64,000 bases of DNA from Lampris incognitus (taxonomy: Eukaryota; Chordata; Actinopteri; Lampriformes; Lampridae): contig NC_079222.1 in assembly GCF_029633865.1 (NCBI RefSeq), positions 35,223,987 through 35,287,986 of the forward strand, given 5' to 3'. Positions 1-64,000 of the stretch are shown here, piece by piece (position 1 is the first letter of the stretch; each line of letters starts with the position of its first letter). The position numbers were made by a program, and so were the translations under genes. The notes under the pieces were generated by a model. The model worked only from the letters and a program-made list of their open reading frames with translations. It was not told the origin of the DNA and searched no databases.

Positions 1-121
1 TGAGATATGAGATGTGAGATGTGAGATATGAGATATGATGTGAGATGAGATGAGATGAGATGAGATGAGATGAGATGAGATGAGATGAGATGAGATGAGA
101 TGAGATGAGATGAGATGAGAT
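1..121. repeat. (GATGA)n-type microsatellite
   Basis: Short TGAGA/TGAGATG units run from the window edge to about position 121. The first 45 bases are irregular and the rest is a regular pentamer. The array probably continues to the left of the window. Confidence 0.9.
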
Positions 122-179
122 GTCTGGACATACACTTGTATCTTAAATCTTGAATATCCTCAAGAATGACAACAGCAAA

Positions 180-354
<175 letters not shown>

Positions 355-1199
355 GATGAGGTTGACAATAACCCTGATGCAATTATTTCATTTACAATGA
401 TTTCAAATTAATACCAATCAAATGTTTTCAACTCACCCTGATTTAATTCAGTTGATTTAAGATATGTTGGTTTACCTGAGAAAACCCTGTTACTGTCTCA
501 TGCTAATGATGTGTCTGTATGCAGTGCTATAGCAGCATAAACTTGGGCTTTGCAATGTTTTGTTTCCACTGAGGTCTATTTTTTTTCGTAAGGCATTTTA
601 TTTCTGAATTCTTTACTTCCTTCTCAGAGCTGCACCTATAGCATGCTTGTCCATCCCATCCATCCTCCCTCTGATACTGTGCTGGACTTTCCCCTCATCT
701 GGATCGAGAGTCTGGGGGCTGTTATTTACTTTATCTAATGTCTATACTCCCTCAGCTTGTTTTCACTGTGCATGCGGAGTCCTTTGAAAGCGTGTCTGTG
801 ACTGAGGGCTGTGTCAATAAACTTAACTTGATGTTGCCTTTTTGCTCATCCTTGTAATAATTCATTCCTCGGGAGGGGAGATCAGAATGTTGATCAACAA
901 CAGAAGAGAGACTCTAAGGCTTGCAGGGACTAGATGTGTGATGAGCAGACTGTCTGCAGGGCGGTCTGTACTTGGCCTTTAAGTGCGGTACTCCAGTTGA
1001 ATGGCTTTCCTTAGGCTTAACATAAGCTGAAAATGGGCATTTTCTATAGTTTATTTATTTATTTGGTCATCTGTTCAGGTAGAAATCAGGAATGTCTTTA
1101 CACAGGTGGATGACTTCCTCATCCTCAAGGCCTTAAGACACTTCTACTGAGAAAAGCTTCTCATGTAACCACGTAGTGGTTTCGTTGTCTGTTTTTATT
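355..1199. other. Unassigned spacer
   Basis: AT-rich sequence. I see no gene, no RNA gene and no repeat family I can name with confidence. Confidence 0.4.
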
Positions 1200-1293
1200 G
1201 TTTTACTGAACTGTCAAGAACTTTGAGATTGTCTCTGACGATGAAAGGTGCTATACGTATAAAATGTATTATTATTATTATTATTATTATTAT
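1200..1293 (+). mobile_element. LINE 3' tail with (ATT)n
   Basis: A segment ending in a TTTGAGATTGTCTCTGA-like stretch, then GTGCTATA and an ATT trinucleotide tail at about 1266-1293. This layout is typical of the 3' terminus of fish L2/CR1-type LINEs. Only the tail is recognisable, and the family assignment is tentative. Confidence 0.45.
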
Positions 1294-3224
1294 AAATCCT
1301 CATTATGAGTTCTACTATAAAATATAGTCTCCCAAATTAATGTTGGCACTTGCCAGTGGGTATCACACTGATCTTATCTTGACATTACATTAAATTGTGC
1401 ACATATTCTTACCTAAAGTTTTCCGAAAGTGAGATCCGCAAGCTTCATATTTATTCAATTATAATTTTTAATTAATTTTATTTTCTAAATTTTATTTTTT
1501 TTGTTTAATTTTTCGTGGTTTGTGATTTGTGATTGTGATTTGTGAAAACAAAAAAAATTATTATGTTTATTATTTTGATGTAATTAATTTTTACTTTATT
1601 TATTTAATTTAATTTAATTTTTAATTATACAATCATACAAAATATTCATTTTTGGGTTCATTCAACCTCAAAAACGAGATTTCAAGAGCAGTTTGGGAAA
1701 ACATTGAACTGGGATATTAGGCTTTTGGCCATGTGGTGAAGACTGATCCTGACCCATGGCTTGATTTTGTCTCTCAACATTTTGGTGGTACGGAGTGAAG
1801 ATGAGTGCTTATATGACGCACGTCTTATCGCCTGCCCCTTAAACCACGGCGGTGTGGGTAGTTAGCGGTGGTCTTCTGCTGGTAAACCCCCGTTAGGTCA
1901 TCCTATCCCACACATAAAACACTTGGACATTCTTTTCCCATGACTCTATTTGTGTAACACATTTGGGTAGGGAACACATAAAAACAGACAGGGTAAAACC
2001 AAATATTTACCAGACAAGGTTGTGTCATTTGCAACGTGCCTGATCAGAAATGTGATTAAAAGACTCATTTCGCTTGACTCAACAACGCACAATGTTTTCA
2101 TTATTCATCAACCCTGCGGAAAGCAACGATCATTTATTATTCAATACCCTTTTAACTCCATGCACTTATGGCCAGAGGTCATTATCTAACTATGATTTCC
2201 AGCAGGCTTGTGTCATTAGTTTCTGGTGGCTCTTCTGACTCCCTTCCCAACAAGTTGGTCTTTCTCCTTAAATCCTCCATTCAAATGTTTGTAATCCAAA
2301 CTCAGACCAAAAATCTACATCGAAGTCTGGAAGTTGTCATTACTATTGTTGCAATGGCTATGTATATGTGTAAATTGGCAAAGACAGGTTAATACAGCAC
2401 AAGGGTAGAGGTCCCGTGCTAAGAGGAAGCCCCAATATAAATAGTTCACGGCTGCTCTTTGCTCTAAATGCAATTAGTAGATACAGAAGGGGACGAAGAA
2501 AGTGATGTCACGCTTGACAGGCCGTTGTGCATGCACATTTTAATTAACTGATTGGATAAACAGCTGCGGTATGCTAATATAATCTCAACGTGCACATGCT
2601 CGAAGTCCTTTATTGGGATTACTGTCGTTGAGCTAATACTTGGACACAAAGCCAGATAGTATTGATTTGTCCTGATTAACGACACGGATGAAGACTCGCT
2701 GACTGCATTTTGGCACAAATACAGGGGGTTGCGTTAAATAGCCAGAGGGAATACACGAAACAAAGGACCTGGACGAATCCGAGTCAACATTCAACATGCG
2801 CGAGAGCCATATTGTGCTAGATGCCGGGTGACAACACCGGAAGTCAGCTTTTAAGAAGTCTGAAAACCACAAAGTTGCAGGCGACATTTCAGGAGACTTA
2901 AAGGCGCTGCACAACCGGCGATAGAATGCTACAAAACCTGCAGAGCCGTTTCGTGCGGCAAGAGGAACGGCCTCAAAAAGTGATGACGTCACATGCTGTA
3001 AACCTCTTCTGCAGAGAAGAGCATTAGTCATTAGACTGAGCTCGCTGATGGGGATAAGGAGACACTTTGGAGGAGGGTCGCAAAACACAGCAACACAGTC
3101 AGAACCGGTTAATCACCACCTCTCTGACATAACTCAACCAAAACCTGGAGGCTGTGGGCTCGCAAAGCTGTCGTTTGTGGCTAATCTCTCATTTGAAAAC
3201 GGTTTGTGTAAAGGGAATTCACAA
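1294..3224. other. Unassigned spacer, partly CpG-containing
   Basis: AT-rich to about 2400, more balanced and CpG-containing at 2480-3100. It has a perfect TGACGTCA octamer at 2984-2991. Open frames here (for example minus-strand 2633-3088) match nothing I recognise and lack splice context. Confidence 0.35.
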
Positions 3225-3254
3225 ACATTGTGTGTGTGTGTGTGTGTGTGTGTG
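3225..3254. repeat. (GT)n microsatellite
   Basis: About 14 GT dinucleotides, followed by a G-rich stretch to about 3292. Confidence 0.85.
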
Positions 3255-3405
3255 TTTGTTGCGCGCGGGGCGGGGTGGGGGGTTGGGGGTGGTAACCAGC
3301 ATGACGTCTGTTGCCTTCCATGGCTTTTTGTTTTCACTCGAATGTTGATGTTTAGTTCTGGGGCACAGTGCGGAAGATAAATCTTCATCTTAAATACTCC
3401 TGAGA

Positions 3406-3658
3406 GGGCGTCCGGGTGGCGTGGCGGTCTATTCCGTTGCCTGCCAACACGGGGATCGCCAGTTCGAATCCCCGTGTCACCTCCGGCTTGGTCGGGCGTC
3501 CCTACAGACACAATTGGCCGTGTCGGCGGGTGGGAAGCCGGATGTGGGTACGTCGTGTCCTGGTCGCTGCACTAGCGCCTCCTCTGGTCGGTTGGGGTGG
3601 GGTGCCTGCTCGGGAGGGGGGGATAGCATGATCCTTCCACGTGCTCGTCCCCCTGGTG
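3406..3658 (+). mobile_element. tRNA-derived SINE, copy 1 (3'-truncated)
   Basis: The head begins GGGCGTCCGGGTGGCGTGG and holds a pol III A box followed by a B box (AGTTCGAATCC) about 45 bases later. The body is the same as in eight other copies in this window. It stops near CCCCTGGTGAAAC, where Tc1-type sequence begins. The family resembles AFC-type fish SINEs, a name given from memory and unchecked. Confidence 0.85.
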
Positions 3659-4736
3659 AAACACCTGTCAATGGGTGGCGTGTATTAGGCAGCAAGTGAA
3701 CAGTCAGTTCTTGAAGCTGATGTGTTGGAAGCAGGAAAACTTGGACAAGCGTAAGGATCTGAGAGACTTTTCCAAGGGCCAAATTGTGATAGCTAGACGA
3801 CTGGGTCAGAGCATCTCCAAAACCACAGGTGGGGTGTTCCCGGTATGTAGTGGTCAGTACCTGCCAAAAGTGGTCCAAGGAAGAACCGCTGGTTGAACCT
3901 GTAACAGGGTCATGGGCACTTAAGGCTCATTGATGTGCATGGGGAGCAAAGACTAGACCATCTGGTCTGACCCCACAGAAGCGCTACTGTAGCTAAAATT
4001 GCTGGAAAAGTTAATACTGGTTATGATAGACAGGGGGCCGCATAGCTGCAGACTGGTCCGAGTGCCCATGATGACCCCTACCCACCGTTGAAGCACCTAT
4101 AATGGGCACGTGGGCGTCAGAACTGGACTATGGAGCAATGGAACAAGGCGGCCTGGTCCGATGGCTCACGTTTTGTTCTACATCATGTGGCTGGCCAGAT
4201 GCATGTGCATCATTTACTTGGGGAAGAGATGGCACCAGGATGCACTATGGGAATAAAGCAAGCCAGCGGAGGCAGTGTGATGCTCTGGGTAATGTTCTGC
4301 TGGGAAACCTTGGGTCCTGGCACTCACGTGGATGTTACTTTGACATGTACCACCTACCTAAACATCACTGCAGACCAAGTACACCCCTTCATGGCAACGG
4401 CACTCCCTGATGATACTGCAAACATAGTTCAGGAATGGTTTGAGGAATGTGACAAAGAGTTCGAGGTGATTTCTTGGCCTCCAAATCACCCAGATGTCAA
4501 TCCGACCGAGCATCTATGGGATGTGTTGGAAAAACAAGTCTGATCCATGGAGGCCCCACCTCGCAACTTACAGGACTTGAAGGATCTGCTGCTAATGTCT
4601 TGGAGATACTAGAAGACCCCTTCACAGGTCTTGTGGAGTCTATGCCTCAATGGGTCCGAGCTGTTTTGGTGGCAGGAGGGGGACCTTCACAATATTAGGC
4701 AGGTGGTTTTAATGTTTTGGCTGATGGGTGTATAAA
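3659..4736 (+). mobile_element. Tc1-like DNA transposon, decayed
   Basis: This is the body and right end of a common fish Tc1 element. The right end (about 4694-4736) carries the typical terminal sequence TTAGGCAGGTGGTTTTAATG followed by GTGTATA. The left terminal repeat is missing and the element begins inside its 5' untranslated part, directly after a truncated SINE. The transposase frame is broken, so the copy is immobile. Confidence 0.85.
4087..4695 (+). pseudogene. Tc1 transposase remnant (DDE catalytic half)
   Basis: The longest intact piece (4130-4543) shows typical Tc1 features in order: a WSDGSRF-like strand at the first catalytic Asp, GGSVMLW, then WPPNHPDVNPTEHLWDVLE around the last catalytic residue. 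The segment that normally holds the second Asp (QQDNAPCH-type) is deleted or frameshifted around 4412-4430. The C-terminal part continues in another frame to about 4695. It is not functional. Confidence 0.8.
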
Positions 4737-4919
4737 AGACACAAACTCCGCCTTTAGTCAACTTCTCAGCAAGAAACTGTCAGGTTAGCTTAAAAAAACA
4801 CCAACTTTGATTCAATGGAAAGTCGCTGGAGACACCCGTGAAACTCGAGTTCATTATTTGAAGTTCAGACTGTTCAAGAATGCAAGGTAAACCCTTCAGG
4901 AGAAGTCATTCACTCTTTC

Positions 4920-5090
4920 TTGATAGGTTTCTTCCTATTTTTCCTCCCGTTAAAGGAGTTTTTTTGAGGGGGGAGTTGTTCCTTATCCAATATGAGGGTC
5001 TAAGGAAAGTATGTTGTGTTGTTGTAAAGCCCCTTGAGGCAAATTTGTAATTTGTGATACCGGCCTACACAAATAAAACTGACCCGACTT
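4920..5090 (+). mobile_element. LINE 3' UTR fragment (family T, copy 1)
   Basis: Contains GTTCCTTATCC...GAGGGTCTAAGGA...TGTAAAGCCCCTTGAGGCAAATTTGTAATTTGTGATA...ACAAATAAAA (pieces shown with gaps), the 3' end of a widespread fish LINE. The same block recurs at about 16000-16240 and 55395-55535. Confidence 0.6.
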
Positions 5091-6180
5091 CTTACGAAAC
5101 AGAGACCTGGGAAACAACACACTGCACGAATTAAGAGCTAAACGATACTGCCATCTTTTATCGAGGCCAGATGAAGAGGACCAGAAGGCAGCAGAAACCT
5201 TGATGCTGTGCGATGCTGACATGTTTCATTTCCAGTGTCACTAAAGGAGGAAGGGAAAGTTAGCCAGCCACGCACAGTCAGCATGCCATGCACTGTGGCA
5301 AGCACCAAACCAACTTTCCCTGCTTCATATGACTGAGGTTTTTCCAAATATGAAGTCAGCTGTTCAGTGGCTAGACCTACAGGCCTTTGGAGGGAATCTG
5401 GGTCTGGGCTCAAACTCACTGTTTGGTGAGATGAAAAAAAAACCGGTCCTGTTTTTTCCAGTAGCAGTTAAAAAGTCTTCTGTTAATTCGGCAGGATGTG
5501 CTCAGCACAGATGGGGACCAGCTCAGGCTGGTTTCATTTGAGAAGCAAATACAAGGCATACAAGGACGCTGTCTAAATTCAGTTTACTTTCTCATCATGT
5601 AAGTAGTTGTGCTGTCGCGTGAGGAGACATAGTACTTAGATAAGTATCCGACAGATATTCAGAGGACACAGTGTAGGAAGTTAAGTTCAAATCCACACGT
5701 TGCACGCATCAGTGCTTGAATTGTACACCACGAGGTTCACAGACGCCGAGGAGGCAGCGGTCCAGAGGGTAGACTGTAAAGAGAGCGCTCCCTTATTACA
5801 TTACATTACATTAGACACCGCAGCGGTTCATAATAACGTGGTAATAATACGGGCCTAAGCATATCTTCAACATTATTAAACGAAAACCTCAAATAGGGGG
5901 GGGCTAATGAAAATTACTTAACTTTTATTGCAAACCAGTACGGTGGCCTTCGAGCAAAATTAATTCATCGAAACCGCACAACACACACGTGCCTGGACGC
6001 TTGGCCATTGCCGTACGATGTGAAATACGCCAGCAATACACCATCAGCCACAGTGGACTGACTACCAAACCATCTATATACAAATCCAGACATTTTCAGT
6101 CACAAAGGGGGGGGGGGGGGTAATCCAATACGATTGCTTTTGGCCAGCACAATGCCAGTGTTGAATTCAGGAAACTGAAT
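5091..6180. other. Unassigned spacer
   Basis: No gene or nameable repeat seen. It includes a short (ATTAC)n run near 5795-5815 and a G homopolymer near 6107-6120. Confidence 0.4.
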
Positions 6181-6431
6181 GTGCATATCCATCCATCCAT
6201 CCACCATCCATCCACCATCCATTTTCCAAGCCTGGTCCTACGTCCCCTTGGTGAAACTCCTCACTGTCAGGTGAAAAGAAGCGGCTGGCGACTCCACATG
6301 TATGGGAGGAGGCACGTGGTAGTCTGCAGCCCTCCCCGGATCGGCAGAGGGGGTGGGGCAGCGAGTGGGACGGCTCGGAAGAGTGGGGTAATTGGCCAAG
6401 TAACAATTTGGGGGGGGGGGAGGGGGGGTCA
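6181..6431 (+). mobile_element. SINE copy 2 (5'-truncated) with preceding (ATCC)n
   Basis: An ATCC/CACC repeat (6185-6225) precedes the 3' half of the tRNA-derived SINE, from CCCCTTGGTGAAACTCC to the AATTGGCCAAGTA-like end and a G-rich tail. The tRNA-like head is missing. Confidence 0.8.
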
Positions 6432-6639
6432 TAACCCGAAATGTCCCTGTGTCACGTTGCTGAGCTACTTCCTGGTTCTACTTGCAGGAATGACCATCGT
6501 ACTTCCTGTAGCTAGTAGTAGTACCCATCGGCTAACTAACTGGCCAGCACAACTGAGAAGCCCTAGGTAATGAGAAATCATGTATATAGTCGATGAGAAA
6601 TCATGTACATAGTCGAACCTGGGTTCTAGTTTTTCTTTT

Positions 6640-6706
6640 TTTTGTGTCTTGTCTTGTTTTGTTTATTTTTGTTTTGTTTATTTTTGTTTTGTTTTGTTTT
6701 GTTTGA
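6640..6706. repeat. (GTTTT)n microsatellite
   Basis: GTTTT/GTTTATTTTT units in a short irregular array. Confidence 0.75.
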
Positions 6707-7012
6707 CATGATGGGTTTAAGGCTGATGCAAGACCATTGTAAAGTTCTGTCTTGCAGAGTCTAGCGGTGGTCCTGGGTTCAAAATCTCCATAACGAAGCC
6801 CGTCAGTATGATGGTATCTTAACTGACATTCATAATAGGAAAAACTATAAAGATACAATCCAGGTTGTAAAAAAACAAAAATAGAAACCAGAATCATCCT
6901 TCCAGTGTGTTTAGTGGAGTAGAATGCACTCCTCCATGAGTAAACTCGAAATTTAAACTGCAGCGTTACTGCTTAGGTTCATCCCAAACATCACTTTAAG
7001 CTGTTTTACTAA

Positions 7013-7386
7013 TGTAAGCGGTTATTTTCTTGCCCGGTGCGGGATTCGATACGGGATGTACTGCACCACAAGGCGACATCGCTAACCGCTCGGCTAAAGG
7101 GTCAGACCCGTTAGCTAGGGGCTAACGTGTCTTATTAGTAGTTTACAGTCGTCACCCTCTCCCGGAAGCGCGCCCTCGCGCTTTGTTATTCCCGCGCTCC
7201 GAAGAGACTTCTGAGGATCTGCACACTTCCGGATCCCGCCGCTGCCACCGATGTAACCGGTTATTTTCTTGCCCGGTGCGGGATTCGATACGGGGTGTAC
7301 TGCACCACAAGGCGACATCACTAACCGCTCGGCTAAAGGGTCAGACCCGTTAGCTAGAGGCTAACGTGTCTTATTAGTAGTTTACA
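7013..7386 (-). mobile_element. Miniature LTR retrotransposon, copy A
   Basis: Two 135-bp direct LTRs (7013-7147 and 7252-7386) flank a 104-bp internal region. Read on the minus strand, each LTR starts TGTAAACTACTAATAAG. The right one ends CCGGTTACA and the left ends CGCTTACA through one substitution. The primer-binding site at 7233-7250 differs at two positions from the tRNA-Leu complement seen intact in copy B. Pol III A-box (TAGCCGAGCGGT) and B-box (TATCGAATCC) motifs lie in each LTR. There is no coding capacity. I see no clean target duplication (flanks CTAA and ATAG). Confidence 0.88.
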
Positions 7387-8039
7387 ATAGTATATTTTTA
7401 TTTCTACAAACGACTTACTATTACTGCCTTTGCGAGTCATTTCATTTAAGATGGTATCTCAACTACTACCACGTTTTGAATTATCCAGTCATGGCCATTG
7501 TCGATATCATATATAGAACGTTAAATGTGAAGGGGAAAGTGACTTCGTAAAGGTGTTCACATTTTCCCTGCTTTTTTTTTTTTTTTGGCCAAATGTTCAC
7601 TTAAGATGTTCAGTTCAGTTAATATCGCGTATCCACCTTCATTATAAAGACCCAGGCACAGCAACACTGTCAACGGTAAAATGCTATGAACTGTCTCTCC
7701 GTTGCATCACTCCAGCAACGCGGCGGTGCCGCCATCTTGGTTTGAATTCTCTGATCCGAATGGCGCCCAGTAATCTCAGGGGGGGTTGGCACAGTTGTCG
7801 AGTTTTCCGTTTCCGTGCGACAGTAGTGGAGCGTCTGCATGACCCGCAGTTGTGCTTGTGAGAACATAAGCATGCTGAGGGTTGTTTGCACACCACCGCA
7901 CTTATTGCAAATAGTTGTACAATTAGTGTTTATAGTGTTTGCACGACGCTAAATGCTGTAATGTGTGTGTCCTGATTTCAGTTTAAGGAAAGTAGGGCCT
8001 CTGATTCTCATTGTTTTTGAACGACGCGGCCTTCTATTC
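7387..8039. other. Unassigned spacer with a CpG-containing YY1-like motif
   Basis: Mostly unremarkable. A stretch around 7700-7770 is CpG-containing and holds CCGCCATCTTGG near 7729-7740, a YY1-type site. No transcript structure is visible. Confidence 0.35.
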
Positions 8040-8645
8040 CAGTGTTTCTCAACCGGGGGTCCGCGGACCCCTAGTGGTCCGCGGTGTAATTGCAAGGGGT
8101 CTGTGAAAATAAAATATCTTTAAAAAAAAGATCCTATGACATTTATAGAAATAGGATTATTTTACTCAAATGTGACTGAGACCTTTATCTACCTAAACTA
8201 TAGAGGGTAACAGGACTTTTTTCTCTAATTACATCTGTTTCACAAGTGTAATTTATTGTATTTTAATAAGAGATCTCGCTCCCGTTTGCATTGTTAAAAG
8301 TTACTGCATAAAAATTCTGTTTTTACATATATCTGAAAGTTACTGAACACATATTCTGTGTTGTTACATATATCTGAAAGTTACTGAATACATATTCTGT
8401 TTTGTTACATATATCTGAAAGTTATTGCATAAGAATTCTGTTTTGTTAACTATATCTAAGTTACAACTGAAAGCTCTTATTTTTGCCCCAAAGAGTGAAT
8501 AAATGCTATAATGCAATTTAAAATGCAGTTTCTACTGTTTCCATCAAATTGCAACCCCCCTCCCCCAAGATCAGGTGGAGGGGTCCTCAGGGTAGATCAA
8601 AAATACGCAGGGGGTCCAGGACCCCAAAAAGGATGAGAACCACTG
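8040..8645. mobile_element. hAT-like non-autonomous DNA transposon (606 bp)
   Basis: The ends are inverted: CAGTGTTTCTCAACC at 8040 and GAGAACCACTG at 8645, the hAT/Charlie-type terminus. Flanking 8-mers are TTCTATTC (8032-8039) and CTCTATTC (8646-8653), a 7/8 target-site duplication of the length hAT elements make. An internal array of about four 41-bp units (ACATATATCTGAAAGTTACT...) occupies about 8300-8465. No transposase is present. Confidence 0.85.
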
Positions 8646-11283
8646 CTCTATTCGGTGCAACGATCCAGTGAAGCTACTAATAATTCCCTCTGCAGTTACA
8701 ACAACGTGCTAATATTCTGCCACGCCGGTCAAGACCTATGACGTCATATGCGGAACGTGATAAAGAATAGGATATAATCCTTACACAGGGTCTTCGCACT
8801 ACACGCGAGTGCAATTGCCAAGTTGTCAAGTCCGCCTGCGCAAAGTGCACGCCAACGAGTTCCCTGCTAAATTACGTGTCGGTAAAACGTTAATTGCGGG
8901 TCCGGAAGTTCGATTCCGGACATGTCTCCGCCGAGCCTGCTCTCTAGGATGTGTCTGGCGTCGGGCCGCGCTCGCATCTCACCGTCATCCGGCTCATCGA
9001 GCGCGTGATTTACTCCTGTCTCCAAAACCATGGTGAGGACAAAACAAACCATCTCAAACAGGGGGGAAGGGGAACATTTTACCGACACACGTGGTTGGAG
9101 GGTCTGCCTTTTCGCTACTGTGGGCTGAAACCAGATGTGCTGATAAATTACCGAGCTGCTGTTTTAGCAACTCCTAAACAATTCTGTTGGACGTAAAATA
9201 AAACAGCTGGGCGGGGGGGGGGGGGTTCTGCTCCCCAAAATGTGTCAAGGCAGGGAGTCGGTAGTCACTGCTTGTGCTTTTAAGGACGGTGGCTCGATAG
9301 GCGGGAAATGAAAAGGCTAGAGAGCATAGGCATATTGAATGGCCAGTGTGTAGTGATATAACGCCATGTATATCCACTGGAACTACACTAGGTGTTATGT
9401 ACTACCCGGACTGTTATTATGGTTACACCCCTACCATGTATGGTTATTACGTCTGCCTACTGAGCCACGATTAAACCTGAGTTCTATAACCCAGTGTGGT
9501 CATTGATCCTCGACCAATACTACCCCAAGTATAACTTCACAGTGTGGGCAGACGGTAATTCTGCTGGGAGGTATGTTTCTGATTAGCTGCGAGCCATTGG
9601 TCTAGATTCTTCTTTCACTTCACAGCTTCCGGGTCTTGTTATCAAAAATGCCAACTGCATATGGTCATCCATGTAGGCTGTTATAATTGCTGAAATTATT
9701 ATCACATCTGTGAAGTTACACGAGAGGCGGTCTGAGACACCATCGGCAAACTAAAAAAATAAAAAAATTGACGAATTGAGATTAAAGAACTAATCTGAAA
9801 TTGCTGCTGCTTCAAAAGGAGATTTTCCATAAATATCATATCTATTTGCCAGGCTCACTGCCAGCTGCATTCTGAATCAGGGTTGTAGATAGATAACATT
9901 GATTATGGACCACTACTCTTGTTGGGACCAATGAAGTTCACCGTAATTACGTGTCATGTGTGAGATATATCGTTTCTGATTGGTATCAGAAACCGAAAAC
10001 AGAACCAGAAGTCAGAACTGAGCCCTTTGGACCTGTGAACACTTACTGTAGAAGAGCCGTCATCCACTCCGGCACGCACTCAGCGGGAGCCTCTGCACGC
10101 GGCGCGTCCTACGATAGAAGCTCCTGCCCAGGCAGTTACCACCCAGATCCAAACACATAGCGAGGAGACCTCACACCGGGGTCCGGTATCAGCCCGGGAA
10201 GTATGAAGACATTATTTTGAACTCGCTCAGTCGTCCATGGAGAAAAGGGGTACAGCAGATGACTTCAAATGAGCTCATGAATCTTAAAATCATATGTGAG
10301 TCAACGCTGCAGAAACCACAGACTCCCCGTGAACAGAGAGAATGTGTAATGCTCGCCTCTGCACCCGGCAGCCCACGGTGACTACTAATGCATCAATGGT
10401 AGCCGGCCTTCCTGCGGCCAGCCAGTCCGTAAAATGAAGGAGACAAAATCAATACTGATGATGAGCCATCAACAGAGCAAAAGAGGTCAGTGCTGCCAGA
10501 CATGGAGACGCTGGAGTTAGAGTCGGTTTGCTCGTCTGGACACTCATGCGACTGTCCTCGTCACCACTGCTATCGTTTAAATGAGGACACGTTTTGGGAC
10601 AAAGCCTGGCAGCTTATATCGTTCTGTCTCCTCATCTTTTTTCCCACTAGTTGAAATGACTTCTCTTGCACTGCAGAGGGGGCTAGAGAGTTTAGCGTGC
10701 TAGAGAGTTTACTGTGGAACTGTAGAGGGCGCTACGGAGTATTACTACACAAACCATCACTTCTGTTAAAGAGCTAGCCTGTACATATGTTTATGCACAC
10801 ATTTCAATTTTCATAATGATGCATTGCTTATATTGAAGGGGTGGCTTGAAATGACAAAACTCTTCAATAAGCTCGTGTATTCAGGCGAACCCCAAGATTT
10901 TAATTCCCTTCATGTCTGTGCAGACCGTCACGACCTTCAGAAAACGCACAGATTCAAGGCGACATTGTGTCATTTTTCTATTAACTTAGAGAACGAAACA
11001 TGATTTTTTTTCTGTGCACAGGAAACGACGCTCGCTATGAGGCATGATGAAAATGAATGGGGGGATTTTAGATGTTTTTCTTCAACAATAGACCAAATGT
11101 GTCTTGCTGCAACCTCTACCACCAACAGGCCCTTGCTGCATAGCCCATTGTGGGTTTGGCAGCATGGTTTCGGTTGAGGTAGCACGCCTCGACTCTGCAG
11201 GGCCTTTTAATTGTGCAGCAGGCTTTTGTCGTCTGCGCTTTTGGTTCACGTGTCTCGCTTCATTTGTTGCAGTATATTTGTGT
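8646..11283. other. Unassigned spacer
   Basis: No gene recognised. It contains a TGACGTCA octamer at 8739-8746, a small hairpin GTCCGGAAGTTCGATTCCGG near 8898-8917 that resembles a tRNA T-arm but lacks the rest of a tRNA, a G tract near 9213-9225, and two CTCF-like cores near 10672-10736. Confidence 0.35.
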
Positions 11284-11505
11284 CCTGCCAATTACCCCAC
11301 TCTTTCCGAGCTGTCCGGTTGCTGCCCCACCCTCTTTGTCGATCCGGGGAGGGCTGCGGACTACCACATGCCTCCTTCGACACGCGTGGAGTCGCCAGCC
11401 GCTTCTTTTCACCTGACAGTGAGGAGTTTCACCAGGGGGATGTAGCGCGTGGGAAGATCACGCTATCCCCCCCCCCAGTTCCCCCCTCCGAACCTTTGCC
11501 CCGAC
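11284..11505 (-). mobile_element. SINE copy 3 (partial)
   Basis: The 3' half of the tRNA-derived SINE on the minus strand. The plus strand reads CCAATTACCCCACTC...GGATCCGGG-type sequence through CACCTGACAGTGAGGAG to a C tract. The tRNA-like head is absent. Confidence 0.8.
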
Positions 11506-12001
11506 CGATGATATCAGCCCCTGTAGCAGAATACTGTCTCTAAATGATGCGTTAAGATAATGTTAACTGATCAAATCAGACGGGGAACATGTTTGGCTCG
11601 AATAGCCTCAGAATGTTATGAGAGCCGTCTAAAGAGCTTTATCAATTATGTAACAAAGTAGATCTCAACCAATCTCTCACCCAGAGCAGAAGGCTCCCTC
11701 GGTCGTCCCTCCGGGGGAGGAGGGAGGCCTTGAAGGAAGCAAACAGGGGGGGGGGGGCGTAGTTGGAGAGAGGAGCAAAACAGAAAATGTTAAAAAAAAA
11801 AGCTCTATCACTGTGCTGGGATTGTCTGTTCATAACGGAAGGTGTTTCCGGGCACCCCTCATGACGTCATGAGCGAGCGCAGAACTTTTTTTTTAATGGA
11901 CGTTATTCTGTGAGTGCTATCGCCCTGAAGGATTACGTTACTTATTTTTTTTAAACTTTATTTATAGGGGTTTTTTTCCCCCTTCAAAATGCACACAAAA
12001 A
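11506..12001. other. Unassigned spacer with a perfect palindrome
   Basis: No gene recognised. It includes a G tract near 11744-11757 and the 16-bp palindrome CTCATGACGTCATGAG at 11858-11873. Confidence 0.4.
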
Positions 12002-12243
12002 TTAAAGCACACAACCCCCCCCCCCCCACACACACACAACCCCCCCCCCCACACACACACACACACAGCGGGACAAAAAAAACAAAAACAACAAATCAAA
12101 CAAAATCATCAAGTAAACGTGTATGAAAACAAAGGGGCTTTGTTTATTGCAAGTGGAACAACTCAGTAGTCAGACACCTAGCGCTAAGAACACATATGCA
12201 CACAAACATGCACACATACACACACACATATATATATATATTA
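12002..12243. repeat. C tracts, (CA)n and (TA)n simple repeats
   Basis: C homopolymers (about 12014-12026 and 12042-12050) alternate with CACACA runs to 12066. A (CA)n/(TA)n run at about 12207-12242 abuts the LTR element. The middle part is A-rich unassigned sequence. Confidence 0.75.
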
Positions 12244-12618
12244 TGTAACCGGTTATTTTCTTGCCCGGTGCGGGATTCGATACGAAGTGTACTGCGCCAC
12301 AAGGCGACATCACTAACCGCTCGGCTAAAGGGTCAGACCCGTTAGCTAGTGGCTAACGTGTCTTATTGCTAGTTTACAGTCGTCACCCTCTCCCGGAAGC
12401 GCGCCCTCGCGCTTTGTTCTTCCCGCGCTCCGAAGAGACTTCTGAGGATCTGCACACTTCCGGATCCCACCGCTGCCACCAATGTAACCGGTTATTTTCT
12501 TGCCCGGTGCGGGATTCGATACGGGGTGTACTGCACCACAAGGTGACGTCACTAACCGCTCGGCTAAAGGGTCAGACCCGTTAGCTAGGGGGCTAACGTG
12601 TCTTATTAGTAGTTTACA
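12244..12618 (-). mobile_element. Miniature LTR retrotransposon, copy B
   Basis: LTRs at 12244-12378 (135 bp) and 12483-12618 (136 bp) flank a 104-bp internal region, and all four LTR ends are TG or CA. This copy has the perfect 18-nt tRNA-Leu primer site. Reading the minus strand, a purine-rich GGGAGAGGGTGACGAC precedes the downstream LTR, in the position of a polypurine tract. The internal region has a 7-bp GC hairpin (arms 12397-12403 and 12408-12414). It sits beside a (TA)n run, which hides any target duplication. Confidence 0.92.
12464..12481 (-). promoter_or_regulatory. tRNA-Leu primer-binding site of copy B
   Basis: The plus strand reads ATCCCACCGCTGCCACCA, which is the 3' end including CCA of vertebrate tRNA-Leu (AAG/TAG type, from memory). 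The minus strand is therefore complementary to that tRNA. It lies one base from the LTR end at 12483, the standard place for a minus-strand primer site. Confidence 0.85.
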
Positions 12619-12984
12619 GTATATATATTTACGTACAGGCGGACATAGGCGGACAGGCTCATCAACAATAACACATGAATACGGCACTTATTCCAGCTAA
12701 ATGATCCTGAATTATTAAAGCGTCGCCCATTCCTAGCCCTAATACTTTGCACCGCTTGTTGATACGCAGCAGGCAGCTGATGCTGGCTTTGTCAGTGATC
12801 AATTTAAAATATTCAGCTTCTCATCGCTTGGAGAAATGATAAGGAAATATGGCTCTGTTTTAAAAAAATACCGGACTTTCCCTTTAAGTTTTGCCTCAGT
12901 AGCTTGAAGGGTTCAGGCAGCCTACATTTTACTGGCCTGTCAGATCCCCCCCCCCAATTTAACCATTTAAGGAATGTTTTTTGC

Positions 12985-13085
12985 CATTTAGCCTTGAGAA
13001 TGGCTGCTGGGATAGGCTCCAGCATCCCCGCCACCCTGGGAGCAGGATAAGCGGTTTGGATAAAGATGGACGGATGGATGAAATG
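12985..13085 (+). mobile_element. Fragment of a SINE/L2-type 3' end
   Basis: Contains GGGATAGGCTCCAGCATCCC, CAGGATAAGCGGTTTGGA and a GATGGACGGATGGATG tail, the 3' end of a very common fish retroelement. A reverse-oriented fragment of the same type lies at 52145-52225. Confidence 0.65.
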
Positions 13086-13670
13086 GTGACGCGCTATAGT
13101 GCTACATAGTGGTCATGCTACATGTTCCCTTTTCAAATGTCCATATCTCCTCCCTTGCTTCACCGCAGGGGACATGTTTGATACACCTACACACGTTTTG
13201 TTTTATTCAGTTCAGAAAAGACAACTTTCCCATCGACGTTGACCTCAGATGCCACCAGTTTGACAGAATCATGCAAACAGAAAGTGCATTGAAACGTCTG
13301 AATGCATGATCCAGTTCTGATGAAACTCGACATGCATGTTTTCATTCTTAAGACAAGCGTTAGGCCACAGTGACATTACAAAGCGCACCGGAAAACAAAA
13401 AAAAAATTGTATTGCAGGCATGAGTACTCTCAGTCCTGCTTGGACGTTTGGACAATACATCAGATCGTACTGGGTTCAAACTAAGGTCCAACCTCTTGCC
13501 AAATATCAGCTTCACATCAGCGGCATGTGGCTTACATTTTCATTACACGCAGAAATACTCAGCCTGAAAAATGTTATTTACTTCTCTCATGGCTTCAAAT
13601 GTCCTTTTCGAAGATCCGCCTCAGGCAGCCCTTTTTATCCTTATTCTAGAAGCGTTCAACAATATACTAG
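13086..13670. other. Unassigned spacer
   Basis: No gene or named repeat recognised. It ends in CTAG, one base different from the CAAG that follows the neighbouring LTR element. Confidence 0.4.
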
Positions 13671-14029
13671 TGTAAACTACTAATAAGACCCGTTAGCCCT
13701 GCCCCTTTAGCCGAGTGGTTAGTGACATCGCCTTATGATGCAGTACACCTAGTATCGAATCCCGCTCCGGGCAAGAAAATAACCGGTTACATCGGTGGCA
13801 GCGGCGGGATCCGGAAGTGTGCAGATCCTCAGAAGTCTCTCCGGAGCGCGGGAAGAACAAAGCGCGAGGGCGGTCTTCCGGGAGAGGGTGACGACTGTAA
13901 ACTACTAATAAGACACGTTAGCTCCTAGCTAACAGGTCTGACCCTTTAGCTGAGTGGTTAGTGATGTCGCCTTGTGGTGCAGTGCACCTCGTATCGAATC
14001 CCGCACCGGGCAAGAAATAACCGGTTACA
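13671..14029 (+). mobile_element. Miniature LTR retrotransposon, copy C (opposite orientation)
   Basis: This is the only copy with its sense strand on the plus strand. The 5' LTR (13671-13791, 121 bp) has lost part of the GTTAGC/GCTAAC hairpin segment. The internal region is 13792-13895 (104 bp) and the 3' LTR 13896-14029 (134 bp). The primer site CGGTGGCAGCGGCGGGAT is at 13793-13810, with changes from copy B. The flanks CTAG (13667-13670) and CAAG (14030-14033) look like a degenerate 4-bp target duplication. Confidence 0.88.
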
Positions 14030-14807
14030 CAAGGTTAGCCTGATGTCCGTACGTGCAGACAATGTGGTAGAAGATCCTCGCTGTGTGTAGTCTTCATTTG
14101 AATCACCACCTAGAACTGAAGACATCTTTAATTAAAGTACCCGGAGTGGAAATCTAATAACGTTTATATATATATATAAAAAAGAGTTTTCTTCTTATTA
14201 AAGCAATATCTTTCTTACATTTGACAGTAGTGGAGACGGCTGAGCTGTGCTATGGGGACATTTCCATACAAAAGCCTGTGGCTGGAGGAAGGCTGGCGTG
14301 GAAACATCATTTTTAACACTTCAGCGATACAAAATATATCAGTCAGCCATTACTAACAGATACATCTTTTTTGTTTGTTTACAAAGAGAACCGGCTGATT
14401 TGTGCTCTTTTTTAAACGTTCTGTGTCAAAATCCAGTATGCAGCGGTTTTCAAGTAGGGTTGACAGGTCAGAGGTTGCCATGGCTACTTTCTCGACTCCT
14501 TTGATCTATGTCCTTATGAGGGTGCCTCGGGGACGTCCGTGGCGAGCTGTGTAATTACCGGCCCGGTGATTTATGCTGGCCATGAACAGGGAAAGTGCTG
14601 GGAAGTCCTGTGTCTAGGCCTACACTTATCTGACCTCCCAAACAAAACAAGGACTTCCCTTCGCAGGGAGAGCGTTTCACATGGCTCAACCTGCCCACGC
14701 AGGACTCTGCAAACGGCAGTATGTGCAATGATGAGTAAATCAAGAGTTGTGTCTGAGTCGTCATTTTCTGGTTTAACATGAAGGAGATATTTCAAATGTC
14801 ATTTTTG
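14030..14807. other. Unassigned spacer
   Basis: No gene recognised. The open frames at 14539-14795 on both strands overlap each other and match nothing known to me. Confidence 0.35.
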
Positions 14808-15272
14808 TGGTAACACTTTAGTATGGGGAACATATTCCCCATTGATTAGGTGCTTATTAGCATGCAAATTAGCAACATATTGGCTCTTAATTGGTCATTA
14901 TTCATTAATGCCTTATTCTGCATGGCCTTATTATACAACCAGTAAGCCATTAACTATGAGTTTTCCCTCTATAACCTCAGAAGTATTGCTTATTAGTAGT
15001 ACCATCTCAATATGCTTTGCTTAGTATGGCCTTTATAAGGTGGTAGTACCACAAGAAGAGTTATTCTCCCTTACTGACACTTAATGAATATGCTCTGTTC
15101 TTACATAACAACACACAAAACTACAAGTGTTCATAGTGTTAAATTACTCTAAATTAAGTTTTTGTTACTTAGAATATGTTCCCCATACTAAAGTGACATC
15201 TTGATCATTACTAATTCACTAGTAATTAAGTTTTTGTTACTTAGAATATGTTCCCCATACTAAAGTGTCACC
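14808..15272. mobile_element. MITE with TGGTAACACTTTAGTATGGG ends
   Basis: The left end (14808 on) is the inverted repeat of the right end (GAATATGTTCCCCATAC...GTGTCACC, to 15272). The flanks CATTTTTG (14800-14807) and CATTTTTT (15273-15280) form a 7/8 octamer duplication, which suggests hAT. The right terminal block is duplicated in tandem with a 72-bp offset (15152 and 15224), leaving an extra internal copy of the terminal inverted repeat. Confidence 0.8.
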
Positions 15273-15313
15273 CATTTTTTTTCCCTTTGAGATACTTCAT
15301 TGGCCCCTGTAGG

Positions 15314-15592
15314 GAAGTCCTCCTAGCCGTGTAGCTAGCAGCAGTGGGCAGCTGCCGTGCAGCACCCAGGGACCAACTCCAGCCCCGTCTTGCCACGCCT
15401 CAGTCAAGGGCACAAGACAAGAGCGTTAACCCTAACATGCATGTCTTTTTGACGGTGGGGGAAAGCGGAGCACCCGGAGAAACCCCACCGCAGACACGTG
15501 CAAACTCCACACAGAGGACGACCTTGGATGACCCCCCCGGGTTTCGAACCCAGGACCTTCTTGCTGTGAGGCCACCACGCCACCATATTTAA
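15314..15592 (-). mobile_element. tRNA-derived SINE, second family (copy F2)
   Basis: On the minus strand the head contains a B-box-like GGGTTCGAAACC, then CTGTGTGGAGTTTGCACGTG and the CCGGGTGCTCC block, ending in the ATGCATGTTAGGGTTAACG region. The plus-strand copy at 22466-22690 shares these blocks. Confidence 0.7.
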
Positions 15593-15999
15593 CTCTTAAT
15601 CAGTGGATGTGTTTCTAAAGTATCTAAACTGTATATTTACATCCCCCCCCCCCTTCATTCAGCATACATGGAGATTTACTCTTCACACAATTTATTTTGA
15701 TTTCCATTTTCAGGACTACTTTAAATATCTGGTTTCCTGGCAAACCTCTTGCAGAACATTCTATGATATTTCTAGGTCACTGGCAAGCAAAGCACCGCTC
15801 TCAGGAAACTTCTTCGTGATTTAGGAAACTCTCTTATTTAACCGTCGCATTCTTCATGGATCAGATTAAGGACTAAATTAATCAATCAAATCAAGTTTGT
15901 TTTTTTTAACATGGTTGAATTGGCTCAAGTCCTGGGCTGTTCCGGTGGCATCTGGGCACTGCTTGGCATCTTTCTCATCATATTCGTCATATATTTTAT
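15593..15999. other. Unassigned spacer
   Basis: Nothing recognised apart from a C tract at about 15642-15653. Confidence 0.4.
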
Positions 16000-16240
16000 A
16001 ATTCCATTATAATCCTGTTATCCTCTCCCTGTAAATTGTGTAAACACAACATCCATTGCACGTTGTCCACCCTGGGGGAGAGACCCTTCCTCTGTTGCTC
16101 TCCCTGAGGTCTCCTATTTTTTTTCTCCTTGTTAGAGTTTTTTTTGGGGGTTTTTTTTTTTAGGGAGTTGTTCCTTATCCGATACGAGGGCAGGCTGGTT
16201 TATTGCTGTAAAGCCTCTTGAGGCAAATTTATAACACAGC
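16000..16240 (+). mobile_element. LINE 3' UTR fragment (family T, copy 2)
   Basis: Contains GGGGGAGAGACCCTTCCTCT, CCTGAGGTCTCCTATTTT, GTTGTTCCTTATCCGATACG and AAAGCCTCTTGAGGCAAATT, shared with 4920-5090 and 55395-55535. No coding part remains. Confidence 0.6.
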
Positions 16241-17589
16241 TTGTCAAGTAATTGCAATGAGCTCCCTCTTGAAGGGCTGTACTGAGAATATTCAATTAGA
16301 TGGAACGTGTTCATCAGAATAGCTATCAACAATACTATTGACAGGAATACTTGTTGCAATAACACCCGAGTTACCATCCGAATCCAAGAAATACTGATCA
16401 GTACGTGAAGACTCACAGTATGGGGACATTTATAACTCAAGACAAATGACGCTGATTGTTTTCACTTCTTTATTAAGTGAGTAATTATTAGCACTAGAAA
16501 GTGTGCAACAGTATTCATACTTCATATTCATAGGTGTGATTCAGTGGCTAGGGCCTGCACACATGCTGGCTTTCAGTCTGTTTGAGGTTTTAGCTCCGAT
16601 GTGTGGAATCTACATTAGCCTCAGCAGTCATTCTCTGTTAATCGAGAAGATTCAAGATTACCTTTATTGTACCACAAAATGGGAGGTTTGGCTTGGGCTT
16701 TCACCCATGCTGCAGCCATAGAAAGCAAACATTCCACATACAGAAGCTTACTGTTGGAAATACCCATTTGCATAGTTTCTCAATTAAAAGACCACGTGAC
16801 CAGCCCTTGGCCCACTGTTAAAACGCTTGTATTAAGCTCTTCTCAATTATCATGTGGGAACCTCATTAATTTAACTGATTTAAAAGCTCAATGTTGAAAC
16901 TTTCCGCTTTCTTTTCCTGGATCCAGGAGTCATTCCAGAAATAACTGGGCACCAGGGAGCCCTGTATGATCTCAGCTCCTGTCAGTAAGTTGTTGAACAA
17001 GGCCTCCCGATCCAAGATCACCCATTAATAACACCATACTCCTGGAAAACTAGTCCTTATTCAAAAATGACTGGTGCTGTCATTTTGGCAAAAAAAAAAA
17101 GTTCCTGAAAAGTATCTTTCTGAACCCCAAAAGATTAGCGGCAATGCAAAAGTTCAGCCTCTCTTGAAAATAGTACTTTAAAAAAAAAAAACCTCATCAT
17201 TTCTTTTTCTTCTTAATCCCCTAATAGATATTGGCCGTGTTGAAAACATTGGCTGCCCACCAGAATATGTTTAAGCAATATAATTCTTTCTTGGCTACAC
17301 CAGAACGACAAGGCAGGATCTGCAGACTGTCTTACAGAAACTACCTCGTGTAACAGAGCGTTGCTGTGCAGGAACTTCTGCACGTTCTTATGACAAGAAA
17401 GGGAGGAAAATTTGCATTTACCCCCCAATGACTTGCTACCAAGGGGTGTTACAAGAAATAATTTCTAAATTTCATGTCACTAATCTTTCTATGTATTTTC
17501 TTCTAACTAGCCAGGTCGTTAACAGCATCCATGATTAATGTATAAATAACATACCGATACATTTTGTTCTGACAAGCCTTTAACACTTG
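16241..17589. other. Unassigned spacer
   Basis: AT-rich sequence with A homopolymers and no recognisable gene or repeat family. Confidence 0.4.
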
Positions 17590-20417
17590 CTGCTTAATTT
17601 CCCACTTTGGTTTTGGCCTTTGCCTGAGCTTGTGCCCATGCGACAGGTGTGGGGGTGGTACGGGTGTCCTCATTTGCAAAGACTGGACATTCCCTAAGCT
17701 TTCTCTGCTAAGCAACCGCTCCTCATTTGAATACCATGCAATCATGGTTACTGCTCCAATTAAGCTATTTGTGGTTGTCATGTACCGCCCACTAGACTGT
17801 CAACAGGAGAACTAGACATGTCACTCTCAGACATTCCTGATGATGACACACCACTGATTGTCAGGGAGACAATCACTATCCTTACTGAAAAAACCCAGGT
17901 GACTGACTTCCTGCCTCTTCTGTCCTTCTTTGACCTCAGACAGGTCCCCACCCCTTCCACACACAAAGCGGGCAGTACTCTTGATCTGACTTCAACTCGG
18001 AACTGCCCCACAGCAAAATTGACTGTCACCTCCCTACATCTGTCAGACCACTTCTTTATTCAGATCACGGCCTCCTTACTGGAACATCCTCACGTTCCTC
18101 CACAAAGGGTCTCCTTCTGCAGAAACTTCTGGTCTTTTACACCGACCCAGCTCTCCAATGAGGTATTGGCTTCCATCCCTCCTCATAATGAATTCTCTTC
18201 ACTCTATGTCAGCGAGGCTACAGACACACTCTGTTCCTCACTAGCCTCCTCGCTTAACAATCTCTGCCCTCTAGCACCCAAAGCTGCTCGTAATGCCCCC
18301 TGCCCCCACTAGTGCATGGCTCACTGAGTTCATCAGAGAGTAAAGGGTGGGGCTCAGAGTGACAGAGAGAAGACAGTGTAAAACCAGAGAGTCCACTGAC
18401 CTCAGTGACTATCAGCATCTCCTGGCATCATTCTCCTCCAGCTTAAAAACAGCTAAGTCCACTTACTATCAGGAATCAGAACAAGATCTGTGGCGCCACT
18501 GATGCTCGAAAAATGTTTTTTGCTTTTAACTCACTCCCTAATCCACCTCCTACTCCGACCTCCACTCTGCTCACTCCTGACATGTTGGCCTCATACCTTA
18601 CTGATAAGGTTTCTGCTGTCAGCAACCAGTTCTCTGAGTCTGACGAACTCTGTCTGCCACTGCCAGCTAACAGGGCCACACTCACCTCATTCTCCCTCCT
18701 GACCGGAAAGGACGTCTCCAAGCTTCTGCTGGACTCTCGTCCCACTACCTCGCCGCTGGACCTGATACCATCCAACCTCCTACAGACCCCCCCCCCACTT
18801 AACCCCGCAGTCACACACATCATCAACTCCTTGCTTACAATGGGTGTGTTCCCCACTGCATTTAATCCAGCTCGGGTCGCCCCGCTGCTCAAAAAGCCTA
18901 CATTCAACCCAGCCCAGGTTGAAAACTACAGGCCGGTTTCATTCCTACCCTTTCTTCCAAAAATACTTGAGTGCATGGTCTTTAATCAAGTCTCTGAATT
19001 CCTTTCTGAGAGCAATCTTTTTGATCCGAATCAGTCTGGCTTTAAGCGGGGTCACTCTACCGCGACTACACTCCTGTCGGTAGTAGAATCACTGCATTTG
19101 GCTAGAGCTGCTGGTCAGTCCTCAGCTTTATTGCTGCTAGATCTGTCAGCTGCCTTTGACATGCTTAACCACCAAATCCTCCTCTCCATACTCACTGAAC
19201 TTGGTATCTCAGGATTTACCTTCCGCTGGTTCATGTCCTACCTCTCGAGAAGATCTTTTAGAGTAACTTGGAGGGGAGAAGTGTCCAAACTGCACGGCTT
19301 ATCCACAGGGGTGCTTCAAGGGTCAGTGCTCGGTCCCCTTCTCTTCTCAATATACATCCCCTCACTTGGTGCAATCATCCGCTTCCATGGCTTATCATAC
19401 CATTGATATGCTGACAATACCCAGCTCATCGTATCATTCCCGCCAGTGACCTCATAGTCTCGGCACAGATATTGTCATGCCTTGCTGACATCTCTGCATG
19501 GATGAAAGAATGCCATCTTCAGCTTAACCAACTAAGACTGAGCTCCTTTTCATCCCAGCCAGTCCATCCTTACAACTACAGATCAATATCCAGCTCGGAT
19601 CAACCCAACTCATGCCCACAAAGTCTGTCCAAAACCTGGGTGTCATGATTGATGACCAACTAACCTTTAAGGTTCATGTGGCCTCGATTGCTCAGTCATG
19701 TTGATTTTCCCTGTACAGCATCAGGAAAATTAGACCCTACCTGTTTGAGCATACAGCACAACTCCTGGTACAGGCTCTTGTTTTATTGGGTATTGACTAC
19801 TGCAACTCCTTACTGGCAGGTCTCCCTGCATGCACTTTCAAACACCAACCCAAAACAGCACATTTCACCCCTCTGTTCATATCCCTCCACTGGCTGTCAG
19901 TTGCTGCCCGCATCAAATTCAAAACCTTAATGCTCGCTTACAAATCAACAACTAAAACGGCTACCTGAACTCCCTCATTCAGGTCTACACTCAGTCCCGC
20001 TCACTACGCTCTGCCAATGAAAGGCGCCTGGCACTTCCACCACAACAGGGCCCGAAGTCACTTGCTGGACTCTTCTCTTCTGCAGTTCCCCAGTGGTGGA
20101 ATGAGTTACCAAACTCCATTTGATCCACTGAGTCCCTCTCCATCTTTAAGTAGAAGCTTAAGACCCAACTCTTTCTCGAACACCTCCACACCTGATGGTA
20201 TTAATAAAAAACAAAACAAAAGAAAAACGCTTCTATGCACCTTATACACTGCCTCTGTGCACTGCCTGTTGACACCTACTATGTCCTGTTAGACTTGAAC
20301 CTAGTTTTTTGGCACTTACTTGCATTGTCGCCTCCTGATTAGATCCTTGCTTGTGTTGTATTAAGTCTCAGATGTACGCCGCTTTGGGCAAAAGTGTCTG
20401 CTAAATGAAATTGTAAA
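17590..20417 (+). mobile_element. L2/CR1-like LINE, nearly full ORF2 but inactivated
   Basis: A decayed non-LTR retrotransposon. The C-terminal part of the apurinic endonuclease is visible at about 17630-18300 (GGGTGVLI, then VVVMYRPL, then LHLSDHFFI), followed by a linker and the reverse transcriptase (18513-19440). The C-terminal thumb-like region is scrambled by frameshifts (19450-20190). The 3' end holds GCTTTGGGCAAAAGTGTCTG and a CTAAATGAAATTGTAAAT tail, typical of fish L2-type LINEs. It is 5'-truncated and carries many stops. Confidence 0.85.
18513..19440 (+). pseudogene. LINE reverse transcriptase remnant
   Basis: A 297-codon open stretch to 19406 contains NYRPVSFLPFLPKILECMVF (fingers), SGFKRGHSTATTLL, LLLDLSAAFDMLNH (motif A with the first catalytic Asp) and TGVLQGSVLGPLLFSIY (motif B). 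A stop codon then falls just before the YADN box, where most families have YADD. Upstream frames are broken. It cannot make an active enzyme. Confidence 0.85.
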
Positions 20418-20423
20418 TCGTAA

Positions 20424-20450
20424 TATATATATATATATATATATATATAG
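20424..20450. repeat. (AT)n microsatellite
   Basis: AT dinucleotides directly after the LINE 3' end. Confidence 0.8.
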
Positions 20451-21401
20451 CCCGTAGTGCACTAGGAGCTGTGACCCCCAAATTGCTTAATGAACATCTA
20501 TGGAATGAAGGCCTTCACTAGATGTTCATTAAGAATTATGCCCTCAGACCTTAAATCAGAGGTATCAGCAACATCCTCAAGGCACAAAGCCTTTCTAAAC
20601 TGTCAACTAAAAATGAGGGTGATACAATTCTTGACGACAGGCATGTTGGCAGAAACCCAATACAACCCAGCCAACACCCAACAGCAGTCATGCAATTCAA
20701 AATAATCTAAACTGGCAACAGCGCATAGAAAAGTTGTGCTGCTGATGTGGGGTGTGAATGAGTGTATAAACCAACAACATGAAAGAAACTAAATTTCTAT
20801 TATACACAGATGTGAGCAGTAATTCGTCCAATAAGATGATTTACCAATTGCCTTGAGTGCCCAAAGAGAATATTTTCCAGTGCCTAGAAAAGACGTTTCC
20901 AGTGTCCTTCATGTGGAATTGCCAGAATGACTGGAGGGATTTAATTATGCTTAATGGGCTGTCAACTACCCATGACAATATCCTGTAAATACCCAATATA
21001 CAAGAAATATGTGGCCAAATGTGACAAACAGTAAAACCAGATTCCGGTTTAATACCAGATTAGCGATGATGCTGTCGGCGCAGCAAACAGCAGAACGGCA
21101 GCTGCACGGAACGTTGCATCACCGCGACTGTCTGATGATAAACTATTGTGACAAAATTACTTGCAAAACATCATTTATAACTGCTATGGCCCAAAACAAA
21201 ACTGGGCAGTAGGTAAGACAAGGAACATAAAACATTTCAAAATATGTTTTGAAAAGATGAAATGGTGGAAACACTCCTCTTTAAAAACTTGGCAAACTGT
21301 GAATTCCCTAAAACTCTAGAGCATTTTTCTGTTTGACACACACAGTGTGTGCGCGCGTGCGCGTGCGTGCGCATGCGTATGTGTGCGAGAGAGAGAATTC
21401 A
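20451..21401. other. Unassigned spacer
   Basis: Nothing recognised except a short GCGC/GTGC-rich simple run at about 21342-21395. Confidence 0.4.
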
Positions 21402-21409
21402 CCTGTGAA

Positions 21410-21753
21410 CGGTGGCGCCCCCAAGGGGTGGCCAGGGGTGGCCACGGCCCCCCTGATACTATCCCTGGCCCCCCCGCTGCCCCCCCCAGCCACGTGTCGC
21501 ATATGCAGAATATGCTTCTGATTAATCAGCTTCTATCTAATATTTTATATCAGGTGCTGTTCATTTAAATCAATAATGTATATTTTTCTTAACTCTCATA
21601 TTGACAGTTTTCAACCAGCCTATACAGTATACTACAACAGCAGCATAGAATTCCCGAAATTCAGTCATGGCTTTTGGTTTTGGTGTGCCACCCCAAGATT
21701 TTCAGTGGCCCCATTTGCCCCCCCCCTATAAAAAATGTCTGGGGGCGCCACTG
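21410..21753. mobile_element. hAT-like non-autonomous element (344 bp)
   Basis: Terminal inverted repeats CGGTGGCGCCCCCA (left) and TGGGGGCGCCACTG (right) differ at one base. They are flanked by a perfect 8-bp duplication CCTGTGAA (21402-21409 and 21754-21761), diagnostic of hAT-type integration. The interior is C-rich at both ends and AT-rich in the middle. There is no ORF. Confidence 0.9.
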
Positions 21754-21761
21754 CCTGTGAA

Positions 21762-22465
21762 TTGCTAAATAATATGTATCATTTGCTCCATTTGCAGTGA
21801 GTGACTCCATGACGCAACCTGAATCCAGACCTCTGCACTACACTGCTTATGCTAGCTACCCTGACTGACCTCATGCATGCTAGTAGCCATGTAAATGAGC
21901 TTAAGTTTCCCCACCTGTCAGCAGCCGCTTAACAGAATTGCCAATTATTCACCTGTGAATTGCTAAAGACTATCTGTGTCAGTTCCTTCATCTGCAGCGA
22001 ACGACTCCATGACACATACCCGAATCCCAACTTCTGCTCTCCGTCTTTGTTTTCTTCATTTTGGCAGCGCCGCAGGAATACTTGCATTTTGGAGGCAGCG
22101 TTATGTCATACTTATTTTATTTTTTAATTTTTTTAACCATAATTTCATACTTTTGCAGCATAACTGATTGAACAGTTGCTGCAGCACCTGCGCCAATCAA
22201 AGCCATCTATATTATCTATCTATTGAGGAGGGGGCCCCTTGTACTGGGTCAGAGCTATTGATTGGCTTGTGTTTTCCAGCAACTGTCTTTATTGGAAAAA
22301 AAACTAAACATGGATTCACTGGGCCCTGATAATAGCTGATAATAATAATAATAAACCTATGCACGTGTATATACACAGACTTGGTAGGTTGTTGACATTC
22401 TCAAAACCACCAAAACGTCATTCAAATGACAGTCTTTCAACCTTGTAGTTGGCGACAACAAAGTT
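21762..22465. other. Unassigned spacer
   Basis: No gene recognised. Two segments about 190 bp apart (around 21760-21860 and 21952-22040) share CACCTGTGAATTGCTAAA, CATTTGCAG/CATCTGCAG and GACTCCATGAC, so a degenerate local duplication is likely. Confidence 0.4.
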
Positions 22466-22690
22466 GGGCGGCACGGTGGCTCAATGGTTAGCGCTGTCAC
22501 CTCACAAATAGAAGGCCCTGGGTTCGACCTTTGGGGTCATCCCAGGTCGTCCCCTGTGTGGAGTTTGCATGTGCTCCCCGTCTCTGTGGTGGGTCTCCTC
22601 CGGGTGCTCCGGTTTCCCCCACCCTCAAAAAGACATGCATGTTAGGGTTCCTACTCCTGCCTGTGCCCCTGAGCAAGGCTGCATTACTGA
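22466..22690 (+). mobile_element. tRNA-derived SINE, second family (copy F1)
   Basis: It starts GGGCGGCACGGTGGCTCAAT with A box TGGCTCAATGGTTAGCG and B box GGTTCGACC, then GTGTGGAGTTTGCATGTGC and CTCCGGGTGCTCCGGTTTCC. It ends around CATGCATGTTAGGG. Reverse copies lie at 15314-15592 and 59157-59357. Confidence 0.78.
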
Positions 22691-24428
22691 AGACACAGAA
22701 CCGATGACTAATCGTTTTAGCAAAGTGGTTTAACGTTCGAGCTTGCTGCTGCTGATACTGTGTGGTAGATAAAGGTGCCTGGTTGTTCGTTCATGTCGAC
22801 AAAAGTTCTGTTTTAATGTCTGTAAAATAACCACTGGAGTATTTTCTGGGGTGTATTTGATTTTTCCAAGTTAGTTGCAATAAGTGATCAAGATTTGTTG
22901 ATAATGACATCATAAGACAACTCATAGTTGATACTATATAGCCATCCATAACGACGCGGCGCCATCAGGGGATGGTGTAAATTCTGAGCCAGGAGGGACA
23001 ATACAAACAGGAAGTACTGTGTCCTGTCTGTTAATTTATATATTGACAAGACCTCAGGGGACGACCTAATTTCGACGCTATTCAGCGAGCCATTAGCCAG
23101 CTGCTGTGGGACATTGCAGTAGAGCATGACAAATTAAAATACTGCTCAATTAATTTAAATACCTCCTTACAGCTTAACTGATCTGTTGAACAGAAAAGAT
23201 GATCCCCCGTTTCTCTGTACGTTGAAGAAGGTACACGTTCCCCCCTTTAGACTGGTGTTTGAACCTCTTCAATGACGAGTGTCGCATCACAAGGGAACTG
23301 GGTACCATTTTTAAGGTTTGCCACATCCATCATGTAGGAAACTCGAACCTGCTGTGACTGTGGCCTGGGTGATTAGCTCTGCCCCCAAGCCCCCGGAAAT
23401 GACGAGCACCATTAGTTTCCTTGAAGCCCCCTTTACAACTAGCTTTACAGAGGCCGACCTCTCACCTTGCAAAATAAGTGACTGCATGAAATAACAAAAC
23501 AAGCTGTTCCTCCCAGGTATCAGCACTCGTCATTAACTTATTCCATCAAAACCTTTTAAATCACAAAAAAAAGATATAAACTAGACTAAATGTTGATAGG
23601 TTTCATATGTGATTGTTGTTGCTATAATGGGAACTTATCAGAATCGGAATTGCTTTGCTCACCAATTATAGTATCAATCAGTTATTTATAAAAGACATTT
23701 CATATGCAGGTACAAAATTGCAAGGCACACAAGAACAACTTAAACTGAAAAAAGAATTGACCAGAATAAAGAATAACCGTGCGTATGTTGCATTGTGTGT
23801 CAGTGTATCTTTGCAGTTTTGTCTTTATAGAAGATTGTCGCAAGCTTTGGCATTGTTTGGTGAGAGTAAGGGTCTCGTACATGCACGTGTGAGTTTGTTG
23901 AAGAAGTGATGATACAAACTTAGCACTAAAACCTACAGTTAAGGGATTGGGGGTTAGGAGTGGGGTTGAGTGGGTTGGATGTTAACCCTGGTTTAGAGAC
24001 GATAAACTCTAACCCGTACCTGAAATAAAAGCAAAGCTGAACAGGTAGGGTTTCAGTGAGTGCTTGCAAAACACTGACCAATTAAATGCCCTCTCATCTG
24101 CCCCACAGTCGGTGTAAATGAAGGCTTAGAGCAACTTTACCATGAGCTGAGGTCCTTTTAGAGCGGTTAAGAGAAAGCAGTCTGCAGAGCTGAGGCTTCA
24201 GGAGCATGTTCATTGAAACATTTAAAAATAAACAAAATAATTGTAAAATATTTTCTAGAAGCGACTGGTAACCAGAGTCAGGGCTTCAAAATACACATAC
24301 TCCGAGCTCTCTTTTTGAAGCCAGTTAAATCTCTTGCAGCAGCATTGTCTATCAGTTGTAGTGACCCTATTGCCATTTTGGGAAGAAGGGAGAGCAATGC
24401 AATACATACAGTGGTTCAATCTTCTACT
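22691..24428. other. Unassigned spacer
   Basis: No gene, RNA gene or familiar repeat recognised. Confidence 0.4.
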
Positions 24429-24437
24429 AGTGAATAG

Positions 24438-24475
<38 letters not shown>

Positions 24476-25009
24476 TTTATTTATATAGCACTTTTCTAAA
24501 ACAATGTTGGAGAAAACATGACTGAACAACATGTTTGATTTGATTATCAAAACTGAGGTTAGCATCGAATATTATTTCAAGGTTCCAAGCAGCCTGCTTA
24601 ACAGTACCTGACAGACCACCAAGATTAGTAAAAAAAAGGGCTGATGGAATTTGGGGGACCGAACAGAATAACCTCAGACTCATCATCATTATAGTAGAGA
24701 ATTTTTTTTGGACATCCAGGATTTAATGTCAGGGAGGCAAATTGTGAGATTCGCTAGGGTGCTAGGATCTGTTGGTTTGGCTGGCATGTATAACCGAGTG
24801 TTGTCAGCATAAAACTGGTAGAGCACACCGGGATTTTGAATGATTTGACCAAGGGGCAGCATGTATATAGAAAAGAGAAGGGGGCCAAGAACTGAGCCTT
24901 GAGGGACACCACAACTCAACTGAGCCATTAAGGAGGTAGTTGCCCAGAACAGCAGAAAAAGTTCTGTTGGTGAGGTAAGAGTGTAATAAACTAAGACATT
25001 ACAGATCAT
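24429..25009 (-). mobile_element. LINE fragment, minus-strand half of an inverted pair
   Basis: The minus strand reads reverse-transcriptase motifs GVPQGSVLGPLLFSIY and QFYADNTRLY, then the SFDNQIKH region. It then jumps directly to a 3' UTR end (TTAGAAAAGTGCTATATAAA) and an ATT tail (24429-24476 on the plus strand). Relative to its partner it has lost the C-terminal coding part, so it carries an internal deletion. Confidence 0.75.
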
Positions 25010-25985
25010 AGCGCCCTAGCAAATCTCACATCTTGCCTTTCTGACATTAAATCCTGGCCGTCCGAAAATGTTATGATGATAAGTTTGAGGTCATTCTGTT
25101 CGGTCCGGAAAATTCCATCAGCCCTTTTGCTACTAATCTTGGTGGTCTGTCAGGGAGTCTTAGGAAGGCTGCTAGGAATCTTGAGGTAATATTCGATGCT
25201 AACCTCAGTTTTGATAATCAAATCAAACATATTGTTCATTCATGCTTTCTCCAGCTCAAGGTAATCTCCAAAATTAGGTCATTTTTTTATCAATTACCGA
25301 TCTGAAAAAAGTTGTACAGGCTTGACTATTGTAACACACTTTACTCGGGTATCAGCAAGGGCTCCCTCCACCATCTGCAGTTGGTACAAAATGTCGCTGC
25401 TCGGCTCATTACCAGGACAAAGAGGCATGACCATATCACTCCTGTGCTTGCCTCCCTACACTGGCTCCCTGTTATGTTTCGAATTGATCTTAATTTATTA
25501 CTCACTTTTAAGGCTTTAAATGGTCTTGCTCCTACATACATTTGTGATTTACCTGGTATATGCCCCCTCGACCATTAAGATCTGCAGATGGAGCCCTGTT
25601 AGTTATTCCCAGGTCTTGGTTTGTAACAAAGGGGGATCGGGCTTTTGCTGCTAGAGCCCCCACACTATGGACCTCTCTTCCTGTCGAACTAAGACAAACC
25701 AAGTCTCTAGCTTCTTTTAAATCTTGTCTTAAAACGTTTCTCTTTGTTAAAGCTTTTACAGATGTTTGGTATTTGTTTTTATTTATTCATATTGTTTTTA
25801 TTTTTACTTTTACTTATCTGTTCTTATTCTTCTTATTCTTATCTTGAGATAAGCGGCTTGTATAATGGAGGGATGGATGGATAGATGGTCTTGTTCTTAT
25901 TTTTGCCTTGTCTGGTTTTATTTCTTTGTAAAGCACTTTTCAACATTGTTTTTGAAAAGTTATATTTAAATAACGTTATTATTAC
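25010..25985 (+). mobile_element. LINE fragment, plus-strand half of an inverted pair
   Basis: It begins at the same region where the minus-strand partner starts its overlap and continues to its own 3' end near 25985 (AAAGCACTTTTCAACATTGT). It codes LDYCNTLYSGISKGSLHHLQ, ARLITRTKRHDHITP and SLHWLPV, the conserved C-terminal region of L2/CR1-type ORF2. Frames are interrupted. Confidence 0.78.
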
Positions 25986-26375
25986 AGTAGTGACCAGTCA
26001 CTGCACTGGGGCTTTTTTTTTTTTAGGAGCAGAGGGAAGACTTCCCCCTACTGGCTCACCAACTTCACTTCCAGCAACAACTCAGCTTCCCCGGGAGGTC
26101 TCCTATCCAATATTAGCCAAGCCCAGAACCGCTTAGCTTCTCATTTGGCAGAAACAGGGCAAATGTTGGTATGCCTTCCGGCAAGAAAGAGAAAAAGGAG
26201 GGAGGTGAAACCCAGACTATAATGGGTAATTCAAGTGGGATAAATGTACCAGCTTTTAAAATGGGTTGTGAAACATTTGGGCTTGTTCTGGGAGAAGATA
26301 AGTGGCATTTCATTTCAATATATGAAACTGAACACATTTCTCAAAGCAACATGTAAAACTAATATATGTATAGTA
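25986..26375. other. Unassigned spacer
   Basis: Nothing recognised. Confidence 0.35.
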
Positions 26376-26525
26376 GCCTTTTATTGACAGGGCAGTGAAG
26401 AAAGATGGGATATAGGGGAAGACATGCAACAAAGGTCCCCAGCCAGACTTGAACCCAGGAAACCACAATATGGTCTGAGCCTATGTAGTATACATTTTGT
26501 ACATGATGAGCCACTGGGACACTCA
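26376..26525 (-). mobile_element. tRNA-like SINE fragment, third family
   Basis: The minus strand reads a B-box-like GGGTTCAAGTCTGG, then GGGGACCTTTGTTGCATGTC and a CTGTCAATAAAAG end. I recognise this as a widespread fish SINE 3' end. The family name is not known to me. Confidence 0.55.
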
Positions 26526-27959
26526 GCAATTGCTGCAAAAAGATCTATATCACATGATCCTTCTGGCACAATTAAGGACTGCAGTTAACAAACTGGCACA
26601 TGTGACTTTCAGCGCGAAACGGTCTTGCTTTGTTATTGTCTTCAACTGTGTAAGAAGCATCACGTTAGCCAATTTGGCTGTGGCTCAAGCAGTAAAACAA
26701 GGTGTCGGGGCTCAGGAAATGGGAATGTAGTGATTTTCACCAGTAACAGTGCCCGTAAATTCCTTGGGATCACCATGTTGCTATGTTGCCAATGTTTACA
26801 GCACCTCTGCAAGGAACTCACCTAATATCTGTTTCACATTACTGTGAACGTTGCTCCTGTTTTCAATAGAATTAACTGTTTTCCAGTGGAAAAAAAATCA
26901 AATACAGGAAAAACTCTGCATCATAGCACGATGATGACGGGACTGCCAAGCAAGTGCTTCTGCAAATTTCCTCAGCATTTTGAAGTAAGCGGTGGATAAT
27001 CTAGTTTGTTTCAGAGACCTAATTAGAAACTTTTCTGCAAAGTATCCTTCCTCTAGTTTACAGTTCTCAATGAGGAAGTAGGCATGTTTCAAATATTTGA
27101 AATCTAAATACACCGGGGAGCTGCAAAGTGTTCATTATAATCCCTCTGGACGGCCGCCAGCAAACCCTGCAGAACAGGCATGCGCATGACGTCAGCTGTT
27201 ATGCAATAAATGAGCCTTCATATGACTGGTGAGCAGGCAGAGCATTCTTCTCATGACATTTCAGGTAAATATTTGACAAATTCTTTACTTATCGCTAAAC
27301 AATACATTCCATATATTTCAATATTTTTTTTCTCGCAGTGACTTCTAATTGCAAATAATTTGAGATGCACAGGCTGAGGCACAAAATGAACTTTTCCACT
27401 GGTATGGAAATAATCCATCTGTCAAAATGATGGGATCTTCCTTTTTCCATTTTCAGCTAATTTCGAAGGTTAATAGTTGGAGGAATTTCAAAAAAAACAT
27501 ACTGCAGCTGTATGTTTGATCCCTCCAGAGACCACTTCATTTCTTCTGCTCAACACACACACAACCCTCATCACATTCCGATCATATGAAAACAGCAACC
27601 AGTCATTCAGGTAGATCTTCACTTTATTTTTATTATATGCACTTTAGATCACTGCTGAGGGAACTCTTCAGCCACGAGCTGTCAAACATTTGCATTTCTG
27701 TGCAATGAACTGGGTGTTTCGAGCTCTTGTGTCACCGTGGTTGCATTACACAGGGCAAAGGCATCCTGGAAAAGATGATGTCATCAATACCCCCCATGTC
27801 CGCTAGAGCAAATACTACATGGTCTGGTGGCTTTACATACTCCAGGGAGGATGCAGCACCGCAGATTTACTGTGGATGTGCAGCACACTGCGATCACTGC
27901 ACCCATTACCTGTCATCTGAAATGAATTTACTAATGGGGGGGGGGGACGATCTAGAGAC
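26526..27959. other. Unassigned spacer
   Basis: No gene recognised. It contains a TGACGTCA octamer at 27187-27194. Confidence 0.4.
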
Positions 27960-28080
27960 CGAGAGAAAGACATAGAGTGAGATACAGAGAGTGAGGGAGA
28001 AAGGCAGAGAGATTTTTGATTTTCAACAGTACTTCAATAAAAATGACAAAAAAGTTACAACAAAATAAGCAGGATAAAAC
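27960..28080 (+). repeat. GA-rich run with a LINE-associated junction
   Basis: A GAGA/GACAGAGA stretch leads into TTTTTGATTTTCAACAGTAC and TTCAATAAAAATGAC. Almost the same arrangement recurs at about 31830-31880, so this is probably the upstream edge of the LINE that follows or a remnant of a neighbouring copy. Confidence 0.5.
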
Positions 28081-31000
28081 CCAACATGGTCCGTAACATC
28101 AGATTCTCAGAATCTAAATCCTCTCAGGACACTCCCCAAGATCAGCTCGTCATCAACAACACAGCAAAGTACATTTTCACAACGCCACACACTGCAAAAA
28201 CTTTCCAGATCAGCCGTCATTTTAAAGTGGCAAAAAACCTACTTTTAAACGAGCTCTTAACGTTCTTATGAACACAAAAACAGCATCATCATCCTCATCC
28301 CCGGCGTCCTCCGTTCTGTTTCTTCTGCTCAGGTACACGGCCATCTTTGCACTCCCCATAATGAAGTTAAGAAGCTGCATTTGGCCTTGTCTCCACAGAT
28401 AAAGACATTCATGCGTGCAACACACAGAACAGTAGAACCCCAACAGAATCTCCTTATTGTAATGAAAACACTTTCTCCATTCTTGAAGACGAGATCAGTC
28501 ACTACCAGGCGCAGGGACGCGTACCGATCTGTGGAGACCTTAATACCAGGACAGGTTTAGAATCAGTCTCTGTTAACCCACAGGGACACGAACAAACATA
28601 TCCCTGGCCAATTCAGCATTCCCCTCCCCTCATATCCCCACAGGAACAACTTGGACAAAACTATCAGCAAGAGCAGGCACCAACTACTGCAGCTATGTCC
28701 AACACTGGGTCTGTACATCATCAGTGGTCGGCTTCCAGGGGACTCTTTTAGTCACTACACACACAGCTCTGTTCTTGGCAATAGCACAGTAGATTACAAT
28801 GTCACAGACCTAGACCCCTTCTGTCTGAGAGCATTCACAGTCAGCCCCAAACACTCTTATCTGATCATAATAAAATTACTCTATACATTAGAGTATATCA
28901 CTCTATACAGAGTAAGTTACTCTATATAGACCCTCATGTAGCAGAACCCAGTAAACCGAACTACACAAAACAACCTCATAGATGGACAAGCAATAGCAAG
29001 GATGACAACCAGAAAGCAATCAGACATCAAACAATTCAGTCCCAATTAGACCATTTTCTTTCCTCCACCTCATATCCCCACAACAATGACGGCCTGAATC
29101 AGGCTGTACAAGATATCAACAACATATCTGACAATGCGGCAGATTTATCCGATCTGAAAAACCTTCAGCATCTCCGATCAAAAAGTCTGCAAATGAAAAG
29201 TGGTATGACGCAGACTGCAGGCATCTGCGAAAAACACTCAGACGTTTATCAGATCAAAAACACGGACAAAATGATAACCCTGAGCTCCGCCATCAACCCT
29301 GGGAAACACTGAAATGACACAGAAGAACACTCAGAAGTAAAAGGGAACAGCACAGCAACAACTTAACACAATTGAAGAGTCCATTGACTCCAATTATTTC
29401 TGGAAAAAATGGAACTCTTTCAGCAATCCACACAAGGAAAAATTGGCTATTCAAAACGGTGAAATATGGGAAAAACACTTTGAAAACCTGCGCAGTATAC
29501 TATTACACTGAATTCGGCCCAAAATGACCTCCTCGCCAAGCGACAAATCCTAGAATCTAAAGACAATCAAAACCCCTTAGACTACCAAATTACCAAAGAA
29601 GAGCTGCAGGCTCAGATCCAGGCCCTATAACCAAGGAAGGCCAGTGGTCCTGATGGTATTTTAAATAAAATGCTGAGATTTAGCAACCATACATTCAACA
29701 TTGCCATATTAAAATTATTCAACCTCATTCTAAGCACTGGACATTTCCCTGACATCTGGAGCAAGGGAATTGTCACACCAATCTTTGAAAATGGAAATAA
29801 ATTTGACCCAAGCAATTACTGAGGCATATGTGTCAGCAGCCACCCGGGGAAGTTATTCTGCAGCATCCTGAACAGTCGACTGCAAAATTTCCTCAGTGAA
29901 CATAATGTCCTGAGCAAAAGTCAGATCGGTTTTACATCACAACATCGAACTACAGACCATATCTACACCCTCCACACCCTCATTAATAAACATGTTCACC
30001 AAAACAAGGGCAAGAAGGTGTAGGTGGGGGGGGGGGGGCATATGACATCATTAAAACAATGTATACGAATAATAAATGTGCTGTGAAAATTGCCAATATG
30101 GAAACAGATTTTTCCCCCCAAAGTAGGGGTGTGAAACAGGGCTGCAGTTTCAGCCCCACCCTGTTTAACATTTATGTTGATTAACTGGCAAAATCCCTAG
30201 AACAATCGGATATCCCTGGTCTCACCCTCTCTGACACAGAAATTAAATGCCTAGTCTTTGCAGAGGATCTAATATTATTAGCTCCATCTAAAGAGGCATT
30301 ACAACAGCAACTGGATCATCTGCAAAACTTATGTCAGACCTGGGCTCTGACAGTTAATCTGAAAAAGACTGGAATTATGGTCTTCCAGTGACGATCCAGG
30401 TGTCAGGGAAACCCAAACAGATTCTTACTAGGCTCCACTGACAAAGGACATACACACAGCTACGAATATTTGGGGCCAATAATTACCTCTACAGGAAATT
30501 TCAATCTCGCTATTAATGATCTCAGAGACAAGGGAAGAAGGGCTTTCTATACTATAAAGAAGGTCTTCAAACATAGACATACCTGTTAGAATATGGCTCA
30601 AAATATTCAAATCTACAATTGAACCAATTTTACTATATGGTAGTGAAGTGTGGGGTCCTCTTGTAAATCAAGACTTTGAGAAATGGGACAAACACCCAGT
30701 CAAAACTCTTCACACTGAGATTTACAAGAGCAATGGATGCCGAGCAGAACTAGGCCAATTTCCCCTGTTAATAACACTGCAAAAAAGAGCAATAAAATTC
30801 TACCAACCGACACCATAAAGCAAGTGACCCCAACTCCTACCGTCACAAAGCTCTCCATCACCAAGATGAAAACAAAGAGAGGAGTCCCCTCAGTCAGCTG
30901 GTCCTGAAGCTCAGCTCAGCCAGCAGCACAAGGCATCAGGACAGCCCTCACATAATCTGGCCCAACCAAATTATAGCTAAAGAAAAAGAAAATTACATGA

Positions 31001-31665
31001 GCCATTGGACATCTATCACAAAAACTCAAAGCAAACTTCAATGTTACTTGGCTCTAAACAGGCGGTACATGGTGGCAGACTACTGACCACCGTGACTGAC
31101 CAGAAACTGAGAAAGACATGAACTATGTACAGACTCAGTGATCACAGCTTGGCCATAGAGGCTGGCTGGCACAGGCAGACCTGCTGCCCAGAGAAGACAG
31201 GCTGTGTCAGCTCTGTCCAGAGAGACAGAGCAACACTTCCTGCTACAATGTAGCACATACGAAGACGTAAGAACAAAGTTCTTTACGAAAATTAAATGCA
31301 AATTCCAAGACTTGGACACACTCTCTGACCAGACTAAGATGCAACATGTATTTGGGGGAAATAGTATCAGCACTGTAGATGCAGCAGGATATGTCAGGTC
31401 ATGTGACAGCCTGAGAGACAAGCAGCACAACACATGACAGCTGTAGTCTCCTCACAACCCATGCTCCGCCTTCTGATCTACCTCTGTGTCTTTATTGTTA
31501 TTGTTGTTTTATTGTTTCTTTATTGATCGTTACAATGTTGTGTTGGTGTTCATTATTAGTGTTATTGTGTACTGTCCACACTGTATTTTGATGCTTTGGC
31601 AACATTGTTTTAAAACTTTAATGCCAATAAAGCCCTTTGAATTGAATGGAATTGAATTGAGAGAG
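28081..31665 (+). mobile_element. I/Nimb-like LINE, inactivated
   Basis: A degenerate non-LTR retrotransposon. Endonuclease motifs lie at about 28440-28860 (CGDLNTRTG, then LYIISGRLPGDSF). Reverse-transcriptase motifs follow: RKASGPDGIL (about 29636), GICVSSHPGKLFCSILNSRL with a stop just before it, GVKQGCSFSPTLFN, and FAEDLILLA in place of the usual ADD box. The catalytic motif-A region is missing, replaced near 30027 by a G homopolymer. The 3' end is AATAAAGCCCTTTGAATTGA with a GAATT-type tail. The clade name is tentative. Confidence 0.78.
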
Positions 31666-31855
31666 CAAGATACCGAGAGACAGGGAGCGAGAGAGATAGA
31701 GAGAGAGAGGGAGCGAGAGCGAGACATACAGAGAGAGAGACAGATACAGAGAGCGAGAGGGAGGGAGAGAGAGACAGAGAGAGGGAGGGAGGGAGAGAGA
31801 TACACAGAGAGCAAGAGGGAGGGAGAGAGACACAGAGAGAAATACTTTTTGACTT
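31662..31855. repeat. GA-rich low-complexity tract
   Basis: GAGA, GACAGAGA and GGGAGGGA units. Open frames on both strands here are repeat artefacts. Confidence 0.85.
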
Positions 31856-32359
31856 TCAGCACTTGAATAAAAACTAGAAAAAAGCTTTTCCACAGAAAAA
31901 GCGTGTGAATGCTGAGCTGCTGAAAGGAATCACGAAAGCATTGCTGAAAATGGATAAATGGGAAAAGTCAGAAAGTCACTAGCCTGACCTGAAATACCTG
32001 GAAACTGAAATGTGAAATGGCTGAATATTTTAAAAATTTTAAAAGTATAAAAAACTGAAAAATTTGCCATAACGTGCTAAATACATGAATAGTTTGATTG
32101 TTGAATGGTTTCTGTAGTTTAAAGTATGAAAACGTGGAAGCGGTGCAAAGATTTCAAAGTGCTCCCAGTCCCGTTACAAACACACACAACAAGGCTGTGA
32201 CAAAACTTGCAAGCATTTGCAGCAATGGTTTATGTATGGAAAAGGTTTGAATAGTCTGAAATATGTGACCCCCCCCCCCCCCGCTGGAAAAAGAGTCCCT
32301 AAGAAGGCCTAGGTTATTGTTCTTCTAAAAGAAGAAAAAAGAGCTACAGTACATCAGAA
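31856..32359 (+). repeat. AT-rich segment related to the 180-bp repeat
   Basis: Includes GAATGGTTTCTGTAG and AAAGTATGAA near 32105-32135, blocks that recur at about 33283 and 33462. A C tract lies at 32269-32282. Confidence 0.5.
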
Positions 32360-32835
32360 GAAATGGTCTTTATTTGTTATGAGAGGAGGAGGGGTAGAAT
32401 GAGAGGAGGAATGGTGGAATGAGAGGAGGAGGGGTAGAATGAGAGGAGGGGTAGTGATGAAGATGAAGAGTGATGAAGAGGAAGGATAGTGATGAAGATG
32501 AAGACTGGCGATGAAGAGGAAGGGTAGTGATGAAGATGAAGAGTAGTGATGAAGAGGAAGGGTAGGAAGGAGGGCAAGAAGGTTGTAGGAAGGTAGGATA
32601 GCAGGGAGGTTGTAGGAAGCAAGGTAGGAAGGAAGGAAGGTAGATAGGAAGGAAGGTAGGAAGGAAGGCAGGAAGATTGTAGGAAGGTAGGAAGGCAGGG
32701 AGGTTGTGGGAAGGAAGGTAGGAAGGAAGGTAGGAAGGTTGTAGGAAGGAAGGAAAGACGGTAGGAAGCAAGGTAGGAAGGTTGTAGGAAGGAAGGTAGG
32801 TAGGAAGCAAGGTAGGAAGGTTGAGGAGGGAGGAA
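32360..32835. repeat. Degenerate (GGAAGGTA)n and GATGAAGA minisatellite
   Basis: At 32380-32450 there are GAGAGGAGGGGTAGAAT units, at 32450-32570 TAGTGATGAAGATGAAGAG units, and at 32570-32830 AGGAAGGTAGGAAGGTTGT-type units. The minus strand stays open for up to 178 codons of low-complexity protein, which I do not regard as a gene. Confidence 0.85.
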
Positions 32836-32999
32836 GAGCAGTTAAGAAGTGGCAGAAGCTGATCAAATCTACCAGGTGTTGAGAGTTCACCCTAATTAGG
32901 CTGGCAGTTGAGTTTCAAATTGAGATGTGACGTCACAATAGGACTGAACATTCTAACAGGCAAAGTGTATGGCAGAATTGTTAAACTTCAGAGCTGAAT

Positions 33000-33564
33000 T
33001 GTTCAAAAACTATAAAATATTTTAAAAATCTGAACAGGATTCTGAAAGAGCCGAATGTCCTGAACTGTTTAAGCTTTAAAAGGGGTTTCTAGCTCCAAAA
33101 ATGAAGGAGGAGATACAGGTCAAAGGTGATGAGGGTTTCAACCTTTCCCCATAGACTTCCATTGTTTTGAAAAAGTAGAAAAAGCTTAATATGTCTAAAA
33201 GTACAAAAGATTTCAAAAAAACAGAAACGTGAGCCTTAATGGGCTTAAAGAGATGAACATTTTGATACCTGAATGGTTTCAGTGGCTAAAAGTATGAAGG
33301 AGTAAAAGAGGTGGAAACGTTGCAAAAGTCCGCCATTGACTCCCATTCAAAAAATGGCTGAAAAAAGTTGAATATTTCAAAAAGTTCGAAAGGTATGAAA
33401 AATCTGAAAGGGGAGCACTAATGTCCTTAACGAGTTGAACATTTTGATAGTTTAATGGTTTCAGTAGCTAAAAGTATGAAGGAGCTACAAAGTGTCAAAA
33501 AATGGGCGGAAGAAAAATAAAGAAATAAAGAGCTGCAAAGCAATAGTGTGAATTTTCACAGGAA
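33000..33564. repeat. Diverged tandem repeat with unit of about 180 bp
   Basis: The block GAATGGTTTCAGTGGCTAAA (about 33283) recurs as TAATGGTTTCAGTAGCTAAA about 179 bases later (33462). In between lie the matching ATTGACTCCCATTCA and ATAGACTTCCATTG blocks. At least three diverged units are present. Likely part of a dispersed fish repeat of unknown class. Confidence 0.6.
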
Positions 33565-33705
33565 AATTAGAGAGCGAGAGAGCAAGGAAGACAGAGAGAG
33601 AAGGAGGGAGAGAGAGAGAGAGACAGAAAGAGAGGGGGAGATACAGAGAGTGAGAAAGAGAGAGAGGGGGGAGGGAGAGAGAGAGGGGGAGAGAGAAGGA
33701 GAGTT
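33565..33705. repeat. GA-rich low-complexity tract
   Basis: GAGAGA and GGGGGAGAGA units. Confidence 0.85.
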
Positions 33706-34511
33706 AAGACACCGATTAAGAGATGGGACCGGCATCCTACACCTCTCCTAATCCTTACAGGCGGATGGCTCACGAATGAAATGGCGTTTCTGAGACTGCT
33801 GTGTTGGACGCATGGCGACAACTGCCTCAAACACATGAATCCAGTACTTGCAGCATCACTATCAATGAGCCGGAGTTCAGTCAAAACTCTGGACCAGTCA
33901 CTTCAGGTTTGCATCCACATCGCTTACACGTCCACGTCATGCCTGCCATGTGTTTTGCGCTGTCATTCTCCACCAACACACTTTGACTCAGCCTTCGGAA
34001 GGCCTCCCGTCCAGCTTAAAGTCCACACCAGTGCGTCCTCTCGGCATCACTTCGAGTCCCATAAAACGTCCACACGACACTTTTACTAGATAATTGAGTG
34101 AATAAAGAAGGGGATGAATGAAAGAAGATGGAAAACCAGGGGGCTACATATTACCATTTCACATTCGCATCAGGACTTGAATTACAAGTTTAAGTGACGT
34201 TTAATTGCGCGCTTTTGGAAAACCTCAGCCTCGACATGCCGATGGGAAACCTCCGTGGATGACCACCCGTACAAAAAGGAAAGGAAAGGGAAGAAAGAAA
34301 CGTGCAAAGACATAAATAGTGCAGAGGACAAGGAGACGCGGTGCAAAAATGCAGAATCATACAGAAAAACATGGACAAATATAAAAGTCCTCAGCACACT
34401 GCGCAGAGTGTGAGGGGGAGGTTCTAGATTCTATCCAGAGTATGCACACTAAGCTACTATAGACAAGCAACACTTAAGCTAGTAATATAGAGAGGTGTAG
34501 AAAAGGAGCCA
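33706..34511. other. Unassigned spacer
   Basis: No gene or familiar repeat recognised. Confidence 0.4.
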
Positions 34512-34860
34512 GGGGCTACCAACACGGGGGTCGCCGGTTCGAATCCCCGTGTTACCTCCAGTTTGGTCATCCCTTTCAATCACAATTGGCTGTGTCTGCA
34601 CTAGCGCCTCTTCTGGCCGGTCAGTTGGGGCGCCTGTTCGGGGGGACTGGAGGGGGAATAGCGTGATCCTCCTGGTGAAACTCCTCACTGTCACTGTCCG
34701 ATACATGTGGAGTCGGCTGGCGACTCCACATGTATCGGAGGAGGCCTGTGGTAGTCTGCAGCCCTCCCCGGATCGGAGCAGCGACTGGGATGTCTCGAAA
34801 AGAGTGGTGGGCCGGATACAACTGGGGAGAAAAAGAGGGGGGGACCCCCCCCCAAAAAAA
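34512..34860 (+). mobile_element. SINE copy 4 with an acquired hairpin
   Basis: Head from CCAACACGGGGGTCGCCGG (B box GGTTCGAATCC) through to a G-rich and C-rich end. The start of the tRNA-like head is missing. In place of the usual CAGGTGAAAAGAAGC segment it has the reverse complement of its own next block, making a 19-bp perfect stem. Confidence 0.82.
34697..34739. repeat. Perfect 19-bp inverted repeat, 5-base loop
   Basis: Arms 34697-34715 (TCCGATACATGTGGAGTCG) and 34721-34739 are exact reverse complements around GCTGG. Other SINE copies here have only the right arm, so the left arm was created in this copy. Confidence 0.95.
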
Positions 34861-35559
34861 GGAAAAGAACCCAAACAAAACCAGCAGAAGTGAAGGAGTA
34901 ATTTCAACATGTAGGGTGAGGCCCATTGCACTGTTTCGATGATATCGCACACAACAGCAAATGATATGCACATGGTACTGATACTAACGACGGATGGGAC
35001 GCAGTTTCCGCCAACCCCTTGCTGTGCAACAGTAATTCTTCTTTGGAAAACAGCCTTAATGTCTACATCTGATGCTTCATTAGACAAAAACATGCGTGCG
35101 TTATCCTAGCTAGTTGTTTAGTCTGAAAGCCACGTCTGGCATCTGCATGATTCAAAGCGCACAGCCGTAAGGTCAGCAGGAGGACGGGTTTGTGAACACA
35201 GCCTTGTCATTTCCATGTTGGACTGATGGCCTCACCACTGCTGTGTAATCTTTGGCTGTCTGCCCCTGGCTGCCTTACAACTGTAGCCTTGTGAAGATTA
35301 GTCACCAAGTCCAACATCTTGTCTCAACAGTCAAGTGTAAACCTACTTCTGCTGTCTCGTCTACGTATCAGGGATGCGTGAGACATACGTTGGAGTTCAG
35401 GACTTTATCTCCACGCATCTGAAAAGTGTTGAAGTGAGCTCAACTTTTCCTCAAATAAAACTTTTCCTGTTGACTAATACGGATGATGGCGAGGTTCTGC
35501 TGCACACCAAGCTGCAGAACATTAGTGAAAGGTCATCTCTGGCAACGTGTGTCTTGTTG
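34861..35559. other. Unassigned spacer
   Basis: Nothing recognised. Confidence 0.35.
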
Positions 35560-35860
35560 CTCCACAAAAGTGTATGAAAAATGTCGCTTCTTCGAAAAGA
35601 GGTGGATTATCCTGGCCACCACAACTGCCAGACGTATACTATTGAGACAATGGAAAAAAGAATACCCCCTCCCTATGAAGAGTGGGCTACAACTATGGCT
35701 CAGCTGGCTAGCTATGAGAGGGCCCCATACTCTCTTTTGGACAAGATGGACCAATTTGAGCTTACCTGGGACCCATTTGTGGCTTGGTCAACAGGGACAT
35801 AGAGGTGGAATTGTGTGTTGAATGCTGTATATGGTATTGCTACTGAATTTTGAGGGGTAA
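35560..35860 (+). mobile_element. L1/Tx1-like LINE ORF2 C-terminal fragment
   Basis: One frame reads ATTTARRILLRQWKKEYP and the next, after a frameshift near 35650, reads PPPYEEWATTMAQLASYER and FELTWDPFVAW. These match the conserved C-terminal end of L1-type ORF2 (ILLxW, PPxxxW, W-x2-F). The rest of the element is absent. Confidence 0.65.
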
Positions 35861-35869
35861 TTTCGTTCA

Positions 35870-36090
35870 TTTATTTTAATTATTATTATTATTATCATTT
35901 TATAATAATAATAAGAAGAAGAAGAAGTAGAAGAAGAAGATGAAGATGAAGAATTGTTATTATCATAATTATAATTATTATTAATATTATTATGATTTTA
36001 TAATAATAATAATAATAATAAGAAGAAGAAGAAGAAGAAGAAAAATAATAATTATTATTATTATTGTTATTATTATTCCTTTTTTCTGTC
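35870..36090. repeat. (ATT)n and (AAG)n simple repeats
   Basis: ATT/AAT trinucleotides alternate with two AAG/GAA runs in this stretch, probably the tail of the LINE fragment. Confidence 0.85.
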
Positions 36091-37088
36091 CTGTATTCCT
36101 CTTTGAAAAGCGGTAATAAAATTGTTCATTGCAAAAAAAAATAAAATAAAATAAAATGAAATAAAAGGTTTCAGTTTAGGACCTAAAAATGTTGCTGTGC
36201 CCCTGCCTTCACTTACAGAAATATGTGGTCAGAGTTGAAACGCATGACCCAGTGTCACGGGTACGAACAACACTGGCGTCCAACATAAAGCTGTCCAAGT
36301 TCTCCTCTGGTAAAGTCATATTTACAGAAATATATGGGGGTCAAAGTCAAGTGTCCTCATCATTTGCTTTCATACTCATAGCAAAGTGCAAGGACCAGAT
36401 AGTTTTCTTCTCTTGATAATACTCTCGATATAAATACCCCAAACCTGTCATTATTTCACATTATCATTCACAACCGGTGCGGACGTTAATGTTTCCTTCT
36501 TGCAGCTGTTTAAACTTTCAAATGAGCAGAAAAAAAGATCAAGTGACCTTTGTCAATTCAATGATCAGCTTCCCATGTGAATCTGTCATGCGAACTTGTC
36601 CCAATTTAATCACTATTTGCAAGACCTTAATTGAAGTGAATGGACACCAGTGAGAGCAAACAATATCCTAGCACCGCTTCCCCAGTTCTTAACCCAGAGG
36701 GAATGGTTTTTGAGCTCAGGCTGCTTTTGTTGCTGCAAGATCTTGTGATGTAAACATGAAATAAGGAATGAAAAAGATGATGCAAGTGTCTTGTGTACGC
36801 GCAGCGTATCCGTGCATGGTGATGTAAGTGCAGTGATATAATGTTCAATAACTGAAGTAAACAGAATATTTTACTTTGTTCATGTCCAGAGTAAAGTCTC
36901 TTCTGAGAGACCATCCATGCCTTCCCTTGTGTCATGAAAAGAATGCCATGTTTTCTCGTAACTGGTTTTTATGGTTTTCAGGAAAGGAAAGCCGATAGCC
37001 CCAGAAAGATGTTTTCAGTTAGGAGTGTGGAGGAGGCAAGGCAAGGTAGATACAGACGTAGTTGAAGTTTACTTTGAAGAGCTAAGTG
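36091..37088. other. Unassigned spacer
   Basis: No gene recognised. A short open frame (36971 on) runs into the minisatellite and has no known match. Confidence 0.4.
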
Positions 37089-38385
37089 CAATCCTGCACC
37101 ACAGCACCTTCATGTCCAACTGCAGTCCTGCACCACAGCATCTTCATGTCCAACTGCAATCCTGCACCACAGCATCTTCATGTCTAACTGAAATCCTGCA
37201 TCACAGCATCTTCATGTCCAACTCCAATCCTGCATCATAGCACCTTCATGTCCAACTCCAATCCTGCACCAAAGCACCTTCATGTCCAACTGCAATCCAG
37301 TACCAAAGCATCTTCATGTCCAACTCCAATCCTGCATCACAGCATCTTCATGTCCAACTCCAATCCTGCATCACAGCATCTTCATGTCCAACTCAAATCC
37401 TGCATCACAGCACCTTCATGTTCAACTGCAATCCTGCACCACAGCATCTTCATGTCTAACTGAAATCCAGTACCACAGCACCTTCATGTCCAACTCCAAT
37501 CCTGCATCACAGCATCTTCATGTACAGCTCCAATCCTGCATCACAGCATCTTCATGTCCAGCTCCAATCCTGCATCACAGCATCTTCATGTCCAACTGCA
37601 ATCCTGCACCACAGCATCTTCATGTCCAACTCCAATCCTGCATCATAGCACCTTCATGTCCAGCTACAATCCAGCACCACAGCACCGTCATGTCCAACTG
37701 TAATCCTGCACCAGAGCACCATCATGTACAACTGCAATCCTGCATCACAGCACCTTCATGTCCAACTGCAGTCCTGCACCACAGCATCTTCATGTCCAGC
37801 TCCAATCCTGCATCACAGCATCTTCATGTCCAACTGCAATCCTGCACCATAGCATCTTCAAGTCCAACTGCAGTCCTGCACCATAGCACCTTCATGTCCA
37901 ACTCCAATCCTGCACCAAAGCATCTTCATGTCCAACTGCAATCCAGTACCACAGCATCTTCATGTCCAACTCCAATCCTGCATCATAGCACCTTCATGTC
38001 CAGCTACAATCCAGCACCACAGCACCGTCATGTCCAACTGTAATCCTGCACCAGAGCACCATCATGTACAACTGCAATCCTGCATCACAGCACCTTCATG
38101 TCCAACTGCAGTCCTGCACCACAGCATCTTCATGTCCAGCTGCAATCCAGCACCACAGCACCTTCATGTCCAACTGCAATCCAGTACCATAGCATCTTCA
38201 TGTCCAACTCCAATCCTGCATCATAGCATCTTCATGTCCAACTGCAGTCCTGCACCACAGCACCTTCATGCCCAGCTACAATCCAGCACCACAGCACCTT
38301 CATGTCCAACTGTAAGCTGCACCACAGCACCTTCATGTAAAACTGCAATCCTGCACCACAGCACCTTCATGTCCAACTGAATTCC
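37089..38385. repeat. 34-bp minisatellite, about 38 units
   Basis: The unit is ATCCTGCACCACAGCA followed by CCTTCATGTCCAACTGCA (34 bases). Because 34 is not a multiple of three and no frame has a stop, long open frames arise (up to 253 codons). A block at 37627-37800 recurs almost identically at 37967-38140, exactly 340 bp or ten units away. Confidence 0.93.
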
Positions 38386-39824
38386 AGCAAACCAAGCATC
38401 CAAAGCTGCATTAATCAACACAACAATCCACAATAATACGTACTAACAAAAAAAGGCGTGTGAACTAAGCCAAAATAAAACAACACCATGGATTTTTTCA
38501 TGAAGGATTTCAATATTGCTGAGTTAAAAACTCAAATATCAAACCTAAATTTGGTACAAACAATCCATCCAAGCACAAGCAAAATTGCCATGCATGTTTT
38601 AATGAGGAATGCAAGGAACTATGCCATTCCAGTCCTTCTTCACCTTTGCCTATAACTACAAGCTAAACCTCAAAAGCAAATACACATGGGAGTATATGGT
38701 GAGCTATTTTCAGCAGAAGGTTCTACGTGAGCACAATAAATAAATAAAAAGCAGTGAAAAACAATGCTAATATACCAACAATTTAAATTCCCAAATTCTG
38801 AATAAAAGAAAAGAAATTGATCTAATATTTAAAGTCAGTTTCATGTTAATGATGATGTGTTGTTGCAGCAGAAAACTAGGAATAAGGCATTACTTTCTAC
38901 CTTCAGTGGCTTATTGTATTTTATTTCAGTCAATTTATTTTTTTTCACAGTAAAGATGATATGAGTCATGTTAGTCTGTTTTTGTTGCGACTGTGTTATT
39001 GATTGTATCAGCAAAATGTCCGTCTGGGTGTCTTTTGCTTGGGGCTAAATGCCGTCCCTGCTAAACGCCTTCTTGGATTCGTACTGGGAATACCCTAAAA
39101 AAGCAGCGCCTTTAAACTCCAAACATAACTGTATTACTATCTGCTGCAAAAATGGATTGATGTCATCTATATAGAACTAACTTTAGGGTTTTAATTTGTT
39201 GCTTTTTCAAAACTTGTGTGGATACTTGTTTGCTCCTACATCGTAATATCTCGCTTGTCTTTTTATCAGTTCACCAGATGACGGGTTTTCTTTACTCACT
39301 ATGAGATTTACTATATGTGCTTACAAATCATCTCCCCTAGACGAAGACCCAAATGCCCTGCTCTACTTGTTCAAATATATGTTTTGGGACGACTACACTT
39401 TGCCTGGGTAAAGATCAAAGAGTAAAGGGCCTTTACTATTCAGGCCGCAAGGTCTCAGGATAGCCAAGGTACCAAGACTTAAAAGTCCATGACACCATAA
39501 ATCACTTTTTAAAGCACTGTTCTGCAAAAAGGCCCGGCCCTCAGTCAAGCCAAATTCCATTTTCAGGGGCAGTCAAATCTCTAATACTATATTGCTTTGC
39601 AGGTCCAGAGTCGACATACGCACCATGCAAAATGTCATCATTTCTACCACCTTCTGACTAAGTCTTTAGGTGAATGTGTCTGTGTATCATTTACATTTTA
39701 CAAAGTTGTCTTTTCTGAATAGGTTTCGACAAATAAAGTCATTAAAAAATTAAATTAATAATGTGTTGTATGTGAGTCTAAGAAACCCCTCCAGTCACAT
39801 AACTGTCAATCACAAGAAAGGCGG
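38386..39824. other. Unassigned spacer
   Basis: AT-rich. Nothing recognised. Confidence 0.4.
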
Positions 39825-39970
39825 AAGTTAGCAAGAATTAGCAAGAGTTAGCAAGTGTTAGTAAGAATTAGCAAGAGTTAGCAAGTGTTAGCAAGCGTTA
39901 GTAAGAATTAGCAAGAGTTAGCAAGAGTTAGCAAGAGTTAGTAAGAATTAGTAAGAGTTAGCAAGTTAGT
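39825..39970. repeat. (AGAGTTAGCA)n minisatellite
   Basis: Ten-base units of the form GTTAGCAAGA, with GAATTAGCAA and GTGTTAGTAA variants, repeat about 14 times. Confidence 0.85.
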
Positions 39971-40045
39971 CAAGAGAAGTTACGTGAAAAACTGAAAATT
40001 ATGTGAAAAACTTAAAAAGTGCCACTTAGCAGATTTAAAATACCT

Positions 40046-40393
40046 AAAATGTAAAGACAAAAAAAACCAGACAAGTGAAGATGATAAGAGTTTCATTGGG
40101 AGTGACGAAGAAGGACAGGATTAGGAACAAGTATATTAGAGGGACCGGTTTGGAGACAAAGCAAGACAGGCAAGATTGAGATGGTTTGGACATGTGTGGA
40201 GGGGAGATGCTGGGTATGTTGGGAGAAGGATGCTGAATATGGAGCTGCCAGGGAAGAGGAGAAGAGGAAGGCCAAAGAGGAGGTTTATGGATGTGGTGAG
40301 AGAGGACATGCAGGTGGCTGGTGTGACAGAGGAAGATGCAGGAAGAAATGGAAATGGATGATACGCTGTGTTGACCCCTAAGGGAACAACTGA

Positions 40394-40423
<30 letters not shown>
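40046..40423 (+). mobile_element. RTE-like LINE, 5'-truncated copy
   Basis: Encodes the typical RTE C-terminal tail (RWFGHVWRGDAGYVGRRML, then GKRRRGRPKRRFMDVVRED) and ends in a (TAG)n tail. It is bounded by the direct repeat TAGCAGATTTAAAATACCT (40027-40045) and TAGCAGATGTAAAATACCT (40424-40442), a 19-bp target duplication with one mismatch. The same family lies on the minus strand at 53470-54831. Confidence 0.9.
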
Positions 40424-40426
<3 letters not shown>

Positions 40427-40456
40427 CAGATGTAAAATACCTGAGCTGCTCAGGTG

Positions 40457-40478
40457 CCCTAACCCTAACCCTAAACCA
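40457..40478. repeat. Short interstitial telomere-like repeat
   Basis: About three and a half CCCTAA units. Too short to mean more than a chance or repair-derived array. Confidence 0.7.
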
Positions 40479-41614
40479 CTGATTCCAACTCTTTATCAAG
40501 TTGCCCTCACCCATATAGTGTTGCAGATATTTCCTAACGTTTACACACTATTACAAGAGCTTTGTCCCCGGGATCAATGTTTGGCTGTCCACCTCGACCA
40601 TGTGGCTGCAAAACTTGCTGGACCAAAGGCAAGGAGGTGCTCCAGTACTAAGTCCTTGGGGAATGTATGAATGGAGGACTGTGAGCAGAGCTTCTGTGAA
40701 CTCAGGACGTGGCTGGTAAGAACCTCGGTGTTGGCCTATGGGGATTTCAAGCACTTGGAGGTGGATGCAAGTAGGGCTTAGCAATATTAAAATCTATCAT
40801 TTGTCATTGTTTATGGAATTGTATCAGGATAAAAGTTGGATATGGAGAATCCGTCTACATTTTGATCTGAAATATTGATCTGAATATTTGAAAACTACTT
40901 CTGGCTTGATATTATACTTTACCAAACAGTTGATGTGTGATGGATTTCAGTTGGATCTTTATACATAGCATTTTTGCATATACAGTATCAGCAGATATTG
41001 TGATATATATATATATATATATGGATATCATGTACAATTCCCTTTGATTGTCGTGACAATATTTTCCATATTGCGCAGCAGATGCAAGGTAAGAGAAGAG
41101 CTTTTGCTAGTTGACATGATTGCAGAGAATAGGGGACCCAAGCATAGGAAGAAAGAAAAAAAACAGGAGACAAGAGCAGAAATAACCGGTCTTTACTCAG
41201 ATTTTTTTAAAAAAAAAGAAAGAAAAAAGAGCAAGCTACTAAGGGCAAACTAAGAGACTGTAAAACACTAAGACAAAGGTGCACAGAGTAACCTAATCAA
41301 CAAGTGGAAAATAATGAACACAATCAGGAAGTAAAAATGAATGAAGGGGGACCTCTAGAGGCAGCTAGTTAGCATGAGCAGGGACTGTTAACGCTGGTGC
41401 GTCACCCACAGCCATGTCTGACTACGCCTCCCTGAAATCTGCTCCTTGCCACGAAAAGGTTCCCTGATTATTCCTTTGCGTTTCATTTTGAATGAAACAG
41501 ATCTTGTCGTCACATTGACACATTGCATTACGTGATTTGGGAAGTTGTAGATACGTTGGGTGCCTGCCCACCGAGCTGGGACCTGTGCCCGAGCCCAGTT
41601 TGGTGCTGCGCAGA
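40479..41614. other. Unassigned spacer
   Basis: Nothing recognised apart from an (AT)n run at about 41004-41023. Confidence 0.4.
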
Positions 41615-41616
41615 TA

Positions 41617-42239
41617 CAGGTAGTCCCCGGGTTACGAACGCTCGTACTTATGAGGGGGGGGGGGATCGAGTTACATACAATGGTTCGTCCTAACGAACGG
41701 ACGGACTATTTTAAGTCGGGTCACGTAAACATTGTTGCGTGCGTTGTGTTTTGACTTAAATGTTTCGTGTGTTTGCCCTCGTAACCATGGCTTCAAAGCG
41801 TAAATCCGACGGCGATGCACCGAAGAAAGGGAAAACCGTCACGACTGAAACGAAAGTGGAAATAGTAAAGCGTTCAGAGAGAGGTGAAACGCTCGCACCG
41901 TTTCTTCTTCTTCACTTACCCGGTGAGGCCGGGAGGCGAGCCCCGAACTGGCTCTCGTCTCTGGCGTCCCCGCCGTCTGACGCCATTTTGAAATGTAAGA
42001 AATGCTTTTAATACCTATACACACACTCGTTCTCTCAAGTATAAATACTGTGCTGTAGTTACATTTATTATTGTTACTGCATTATTATATTTATGACGTT
42101 TCAGGTAAAACATACTAAGTCAAGCGTTTGACTAATTGACACTCGGCGTGGACTGTACTTAACTGTTCTGACTTATATACAAATTCGACATAAGAACAGA
42201 CTCAGAGCCGGAACCCGTTCGTAACCCGGGGACTTCCTG
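41617..42239 (+). mobile_element. Tigger/pogo-like DNA transposon, internally deleted
   Basis: Terminal inverted repeats CAGGTAGTCCCCGGGTTACG (left) and CGTAACCCGGGGACTTCCTG (right) with a flanking TA at each side (41615-41616, 42240-42241), as Tc1/mariner-superfamily elements leave. Only the start of a transposase remains, so this is a short remnant. Confidence 0.88.
41790..42011 (+). pseudogene. Tigger-type transposase N-terminus
   Basis: From the ATG at 41790 the frame reads MASKRKSDGDAPKKGKTV and TETKVEIVKRSERGETL, the start of the first helix-turn-helix of pogo/Tigger (CENPB-like) transposases. After residue 40 or so the reading leaves the family and stops at 42011. The DDE domain is gone. 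Confidence 0.75.
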
Positions 42240-42241
42240 TA

Positions 42242-42684
42242 TCGCTGCACGCCACAGGAAATGATGGGTTCGAGGGTGCAAGGGCTGAGTTTTTGAGTAT
42301 GTACGCTTCTTATGGAGTTAAGGAGGAAGTTAGTTTGGGGCAGTGATGTTGTAGAAGGGGCAACACAGCCAGTTAGAGGTAATGTGGACATTAAATGGGA
42401 TAGCTACGTCATTTGATAAGATGATTAGCTCGTGTTTGGATGTGGTTAGGGGTAACAGCCATGTAGGTAGGTAGTAGTAGGTAGTAGGGTAGTGGGTAGT
42501 AGAAGTAGTATGAAAATAGGTATCTTGTACTTAATGTACAGACATATTCACAGGGTATACACTGTTACAGTAAAACTAAATGTAGTGAACTATAGTGCCT
42601 CCCACAGGTGTAACACCGAACTGCAGATCGGCAATATTTGCTTTTATCTAAGGAGGTTCAGGAAATAATCAAGTAACAAGCAGA
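42242..42684. other. Unassigned spacer with a GTAGTAG-rich tract
   Basis: A (GTAGTAG/GGTAGTA)n low-complexity run is at about 42458-42512. Otherwise nothing recognised. Confidence 0.45.
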
Positions 42685-43022
42685 AATCTAACTTTATTAC
42701 ATACTGCATGTTCTTGCCACACAATACATCAACGCTGAACATCAGAAATGATATGGCTCTGATTTCAAGGAGTAGAAATCACTCGACAAAATACCCTGTT
42801 TGGACAAAGGAGCGGTACAAAGTGCACGAATAAAGTTCGTTCAACTCAGCTGCATCACAAGACAGAACTGCTATTGAATTTCAGCAACACCGTGGGAGAG
42901 CGGCGTGACTAAAGCGTACATTCAAAAACCTGGGGAAGGTCTATTTTCAAGGAGATGCTTTAAAGAATATACTGAATTACCCCCACAGGTGATCACAGAA
43001 GTGACCCATGCATTATAATGGC

Positions 43023-43026
<4 letters not shown>

Positions 43027-43069
<43 letters not shown>
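43027..43069. repeat. (CA)n microsatellite
   Basis: About 21 CA dinucleotides. Confidence 0.93.
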
Positions 43070-43070
<1 letters not shown>

Positions 43071-43361
43071 GTAAATACTTCTATAAACACATTTGGCACC
43101 ATAGTTTAGCATAGAATACAAATGACAACCATTATAGTATAAGGATATATGGAGGTATTATTTGATTTTGGCTCGATAAAAGAATAGATGCTCGTTAATG
43201 GAGTTCTTCCACTGGTTTCATGCAGACATTTATTAACTGAAGAACAGAAACTCGCTCGGATGGCACGGCTTTCCCCGCATCAGCTGCTCTTTTTCTACAC
43301 GATGTCCTCAGCATATCTGGCAGAGGAGCTTCCGATATTCTGTCATTCTCATATCCGCCAG

Positions 43362-43363
<2 letters not shown>

Positions 43364-43398
<35 letters not shown>
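43364..43398. repeat. (GT)n microsatellite
   Basis: About 16 GT dinucleotides. An open frame through it is not a gene. Confidence 0.92.
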
Positions 43399-43401
<3 letters not shown>

Positions 43402-44390
43402 CCTCGCTTATTAGAAACACCGTGCTTCTCCACAAAGTTAAATACTGGTTACAGATCTTCTACTGTGTGCTATGGACAGAGGCAGTCATTATGAATAATG
43501 TAAAAAAAAAAAAGAAGCATAAATCAGTTGAATATGAACTGTGTAAATCCCTCAGGCCGAGAAAGTATGCTTGTCGAAACCCAACATACAAAAAGGATAT
43601 ATTCTGTAAGACACTAAATGATTTCTTACTTTACAAGGGCCTAGCGCCGGCCTGTTCAAACCATCTCGACAAACAAAAAGTTGGTTTATAGATATAGAAT
43701 TAATAAGGTATTTAGTAATACTATGTTTATTATAACGCTCGTGTATATTAACATCAGTTTATTGAATATCTCAACGTTATGATATGAAAGACACATATTT
43801 ATAAATTGCTATGAGTCTATATAGGCGCCCGCTTCCGTTCTGTTGGGACGGACGCAGAGCTCGATATAACATAATGTCTATACTTTGATTACTTATATTA
43901 TTCCAAACAAATACAAATAAACGCATCCACGGCTGGCTTACGGGGGAAACCAACCTGAACGTCCCTAGTGAATATGAATTGAAGCCTCCCATGCACAGAG
44001 AAGTTTCAATACAGGTAGAGACTGGTTTTAAAACAGGCCAGTGTGAACCCGAGCGCATGCATACCGAGTACATAGTGCAGCAATCTCTGGTGGACGTGTG
44101 CACAAAGTACAGAAACACCTCAGTTATTCACATATATATATACACAAAACCAGATTTTGCAAAGCACGTGAACGTTTGTAATGATTTCTGGTTCTTTGAC
44201 GCAAACCCAACAAATGATATCCATTTCAACGTCGACGCGTCAGCATGATTATCGGGGATCACATTATTAAATATCGGTCTAGAATAAATAATGGCAACAC
44301 GACCCGTGACCAACAACAATGTGTGACAGTCGTTTCTCTTCACTTCCTCTTATTTCAGCCTTTCATCCTCCTTAACTACACGTTCAACTC

Positions 44391-44392
<2 letters not shown>

Positions 44393-44454
<62 letters not shown>
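44393..44454. repeat. (AT)n microsatellite
   Basis: About 30 AT dinucleotides, perfectly palindromic. Confidence 0.93.
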
Positions 44455-44457
<3 letters not shown>

Positions 44458-45780
44458 CATCAACGTATATTTGATTCATACCGGTATTCTATCTAGGAGC
44501 AGCCGAGACAAGAATGCACTGTATATGGACATAAAACAAGGAACGAAACGATTCCTCTCACTGTATGGATTCTGCTTTAACGTCCATCTGTGGTGGGGCA
44601 CAGTACCATGTGTCGTGAAGTATGAGCTACTGAGCAGAATCTGGAGAAAACTTCAGCTGCGTGCATTTTTTTTTTTTGTCATGAGACAAAAAAAACCGCA
44701 CGTACATGACTCAGGCTTGACCTCTGCAAACTGCCCCGGACTCCCTGATAACTCTATTTTATCTTCCACAGATGTACCGAACCACCGATCAAAACCACCA
44801 ACCCCTAACACCGACACGTACGCGACACGAACTCTACACGTAAAACGCCCGGATCCGAAGACATGCAGGCAATGTCCACCATCACGGATGGCTAATTCAC
44901 TATCAACTTCCACAACAAAGAACCTTCGTCGAGCAAGCGCGAGGGGAGAACAAGGGGGCGGTCCCACGCCGATCAGGCCGATTAGCTCTAGCTGCATGCA
45001 CGTCGCGCGAAAAAAGGCAAAAGGAACGCCCCGTTATCTTATTCGTAACATAACTCCACGTTTGTCTATGCAAATTTAACCAACAACGGCATTGGAGAAA
45101 TGAACCGTATTTACAGGTCAAATGGGCAAGATAAGAGAAAGGAAATAGTCAAGCCACGCACTAACTCTACTGTAAGCAGTCTGCTGCCCTCCTGCGCCGA
45201 CACGAGCGAGATCCCATCCGTGAGCTGAACACTATCTACTATCTACAAATTAAGATTCTAGCGGCGACGGTCCACGTTCTCCGACACCACCGGTCATCTC
45301 CGAGCGGGCGGTGAAAAGACGCCGCTCTTTACGTCGCTCCTTGCGCTCCTACTCTAGCGCCGCGACTGAGGCCACGCTAACCGGTCGCTCAACTCTGCAC
45401 TGACCCGTGTTGCACCGGTGTCTGCGTTATTGGCTCTTTGAATCGACGCGCTGCGCTAAAGGGACGACTACCCCCTCTGGGGAAACTGTGTTTCGAGGCG
45501 ACGTAAACCTAAAAAAACGGTTGCGGCTACAATGCACGGCAAATCACAGAGACTCACTCCGGGAGAACAGCGGATTTGACAACGCCAGGGCCTCTTCCAC
45601 AACGAGCAAACCGGAGCCGCGTGCAGCATACGCTTGCAAGCACGGCTGTCTCCCGATAAACTGCAGGGGACGATAAGATGCCTCAACAGGGTTGTGAAGG
45701 GACCAAAACGGAGCCGAAACAGGACCTGAACGGTCGCCGAACTGCACAGTTGCCTAACCCCTCTACTGCTGCGTAGCTCT

Positions 45781-45999
45781 CTAAAGGCCTGTGAGATCCA
45801 CTATCGCCTTGATGAAGATGGTGTCATCGCGGATGTACGAGTTTTTGGAGTCGAGTTTGGAAAGCGGACAGAAGAGCGGGCAGCCGCTGGCGATGTTCAT
45901 CTCACTCACTGGCCTCTGGAAGGAGGAGGACGTGACGTCAGGCCGGAAAGCGTCAATGATGTGCTCCCTATTGCTCTGGTCCAGCAGCATCAGAGTCAC
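45781..45999 (-). CDS. traf2: traf2 exon 10 (MATH C-terminus and stop)
   Basis: 219 bases including the TAG at 45783-45781, residues 523-594. AFRPDVTSSSFQRP keeps the receptor-contact residues F540-R541-P542 and S546-S548. It ends IFIKAIVDLTGL, identical in type to other TRAF2 C-termini. Confidence 0.95.
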   Translation of the reverse strand: MTLMLLDQSNREHIIDAFRPDVTSSSFQRPVSEMNIASGCPLFCPLSKLDSKNSYIRDDTIFIKAIVDLTGL

Positions 46000-48900
46000 C
46001 TAAAAACCAGGAAGTGGGGAGGAAGGTTTGCGATAAGAAAGTTTATGATTTTAACCGGAGCAATGTTTTACTTTTACTGCTCCTTTACCTTCTGGTTGAA
46101 GGGCCATTTGAGCAGGGCATCACTCAGTCCCCTCATCACGACGAAGAACAGGGACAAGTGGCTGCCACGCCCTGTCCCGTCTCCATTAAGATAAATCCGC
46201 AGGCACATCTTATAGCCATATTTACTGGTGTAGAAGGCTACGAGGAAAAAAACACCCATCTTTATTTCGGATTTCATCATTGGCCCATAAAGAAAACTAC
46301 AACGAATGCAAACGTACAAACTGTTCTCATAGAGGTGAGGGAGGTTACCTGGGGAGAACATAGCGGGGGCTCGCCCAGCAATGGCATCCTGCCTCTTCTT
46401 GGTGAAATCTGAGATCCGCCAGACGAAGACACCATCAAAGGTGGTGGCGGACATTTCCCTCAGCCTGCCCTCCATCTCGGCGACAGTCAGATCCTTCAGC
46501 CCCACCGTCCTCTCCAGCTGGCGCACCTGAAGAATAATAAATACAGAGCGCACAAACTGATGAAGGATGAATTTCATTTGGGGGGGGGGGTTCCCCCCTC
46601 TTTTTTCTCCCCAATTGTATCCAGCCAATTACTCCACTCTTCCGAGCCGTCCCGGTCGCTGCTCCGCCCCCTCTGCCAATCCGGGGAGGGCTGCAGACTA
46701 CCACATGCCTCCTCCGATACATGTGGAGTCGCCAGCCGCTTTTCACCTCACAGTGAGGAGTTTCACCAGGGGGATGTAGCACATGGGAGGATCCAGCTAT
46801 TCCCCCCAGTTCCCCCACTCCCCCCTGAACAGGCGCTCCAACCGACCAGAGGAGGCGCTAGTGCAGTGACCAGAACACATACCCACATCCGGCTTCCCAC
46901 CAGCAGACACGGCCAATTGTGTCTGTAGGGATGCCCGACCAAGCCGGAGGTAACACGGGCAACGGAATAGACCGCTACGTTACCTGGATGCCCGTATGCA
47001 TTTTTACTGTAGTATTAAAAATCATTTTAAGGATTACAAATCACATTTTCACGACCTCAACTAAAACTAAATAAATTACATGCCAACACAATAAATACAC
47101 TCAAAACACTTGTTCTCGTTTCTCCTTACCTTATTACTAAGAGCCTCGATCTTATCTTGGTCTAATCTGTGTTGGCGATTGCTGGCCTCCATGGTCGTGG
47201 CAAACCTCTCCACCTCCCTATTCAGGACACACACCACATTTTCAAATGTGCCAGCCTTAACTTCAAGCTCCGTGCACCTGCGGCCCAGCTCAGCCACCTT
47301 AGTCTTCTCACTGTGCAGCTGGAGCTCCAGAGCTGCGCCCACTGAACTTGGCAGTGGCGTGAAGGAGGTAGAAACAGATAGGGTGGGAGCCAGAGTGGGA
47401 GGAGGTGGGAGGGGAGCTGAAGCAGATGGACCGGGTAGACCAGAGCTGGAGGAAGAGGAGGTGGCCCCCTGCACGGGAGGCCCAGAGGAGGTGTTGCTGA
47501 GCTGGGAGACTCTTGCCTCGAGCTCCCTGAGGGACTGGTGGAGTTCAACCAATCTGTGTCCAGCTAGCTCCAGGCCTTGGGGCTGCAGGCCTTCCATGCT
47601 TACTTTCATGCCCATAATGTAGTGCAGCAGCAAGTTGAGGTGCTCATAGGCGCATGCACGCTCATGGTCATGGATCTTGTCCTTCTCCACCTACATAAAG
47701 ACAGGAGTTGCAAGAATAACAACTGAGTCTAGTTTGCACTAGGATACTGAAAAGTGTGTTATCTGGCTGGTTGCAGTATGATTACATTCAATGAGACAAA
47801 AAGGCTACTTACTGACATATCACAACCCACGACATGAAATCGACATGGAGTTCTGAACTTGCTGCAGAACTTGATATGGTCCACATACTAAATAAACCAT
47901 ACACATAGATTCAGTTAAAGATTATCCTTAAAACATTCATAATTATTCAGTTTAGTCTAACTTCAAATGATCAGTTGATTAAAAAAAAGGGCATTCCTGG
48001 TTTATGTTTAGTCAGAACAGTTTACCTTTTCTCTGGGTATTTTTTTCTTGGCACAGCCTTCACAGATCATTGGATACTTGGGACAGATCTCATCATGTGC
48101 CTATAAACAGATGGTTATTTGTTTATTTCTTGCCAAAATCCCCCCCCCCCAAAACAAACATGGCTGTATGCGGCAATACAGGCTGACATCTTAGAACGTT
48201 AACTTAAAATACTTTTTTCAGACCTTGATATTTTTGAAGTGAAATGGTTCCTTGCAGTACTTGCAGTTGAGTGTTCTCTCAGGGCACTCTCGCTCATTAT
48301 GGCGTTCCTGTTCATTGAAGCGGATTCGTTCTTTACAGGAAGGGCAGGGGATGATCATAAACTCACATTTCCCCTCATGGTTTATCTGCAGAGAAGTAGT
48401 TGTGTCAGTATATACAGTATGGAGGTAGTCATACGTATAAAATTATATAAATAGAATGGCAGTGCTGAACAGAATATATCAGAAAAACGCAGTTATGAGT
48501 GCAAGACAAGACACCAAGCTCTTAAATTGTTAGGATATCTGAAAATACATGTTAGCTTGTTTGTTACATGAGATCAGATAGCCTTGGGTGTCCAGCAGTG
48601 ATGCAAATCAAAGTATACAACACTTGTTTGTGATCAAGCAATGTGATTTGCTGAGAACTGTTTATTTACTGTGATGTCATGGCAGCCACATTAGTCCACT
48701 TGTAATATACTGCTTCTAACAGCTGATTCCAACAACAGCTGGTTTCACTGGCTGTCATCAAGTATCCGTGCAAGCAATGGACGTGTTTCAAAATATTCAA
48801 TATATAGCCGGACAGTCTGACTCGGAAAACGCACACAGGGAGATGTCAACAGTGAGGTGAGCAAGCTGATCTGATGCTGATGCAACTCCTAAAGCGCACA

Positions 48901-51900
48901 GCCTCTTCTCTGCCTGCACAATGATCGGCAGCGCACAGATTAACATTTACACACAAAAATACTTCTCTACCTAAAACGCATTAAGCTAGCTAGTGTTTAT
49001 TAATGTTATTTAACATATGTTTATTGTTATTTATCGTATTAACGTCGTATTTAGTGTTTCAAAGTATACGTTTACGAGTGTTTCTAGCTAAGCTAGTTTA
49101 GATGCTAGCTATGCTAACATCTGTTTCCACTTTATTGATTAGAATGTAACAGTCACTTGCATAGCAACAAGCCACTTGCAGTGGAGCAACATTTTTTGGC
49201 AGAAGACATTGCAAATATTAAAATCATTTATCTTAAACAATGTTTCAGGGGTTGTTTTCTTTACTTTGTAAAACTGTTGTATAAAAGCAACAGAACACTC
49301 AAGGTTGTTTATGTTCTGTTGCTTCAATCATCTAATTTAACTGTGAACACAGCCCTAACCTTAATGTTCTAAATTCTATTAATATTATCCGAAAGTAATT
49401 TCTCCAACTTTTTCTCCCCAGTTGAATTTGGCCAATTACCCCACTCCTCCAAGCCGTCCTGGTCGCTGCTCCACCCCCTCTGCCGATCCGGGGAGGGCTG
49501 CAGACTACCACATGCCTCCTCCGATACATGTGGAGTCGCCAGCCGCTTCTTTTCACCTGACAGAGAGGAGTTTCACCAGGGGGACATAGTGCGTGGGAGG
49601 ATCACACTATTCCCTGTAGTTCTCCCCGCCGCCCCCGAACCCTGAACAGGCCCCCCGACCGACCAGAGGAGGCGCTAGTGCAGCGGCCAGGACACATACC
49701 CACATCCGGCTTCCCACCAACAGACACGGCCAATTGTGTCTGTAGGGACGCCCGACCAAGCCGGAGGTAACACATGCATTTGAACCAGAGATCTCCATGT
49801 TGGTAGGCAATGGAATAGACCGCTACACTACCCGGACACCATCCTAAAGTAATTTTACCCACCGTTAACAGATCTACTTAAATGTTACCGACAAGCATTC
49901 TTTTCTGAAAACAAAATGTATTATATCTTTATGCATGCACAATAATCCAGATAAGAAAATCACAGAAAGGAGAATCAGCTCATCTGGACACAACATTTAG
50001 TGGGAGAAAAGTTGTGTCCAGATGAACTGATACAACTTCCTGTGAAAATGTATAATATTTTATCCAATTATTACAGCTACATGCCTGAGGATTTTCACCT
50101 CCGTTTAACTCACTGACAACTAAGGAGACGGTGGTCGGCAATTAAAATCCCAAATATGCATCAACACCGTCTCCGTTCCCAAACAATAAATCAGGGCTTA
50201 TCCTGGGTTTCAGCTATCTTGGTTGTAGTATCTGTTGGTAAAGGTTTTTTATGAGCCTGGTCTACCATATCTGCCAGCCAGCCACAACAACCTGGCCAAC
50301 TCTTCACATCTGCTTCAAGCTGCTGTCTTTTTCTTCTGCATTGGGCTGCAAAGTCTCGCATCATTTATTTTAGGGAAAGTTTTACCTGAAAGTTACTGTC
50401 AAAATCAGCATTTAAAAAGCATTCATGGCTTTGATATTCCAGAATTAGCTATTGTCTGAAATATGGCAGCAGTAAAAAAAGAGGCTTTTTTTTTTGGCAT
50501 ACAAATCTTAAGGGTTGTAGCTTTAAACATGTTGTACCAACTAAGTGTGTCCAGTAGCATGTGTTCACCTTATCATTGTCTCATATGAATAAACCAAGCA
50601 GTAATTCCAAGTAACCAAAGTTATTTCCTACTCTACAATATAATTCTCAAAGGAAGATTCTGGTTTTTTTGGGGGGTTTTTTTGCAACCTGAGTCTTGTT
50701 TTTATAGATTCTGCCATCACGCATATCGGTTATGACATAATTTTACTCCCTGGCTTCATTTTGGAGACAGTTTGACAGCCCCATCCTACGGGGCAACTGA
50801 ACTTGAACCTTAATCCAGTCCTTTCAACAGCAGTAAACAAACCTCAGGTCTCAGACTGTGTACATGATTTACCATCAACTATGACTTCTCATTTGTGCTG
50901 GCGGGGCGGTTAGTTGATGGAACGACTATCTACGGTAAGCATAGGGTGGCCATTCCTGCAAGATGAACCAGGAAGTAGCTCAGTAATGTGACTGACCACT
51001 GATACTATTGGATATCTCAGGCAATAAAATGAAATAAATAAAATAGAGCTGGCACTGGATCGGCTGGGGGAGCCTGGTCTGCTTTGTCCGGTGAGCCCAG
51101 GGACCACGGCCCGCCGAGGGCGGTCTGACAGGACACAGAAGCGGGGCAGGCTAAGCTAGCTGGTAACCCATGCAGACCGGCGGTTCTGACAGTCATCCTG
51201 GCTGGCTGGCGTTCCTTCCCTTGGACAGTGATTTTACTTTGGATATACGTATGTGTTAGTTTGGGCACGTGTGTTGCTGTAGTTTTCGGGTTGTGTTTTT
51301 GTCTTCGGGTCGTACTGCTGTGGGCTGGGGGAAACGGCATCTTGTTTAATTTCATGTACACAACTGCATGAAGTGAAAGACAAAGTGTTCCTGACTCTTG
51401 AACAACTTGGAACTTGCACTTTCATTTTGACTTCCAGACATGTGGTTTAAATAGCTGGGTTAAAGTGGATTTGCTGAAACCTGTCAGACACTTGTATGCC
51501 TTCGCCCCATATGACGTCAGCTGGAAAACGAACGCTGCTTGTAAGTAAAGCGATATCATAACCGATATGCAGATAACTACAAAAAAATAGGACCCATGTT
51601 GTAAAACAAAGACAACTTAATTTTGATTTAAGTTCTTTACTTGTTGCACCTCACTGTGTCATTAACGTAAGCCGAGTGATCAACTTCGGCTCGACGAGAG
51701 GTAATGATGGCAAATTTGCAACATTTTGGTAACGTGTCAAAAGGATTTCTTAACCTAGGTTACGAACAGATGTTAAATACGTGACACTTCAAACGGTTGG
51801 CCTTGCTTTCACTGCTTAAAAAAGACGGAATTAAAATGAACATCTACCTTACCTCGTACTCTTTAATACTGCCTTTCCACGTGCAACTTTCGTTAATACA

Positions 51901-54900
51901 AACAGCGGACAGATTCTCCACTTCTCTCCGAGCGGCATTGTCAGGAAAAGCCTGCAAAAAGAGCAAAGTCAAATAAAGGCATTTGCTGCCATAACGTGTC
52001 TGCGTTAAGTCTGTCTTGTTCGTGCATGATTTCGGCTGAAAAAGTGATGGGTGAAAACACGCAAATTGTACTTTGTTAGAAATCAGGAATAAACAAACGT
52101 ATCTGAATAACCCCCAAAAAAAACACAGAATTTATTTTGCATTTTCCTCCATCATCCAAACCGCTTATCCTGCTCTCAGGGTGGCGGGGATGCTGGAGCC
52201 TATCCCAGCAGTCGTTGGGCGGCAGGCGGGGGGGGTGGGGGTGGGGGGACACCCTGCATTTTCATTACGCTCCATTTTTATTATCACTTTGGATTTCTAA
52301 CATTCATGAATATTAGCCTACCTACTCCCTGTAAACTCCTTCTCGAGAAAATGCTTTAAGGCACCACAACTGCAAAAAAATAAAAATAAATAAATGTTAA
52401 AAAGCGCCACAGAGGGCGTCCGGGTAGCGTGGTGGTCTGTTCCATCACCTACCAACACGGGGATCGTCGGTTCAAATCCCCGTGTTACCTTTGGCTTGGT
52501 CGGGCATCCCTACAGACACAATTGGCCGTGTCTGCAGGTGGGAAGCCGAATGTGGACATGTGTCGCTGCACTAGCGCCACCTCTGGTCGGTTGGGGTGCC
52601 TGTTTGGGGGGAGGGGGGGGCAGGGGGGAATAGCGTGATCCTCCCACTCGCTACATCCCCCTGGTGAAACTCCTCACTGTCAGGTGAAAAGAAGCGGCTG
52701 GCGATTCCACATGTATCAGAGGAGGCATGTGGTAGTCTGCAGCCCTCCCCGGATCGGCAGAGGGGGTGGAGCGGAGACCGGGACAGCCTGTAAAACAGGG
52801 TAATTGACCAAATACAATTGGGGAGAAAAAGGGGGAAAAAATCCCCCCCCCCAAAAAAAAGAAAAAAGCCACGGAGACACAGTCACAAATCTTATGATGC
52901 AAGGTGTTTTCAACGTTAACGAGATGCACAGGTACACATGGCCATTGTAACTCTGTTAATGGGCACACCCATATTTGCATATGAAACTGGTCGTTGGTTT
53001 CGGTCGTTGTACATCTGTCGCCATTTTACAATGCTGTGAATGCAACTATTCCCCAATCCTCTGTGAATAGTACACATGGCCATTGTAACTCTAGTTGAAG
53101 GTCACACCCATATTTGCATATGAAACTGGTTGTTGGTTTCAGTGGTTAGGCACTGTATTGTTTATAAGGGGGGGGGGGACACCTGCAGTCGGTTTAGACT
53201 GAAGAGGTCACTTAGTTGAGTGATGAGACGCATCGGTCAATAAACGTTGTCTCCAGATGAACTGGTTCAACCGTCTTTGACAGATAACGGAGGGCTAGAA
53301 TAAAGTAAGGGCGAGGTTAAGTTCATGTACATGTGAGACTAAGGTTGGGGTTGGCTGATGTTGACATTAGGTTAAGGTTAAAGTTAGGGTTAGGTTGAGC
53401 GTAGGTTAGTGTGAGAGTTTCGCAAACTTGCAAATCTAGGTTTACCATCTAGACATAACCATGTCCATTACTACTACTTTCGGCTGCTCCCGTTAGGGGT
53501 CGCCACAGCAGATCATCCTGCATGTCCTCCCTCACCACATCCATAAACCTCCTCTTTGGCCTTCCTCTTCTCCTCTTCCCTGGCAGCTCCATATTCAGCA
53601 TCCTTCTCCCAATATACCCAGCATCTCTCCTCCACACATGTCCAAACCATCTCAATTTCGCCTCTCTTGCTTTGTTTCAATTGTCCAAACTGAGCGGTCC
53701 CTCTAATATACTCGTTCCTAATACTGTCCTTCTTCGTCACTCCCAATGAAACTCTTAGCATCTTCAACTCTGCCACCTCCAGCTCCGCCTCCTGTCTTTT
53801 CATCAGTGCCACTGTCTCCAAACCATATAACATAGCTGGTCTCACAACCATCTTGTAAACCTTCCCTTTAACTCTTGCTGGTCCCCTTCTGTCACAAATC
53901 ACTCCTGACACACTTCTCCACCCACTCCACCCTGCCTGCACTCCCTTCTTCACCTTTCTTCACCTTTCTTCCACACTACCTGTTACTTTGGAAAGTTGAC
54001 CCCAAGTACTTAAACTCATCCACCTTCATCACCTCCACTCCTTGCATCCTCATCATTCCATTGTCCTTCCTGTTGTTCACGCATATGTACTCCATCTTGC
54101 TCCTACTGACTTTCATTCCTCTTTTCTCCGGTGCATACCTCCACCTCTCCAGGCTCTCCTCAACCTGCACCCTACTCTCACTACAGATCACAATGTCGTC
54201 TGCAAACATCATCATCCATGGAGACTCCTGCCTGATCTTGTCCGTCAACCTGTCCATCACCATTGCAAACAAGAAAGGGCTCAGAGCCATTACTTGATGT
54301 AATCCCACCTCCACCTTGAACCCATCTGTCATTCCTACCACACACCTCACTACTGTCACCGCTTCCCTCATCCATATCCTGCACCACTCCTACATACTTC
54401 TCTGCAACTCCCGACTTCCTCACACAATACCACACCTCCTCTCTCGGCACCCTGTCGTATGCTTTCTCTAAATCTACAAAGACACAATGTAACTCTTTCT
54501 GGCCTTCTCTATACTTCTCCATCACCATTCTCAAAGCCAACATCCCATCTGTGGTGCTCTTTCATGGCATGAAACCATACTGCTGCTCGCTGATCGTCAC
54601 CTCTCCTCTTAACCTAGCTTCTATTACTCTTTCCCATATCTTCCTGCTGTGGCTGATCAACTTTATACCTCTGTAGTTGCTACTGTTCTGCACATCGCCC
54701 TTGTTCTTGAAAATCGGTACCATATGCTTCTTCTCCACTCCTCAGGCATCCTCTCACTTTCCAAGATTGTGTTAAACAATCTAGTGAAAAACTCCACTGC
54801 CATCTCTCCTAAACAGCTCCACGCCTCCATGACCATGTCCATTGTTACCAAGTCTTAATATACAACATTTGCTGGGCCGTGCACAGCTTCTTTCTGGTTG

Positions 54901-56865
54901 GTCCGCGAGAAGATAGGTACACCTACCCTCTCTGGTGGACCAGCCACTGCTGACTGAAGCATAACACATCAGTTCATACGGGCAACTTGAGGTGTTTTTC
55001 ATGGGAAGCGTCACACTGACGGCGTTTTTCAAAATGCAAACACAGATGCAAAGGCTTTCATGATTTGAGAGCGAGCTACTGTTTTACCAGCATCAGTGAC
55101 AGAGAGTAACACAACGGACATATGCAAAAGTTTAGGATTACCCGTCTGATTTTGATATTCAAATTTAAAGAGAAACCCTGGTAGGTGCCGATAGCGCTCG
55201 GCATATTGGTTCTTTAGAAGTCCATTTGTAGAGGAGCTCACTAGAGCGCTCAACATTTTTGTAAGAGACGACAAGGGAATTGTGCAAGCGACAAAGCCGC
55301 CAAGTTTCCGCACTACAGAGTTGGTTTGCACATCCTGGGAAAGAAGCTTTGACGGGTTTCCCAAACAGTTTCAACATTTCTTGTGTCGAAACTTTATATA
55401 CCCAGGGAGCTGTTCCTTATCCGATGCGAGGGTCTAAGGACAGGATGTTGTGTTGCTGTAAAGCCCCCCCCCCCCCGAGGCAAATTTTTAATTTGTGATA
55501 ACGGGCTATACAAATAAATGAAGTAAATTGACAAAGAAATTGATTCCATTAGACATCTGGGGTGTTTTGACACCTCTGTTCATTTTGGTAGGCTGACAAC
55601 ATTTTGTAATTTTTGTTTAGTAAAATATCTTGGGAGGGGTTTCCTTCATATGCTTTTCACCTTTTCTCTAGTTTTTACCACAGTTTTCTCCCCCCCCCCC
55701 CCAAGTTACCACTTTGTTCTTTGCAGTCAGTAAATAAAATAAAATCGAGGGCGATATTCTACGAGTTTTACGTGTTTTTCATCATAATTCCATTTTTTCT
55801 GACGCAACTATTACTTATTAACTTGAGGTAATAGACATGTTGATGTTTTATTTTTATGCTATCTTTCTCTCTCTCTGTTGTTCTCTCCGTTTTTCCAGAC
55901 TTCTACGTACTCAAAGAAAATGAACTGAAACTGATTATTTGAGTGTCTCGCCTCGTTTACTGGTCTAGTGTGCCCTGTTATCTGTTTTTGAAAATGTCAC
56001 AAGGCCATTGCCAAAGTGTAAGCTGCTCCAGTCATAATAATTACTATAAATTAAGACAATGGATAAAAGTAAAGATTCTTCACAGGTTCATTAGCCCGTA
56101 ACCAGACTAGTGCTTGTTAACCAAAACCGGACCGGGGCCTTTGGATACAGACACTTTGCAGGACAAATAAATATGTTTTTATATCACTACGCTCCTAAAA
56201 TATCACAACACAGCAAAGAAAAAGTCCATAAAACATGAAAGGTGTCACTAATTTAAATATAGAAATATTATCTTCAAATGCATATTTTACCAATTTCATA
56301 TTTGTGCAAACCATGCCAAAAAAAATCGTGCATCTCTGTTAAATTTTGCATACTACATGGTCCAAACAGCACATTATCACACTAGAGGGTGTGGGGAAAA
56401 TTGCATATACAAAAATGCATTTATTTCCCCTTAACTCCATGCGAACACATTGATTGAGTGATACTCACACATCCTTGTTTCAGAATTGACGTGGGCTCTT
56501 CAAAAATATCCTCTTTTATGCACGCGTTGCACTTCTGAGGTCCATTGCTGCAATGTGACAACGACGGTACAATATCATTGACATTATCAGGAATGTAAAC
56601 ATCATATATAATGGAGTTAGTAAATCAGTCTCTCTTATAAGTCATTATGAGACAGTGCTGGCCGGTCAGCTTCTCACCTCACGGTCCTGTTAAAGCAATA
56701 GGAACAAAAACGATGTCCGCACTGTGCTTGGAACGGCCTTCGGAGTATGTTGTGGCAGTAGTTACACAGGTGCTTGTCCTCCACCTTGTTGGCCAAAATC
56801 TTCTTGGGGAAGCCCGGTTTGTTGCTTTCCATTGACGAAGGAGGGGAGGGCTCTTGCGTGGCCAT
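45781..56865 (-). CDS. traf2: TRAF2, TNF receptor-associated factor 2 (10 coding exons)
   Basis: An adaptor and RING protein acting in the cytoplasm downstream of TNF-receptor-family receptors, upstream of NF-kB and JNK (family knowledge). The join, high to low, is 56865-56678, 56547-56469, 51951-51853, 48385-48224, 48100-48026, 47887-47813, 47690-47130, 46526-46349, 46237-46089 and 45999-45781. It totals 1785 bases and 594 residues. All introns are GT-AG and the frame is kept throughout. RING is residues 34-72, five zinc fingers are about 107-235, the coiled coil is about 345-440, and MATH/TRAF-C about 443-594. The start has a strong context (ACTATGG) with an in-frame TGA nine bases upstream of the ATG. 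It is 93 residues longer than human TRAF2, largely in exon 7. Fish may have two paralogues, and I cannot say which this is. Confidence 0.95.
46089..46237 (-). CDS. traf2: traf2 exon 9 (MATH domain core)
   Basis: 149 bases, residues 473-522. Contains GYKMCLRIYLNGDG: R486, Y488 and D492 correspond to human R393, Y395 and D399 of the receptor-peptide groove. Donor AAG|GTAAAG. Confidence 0.94.
46349..46526 (-). CDS. traf2: traf2 exon 8 (coiled coil end, start of MATH)
   Basis: 178 bases, residues 414-472 plus one base. Ends the coiled coil (VRQLERTVGLKDLTVAEME) and starts the TRAF-C/MATH domain (FDGVFVWRISDFTKKRQ). Donor CCAG|GTAACC. Confidence 0.93.
46603..46994 (-). mobile_element. SINE copy 5, in traf2 intron 7
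   Basis: A near-full SINE on the minus strand, the same orientation as traf2. The plus strand runs from CCAATTGTATCCAGCCAATT to GGATGCCCG. It makes up about two thirds of the 603-base intron. Part of the tRNA-like head (B-box region) is deleted. Confidence 0.85.
47130..47690 (-). CDS. traf2: traf2 exon 7 (finger 5 end, S/P/T linker, coiled coil)
   Basis: 561 bases, residues 227-413, an unusually large exon for this position. It begins with HDHERACAYEHL and a helix. Then follows a Ser/Pro/Thr-rich linker (about residues 292-344, with a run of six Ser and PLPPPPT) that human TRAF2 lacks. It finishes with the conserved coiled coil TFENVVCVLNREVERFA and RQHRLDQDKIEALSNK. Phase 0 at both ends. 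Confidence 0.92.
47813..47887 (-). CDS. traf2: traf2 exon 6 (zinc fingers 4-5)
   Basis: 75 bases, residues 202-226. H205 and C209 complete finger 4. The CRFHVVGC motif (C216, C223) opens finger 5. Acceptor TTTATTTAG, donor TCA|GTAAGT. Phase 0 at both ends. Confidence 0.92.
48026..48100 (-). CDS. traf2: traf2 exon 5 (zinc fingers 3-4)
   Basis: 75 bases, residues 177-201. H178 and C182 complete finger 3, and C189 and C192 open finger 4. Ends in the TRAF2-type KKKIPREK. Phase 0 at both ends. Confidence 0.93.
48224..48385 (-). CDS. traf2: traf2 exon 4 (zinc fingers 1-3)
   Basis: 162 bases, residues 123-176. Holds H125 and C129 (finger 1), C136, C139, H151 and C156 (finger 2), and C163 and C166 (finger 3). 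The donor is AAG|GTCTGA, weaker than the others. Phase 0 at both ends. Confidence 0.92.
49405..49845 (-). mobile_element. SINE copy 6, in traf2 intron 3
   Basis: A full-length SINE on the minus strand with a complete tRNA-like head (B box GGTTCAAATGC, degenerate). Same strand as traf2. Confidence 0.86.
49846..51852. other. traf2 intron 3, remainder
   Basis: Unassigned intron sequence. The stretch 51030-51430 (GGAGCCTGGTCTGC...TTCATGTACACAAC region) looks like part of a dispersed fish repeat but I cannot name it. The octamer TGACGTCA is at 51512-51519. Confidence 0.4.
51853..51951 (-). CDS. traf2: traf2 exon 3 (first zinc finger, N part)
   Basis: 99 bases, residues 90-122, beginning AFPDNAARREVE, which is near-identical to human TRAF2. 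Carries C107 and C112 of the first TRAF zinc finger. Acceptor TTTTTGCAG, donor GAG|GTAAGG. Phase 0 at both ends. Confidence 0.93.
52145..52225 (-). mobile_element. Fragment of a SINE/L2-type 3' end, reversed
   Basis: AAACCGCTTATCCTGCTCTC, then GGATGCTGGAGCCTATCCC, the reverse complement of the element end at 12985-13085. Lies in traf2 intron 2. Confidence 0.65.
52414..52855 (+). mobile_element. SINE copy 7, in traf2 intron 2
   Basis: Full-length, plus strand (antisense to traf2). Starts GGGCGTCCGGGTAGCGTGGT, B box GGTTCAAATCC, ends GAGAAAAAGGGGGAAAAAA and a C tract. Its flanks AAAAAGCGCCACAGAG and AAAAAGCCACGGAG look like an imperfect target duplication. Confidence 0.9.
53470..54831 (-). mobile_element. 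RTE-like LINE, 5'-truncated, in traf2 intron 2
   Basis: Flanked by the perfect 12-bp duplication ACCATGTCCATT (53458-53469 and 54832-54843). Reading the minus strand it codes MEAWSCLGEMAVEF, VFVDLEKAYDRVPREEVW (RT motif A), MFADDIVICSES (catalytic ADD), KYLGSTFQ, and the RRRGRPKRRFMDVVRED tail, with frameshifts between. The 3' end carries a short (TAG)n tail. Same strand as traf2. Confidence 0.92.
54844..55394. other. traf2 intron 2, unassigned part
   Basis: Nothing recognised. Confidence 0.35.
55395..55535 (+). mobile_element. LINE 3' UTR fragment (family T, copy 3)
   Basis: GTTCCTTATCCGATGCGAGG, GTCTAAGGACAGGATGTTG and AATTTGTGATAACGGGCTAT, ending ACAAATAAATG. Interrupted by a C tract at 55466-55480. 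Same block as 4920-5090 and 16000-16240. Confidence 0.65.
55536..56468. other. traf2 intron 2, remaining part
   Basis: AT-rich intron sequence with a C tract near 55690-55702. No repeat family recognised. Confidence 0.4.
56469..56547 (-). CDS. traf2: traf2 exon 2 (RING, second part)
   Basis: 79 bases, residues 63-89. Supplies C69 and C72, the last RING ligands, in GPQKCNACIKEDIFEE. Acceptor CATTGCAG, donor TGT|GTGAGT. Confidence 0.92.
56678..56865 (-). CDS. traf2: traf2 exon 1 (RING, first part)
   Basis: Residues 1-62 plus two bases of codon 63. It contains C34, C37, C49, H51, C54 and C57 of the C3HC4 RING and the LRRPFQAQCGHRFCSYC signature of TRAF2. The donor is GAG|GTGAGA. A possible splice acceptor just upstream of the start (TCTTCCATGCCAG at about 56895-56883) suggests a separate 5' untranslated exon. 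Confidence 0.93.
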
Positions 56866-57174
56866 AGTGTCTGCTCACGTGCCAGACCTGGCATGGAAGA
56901 AAAATCATCACAAAGACCGTCAGACATACATGCGACCGAGGACGCTAGGGGTGAATTTCCCCAGACTCAACGTGACGCAACAGCTAGCTGCAGAGCAGCT
57001 AACGTGACTAGTCTGGTCAGGCAGATGTGTGAGGCCGTGGCACACAGCTGGACCGGCAACATCCCCCGCTGACGTCACGGCTCGGCCGTAAAATCCGCTG
57101 TCATCCGTGTTGCCAGTGTGCAAAACCTCCTCGTGCTCTTGGCATCCCACCCAAACCATCACGTTTCGCAGGCG
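56866..57174 (-). promoter_or_regulatory. traf2 5' UTR and proximal upstream region (inferred)
   Basis: Directly upstream of the traf2 start. It holds a possible splice acceptor near 56883, a GAATTTCCCC at 56953-56962 (one mismatch from an NF-kB site on the minus strand), and a full CRE TGACGTCA at 57070-57077. The transcription start is not determinable from sequence alone. Confidence 0.4.
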
Positions 57175-57370
57175 GCGTATCGCAAGGCCAGCTGAAAGGC
57201 CCACATCCCTTTGTTTACATCTCCGAGTCTGCCTTCATGGTCCCTTGTCATTGACTTGGCACAATGTGATCAGCGTATCACAAGGCCAGCTGAAAGGCCC
57301 ACATCCCTTTGTTTACATCTCCGAGTCTGCCTTCACGGTTCCTTGTCATTGACTTGGCACAATGTGATCA
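57175..57370. repeat. 98-bp tandem duplication upstream of traf2
   Basis: Copies 57175-57272 and 57273-57370 differ at a handful of positions. Each has one TGTTTAC forkhead-type motif (57212-57218, 57310-57316) and GACTTGGCACAATGTGATCA. Confidence 0.95.
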
Positions 57371-57645
57371 TCGCCAGCTGGATCCCTCCCCCCCTCCCTC
57401 CCTCCCTCCCCCCCTCTCTTCTCTCTGAAAACAATACTTGTACAGCCTACCCAGTCGCACGAACGATAACGACAAATCGGATGTCAACTGTCCCCCCCCC
57501 CACCCCCACCTCCCCCCTATTCTTCTCGTCGCCGTTGCTAAGCCATCAGCATCCTGTGGTCAGAAGTGGTACCCAACTACACCACCACGCCCCTTGTCGG
57601 AAAATGAGCCTGAGCCTTAACTTACCCGGGGGGGGGGGGGGTTGA
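57371..57645. repeat. C- and CT-rich low-complexity stretch
   Basis: Contains CCCTCC repeats, several C tracts (about 57490-57525) and a G tract (57630-57640). Unassigned. Confidence 0.6.
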
Positions 57646-57960
57646 GTCTAAACCGTCATCGCCGCGAGATTCCGCGGAACGTGCCCTCGTGCTGCTGCGG
57701 GTCCGCGAGGGTGAAACGCGGCGGAATTACACGCGGGTTTGCAGCGGCGCGTCCGTATCCCCGCGGATCTCAGCCACATAATCCGGACGTGGTTCCCAGC
57801 AGCCACGGCTGTTATTGTCCAATATCGCCATTGCACTTTCAGGCGGCGCGTTACGTCATGCGGGGGGGCGGGGGTGGGCTGATGGGCACGCGGAACGCAG
57901 CGCCGCGCATCATTGGTCCAAATTAACGGGCGGCTCGTGGAAGACGGTGGGTTCCGGTAG
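57646..57960. promoter_or_regulatory. CpG-rich stretch, candidate CpG island
   Basis: By eye the densest CpG stretch in the window (GCCGCGAGATTCCGCGG, GAAACGCGGCGG, CAGCGGCGCGTCC). It lies about 800-1100 bases upstream of the traf2 start, so it may be its promoter or that of an unseen divergent gene. Confidence 0.45.
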
Positions 57961-59156
57961 ACTAAGGAGAACCCCCCCCCCCCCGCATTGGGGCGATTAG
58001 GGTACTGTTTTACAACAGAGCCTAAAATTTGAAAAAATATAGATTATTTGCAAGAATGCCGCCGGACGAGGAAGAAACGCCAGCAGACGGAAATAAAAGT
58101 AAACATTCGCAGCAACAAACGTCATATGACGTCACTCGTTAAATTCAATCCGGGGTGGTGGTGGGTGGTGGGGGTGTGATCTATGTGTCACGGGGCTGTG
58201 GTCTGGGTCTAGATGAGAGCGATTTAAAGCACGTTTCGCGGTTTCGCCCCCACCTTAACTTGTGGGTTTGAAACGGAGCCGCCGCTCCTTCCTGTGCTGG
58301 CTTTCAGTCGGTTAAAGACGCGCGTCACATGTTCAGACTGGGCAGCGGGTCATGGCGGGCGTGCTGGGATTCTGGAGAGAAACACTTCCCTGCCGTACCG
58401 TTACGACGACACAGGGCACCGTTTTAGCTGAGAGGGAAGCATCGCCCACATGGCCCGGTGCAGCTGCAAAACAAGGCAGCAGCGTTTGCATGGTAAACCG
58501 GTCGATATCAAATGACATAAAGGTTCACAAACTCACGCGCGAATTCCGGCCGTCACTCATTCTGTCCCACGTGGCAGCAGCGGCGGCAGCAGATTTTGGA
58601 TCCCACCCATTCGCCTTACTGATTCATATTTCAGAAAGTGGGATTAGCAAGGCAGCCATATCTGTTAACTTGACATTCATGTAAATGCCAACTTCTCGGT
58701 TCCAAACACAGACGTCCGGATCAGCTAGCTGGGATCAGCTGGGATCCCCCCACCGGACATCAGAACTTGAAAGAAACACTATTTTGTCATTATACAGGTT
58801 ACAGTGAATTTGTTCTCTACGTTTATCCACCCCATTGTATAGGAGCTCCCGGGGACCAACTCCGGTTCTTCTTGCTGTAAGAGATATAATGTGTAAGGAC
58901 AGTTAAACACAGGATAGCCCAGGTTTTATTGGGAGATTATAGCTTGTTCTATTGACCGAGTTAATAGACTTAAATGTTAAATGTGGCAATCTAACCACCA
59001 GCCGGTAGGTGGAGCTAGAACGGGCGAAGGAGAGAGAGAGATGACGTGAGAGAGGGGGAGAAAAGTGTGTGCCGGTGACTTAACAAGAACAAACGTGCCG
59101 ACTGAGAAATGAGAACGGTTTGATTTTTCCTTCTAATAACACCCAAAGTGTTATAT
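57961..59156. other. Unassigned spacer, CpG-containing in part
   Basis: No gene recognised. A short plus-strand ORF starts at 58054 (MPPDEEETPADGNKSK) and stops after 28 codons without homology known to me. A TGACGTCA lies at 58127-58134. Confidence 0.35.
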
Positions 59157-59357
59157 TGCCATTGCCTTGCTCAAGGGCACAGACGGGACTCCAACATGCA
59201 TGTCTTAGGACTCTGGGAGGAAACCGGAGCACGTGGAGGAAACTCACGCAGACACGGGGGGAGAACGTGCAAACTCCACACAGAAGGGACCTGGGACGGC
59301 CTGGGTGTCGAACCCAGGACCTTCTTGCTGAGAGGCAGCAGTGCAAACCACGACCAC
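59157..59357 (-). mobile_element. tRNA-derived SINE, second family (copy F3)
   Basis: The minus strand reads the B-box-like GGGTTCGACACCC, then CTGTGTGGAGTTTGCACG, CGGTTTCCTCC and CATGCATGTTGG. Same family as 22466-22690. Confidence 0.72.
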
Positions 59358-59556
59358 CATTGAAGAAGTTATTTTCATGAACGGCAAAACATCTTCATCT
59401 TTGGAGGGGCCACCCAGTTGAGTGTTCATACTTCTTTTCAACACTGAGGACTGAAATGAATTTGCACATACTGTAACAGTACTGAGCCATTAGCCACTCG
59501 GTTGTGCTGCTCACGTTGGGCCCACAGTGGACTTCACTAAAAAATAAACTCGATTA

Positions 59557-59939
59557 GGGCGTCCGGGTAGTGTAGTGGTCCATTCCGTTGCCTACCAACA
59601 CGCGGATCGCCGGTTCGAATTCCCGCGTTACCTCTGACATGGTCGGACGTCGCTACCGACATAATTGGCCGTGTCTGCGGGTTGGAACCCGGATGTGGGT
59701 ATGTGTCCTGGTCGCTGGTCGCCTGTTCAGGGGGTAGGGGGAACTGGCTAAAGGGAGGGGGAACGTCCCCCTGGTGAAATTTCCCACTGTCAGGTGAAAA
59801 GAAGCGGCTGGCGACTCCACATGTATCAGAGGAGGCATGTGGTAGTCTGCAGCTCTCCCCGGATTGGCAGAGGGGGTGGAGTGGCGACCGGGAGGGCTCG
59901 GAGAGCGGGGTGATTGGCCAAGTACAATTGGGGAGGGAT
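59557..59939 (+). mobile_element. SINE copy 8
   Basis: Near full length. Starts GGGCGTCCGGGTAGTGTAGT, B box GGTTCGAATTC, ends TACAATTGGGGAGGG, where the LTR-like fragment begins. About 60 bases of the middle are missing relative to other copies. Confidence 0.88.
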
Positions 59940-60122
59940 ACACTCGACCATAGTTTAAAAAGTTTGTTTTATTCCACTCTTAACTCATTTACTAAACAAC
60001 TCATTCAGTTACGTCCATGCGCATTCTTAGTGTGTCTTCTCCATCTAATCCTATCTAGTTCACCTAGATCTCTCAGATAAGTACTAACAGCTAGTGCCAC
60101 CTAGTGGGCAGAACGTGTAACA
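59940..60122 (-). mobile_element. LTR-like fragment (type C) of a composite element
   Basis: The minus strand starts TGTTACACGTTCTGCCCACT at 60122, after AGGGTGATGATTGGATG, which resembles the AGGGTGACGAC that precedes the miniature LTRs. It contains a GGAATAAAACAAAC polyadenylation-like signal and is cut off at the SINE boundary near 59940. The LTR identity is inferred from position. Confidence 0.45.
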
Positions 60123-60467
60123 ACATCCAATCATCACCCTAATTTTCTTTCAACTTTATTTTAGATAAAAACTATTTGAAATATACGAATATAATGCCGG
60201 GAAACATCATCTGCCAATTCAGCCAACTTCTAAGGGTTAGTAGACACGTTTCAGCTGAAATGTGGTGGAGGGCACCACCTCATTAGCTGATCGACATCTC
60301 ATTAGATGATCCTTCACACTGGGCTAGTGTCAAATCAAGAAAAACGGAAAAGAAACACTAGACAAAATTGATGTCCAATAGAATAAACATGGGAATTTAA
60401 GGGGCTCCTTCACACCTCATACGCTTCCGATGGCCTTACGGTCGCTCCATCCCACTTCTGACACCAT
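60123..60467 (-). mobile_element. Internal region with a second tRNA-Leu primer site
   Basis: The minus strand starts, one base after the type-A LTR, with TGGTGTCAGAAGTGGGAT, then about 320 bases of noncoding sequence to the LTR-like fragment. No ORF of note is present. It makes the neighbouring LTR serve two internal regions. Confidence 0.55.
60449..60466 (-). promoter_or_regulatory. Primer-binding site, other tRNA-Leu type
   Basis: The plus strand reads ATCCCACTTCTGACACCA, matching the 3' end of another tRNA-Leu isoacceptor (from memory). One base separates it from the LTR end at 60468. Confidence 0.75.
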
Positions 60468-60866
60468 TGTAACCGGTTATTTTCTTGCCCGGTGCGGGAT
60501 TCGATATGGGTGTATGTACCGCACCACAAGGCGACATCACTAACCGCTCGGCTAAAGGGTCAGACCCGTTAGCTAGGGGCTAACGTGTCTTATTAGTAGT
60601 CTACAGTCGTCACCCTCTCCCGGAAGCGCGCCCTCGCGCTTTGTTCTTCCCGCGCTCCGAAGAGACTTCTGAGGATCTGCACACTTCCGGATCCCACCGC
60701 TGCCACCAATGTAGCGAATTCGGGGGACAACGCAACCACAGGAACTGCCGCGGGGGGGACGCGAACCCGTTTCGCCCGCACCGCAGGAGACATCGCTAAC
60801 CGCTCGACTAAAGGGTTAGATCCGCCAGCCAGCGGCCAGCGTGTCTCCTTATCCATGCACGTTACA
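60468..60866 (-). mobile_element. Miniature LTR retrotransposon, copy D, chimeric
   Basis: LTR at 60468-60605 is the same type (A) as in the other copies. The internal region 60606-60709 (104 bp) has a perfect primer site (60691-60708). The other LTR, 60710-60866 (157 bp), is a different type (B). It also runs TGTAACG...CTACA and keeps CCTTTAGTCGAGCGGTTAGC (A box) and GGGTTCGCGTCCC (B box), but otherwise differs. The outer flanks do not match. Confidence 0.85.
60691..60708 (-). promoter_or_regulatory. tRNA-Leu primer-binding site of copy D
   Basis: Identical to the site in copy B: the plus strand reads ATCCCACCGCTGCCACCA, one base from the LTR at 60710. Confidence 0.85.
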
Positions 60867-60892
60867 TTATAATAAATACAGAAATGTAATTG

Positions 60893-60949
<57 letters not shown>
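60893..60949. repeat. (CA)n microsatellite
   Basis: About 28 CA dinucleotides. A shorter (CA)n lies at about 61104-61126. Confidence 0.93.
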
Positions 60950-60950
<1 letters not shown>

Positions 60951-61126
60951 GAAAGGGAGCCTGCGAGGTCTTTTAAAGCAGTGTAAAATTATTTTTTTAC
61001 TTTTTTCTGGTAACTTTGCAACTCCGTACATTTGAAAAACGCACGCGCACACCATGTTTGGTTACACAAGTTGTTCCCAGCAGCATATGCTGGTCTTGAC
61101 ACGTCACACACACACACACACACACA

Positions 61127-61644
61127 TGTTAAAAATAGCACACCATTTGAAAAACACAAGAACATTTGTGAATATGCGGCTGCTTCTTGTAAAACTGTCC
61201 GCAGTGGGGGGTGGGGGGGGGATACAAACATGACTTTATACACAAATAAATACAGGATGGTAAAATACATTGTAGTAAACCGTTGCTCACGTTGCAGACG
61301 TGGAAAACAGATTTCCGTCTGCCTACAGAGTTAAACACGTTAGACATAAGAAGCTTTACCAAATACCAAACCGCATTGCTGAAAAGTAAATCATGAAGAC
61401 CGACTAGAACGAACCGACGAGCGCGTGCACCGCTTTCAAATGTTGGCAAAAAAAAAAAACTGAAATAGCGCCCCCATCCGGACATTATCCGAAACATCCT
61501 ACTGCTGTGAAATACAAACCACCTCTCAGGTAAGCTAATAAATGGGCCCTATCTAAAATCGGCGTTTGTAAAACTTGAAATATGTTTAAATGTACATTCT
61601 AGCACGATATATATATATAATTTTTAAAAATTTTCCCGCCATTT
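61127..61644. other. Unassigned spacer
   Basis: Nothing recognised apart from a G-rich run at 61203-61220 and a short AT run before the SINE. Confidence 0.4.
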
Positions 61645-61991
61645 TTCTCCCAAATTGTATCCAGCCAATTCGTTGCTCCACCCCCCTCTGCCGATCCGGG
61701 GAGGGCTGCAGACTACCACATGTCGCCAGCCGATCCTTTTCACCTGACAGCGAGGAGTTTCGCTGGGGAGGATCACGCTATTCCCCCCTGAACAGGCGCC
61801 CCGACCGACCAGAGGAGGCGCTAGTGTAACGACCCAGGACGCATACCCACATCCGGCTTCCCACCCGCAGACACGGCCAATTGTGTCTGGAGGGAGGCCC
61901 GACCAAGCCGGAGGTAAGATTGGGGAATCGAACCGCCGATCCCCGTGTCGGTAGGCAACGGAATAGACCGCCACGCCACCCCGGACGCCCC
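61645..61991 (-). mobile_element. SINE copy 9
   Basis: Minus strand, with a good tRNA-like head: from 61991 it reads GGGGCGTCCGGGGTGGCGTG, then B box GGTTCGATTCC. Parts of the body are deleted. Confidence 0.87.
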
Positions 61992-62639
61992 TTATAGCCC
62001 AATATTAGCGAAAATGTGACGAAATAGTCCTGAGTGTGCAGGGAAACACTGTTGCACAATGGCTTCCTGTACAAGCTGTTTGCCGTGTTGCAGCCGGTTG
62101 TCGGTCTGCCGTGTTGAACCGTTGCTGGTATGAGAAGCATCGCTCCCAGTTGGCCAGGCAGCACCCTCTTCTTATGTCTCCTCAAGTAGTTTGCGGAGGT
62201 TCATTTGAATCTACGTTGGACAAAATGAAAATGACGTGGTTTTAAAATGACGTCATAGAGGCACGAGCCGAGCAAAGCCTCTTAGCAGTTAAAAGTTAAA
62301 ACTCAAACGCTGCACTACTAATAAACCGTACTAGTGTGACAGTAATGTCGCCAACACAACTGTTAAATCGGTGGAATTCCCCTTTTCCCTTAGGGAGGGA
62401 GAGAAAACGTGGGCCCTCTAGTGGTTAGGTTTCTGAATTGCAACTCATTTGCCCCATTGACCATCGTTTAAAAAAATGATCACAAATCTATACTAGCAAA
62501 GTTATTTAAATCAAAAACTTCTTTGAAAATATACAACAGTGAAGTACGAAATTAGAAAAAGAAAATACAAATCACTTTCAGTTTTAGTAACACTTAACAA
62601 CTTAACATTTTATCTTTCAAATGGACAACAGATACAGCT
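61992..62639. other. Unassigned spacer
   Basis: Nothing recognised. Contains a TGACGTCA at 62248-62255. Confidence 0.4.
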
Positions 62640-62975
62640 GTGTTGTGTCGCTGGGCAACGCGCTGTGCTGCGTACCGGACGCCCTGCAACCTTTCTGAGA
62701 AAGATGGGTGCACCTTTTAAGGTTTTCCCCAAGCCGACATTGCGTTACAAACAGGCCCTCCGGGATTTCGTGGTGTCGCGATCGCAGCAATTAACGCAAC
62801 TTCGTCCAATCCCCGCGAATTCTGCGCGACCTTGCGATTTTGTCCAATCACCGCAACGTTTCCGCAAATCTAACCAATCAGTGTAGTTTCACCAATCATA
62901 GCAGTCCCCCGCGCAAACCATTGAGCCATACGTCACCAAACTCACTTCCTTGTGTCTGGTTGTGACGACGCAGAC
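62640..62975 (+). promoter_or_regulatory. CCAAT-rich region upstream of the BED-finger ORF
   Basis: Four CCAAT boxes in the same orientation (62806, 62844, 62874, 62892) within 91 bases, alternating with GCGCGA and CCGCAA segments. I recall this arrangement from a repeated hAT-derived family in fish, so it is probably part of that element rather than a single-copy promoter. Confidence 0.5.
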
Positions 62976-63572
62976 ATGTGCGCCACAGACGTCTCACGTT
63001 TACCAACTAAATGTACTGCCAAAGACCGTGCAAGGCAGTTCCCTGATGTTCTGCACGAAAGCGGGGTTAAACTGGTGTAACCGGTTATTTTCTTGCCCTG
63101 TGCGGGATTCGAGACGAGGTGTGTGTACTGCACCACGAGGCGACATCACTAACCGCTCGGCTAAAGGGTCAGACCCGTTAGCTAGGGGCTAACGTGTCTT
63201 ATTAGTAGTTTACTGTCGTCACCCTCCCCGGAAGCGCGCCCTCGCGCTTTGTTATTCCCGCGCTCTGTAGAGACTTCTGAGGATCTGCACACTTCCGGAT
63301 CCCCCCGCTTCCACCAATGTAACCGGTTATTTTCTTGCCCGGTGCGGGATTCGATACGGAGTGTACTGCACCACAAGGTGACGTCACTAACCGCTCGGCT
63401 AAAGGGTCAGACCCGTTAGCTAGGGGCTAACGTGTCTTATTAGTAGTTTACACTGGTTTGCGCCACATGCAACGTTGTGGTGGAACACAAACATAAATCG
63501 TCGATTGGCAAACACCTTTCTACCGCAGGACACACCCGGACAATGGCTGAAACGCCTCGACAGCAGACATGA
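62976..63572 (+). pseudogene. CGGBP1-like BED zinc-finger ORF, split by an LTR element
   Basis: From ATG 62976 the frame runs 33 codons plus one base (to 63075, including DRARQFPDVLHESG), then is cut by the retroelement. After the second CTGG it resumes at 63457 in register and continues CATCNVVVEHKHKSSIGKHL to a TGA at 63570-63572. C35, C38, H53 and H59 form a BED-type finger. The N-terminal region resembles CGGBP1, itself derived from hAT transposases. The frame after the stop still looks coding-like (SPRQAVAPGSV), so the TGA may be secondary. Role unknown; likely a transposon gene. Confidence 0.75.
63076..63452 (-). mobile_element. Miniature LTR retrotransposon, copy E, in the BED-finger ORF
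   Basis: LTRs at 63076-63214 (139 bp) and 63318-63452 (135 bp) flank a 103-bp internal region. One inner LTR end has mutated from TTTACA to TTTACT. The primer site is partly mutated (CCCCCCGCTTCCACCA). The 4-bp target duplication CTGG lies at 63072-63075 and 63453-63456. The 63318-63452 LTR has a TGACGTCA at 63379-63386. Confidence 0.93.
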
Positions 63573-63687
63573 CAAATCACCACGACAGGCTGTCGCACCC
63601 GGATCTGTTGCAAGCGCGGAAAGAATCAAGGCGAGTTAGAGTCTGGTGCATGGTTAGTGGTGACCGGTGTTTGCCTGTTTGCATGAC

Positions 63688-63719
<32 letters not shown>

Positions 63720-64000
63720 GTAACACTGGGCTGGTCTAGGTGGAGAGAGCTCGCAGCATGTGGCTAGCTAGCGAGAGCCAAGTCAGGTGGTTTTGGTAAG
63801 GTTACTTGTAACACTCGGGACAGTGCGGTTTTATTCTCACTGGAAAAAGTTCCCTTCGATTGTTAATGAATGTTACCCAAAAATCGCAACTATTTTTTGC
63901 AATTTTCACTTGATCCCGCAGTTTTATTTTAACCCCCCCCCCAAAAAAAACCCCGGCTAAAAACATCTCAACATGCATTACATTTTTTTTTCAGAAAAGC
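63573..64000 (+). other. Downstream part of the hAT-derived sequence, leaves the window
   Basis: Continues after the BED-finger ORF. It contains a (GT)n run at 63693-63719 and several C and A tracts. It looks like further sequence of the same dispersed element but I cannot define its end. Confidence 0.4.
63693..63719. repeat. (GT)n microsatellite
   Basis: About 13 GT dinucleotides. Confidence 0.88.

Follow-up and report, generated by a model that had tools for sequence, protein, structure and literature searches.

A miniature LTR retrotransposon family with tRNA-like A and B boxes in its LTRs, and its hybrids with a sister family, in Lampris incognitus

Introduction

What kind of element occupies positions 12,244 to 12,618 of the DNA analysed here, and by which machinery would it be transcribed and moved? 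The window, by which we mean the whole stretch of 64,000 nucleotides of Lampris incognitus contig NC_079222.1, had been predicted from its letters to contain five copies of a miniature LTR retrotransposon with tRNA-like pol III promoter boxes inside the LTR. Two known kinds of elements offer themselves for comparison: the plant Cassandra, a miniature element with 5S rRNA promoter sequence in its LTR, and the tRNA-derived SINEs, which have a LINE-type tail, variable target duplications and no LTR. Here, we conclude with a probability of roughly 0.8 that the repeat, called family 1 in the following, is a pol III-driven miniature LTR element that is primed by tRNA-Leu and moved by Ty3/Gypsy proteins; pol III transcription, its start site and the role of the helper are the parts that we infer from sequence.

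Anatomy of the window copies

A copy-B query matched the window at the five places named in the original prediction (7013, 12244, 13671, 60468 and 63076). With the sequence oriented as the boxes run, four of them (A, B, C and E) show the architecture LTR-internal region-LTR, with total lengths of 374, 375, 359 and 377 bp, respectively. Paired LTRs of about 135 bp had been claimed for all five copies; this holds for these four but not for copy D, which has two unlike LTRs.

Copy A, 7013-7386, minus strand: LTR 7252-7386, internal region 7148-7251, LTR 7013-7147; LTR pair different at 4/135 positions; primer site with 2 mismatches; no target duplication
Copy B, 12244-12618, minus strand: first LTR 12483-12618, internal region 12379-12482, second LTR 12244-12378; LTR pair different at 8/135 positions plus one gap; primer site intact
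Copy B, 12464-12481, minus strand: primer-binding site, 18 nt, 0 mismatches, one base past the LTR
Copy B, 12555-12566, minus strand: A box motif in the first LTR
Copy B, 12512-12521, minus strand: B box motif in the first LTR
Copy B, 12316-12327, minus strand: A box motif in the second LTR
Copy B, 12273-12282, minus strand: B box motif in the second LTR
Copy C, 13671-14029, plus strand: LTR 13671-13791, internal region 13792-13895, LTR 13896-14029; target duplication matching at 3/4 bases
Copy E, 63076-63452, minus strand: LTR 63318-63452, internal region 63215-63317, LTR 63076-63214; CCAG duplication at 63453-63456 and 63072-63075

The LTRs of these four copies are 134-139 bp long, except for the first LTR of C (121 bp, 14 bases shorter), and have TG..CA termini, except for the second LTR of E, which starts with AG. 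They enclose a non-coding internal region of 104 bp in A, B and C and 103 bp in E. An 18-nt primer site (TGGTGGCAGCGGTGGGAT) lies one base past the first LTR, with no mismatch in B and D and two in A, C and E, and a purine tract (GGGAGAGGG, in E GGGGAGGG) stands 7 bases ahead of the second LTR. The predicted TG...CA ends, the internal length of 103-104 bp, the position of the primer site and its intactness in B and D, as well as the purine-rich stretch before the other LTR, were all confirmed.

In the reference LTR, 45 bases separate the start of the A box from the start of the B box. The statement that every LTR carries both boxes stood with regard to this spacing and for most LTRs; as exact motifs, the A box was found in 7/9 and the B box in 8/9 of the family-1 LTRs of the window, being missing from both LTRs of C (A box) and from the second LTR of E (B box). 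The target duplication is an exact 4 bp (CCAG) in E and matches at 3/4 bases in C, 2/4 in A and 1/4 in B.

Other features of the window comprise the exons of a TRAF gene at 46074-47690 (minus strand), with a TRAF/MATH domain and a TRAF BIRC3-binding domain, and a 34-bp tandem repeat of more than 30 copies at 36982-38400, through which long open frames run. Remains of reverse transcriptase genes are located at 17764-19406 (plus strand) and 53976-54561 (minus strand): RVT_1 was detected in 18447-19406 and 53976-54389, was below the cut-off in 54181-54561 and was not found in 17764-18312. A DDE transposase fragment at 4103-4543 (plus strand) scored 24.9 bits, below the Pfam cut-off of 28.6.

Genome-wide abundance and target duplications

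The search of the whole genome that had been suggested for the family was run on the 1.48-Gb assembly with a box-pair pattern (exact A box, 20 to 50 bases, exact B box) and yielded 5871 places (2983 + 2888). Since the reversed control yielded 0, the pairing of the boxes is not due to chance. A search with the internal region gave 1904 first-look candidates, 40 of which were scored. Altogether, 123 loci were fetched, and the element set was drawn from 118 of them, minus five that overlapped others or the window, plus the window itself. It contained 45 complete family-1 elements, 4 in arrays and 41 outside arrays; the latter came from exact-box places on one contig (22), from the internal region (14), from the hybrid pattern described below (1) and from the window (4).

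The 4-bp flanks of the 41 non-array elements were identical in 21 cases, differed by one mismatch in 9 and by two to four in 11, whereas 1.95 exact matches were obtained with shuffled flanks; hence, integration of family 1 leaves 4-bp target duplications. This result bears on the idea of a dimeric tRNA SINE, moved by a LINE and merely resembling an LTR element. The tRNA-like head and the thousands of box pairs are what such a SINE would display, but it would have to accommodate TG..CA termini flanked by 4-bp duplications, a primer site one base past the LTR and window copies without a 3′ tail beyond the second LTR; already contradicted by the fixed duplications and the constant ends, it is hardly credible.

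The purine tract was present in either exact form (GGGAGAGGG or GGGGAGGG, 7 bases from the LTR) in 35/41 elements. That it is not flush with the LTR counts against the miniature LTR element as the best explanation.

Two loci deserve mention on their own. In L119, the internal region is related to that of family 1 (84%) and the LTR is diverged, which points to an older sister family. L066 has three family-1 LTRs in succession, 179 and 876 bases apart; the same A-rich sequence (AAAAACAAAA) follows two of them, which could reflect duplication of a solo LTR together with its flank.

Primer site and candidate helper element

The primer site is perfect in 29/41 elements. Its complement equals the final 15 bases of a tRNA-Leu-like gene in this genome followed by the CCA added to tRNAs. 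This gene was the single match of an exact pattern searched genome-wide (reversed control 0), and we read its sequence as tRNA-Leu AAG.

The same primer site without the following C, a pattern that leaves out intact family-1 internal regions, occurs at 169 places, and four short stretches from these were examined as possible parts of a helper. One (L122) is an ordinary family-1 copy and one is the diverged relative L119. The third, L121, has a different LTR with AATAAA that ends in CGGTTACA as in family 1, followed by one base, the identical 18-nt site and then unrelated sequence; the last eight LTR bases are common to L121 and family 1. The LTR of the fourth, L120, is similar to that of L121 but ends in CGGTCACA; its primer site is the same, and the sequence beyond it is not that of L121. 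The 149-base start of the L121 element (bases 103-251) gave 89 first-look candidates in the genome, and all of the 40 that were scored matched, that is, at least 40.

On the same strand, 2.6-3.8 kb downstream of the L121 primer site, a 1.2-kb piece (L123) matches the Pfam families RVT_1 (7.2e-23) and RT_RNaseH (1.3e-32), reverse transcriptase and RNase H; the best PDB match of its RNase H part is the Ty3-G Gag-Pol (4.9e-26), and a stop interrupts the reading frame in this copy. L121 and L123, 2.6 kb apart, presumably form one continuous element. This element is probably a Ty3/Gypsy, and its family is a plausible candidate for a helper that would mobilise family 1 in trans.

With a larger element sharing primer site and the last eight LTR bases, it might be argued that the family-1 copies are ends left by deletion of a larger element carrying this same LTR. 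The prediction had named this as a way in which it could fail, and as regards the candidate helper they are not such ends: the alignment of L121 with family 1 covers internal bases 1-19 only, and past the primer site the examined part of L121 does not align. Among the fetched loci, only four same-strand pairs of family-1 LTRs enclose at least 120 unannotated bases (179-2154), and in none is the LTR followed by the primer site, although, the loci being mostly 1.5-4.2 kb, a long element could be missed. As candidates for a larger element with the family-1 LTR these four pairs were rejected; the longest stop-free stretch between them is 159 codons (L082). An origin from deleted ends is very improbable.

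The tRNA-like part of the LTR

In the LTR majority sequence the A box reads TAGCC..CGG, which fits TRGCY..YGG, and the B box is TATCGAATCC (GTATCGAATCC), without the G of GGTTC. Had the boxes failed to be conserved across the family, the prediction would have been in difficulty. Their conservation was assessed in 43 LTRs that adjoin an internal region, from 28 loci found via the internal region and not via the LTR, the window copies having been removed. At non-CpG positions, the boxes (16 positions) varied from the majority at a rate of 1.0%, versus 3.7% for the other 99 positions (permutation p=0.0046); with all positions included, the rates were 1.8% versus 3.6% (p=0.033). When a two-box frame was slid over the LTR in 81 placements, the six best were 51 to 56, the true placement, 53, ranking third; here one gap column inflated the outside rate, and it was removed in the non-CpG and all-position comparisons. 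The contrast has to be read with its background, as much of it is supplied by the stretch between the boxes, where variation reaches 6.5%, more than in any other part except the gap column. Once CpG sites are included, the A box (2.1%) is on a par with the sequence preceding it (2.2%) and with that past the B box (2.4%).

The interval that begins at LTR position 41 and runs to the last base of the second LTR has no TTTT in 39/41 elements, compared with 27.4 expected from base shuffles. Since this terminator is lacking, one pol III RNA could span both LTRs.

A functional tRNA within the LTR was rejected, as ARAGORN found no tRNA in the window and Rfam no family at the gathering threshold in the window and, for copies D and E, none even with E up to 5; this counts against the pol III reading. 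The copies thus match no known Rfam RNA, and the Rfam searches returned no 5S rRNA sequence in the LTR.

These data can also be read in terms of a pol II-transcribed TRIM whose tRNA-like part is a functionless relic of an old SINE insertion. The degenerate B box, an A box hardly better conserved than its neighbours once CpG sites are counted and a TAATAAG stretch in the LTR that could pass as a TATA box are all compatible with such a relic. It would leave unexplained, however, why the non-CpG box sites are conserved above the remaining LTR, why T4 is absent in 39/41 elements and why the sequence switch in 6/7 of the mosaic LTRs described in the next section falls between position ~37 and A-box position 56, and we consider it unlikely.

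Copy D, the sister family X and hybrid elements

Copy D is a hybrid of family 1 and a sister family, X, and is composed as follows.

Copy D, 60710-60866, minus strand: upstream LTR of sister family X, 157 bp, with an A-box-like part of its own and the B-box-like site GGTTCGCGTCC
Copy D, 60606-60709, minus strand: family-1 internal region, 0/104 differences from the internal region of copy B; primer site 60691-60708 intact
Copy D, 60468-60605, minus strand: family-1 LTR, situated between two internal regions
Copy D, 60404-60467, minus strand: truncated start of the family-X internal region, with the other primer site at 60449-60466

Its two LTRs differ at 41 of 129 aligned bases, and its second primer site (60449-60466) is presumably of the tRNA-Leu CAA/CAG type. 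Elsewhere, family X consists of a 117-bp internal region (INT2) flanked by two X LTRs (LTRX), nearly complete in L068, where the first LTR lacks 21 bases; the B-box-like site of the family is GGGTTCGCG.

The end of a family-1 LTR followed by the family-X primer site was found, with up to 2 mismatches, at 55 places, not all of which are family 1 (L027 is not). Twenty of these loci were fetched, and 18 remained after considering that L011 and L012 overlap and that L027 has no family-1 LTR at the junction. They fall into three groups. In 6/18 (L011, L015, L020, which is copy D, L022, L023 and L025), a complete family-1 LTR follows INT1 within an array, and in L011/L012 the alternation LTRX-INT1-LTR1-INT2 occurs twice. 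In 7/18 (L010, L013, L014, L016, L021, L026 and L028), the LTR is a mosaic that starts as X and continues as family 1; in 6/7 the switch falls somewhere from position ~37 to position 56, where the two families differ by T/C in the A box, and L028 is more complex. In the remaining 5/18 (L009, L017, L018, L019 and L024), a family-1 LTR beginning at position 57-72 is joined head to head with an inverted LTRX, inside the tRNA-like part; in 4/5 of them the join terminates in an LTR end on either outer side, next to ATAT.

Judged from their junctions, the hybrids fit an RNA whose 5′ end lies shortly before the A box, the U3 being taken from the X LTR at the other end. We put forward, only tentatively and with the odds against it, a scheme in which two TRIM families, both driven by pol III and each with its own tRNA-Leu primer site, co-replicate: read-through RNAs of alternating arrays (LTRX-INT1-LTR1-INT2-...) would be primed at inner sites, and the progeny would receive U3 from one family and R-U5 from the other, with the switch at the pol III start, or would form head-to-head joins if the last strand transfer failed. 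If this were true, genomic breakpoints would map the 5′ end of the RNA without any RNA data.

Alternatively, ordinary recombination between copies at the DNA level, and not reverse transcription, may have generated the alternating arrays and mosaic LTRs, an origin to which we give a little less than an even chance. LTR1 and LTRX are nearly identical around GGGTCTGACCCTTTAG, exactly where most of the switches fall, and recombination would be expected there because of this shared stretch. Against it speaks that 4/5 of the head-to-head joins are flanked by ATAT on the outside, as if inserted in one step; this is not conclusive, because ATAT is also a common target of family X (7/17 left flanks).

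LTR divergence and age

LTR distances were determined for 30 elements with a target duplication matching at 3 or 4 bases. The mean distance was 5.2% within elements versus 5.5% for first-second pairs of different elements (permutation p=0.007). As the former is barely below the latter, family 1 is old or its LTRs have been reshuffled, and present activity is not implied. Among the window copies, B and E have first LTRs that differ from each other at one base (plus a gap), and the LTR pairs of B and of E themselves differ at eight bases each (plus gaps).

Individual sites behaved differently. A non-CpG site that is commonly T was unlinked within elements (T in both LTRs in 2, expected 1.6), and a 4-base insertion near position 31 was partly linked (in both LTRs in 4, of 7 and 7). 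At position 71 (reference numbering), a CpG C/T site, C was found in 16/30 first versus 6/30 second LTRs; this asymmetry may be due to chance, as it concerns one CpG site among many. Unequal inheritance, meaning LTRs not identical at insertion, was considered and dropped, because an old burst together with hypermutable sites is compatible with these data.

Discussion

The predicted miniature LTR retrotransposon with tRNA-like boxes in its LTR is supported by the 4-bp duplications, the tRNA-Leu-like primer match, the conservation of the non-CpG box positions, the scarcity of internal T4 and the larger element that shares the primer site. In the life cycle that we envisage for family 1, pol III would bind the box pair in the first LTR and start about 10 bases upstream of the A box, so that the first ~40 bases of the LTR would act as U3 and the remainder as R-U5. 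Transcription would continue across the internal region and the second LTR, T4 being generally absent from both, and would stop in the flanking DNA or a neighbouring copy. A tRNA-Leu would then prime at the primer site, the usual two strand transfers would rebuild the LTRs, and Ty3/Gypsy proteins, from an element that shares the primer site and the LTR terminus with family 1, would copy and integrate the DNA, giving rise to the 4-bp duplication.

New here are a family with thousands of copies, a sister family with which it swaps parts and a likely larger helper. A concrete Gypsy-type family can thus be offered as helper candidate, and the hybrids may provide a DNA-level handle on the start of the template RNA. 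If the boxes work, thousands of TFIIIC-type sites would be scattered through a genome.

With tRNA-derived SINEs, family 1 shares a tRNA-type internal promoter, short length and many copies, but unlike them it has LTRs, a primer site and 4-bp duplications and no LINE tail. It differs from Cassandra in its fish host, in carrying A/B boxes of the tRNA type instead of 5S sequence and, as a rule, no T4 inside the LTR. Cassandra and family 1 resemble each other in being miniature, in a pol III promoter in the LTR, in tandem arrays and in a helper that is not established, as far as the parts of the two sources considered here go (PMC7215508, PMC10886601); the arrays of Cassandra are tandem LTR-internal arrays (PMC7215508).

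The closest counterpart is Helenus (Helenus / TRIMp3), the name given by Kojima 2024 (PMC10886601) to TRIMs with tRNA-derived sequence in the LTR. According to the text up to the Conclusions, tables and legends of that paper, Helenus elements are 311-1263 bp long, and the vertebrate families include zebrafish LTR-11_DR, LTR1_LCh and Helenus-1_CaAu, with fish among the hosts; animal Helenus show 4-bp duplications with Gypsy as likely helper, vertebrate members are primed by tRNA-His, -Leu or -Lys, and zebrafish has 5575 Helenus LTRs. Searches of the literature for Helenus with TRIM, TRIMp3 and LTR-11_DR returned no relevant paper beyond this one; TRIMs from ants, bivalves and a tapeworm were among the matches listed by another search. 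The same portions of PMC10886601 mention neither alternating arrays of two families nor mosaic LTRs switching near the A box. Two families of one genome in alternating arrays and mosaic LTRs accordingly set the present case apart from Helenus as described there, as does the B box TATCGAATCC in place of GGTTC, which is reported as conserved and not as a defining condition (PMC10886601). Family 1 agrees with Helenus in its length range, A/B boxes in the LTR, primer site and purine tract, 4-bp duplications, tRNA-Leu as primer, arrays in tandem and thousands of LTRs in one fish; for family 1, too, a Gypsy element is the candidate helper. On the strength of that description it belongs to Helenus, a kind already described, and is placed beside LTR-11_DR by description, not by sequence, giving independent confirmation that Helenus-type elements can reach thousands of copies per genome.
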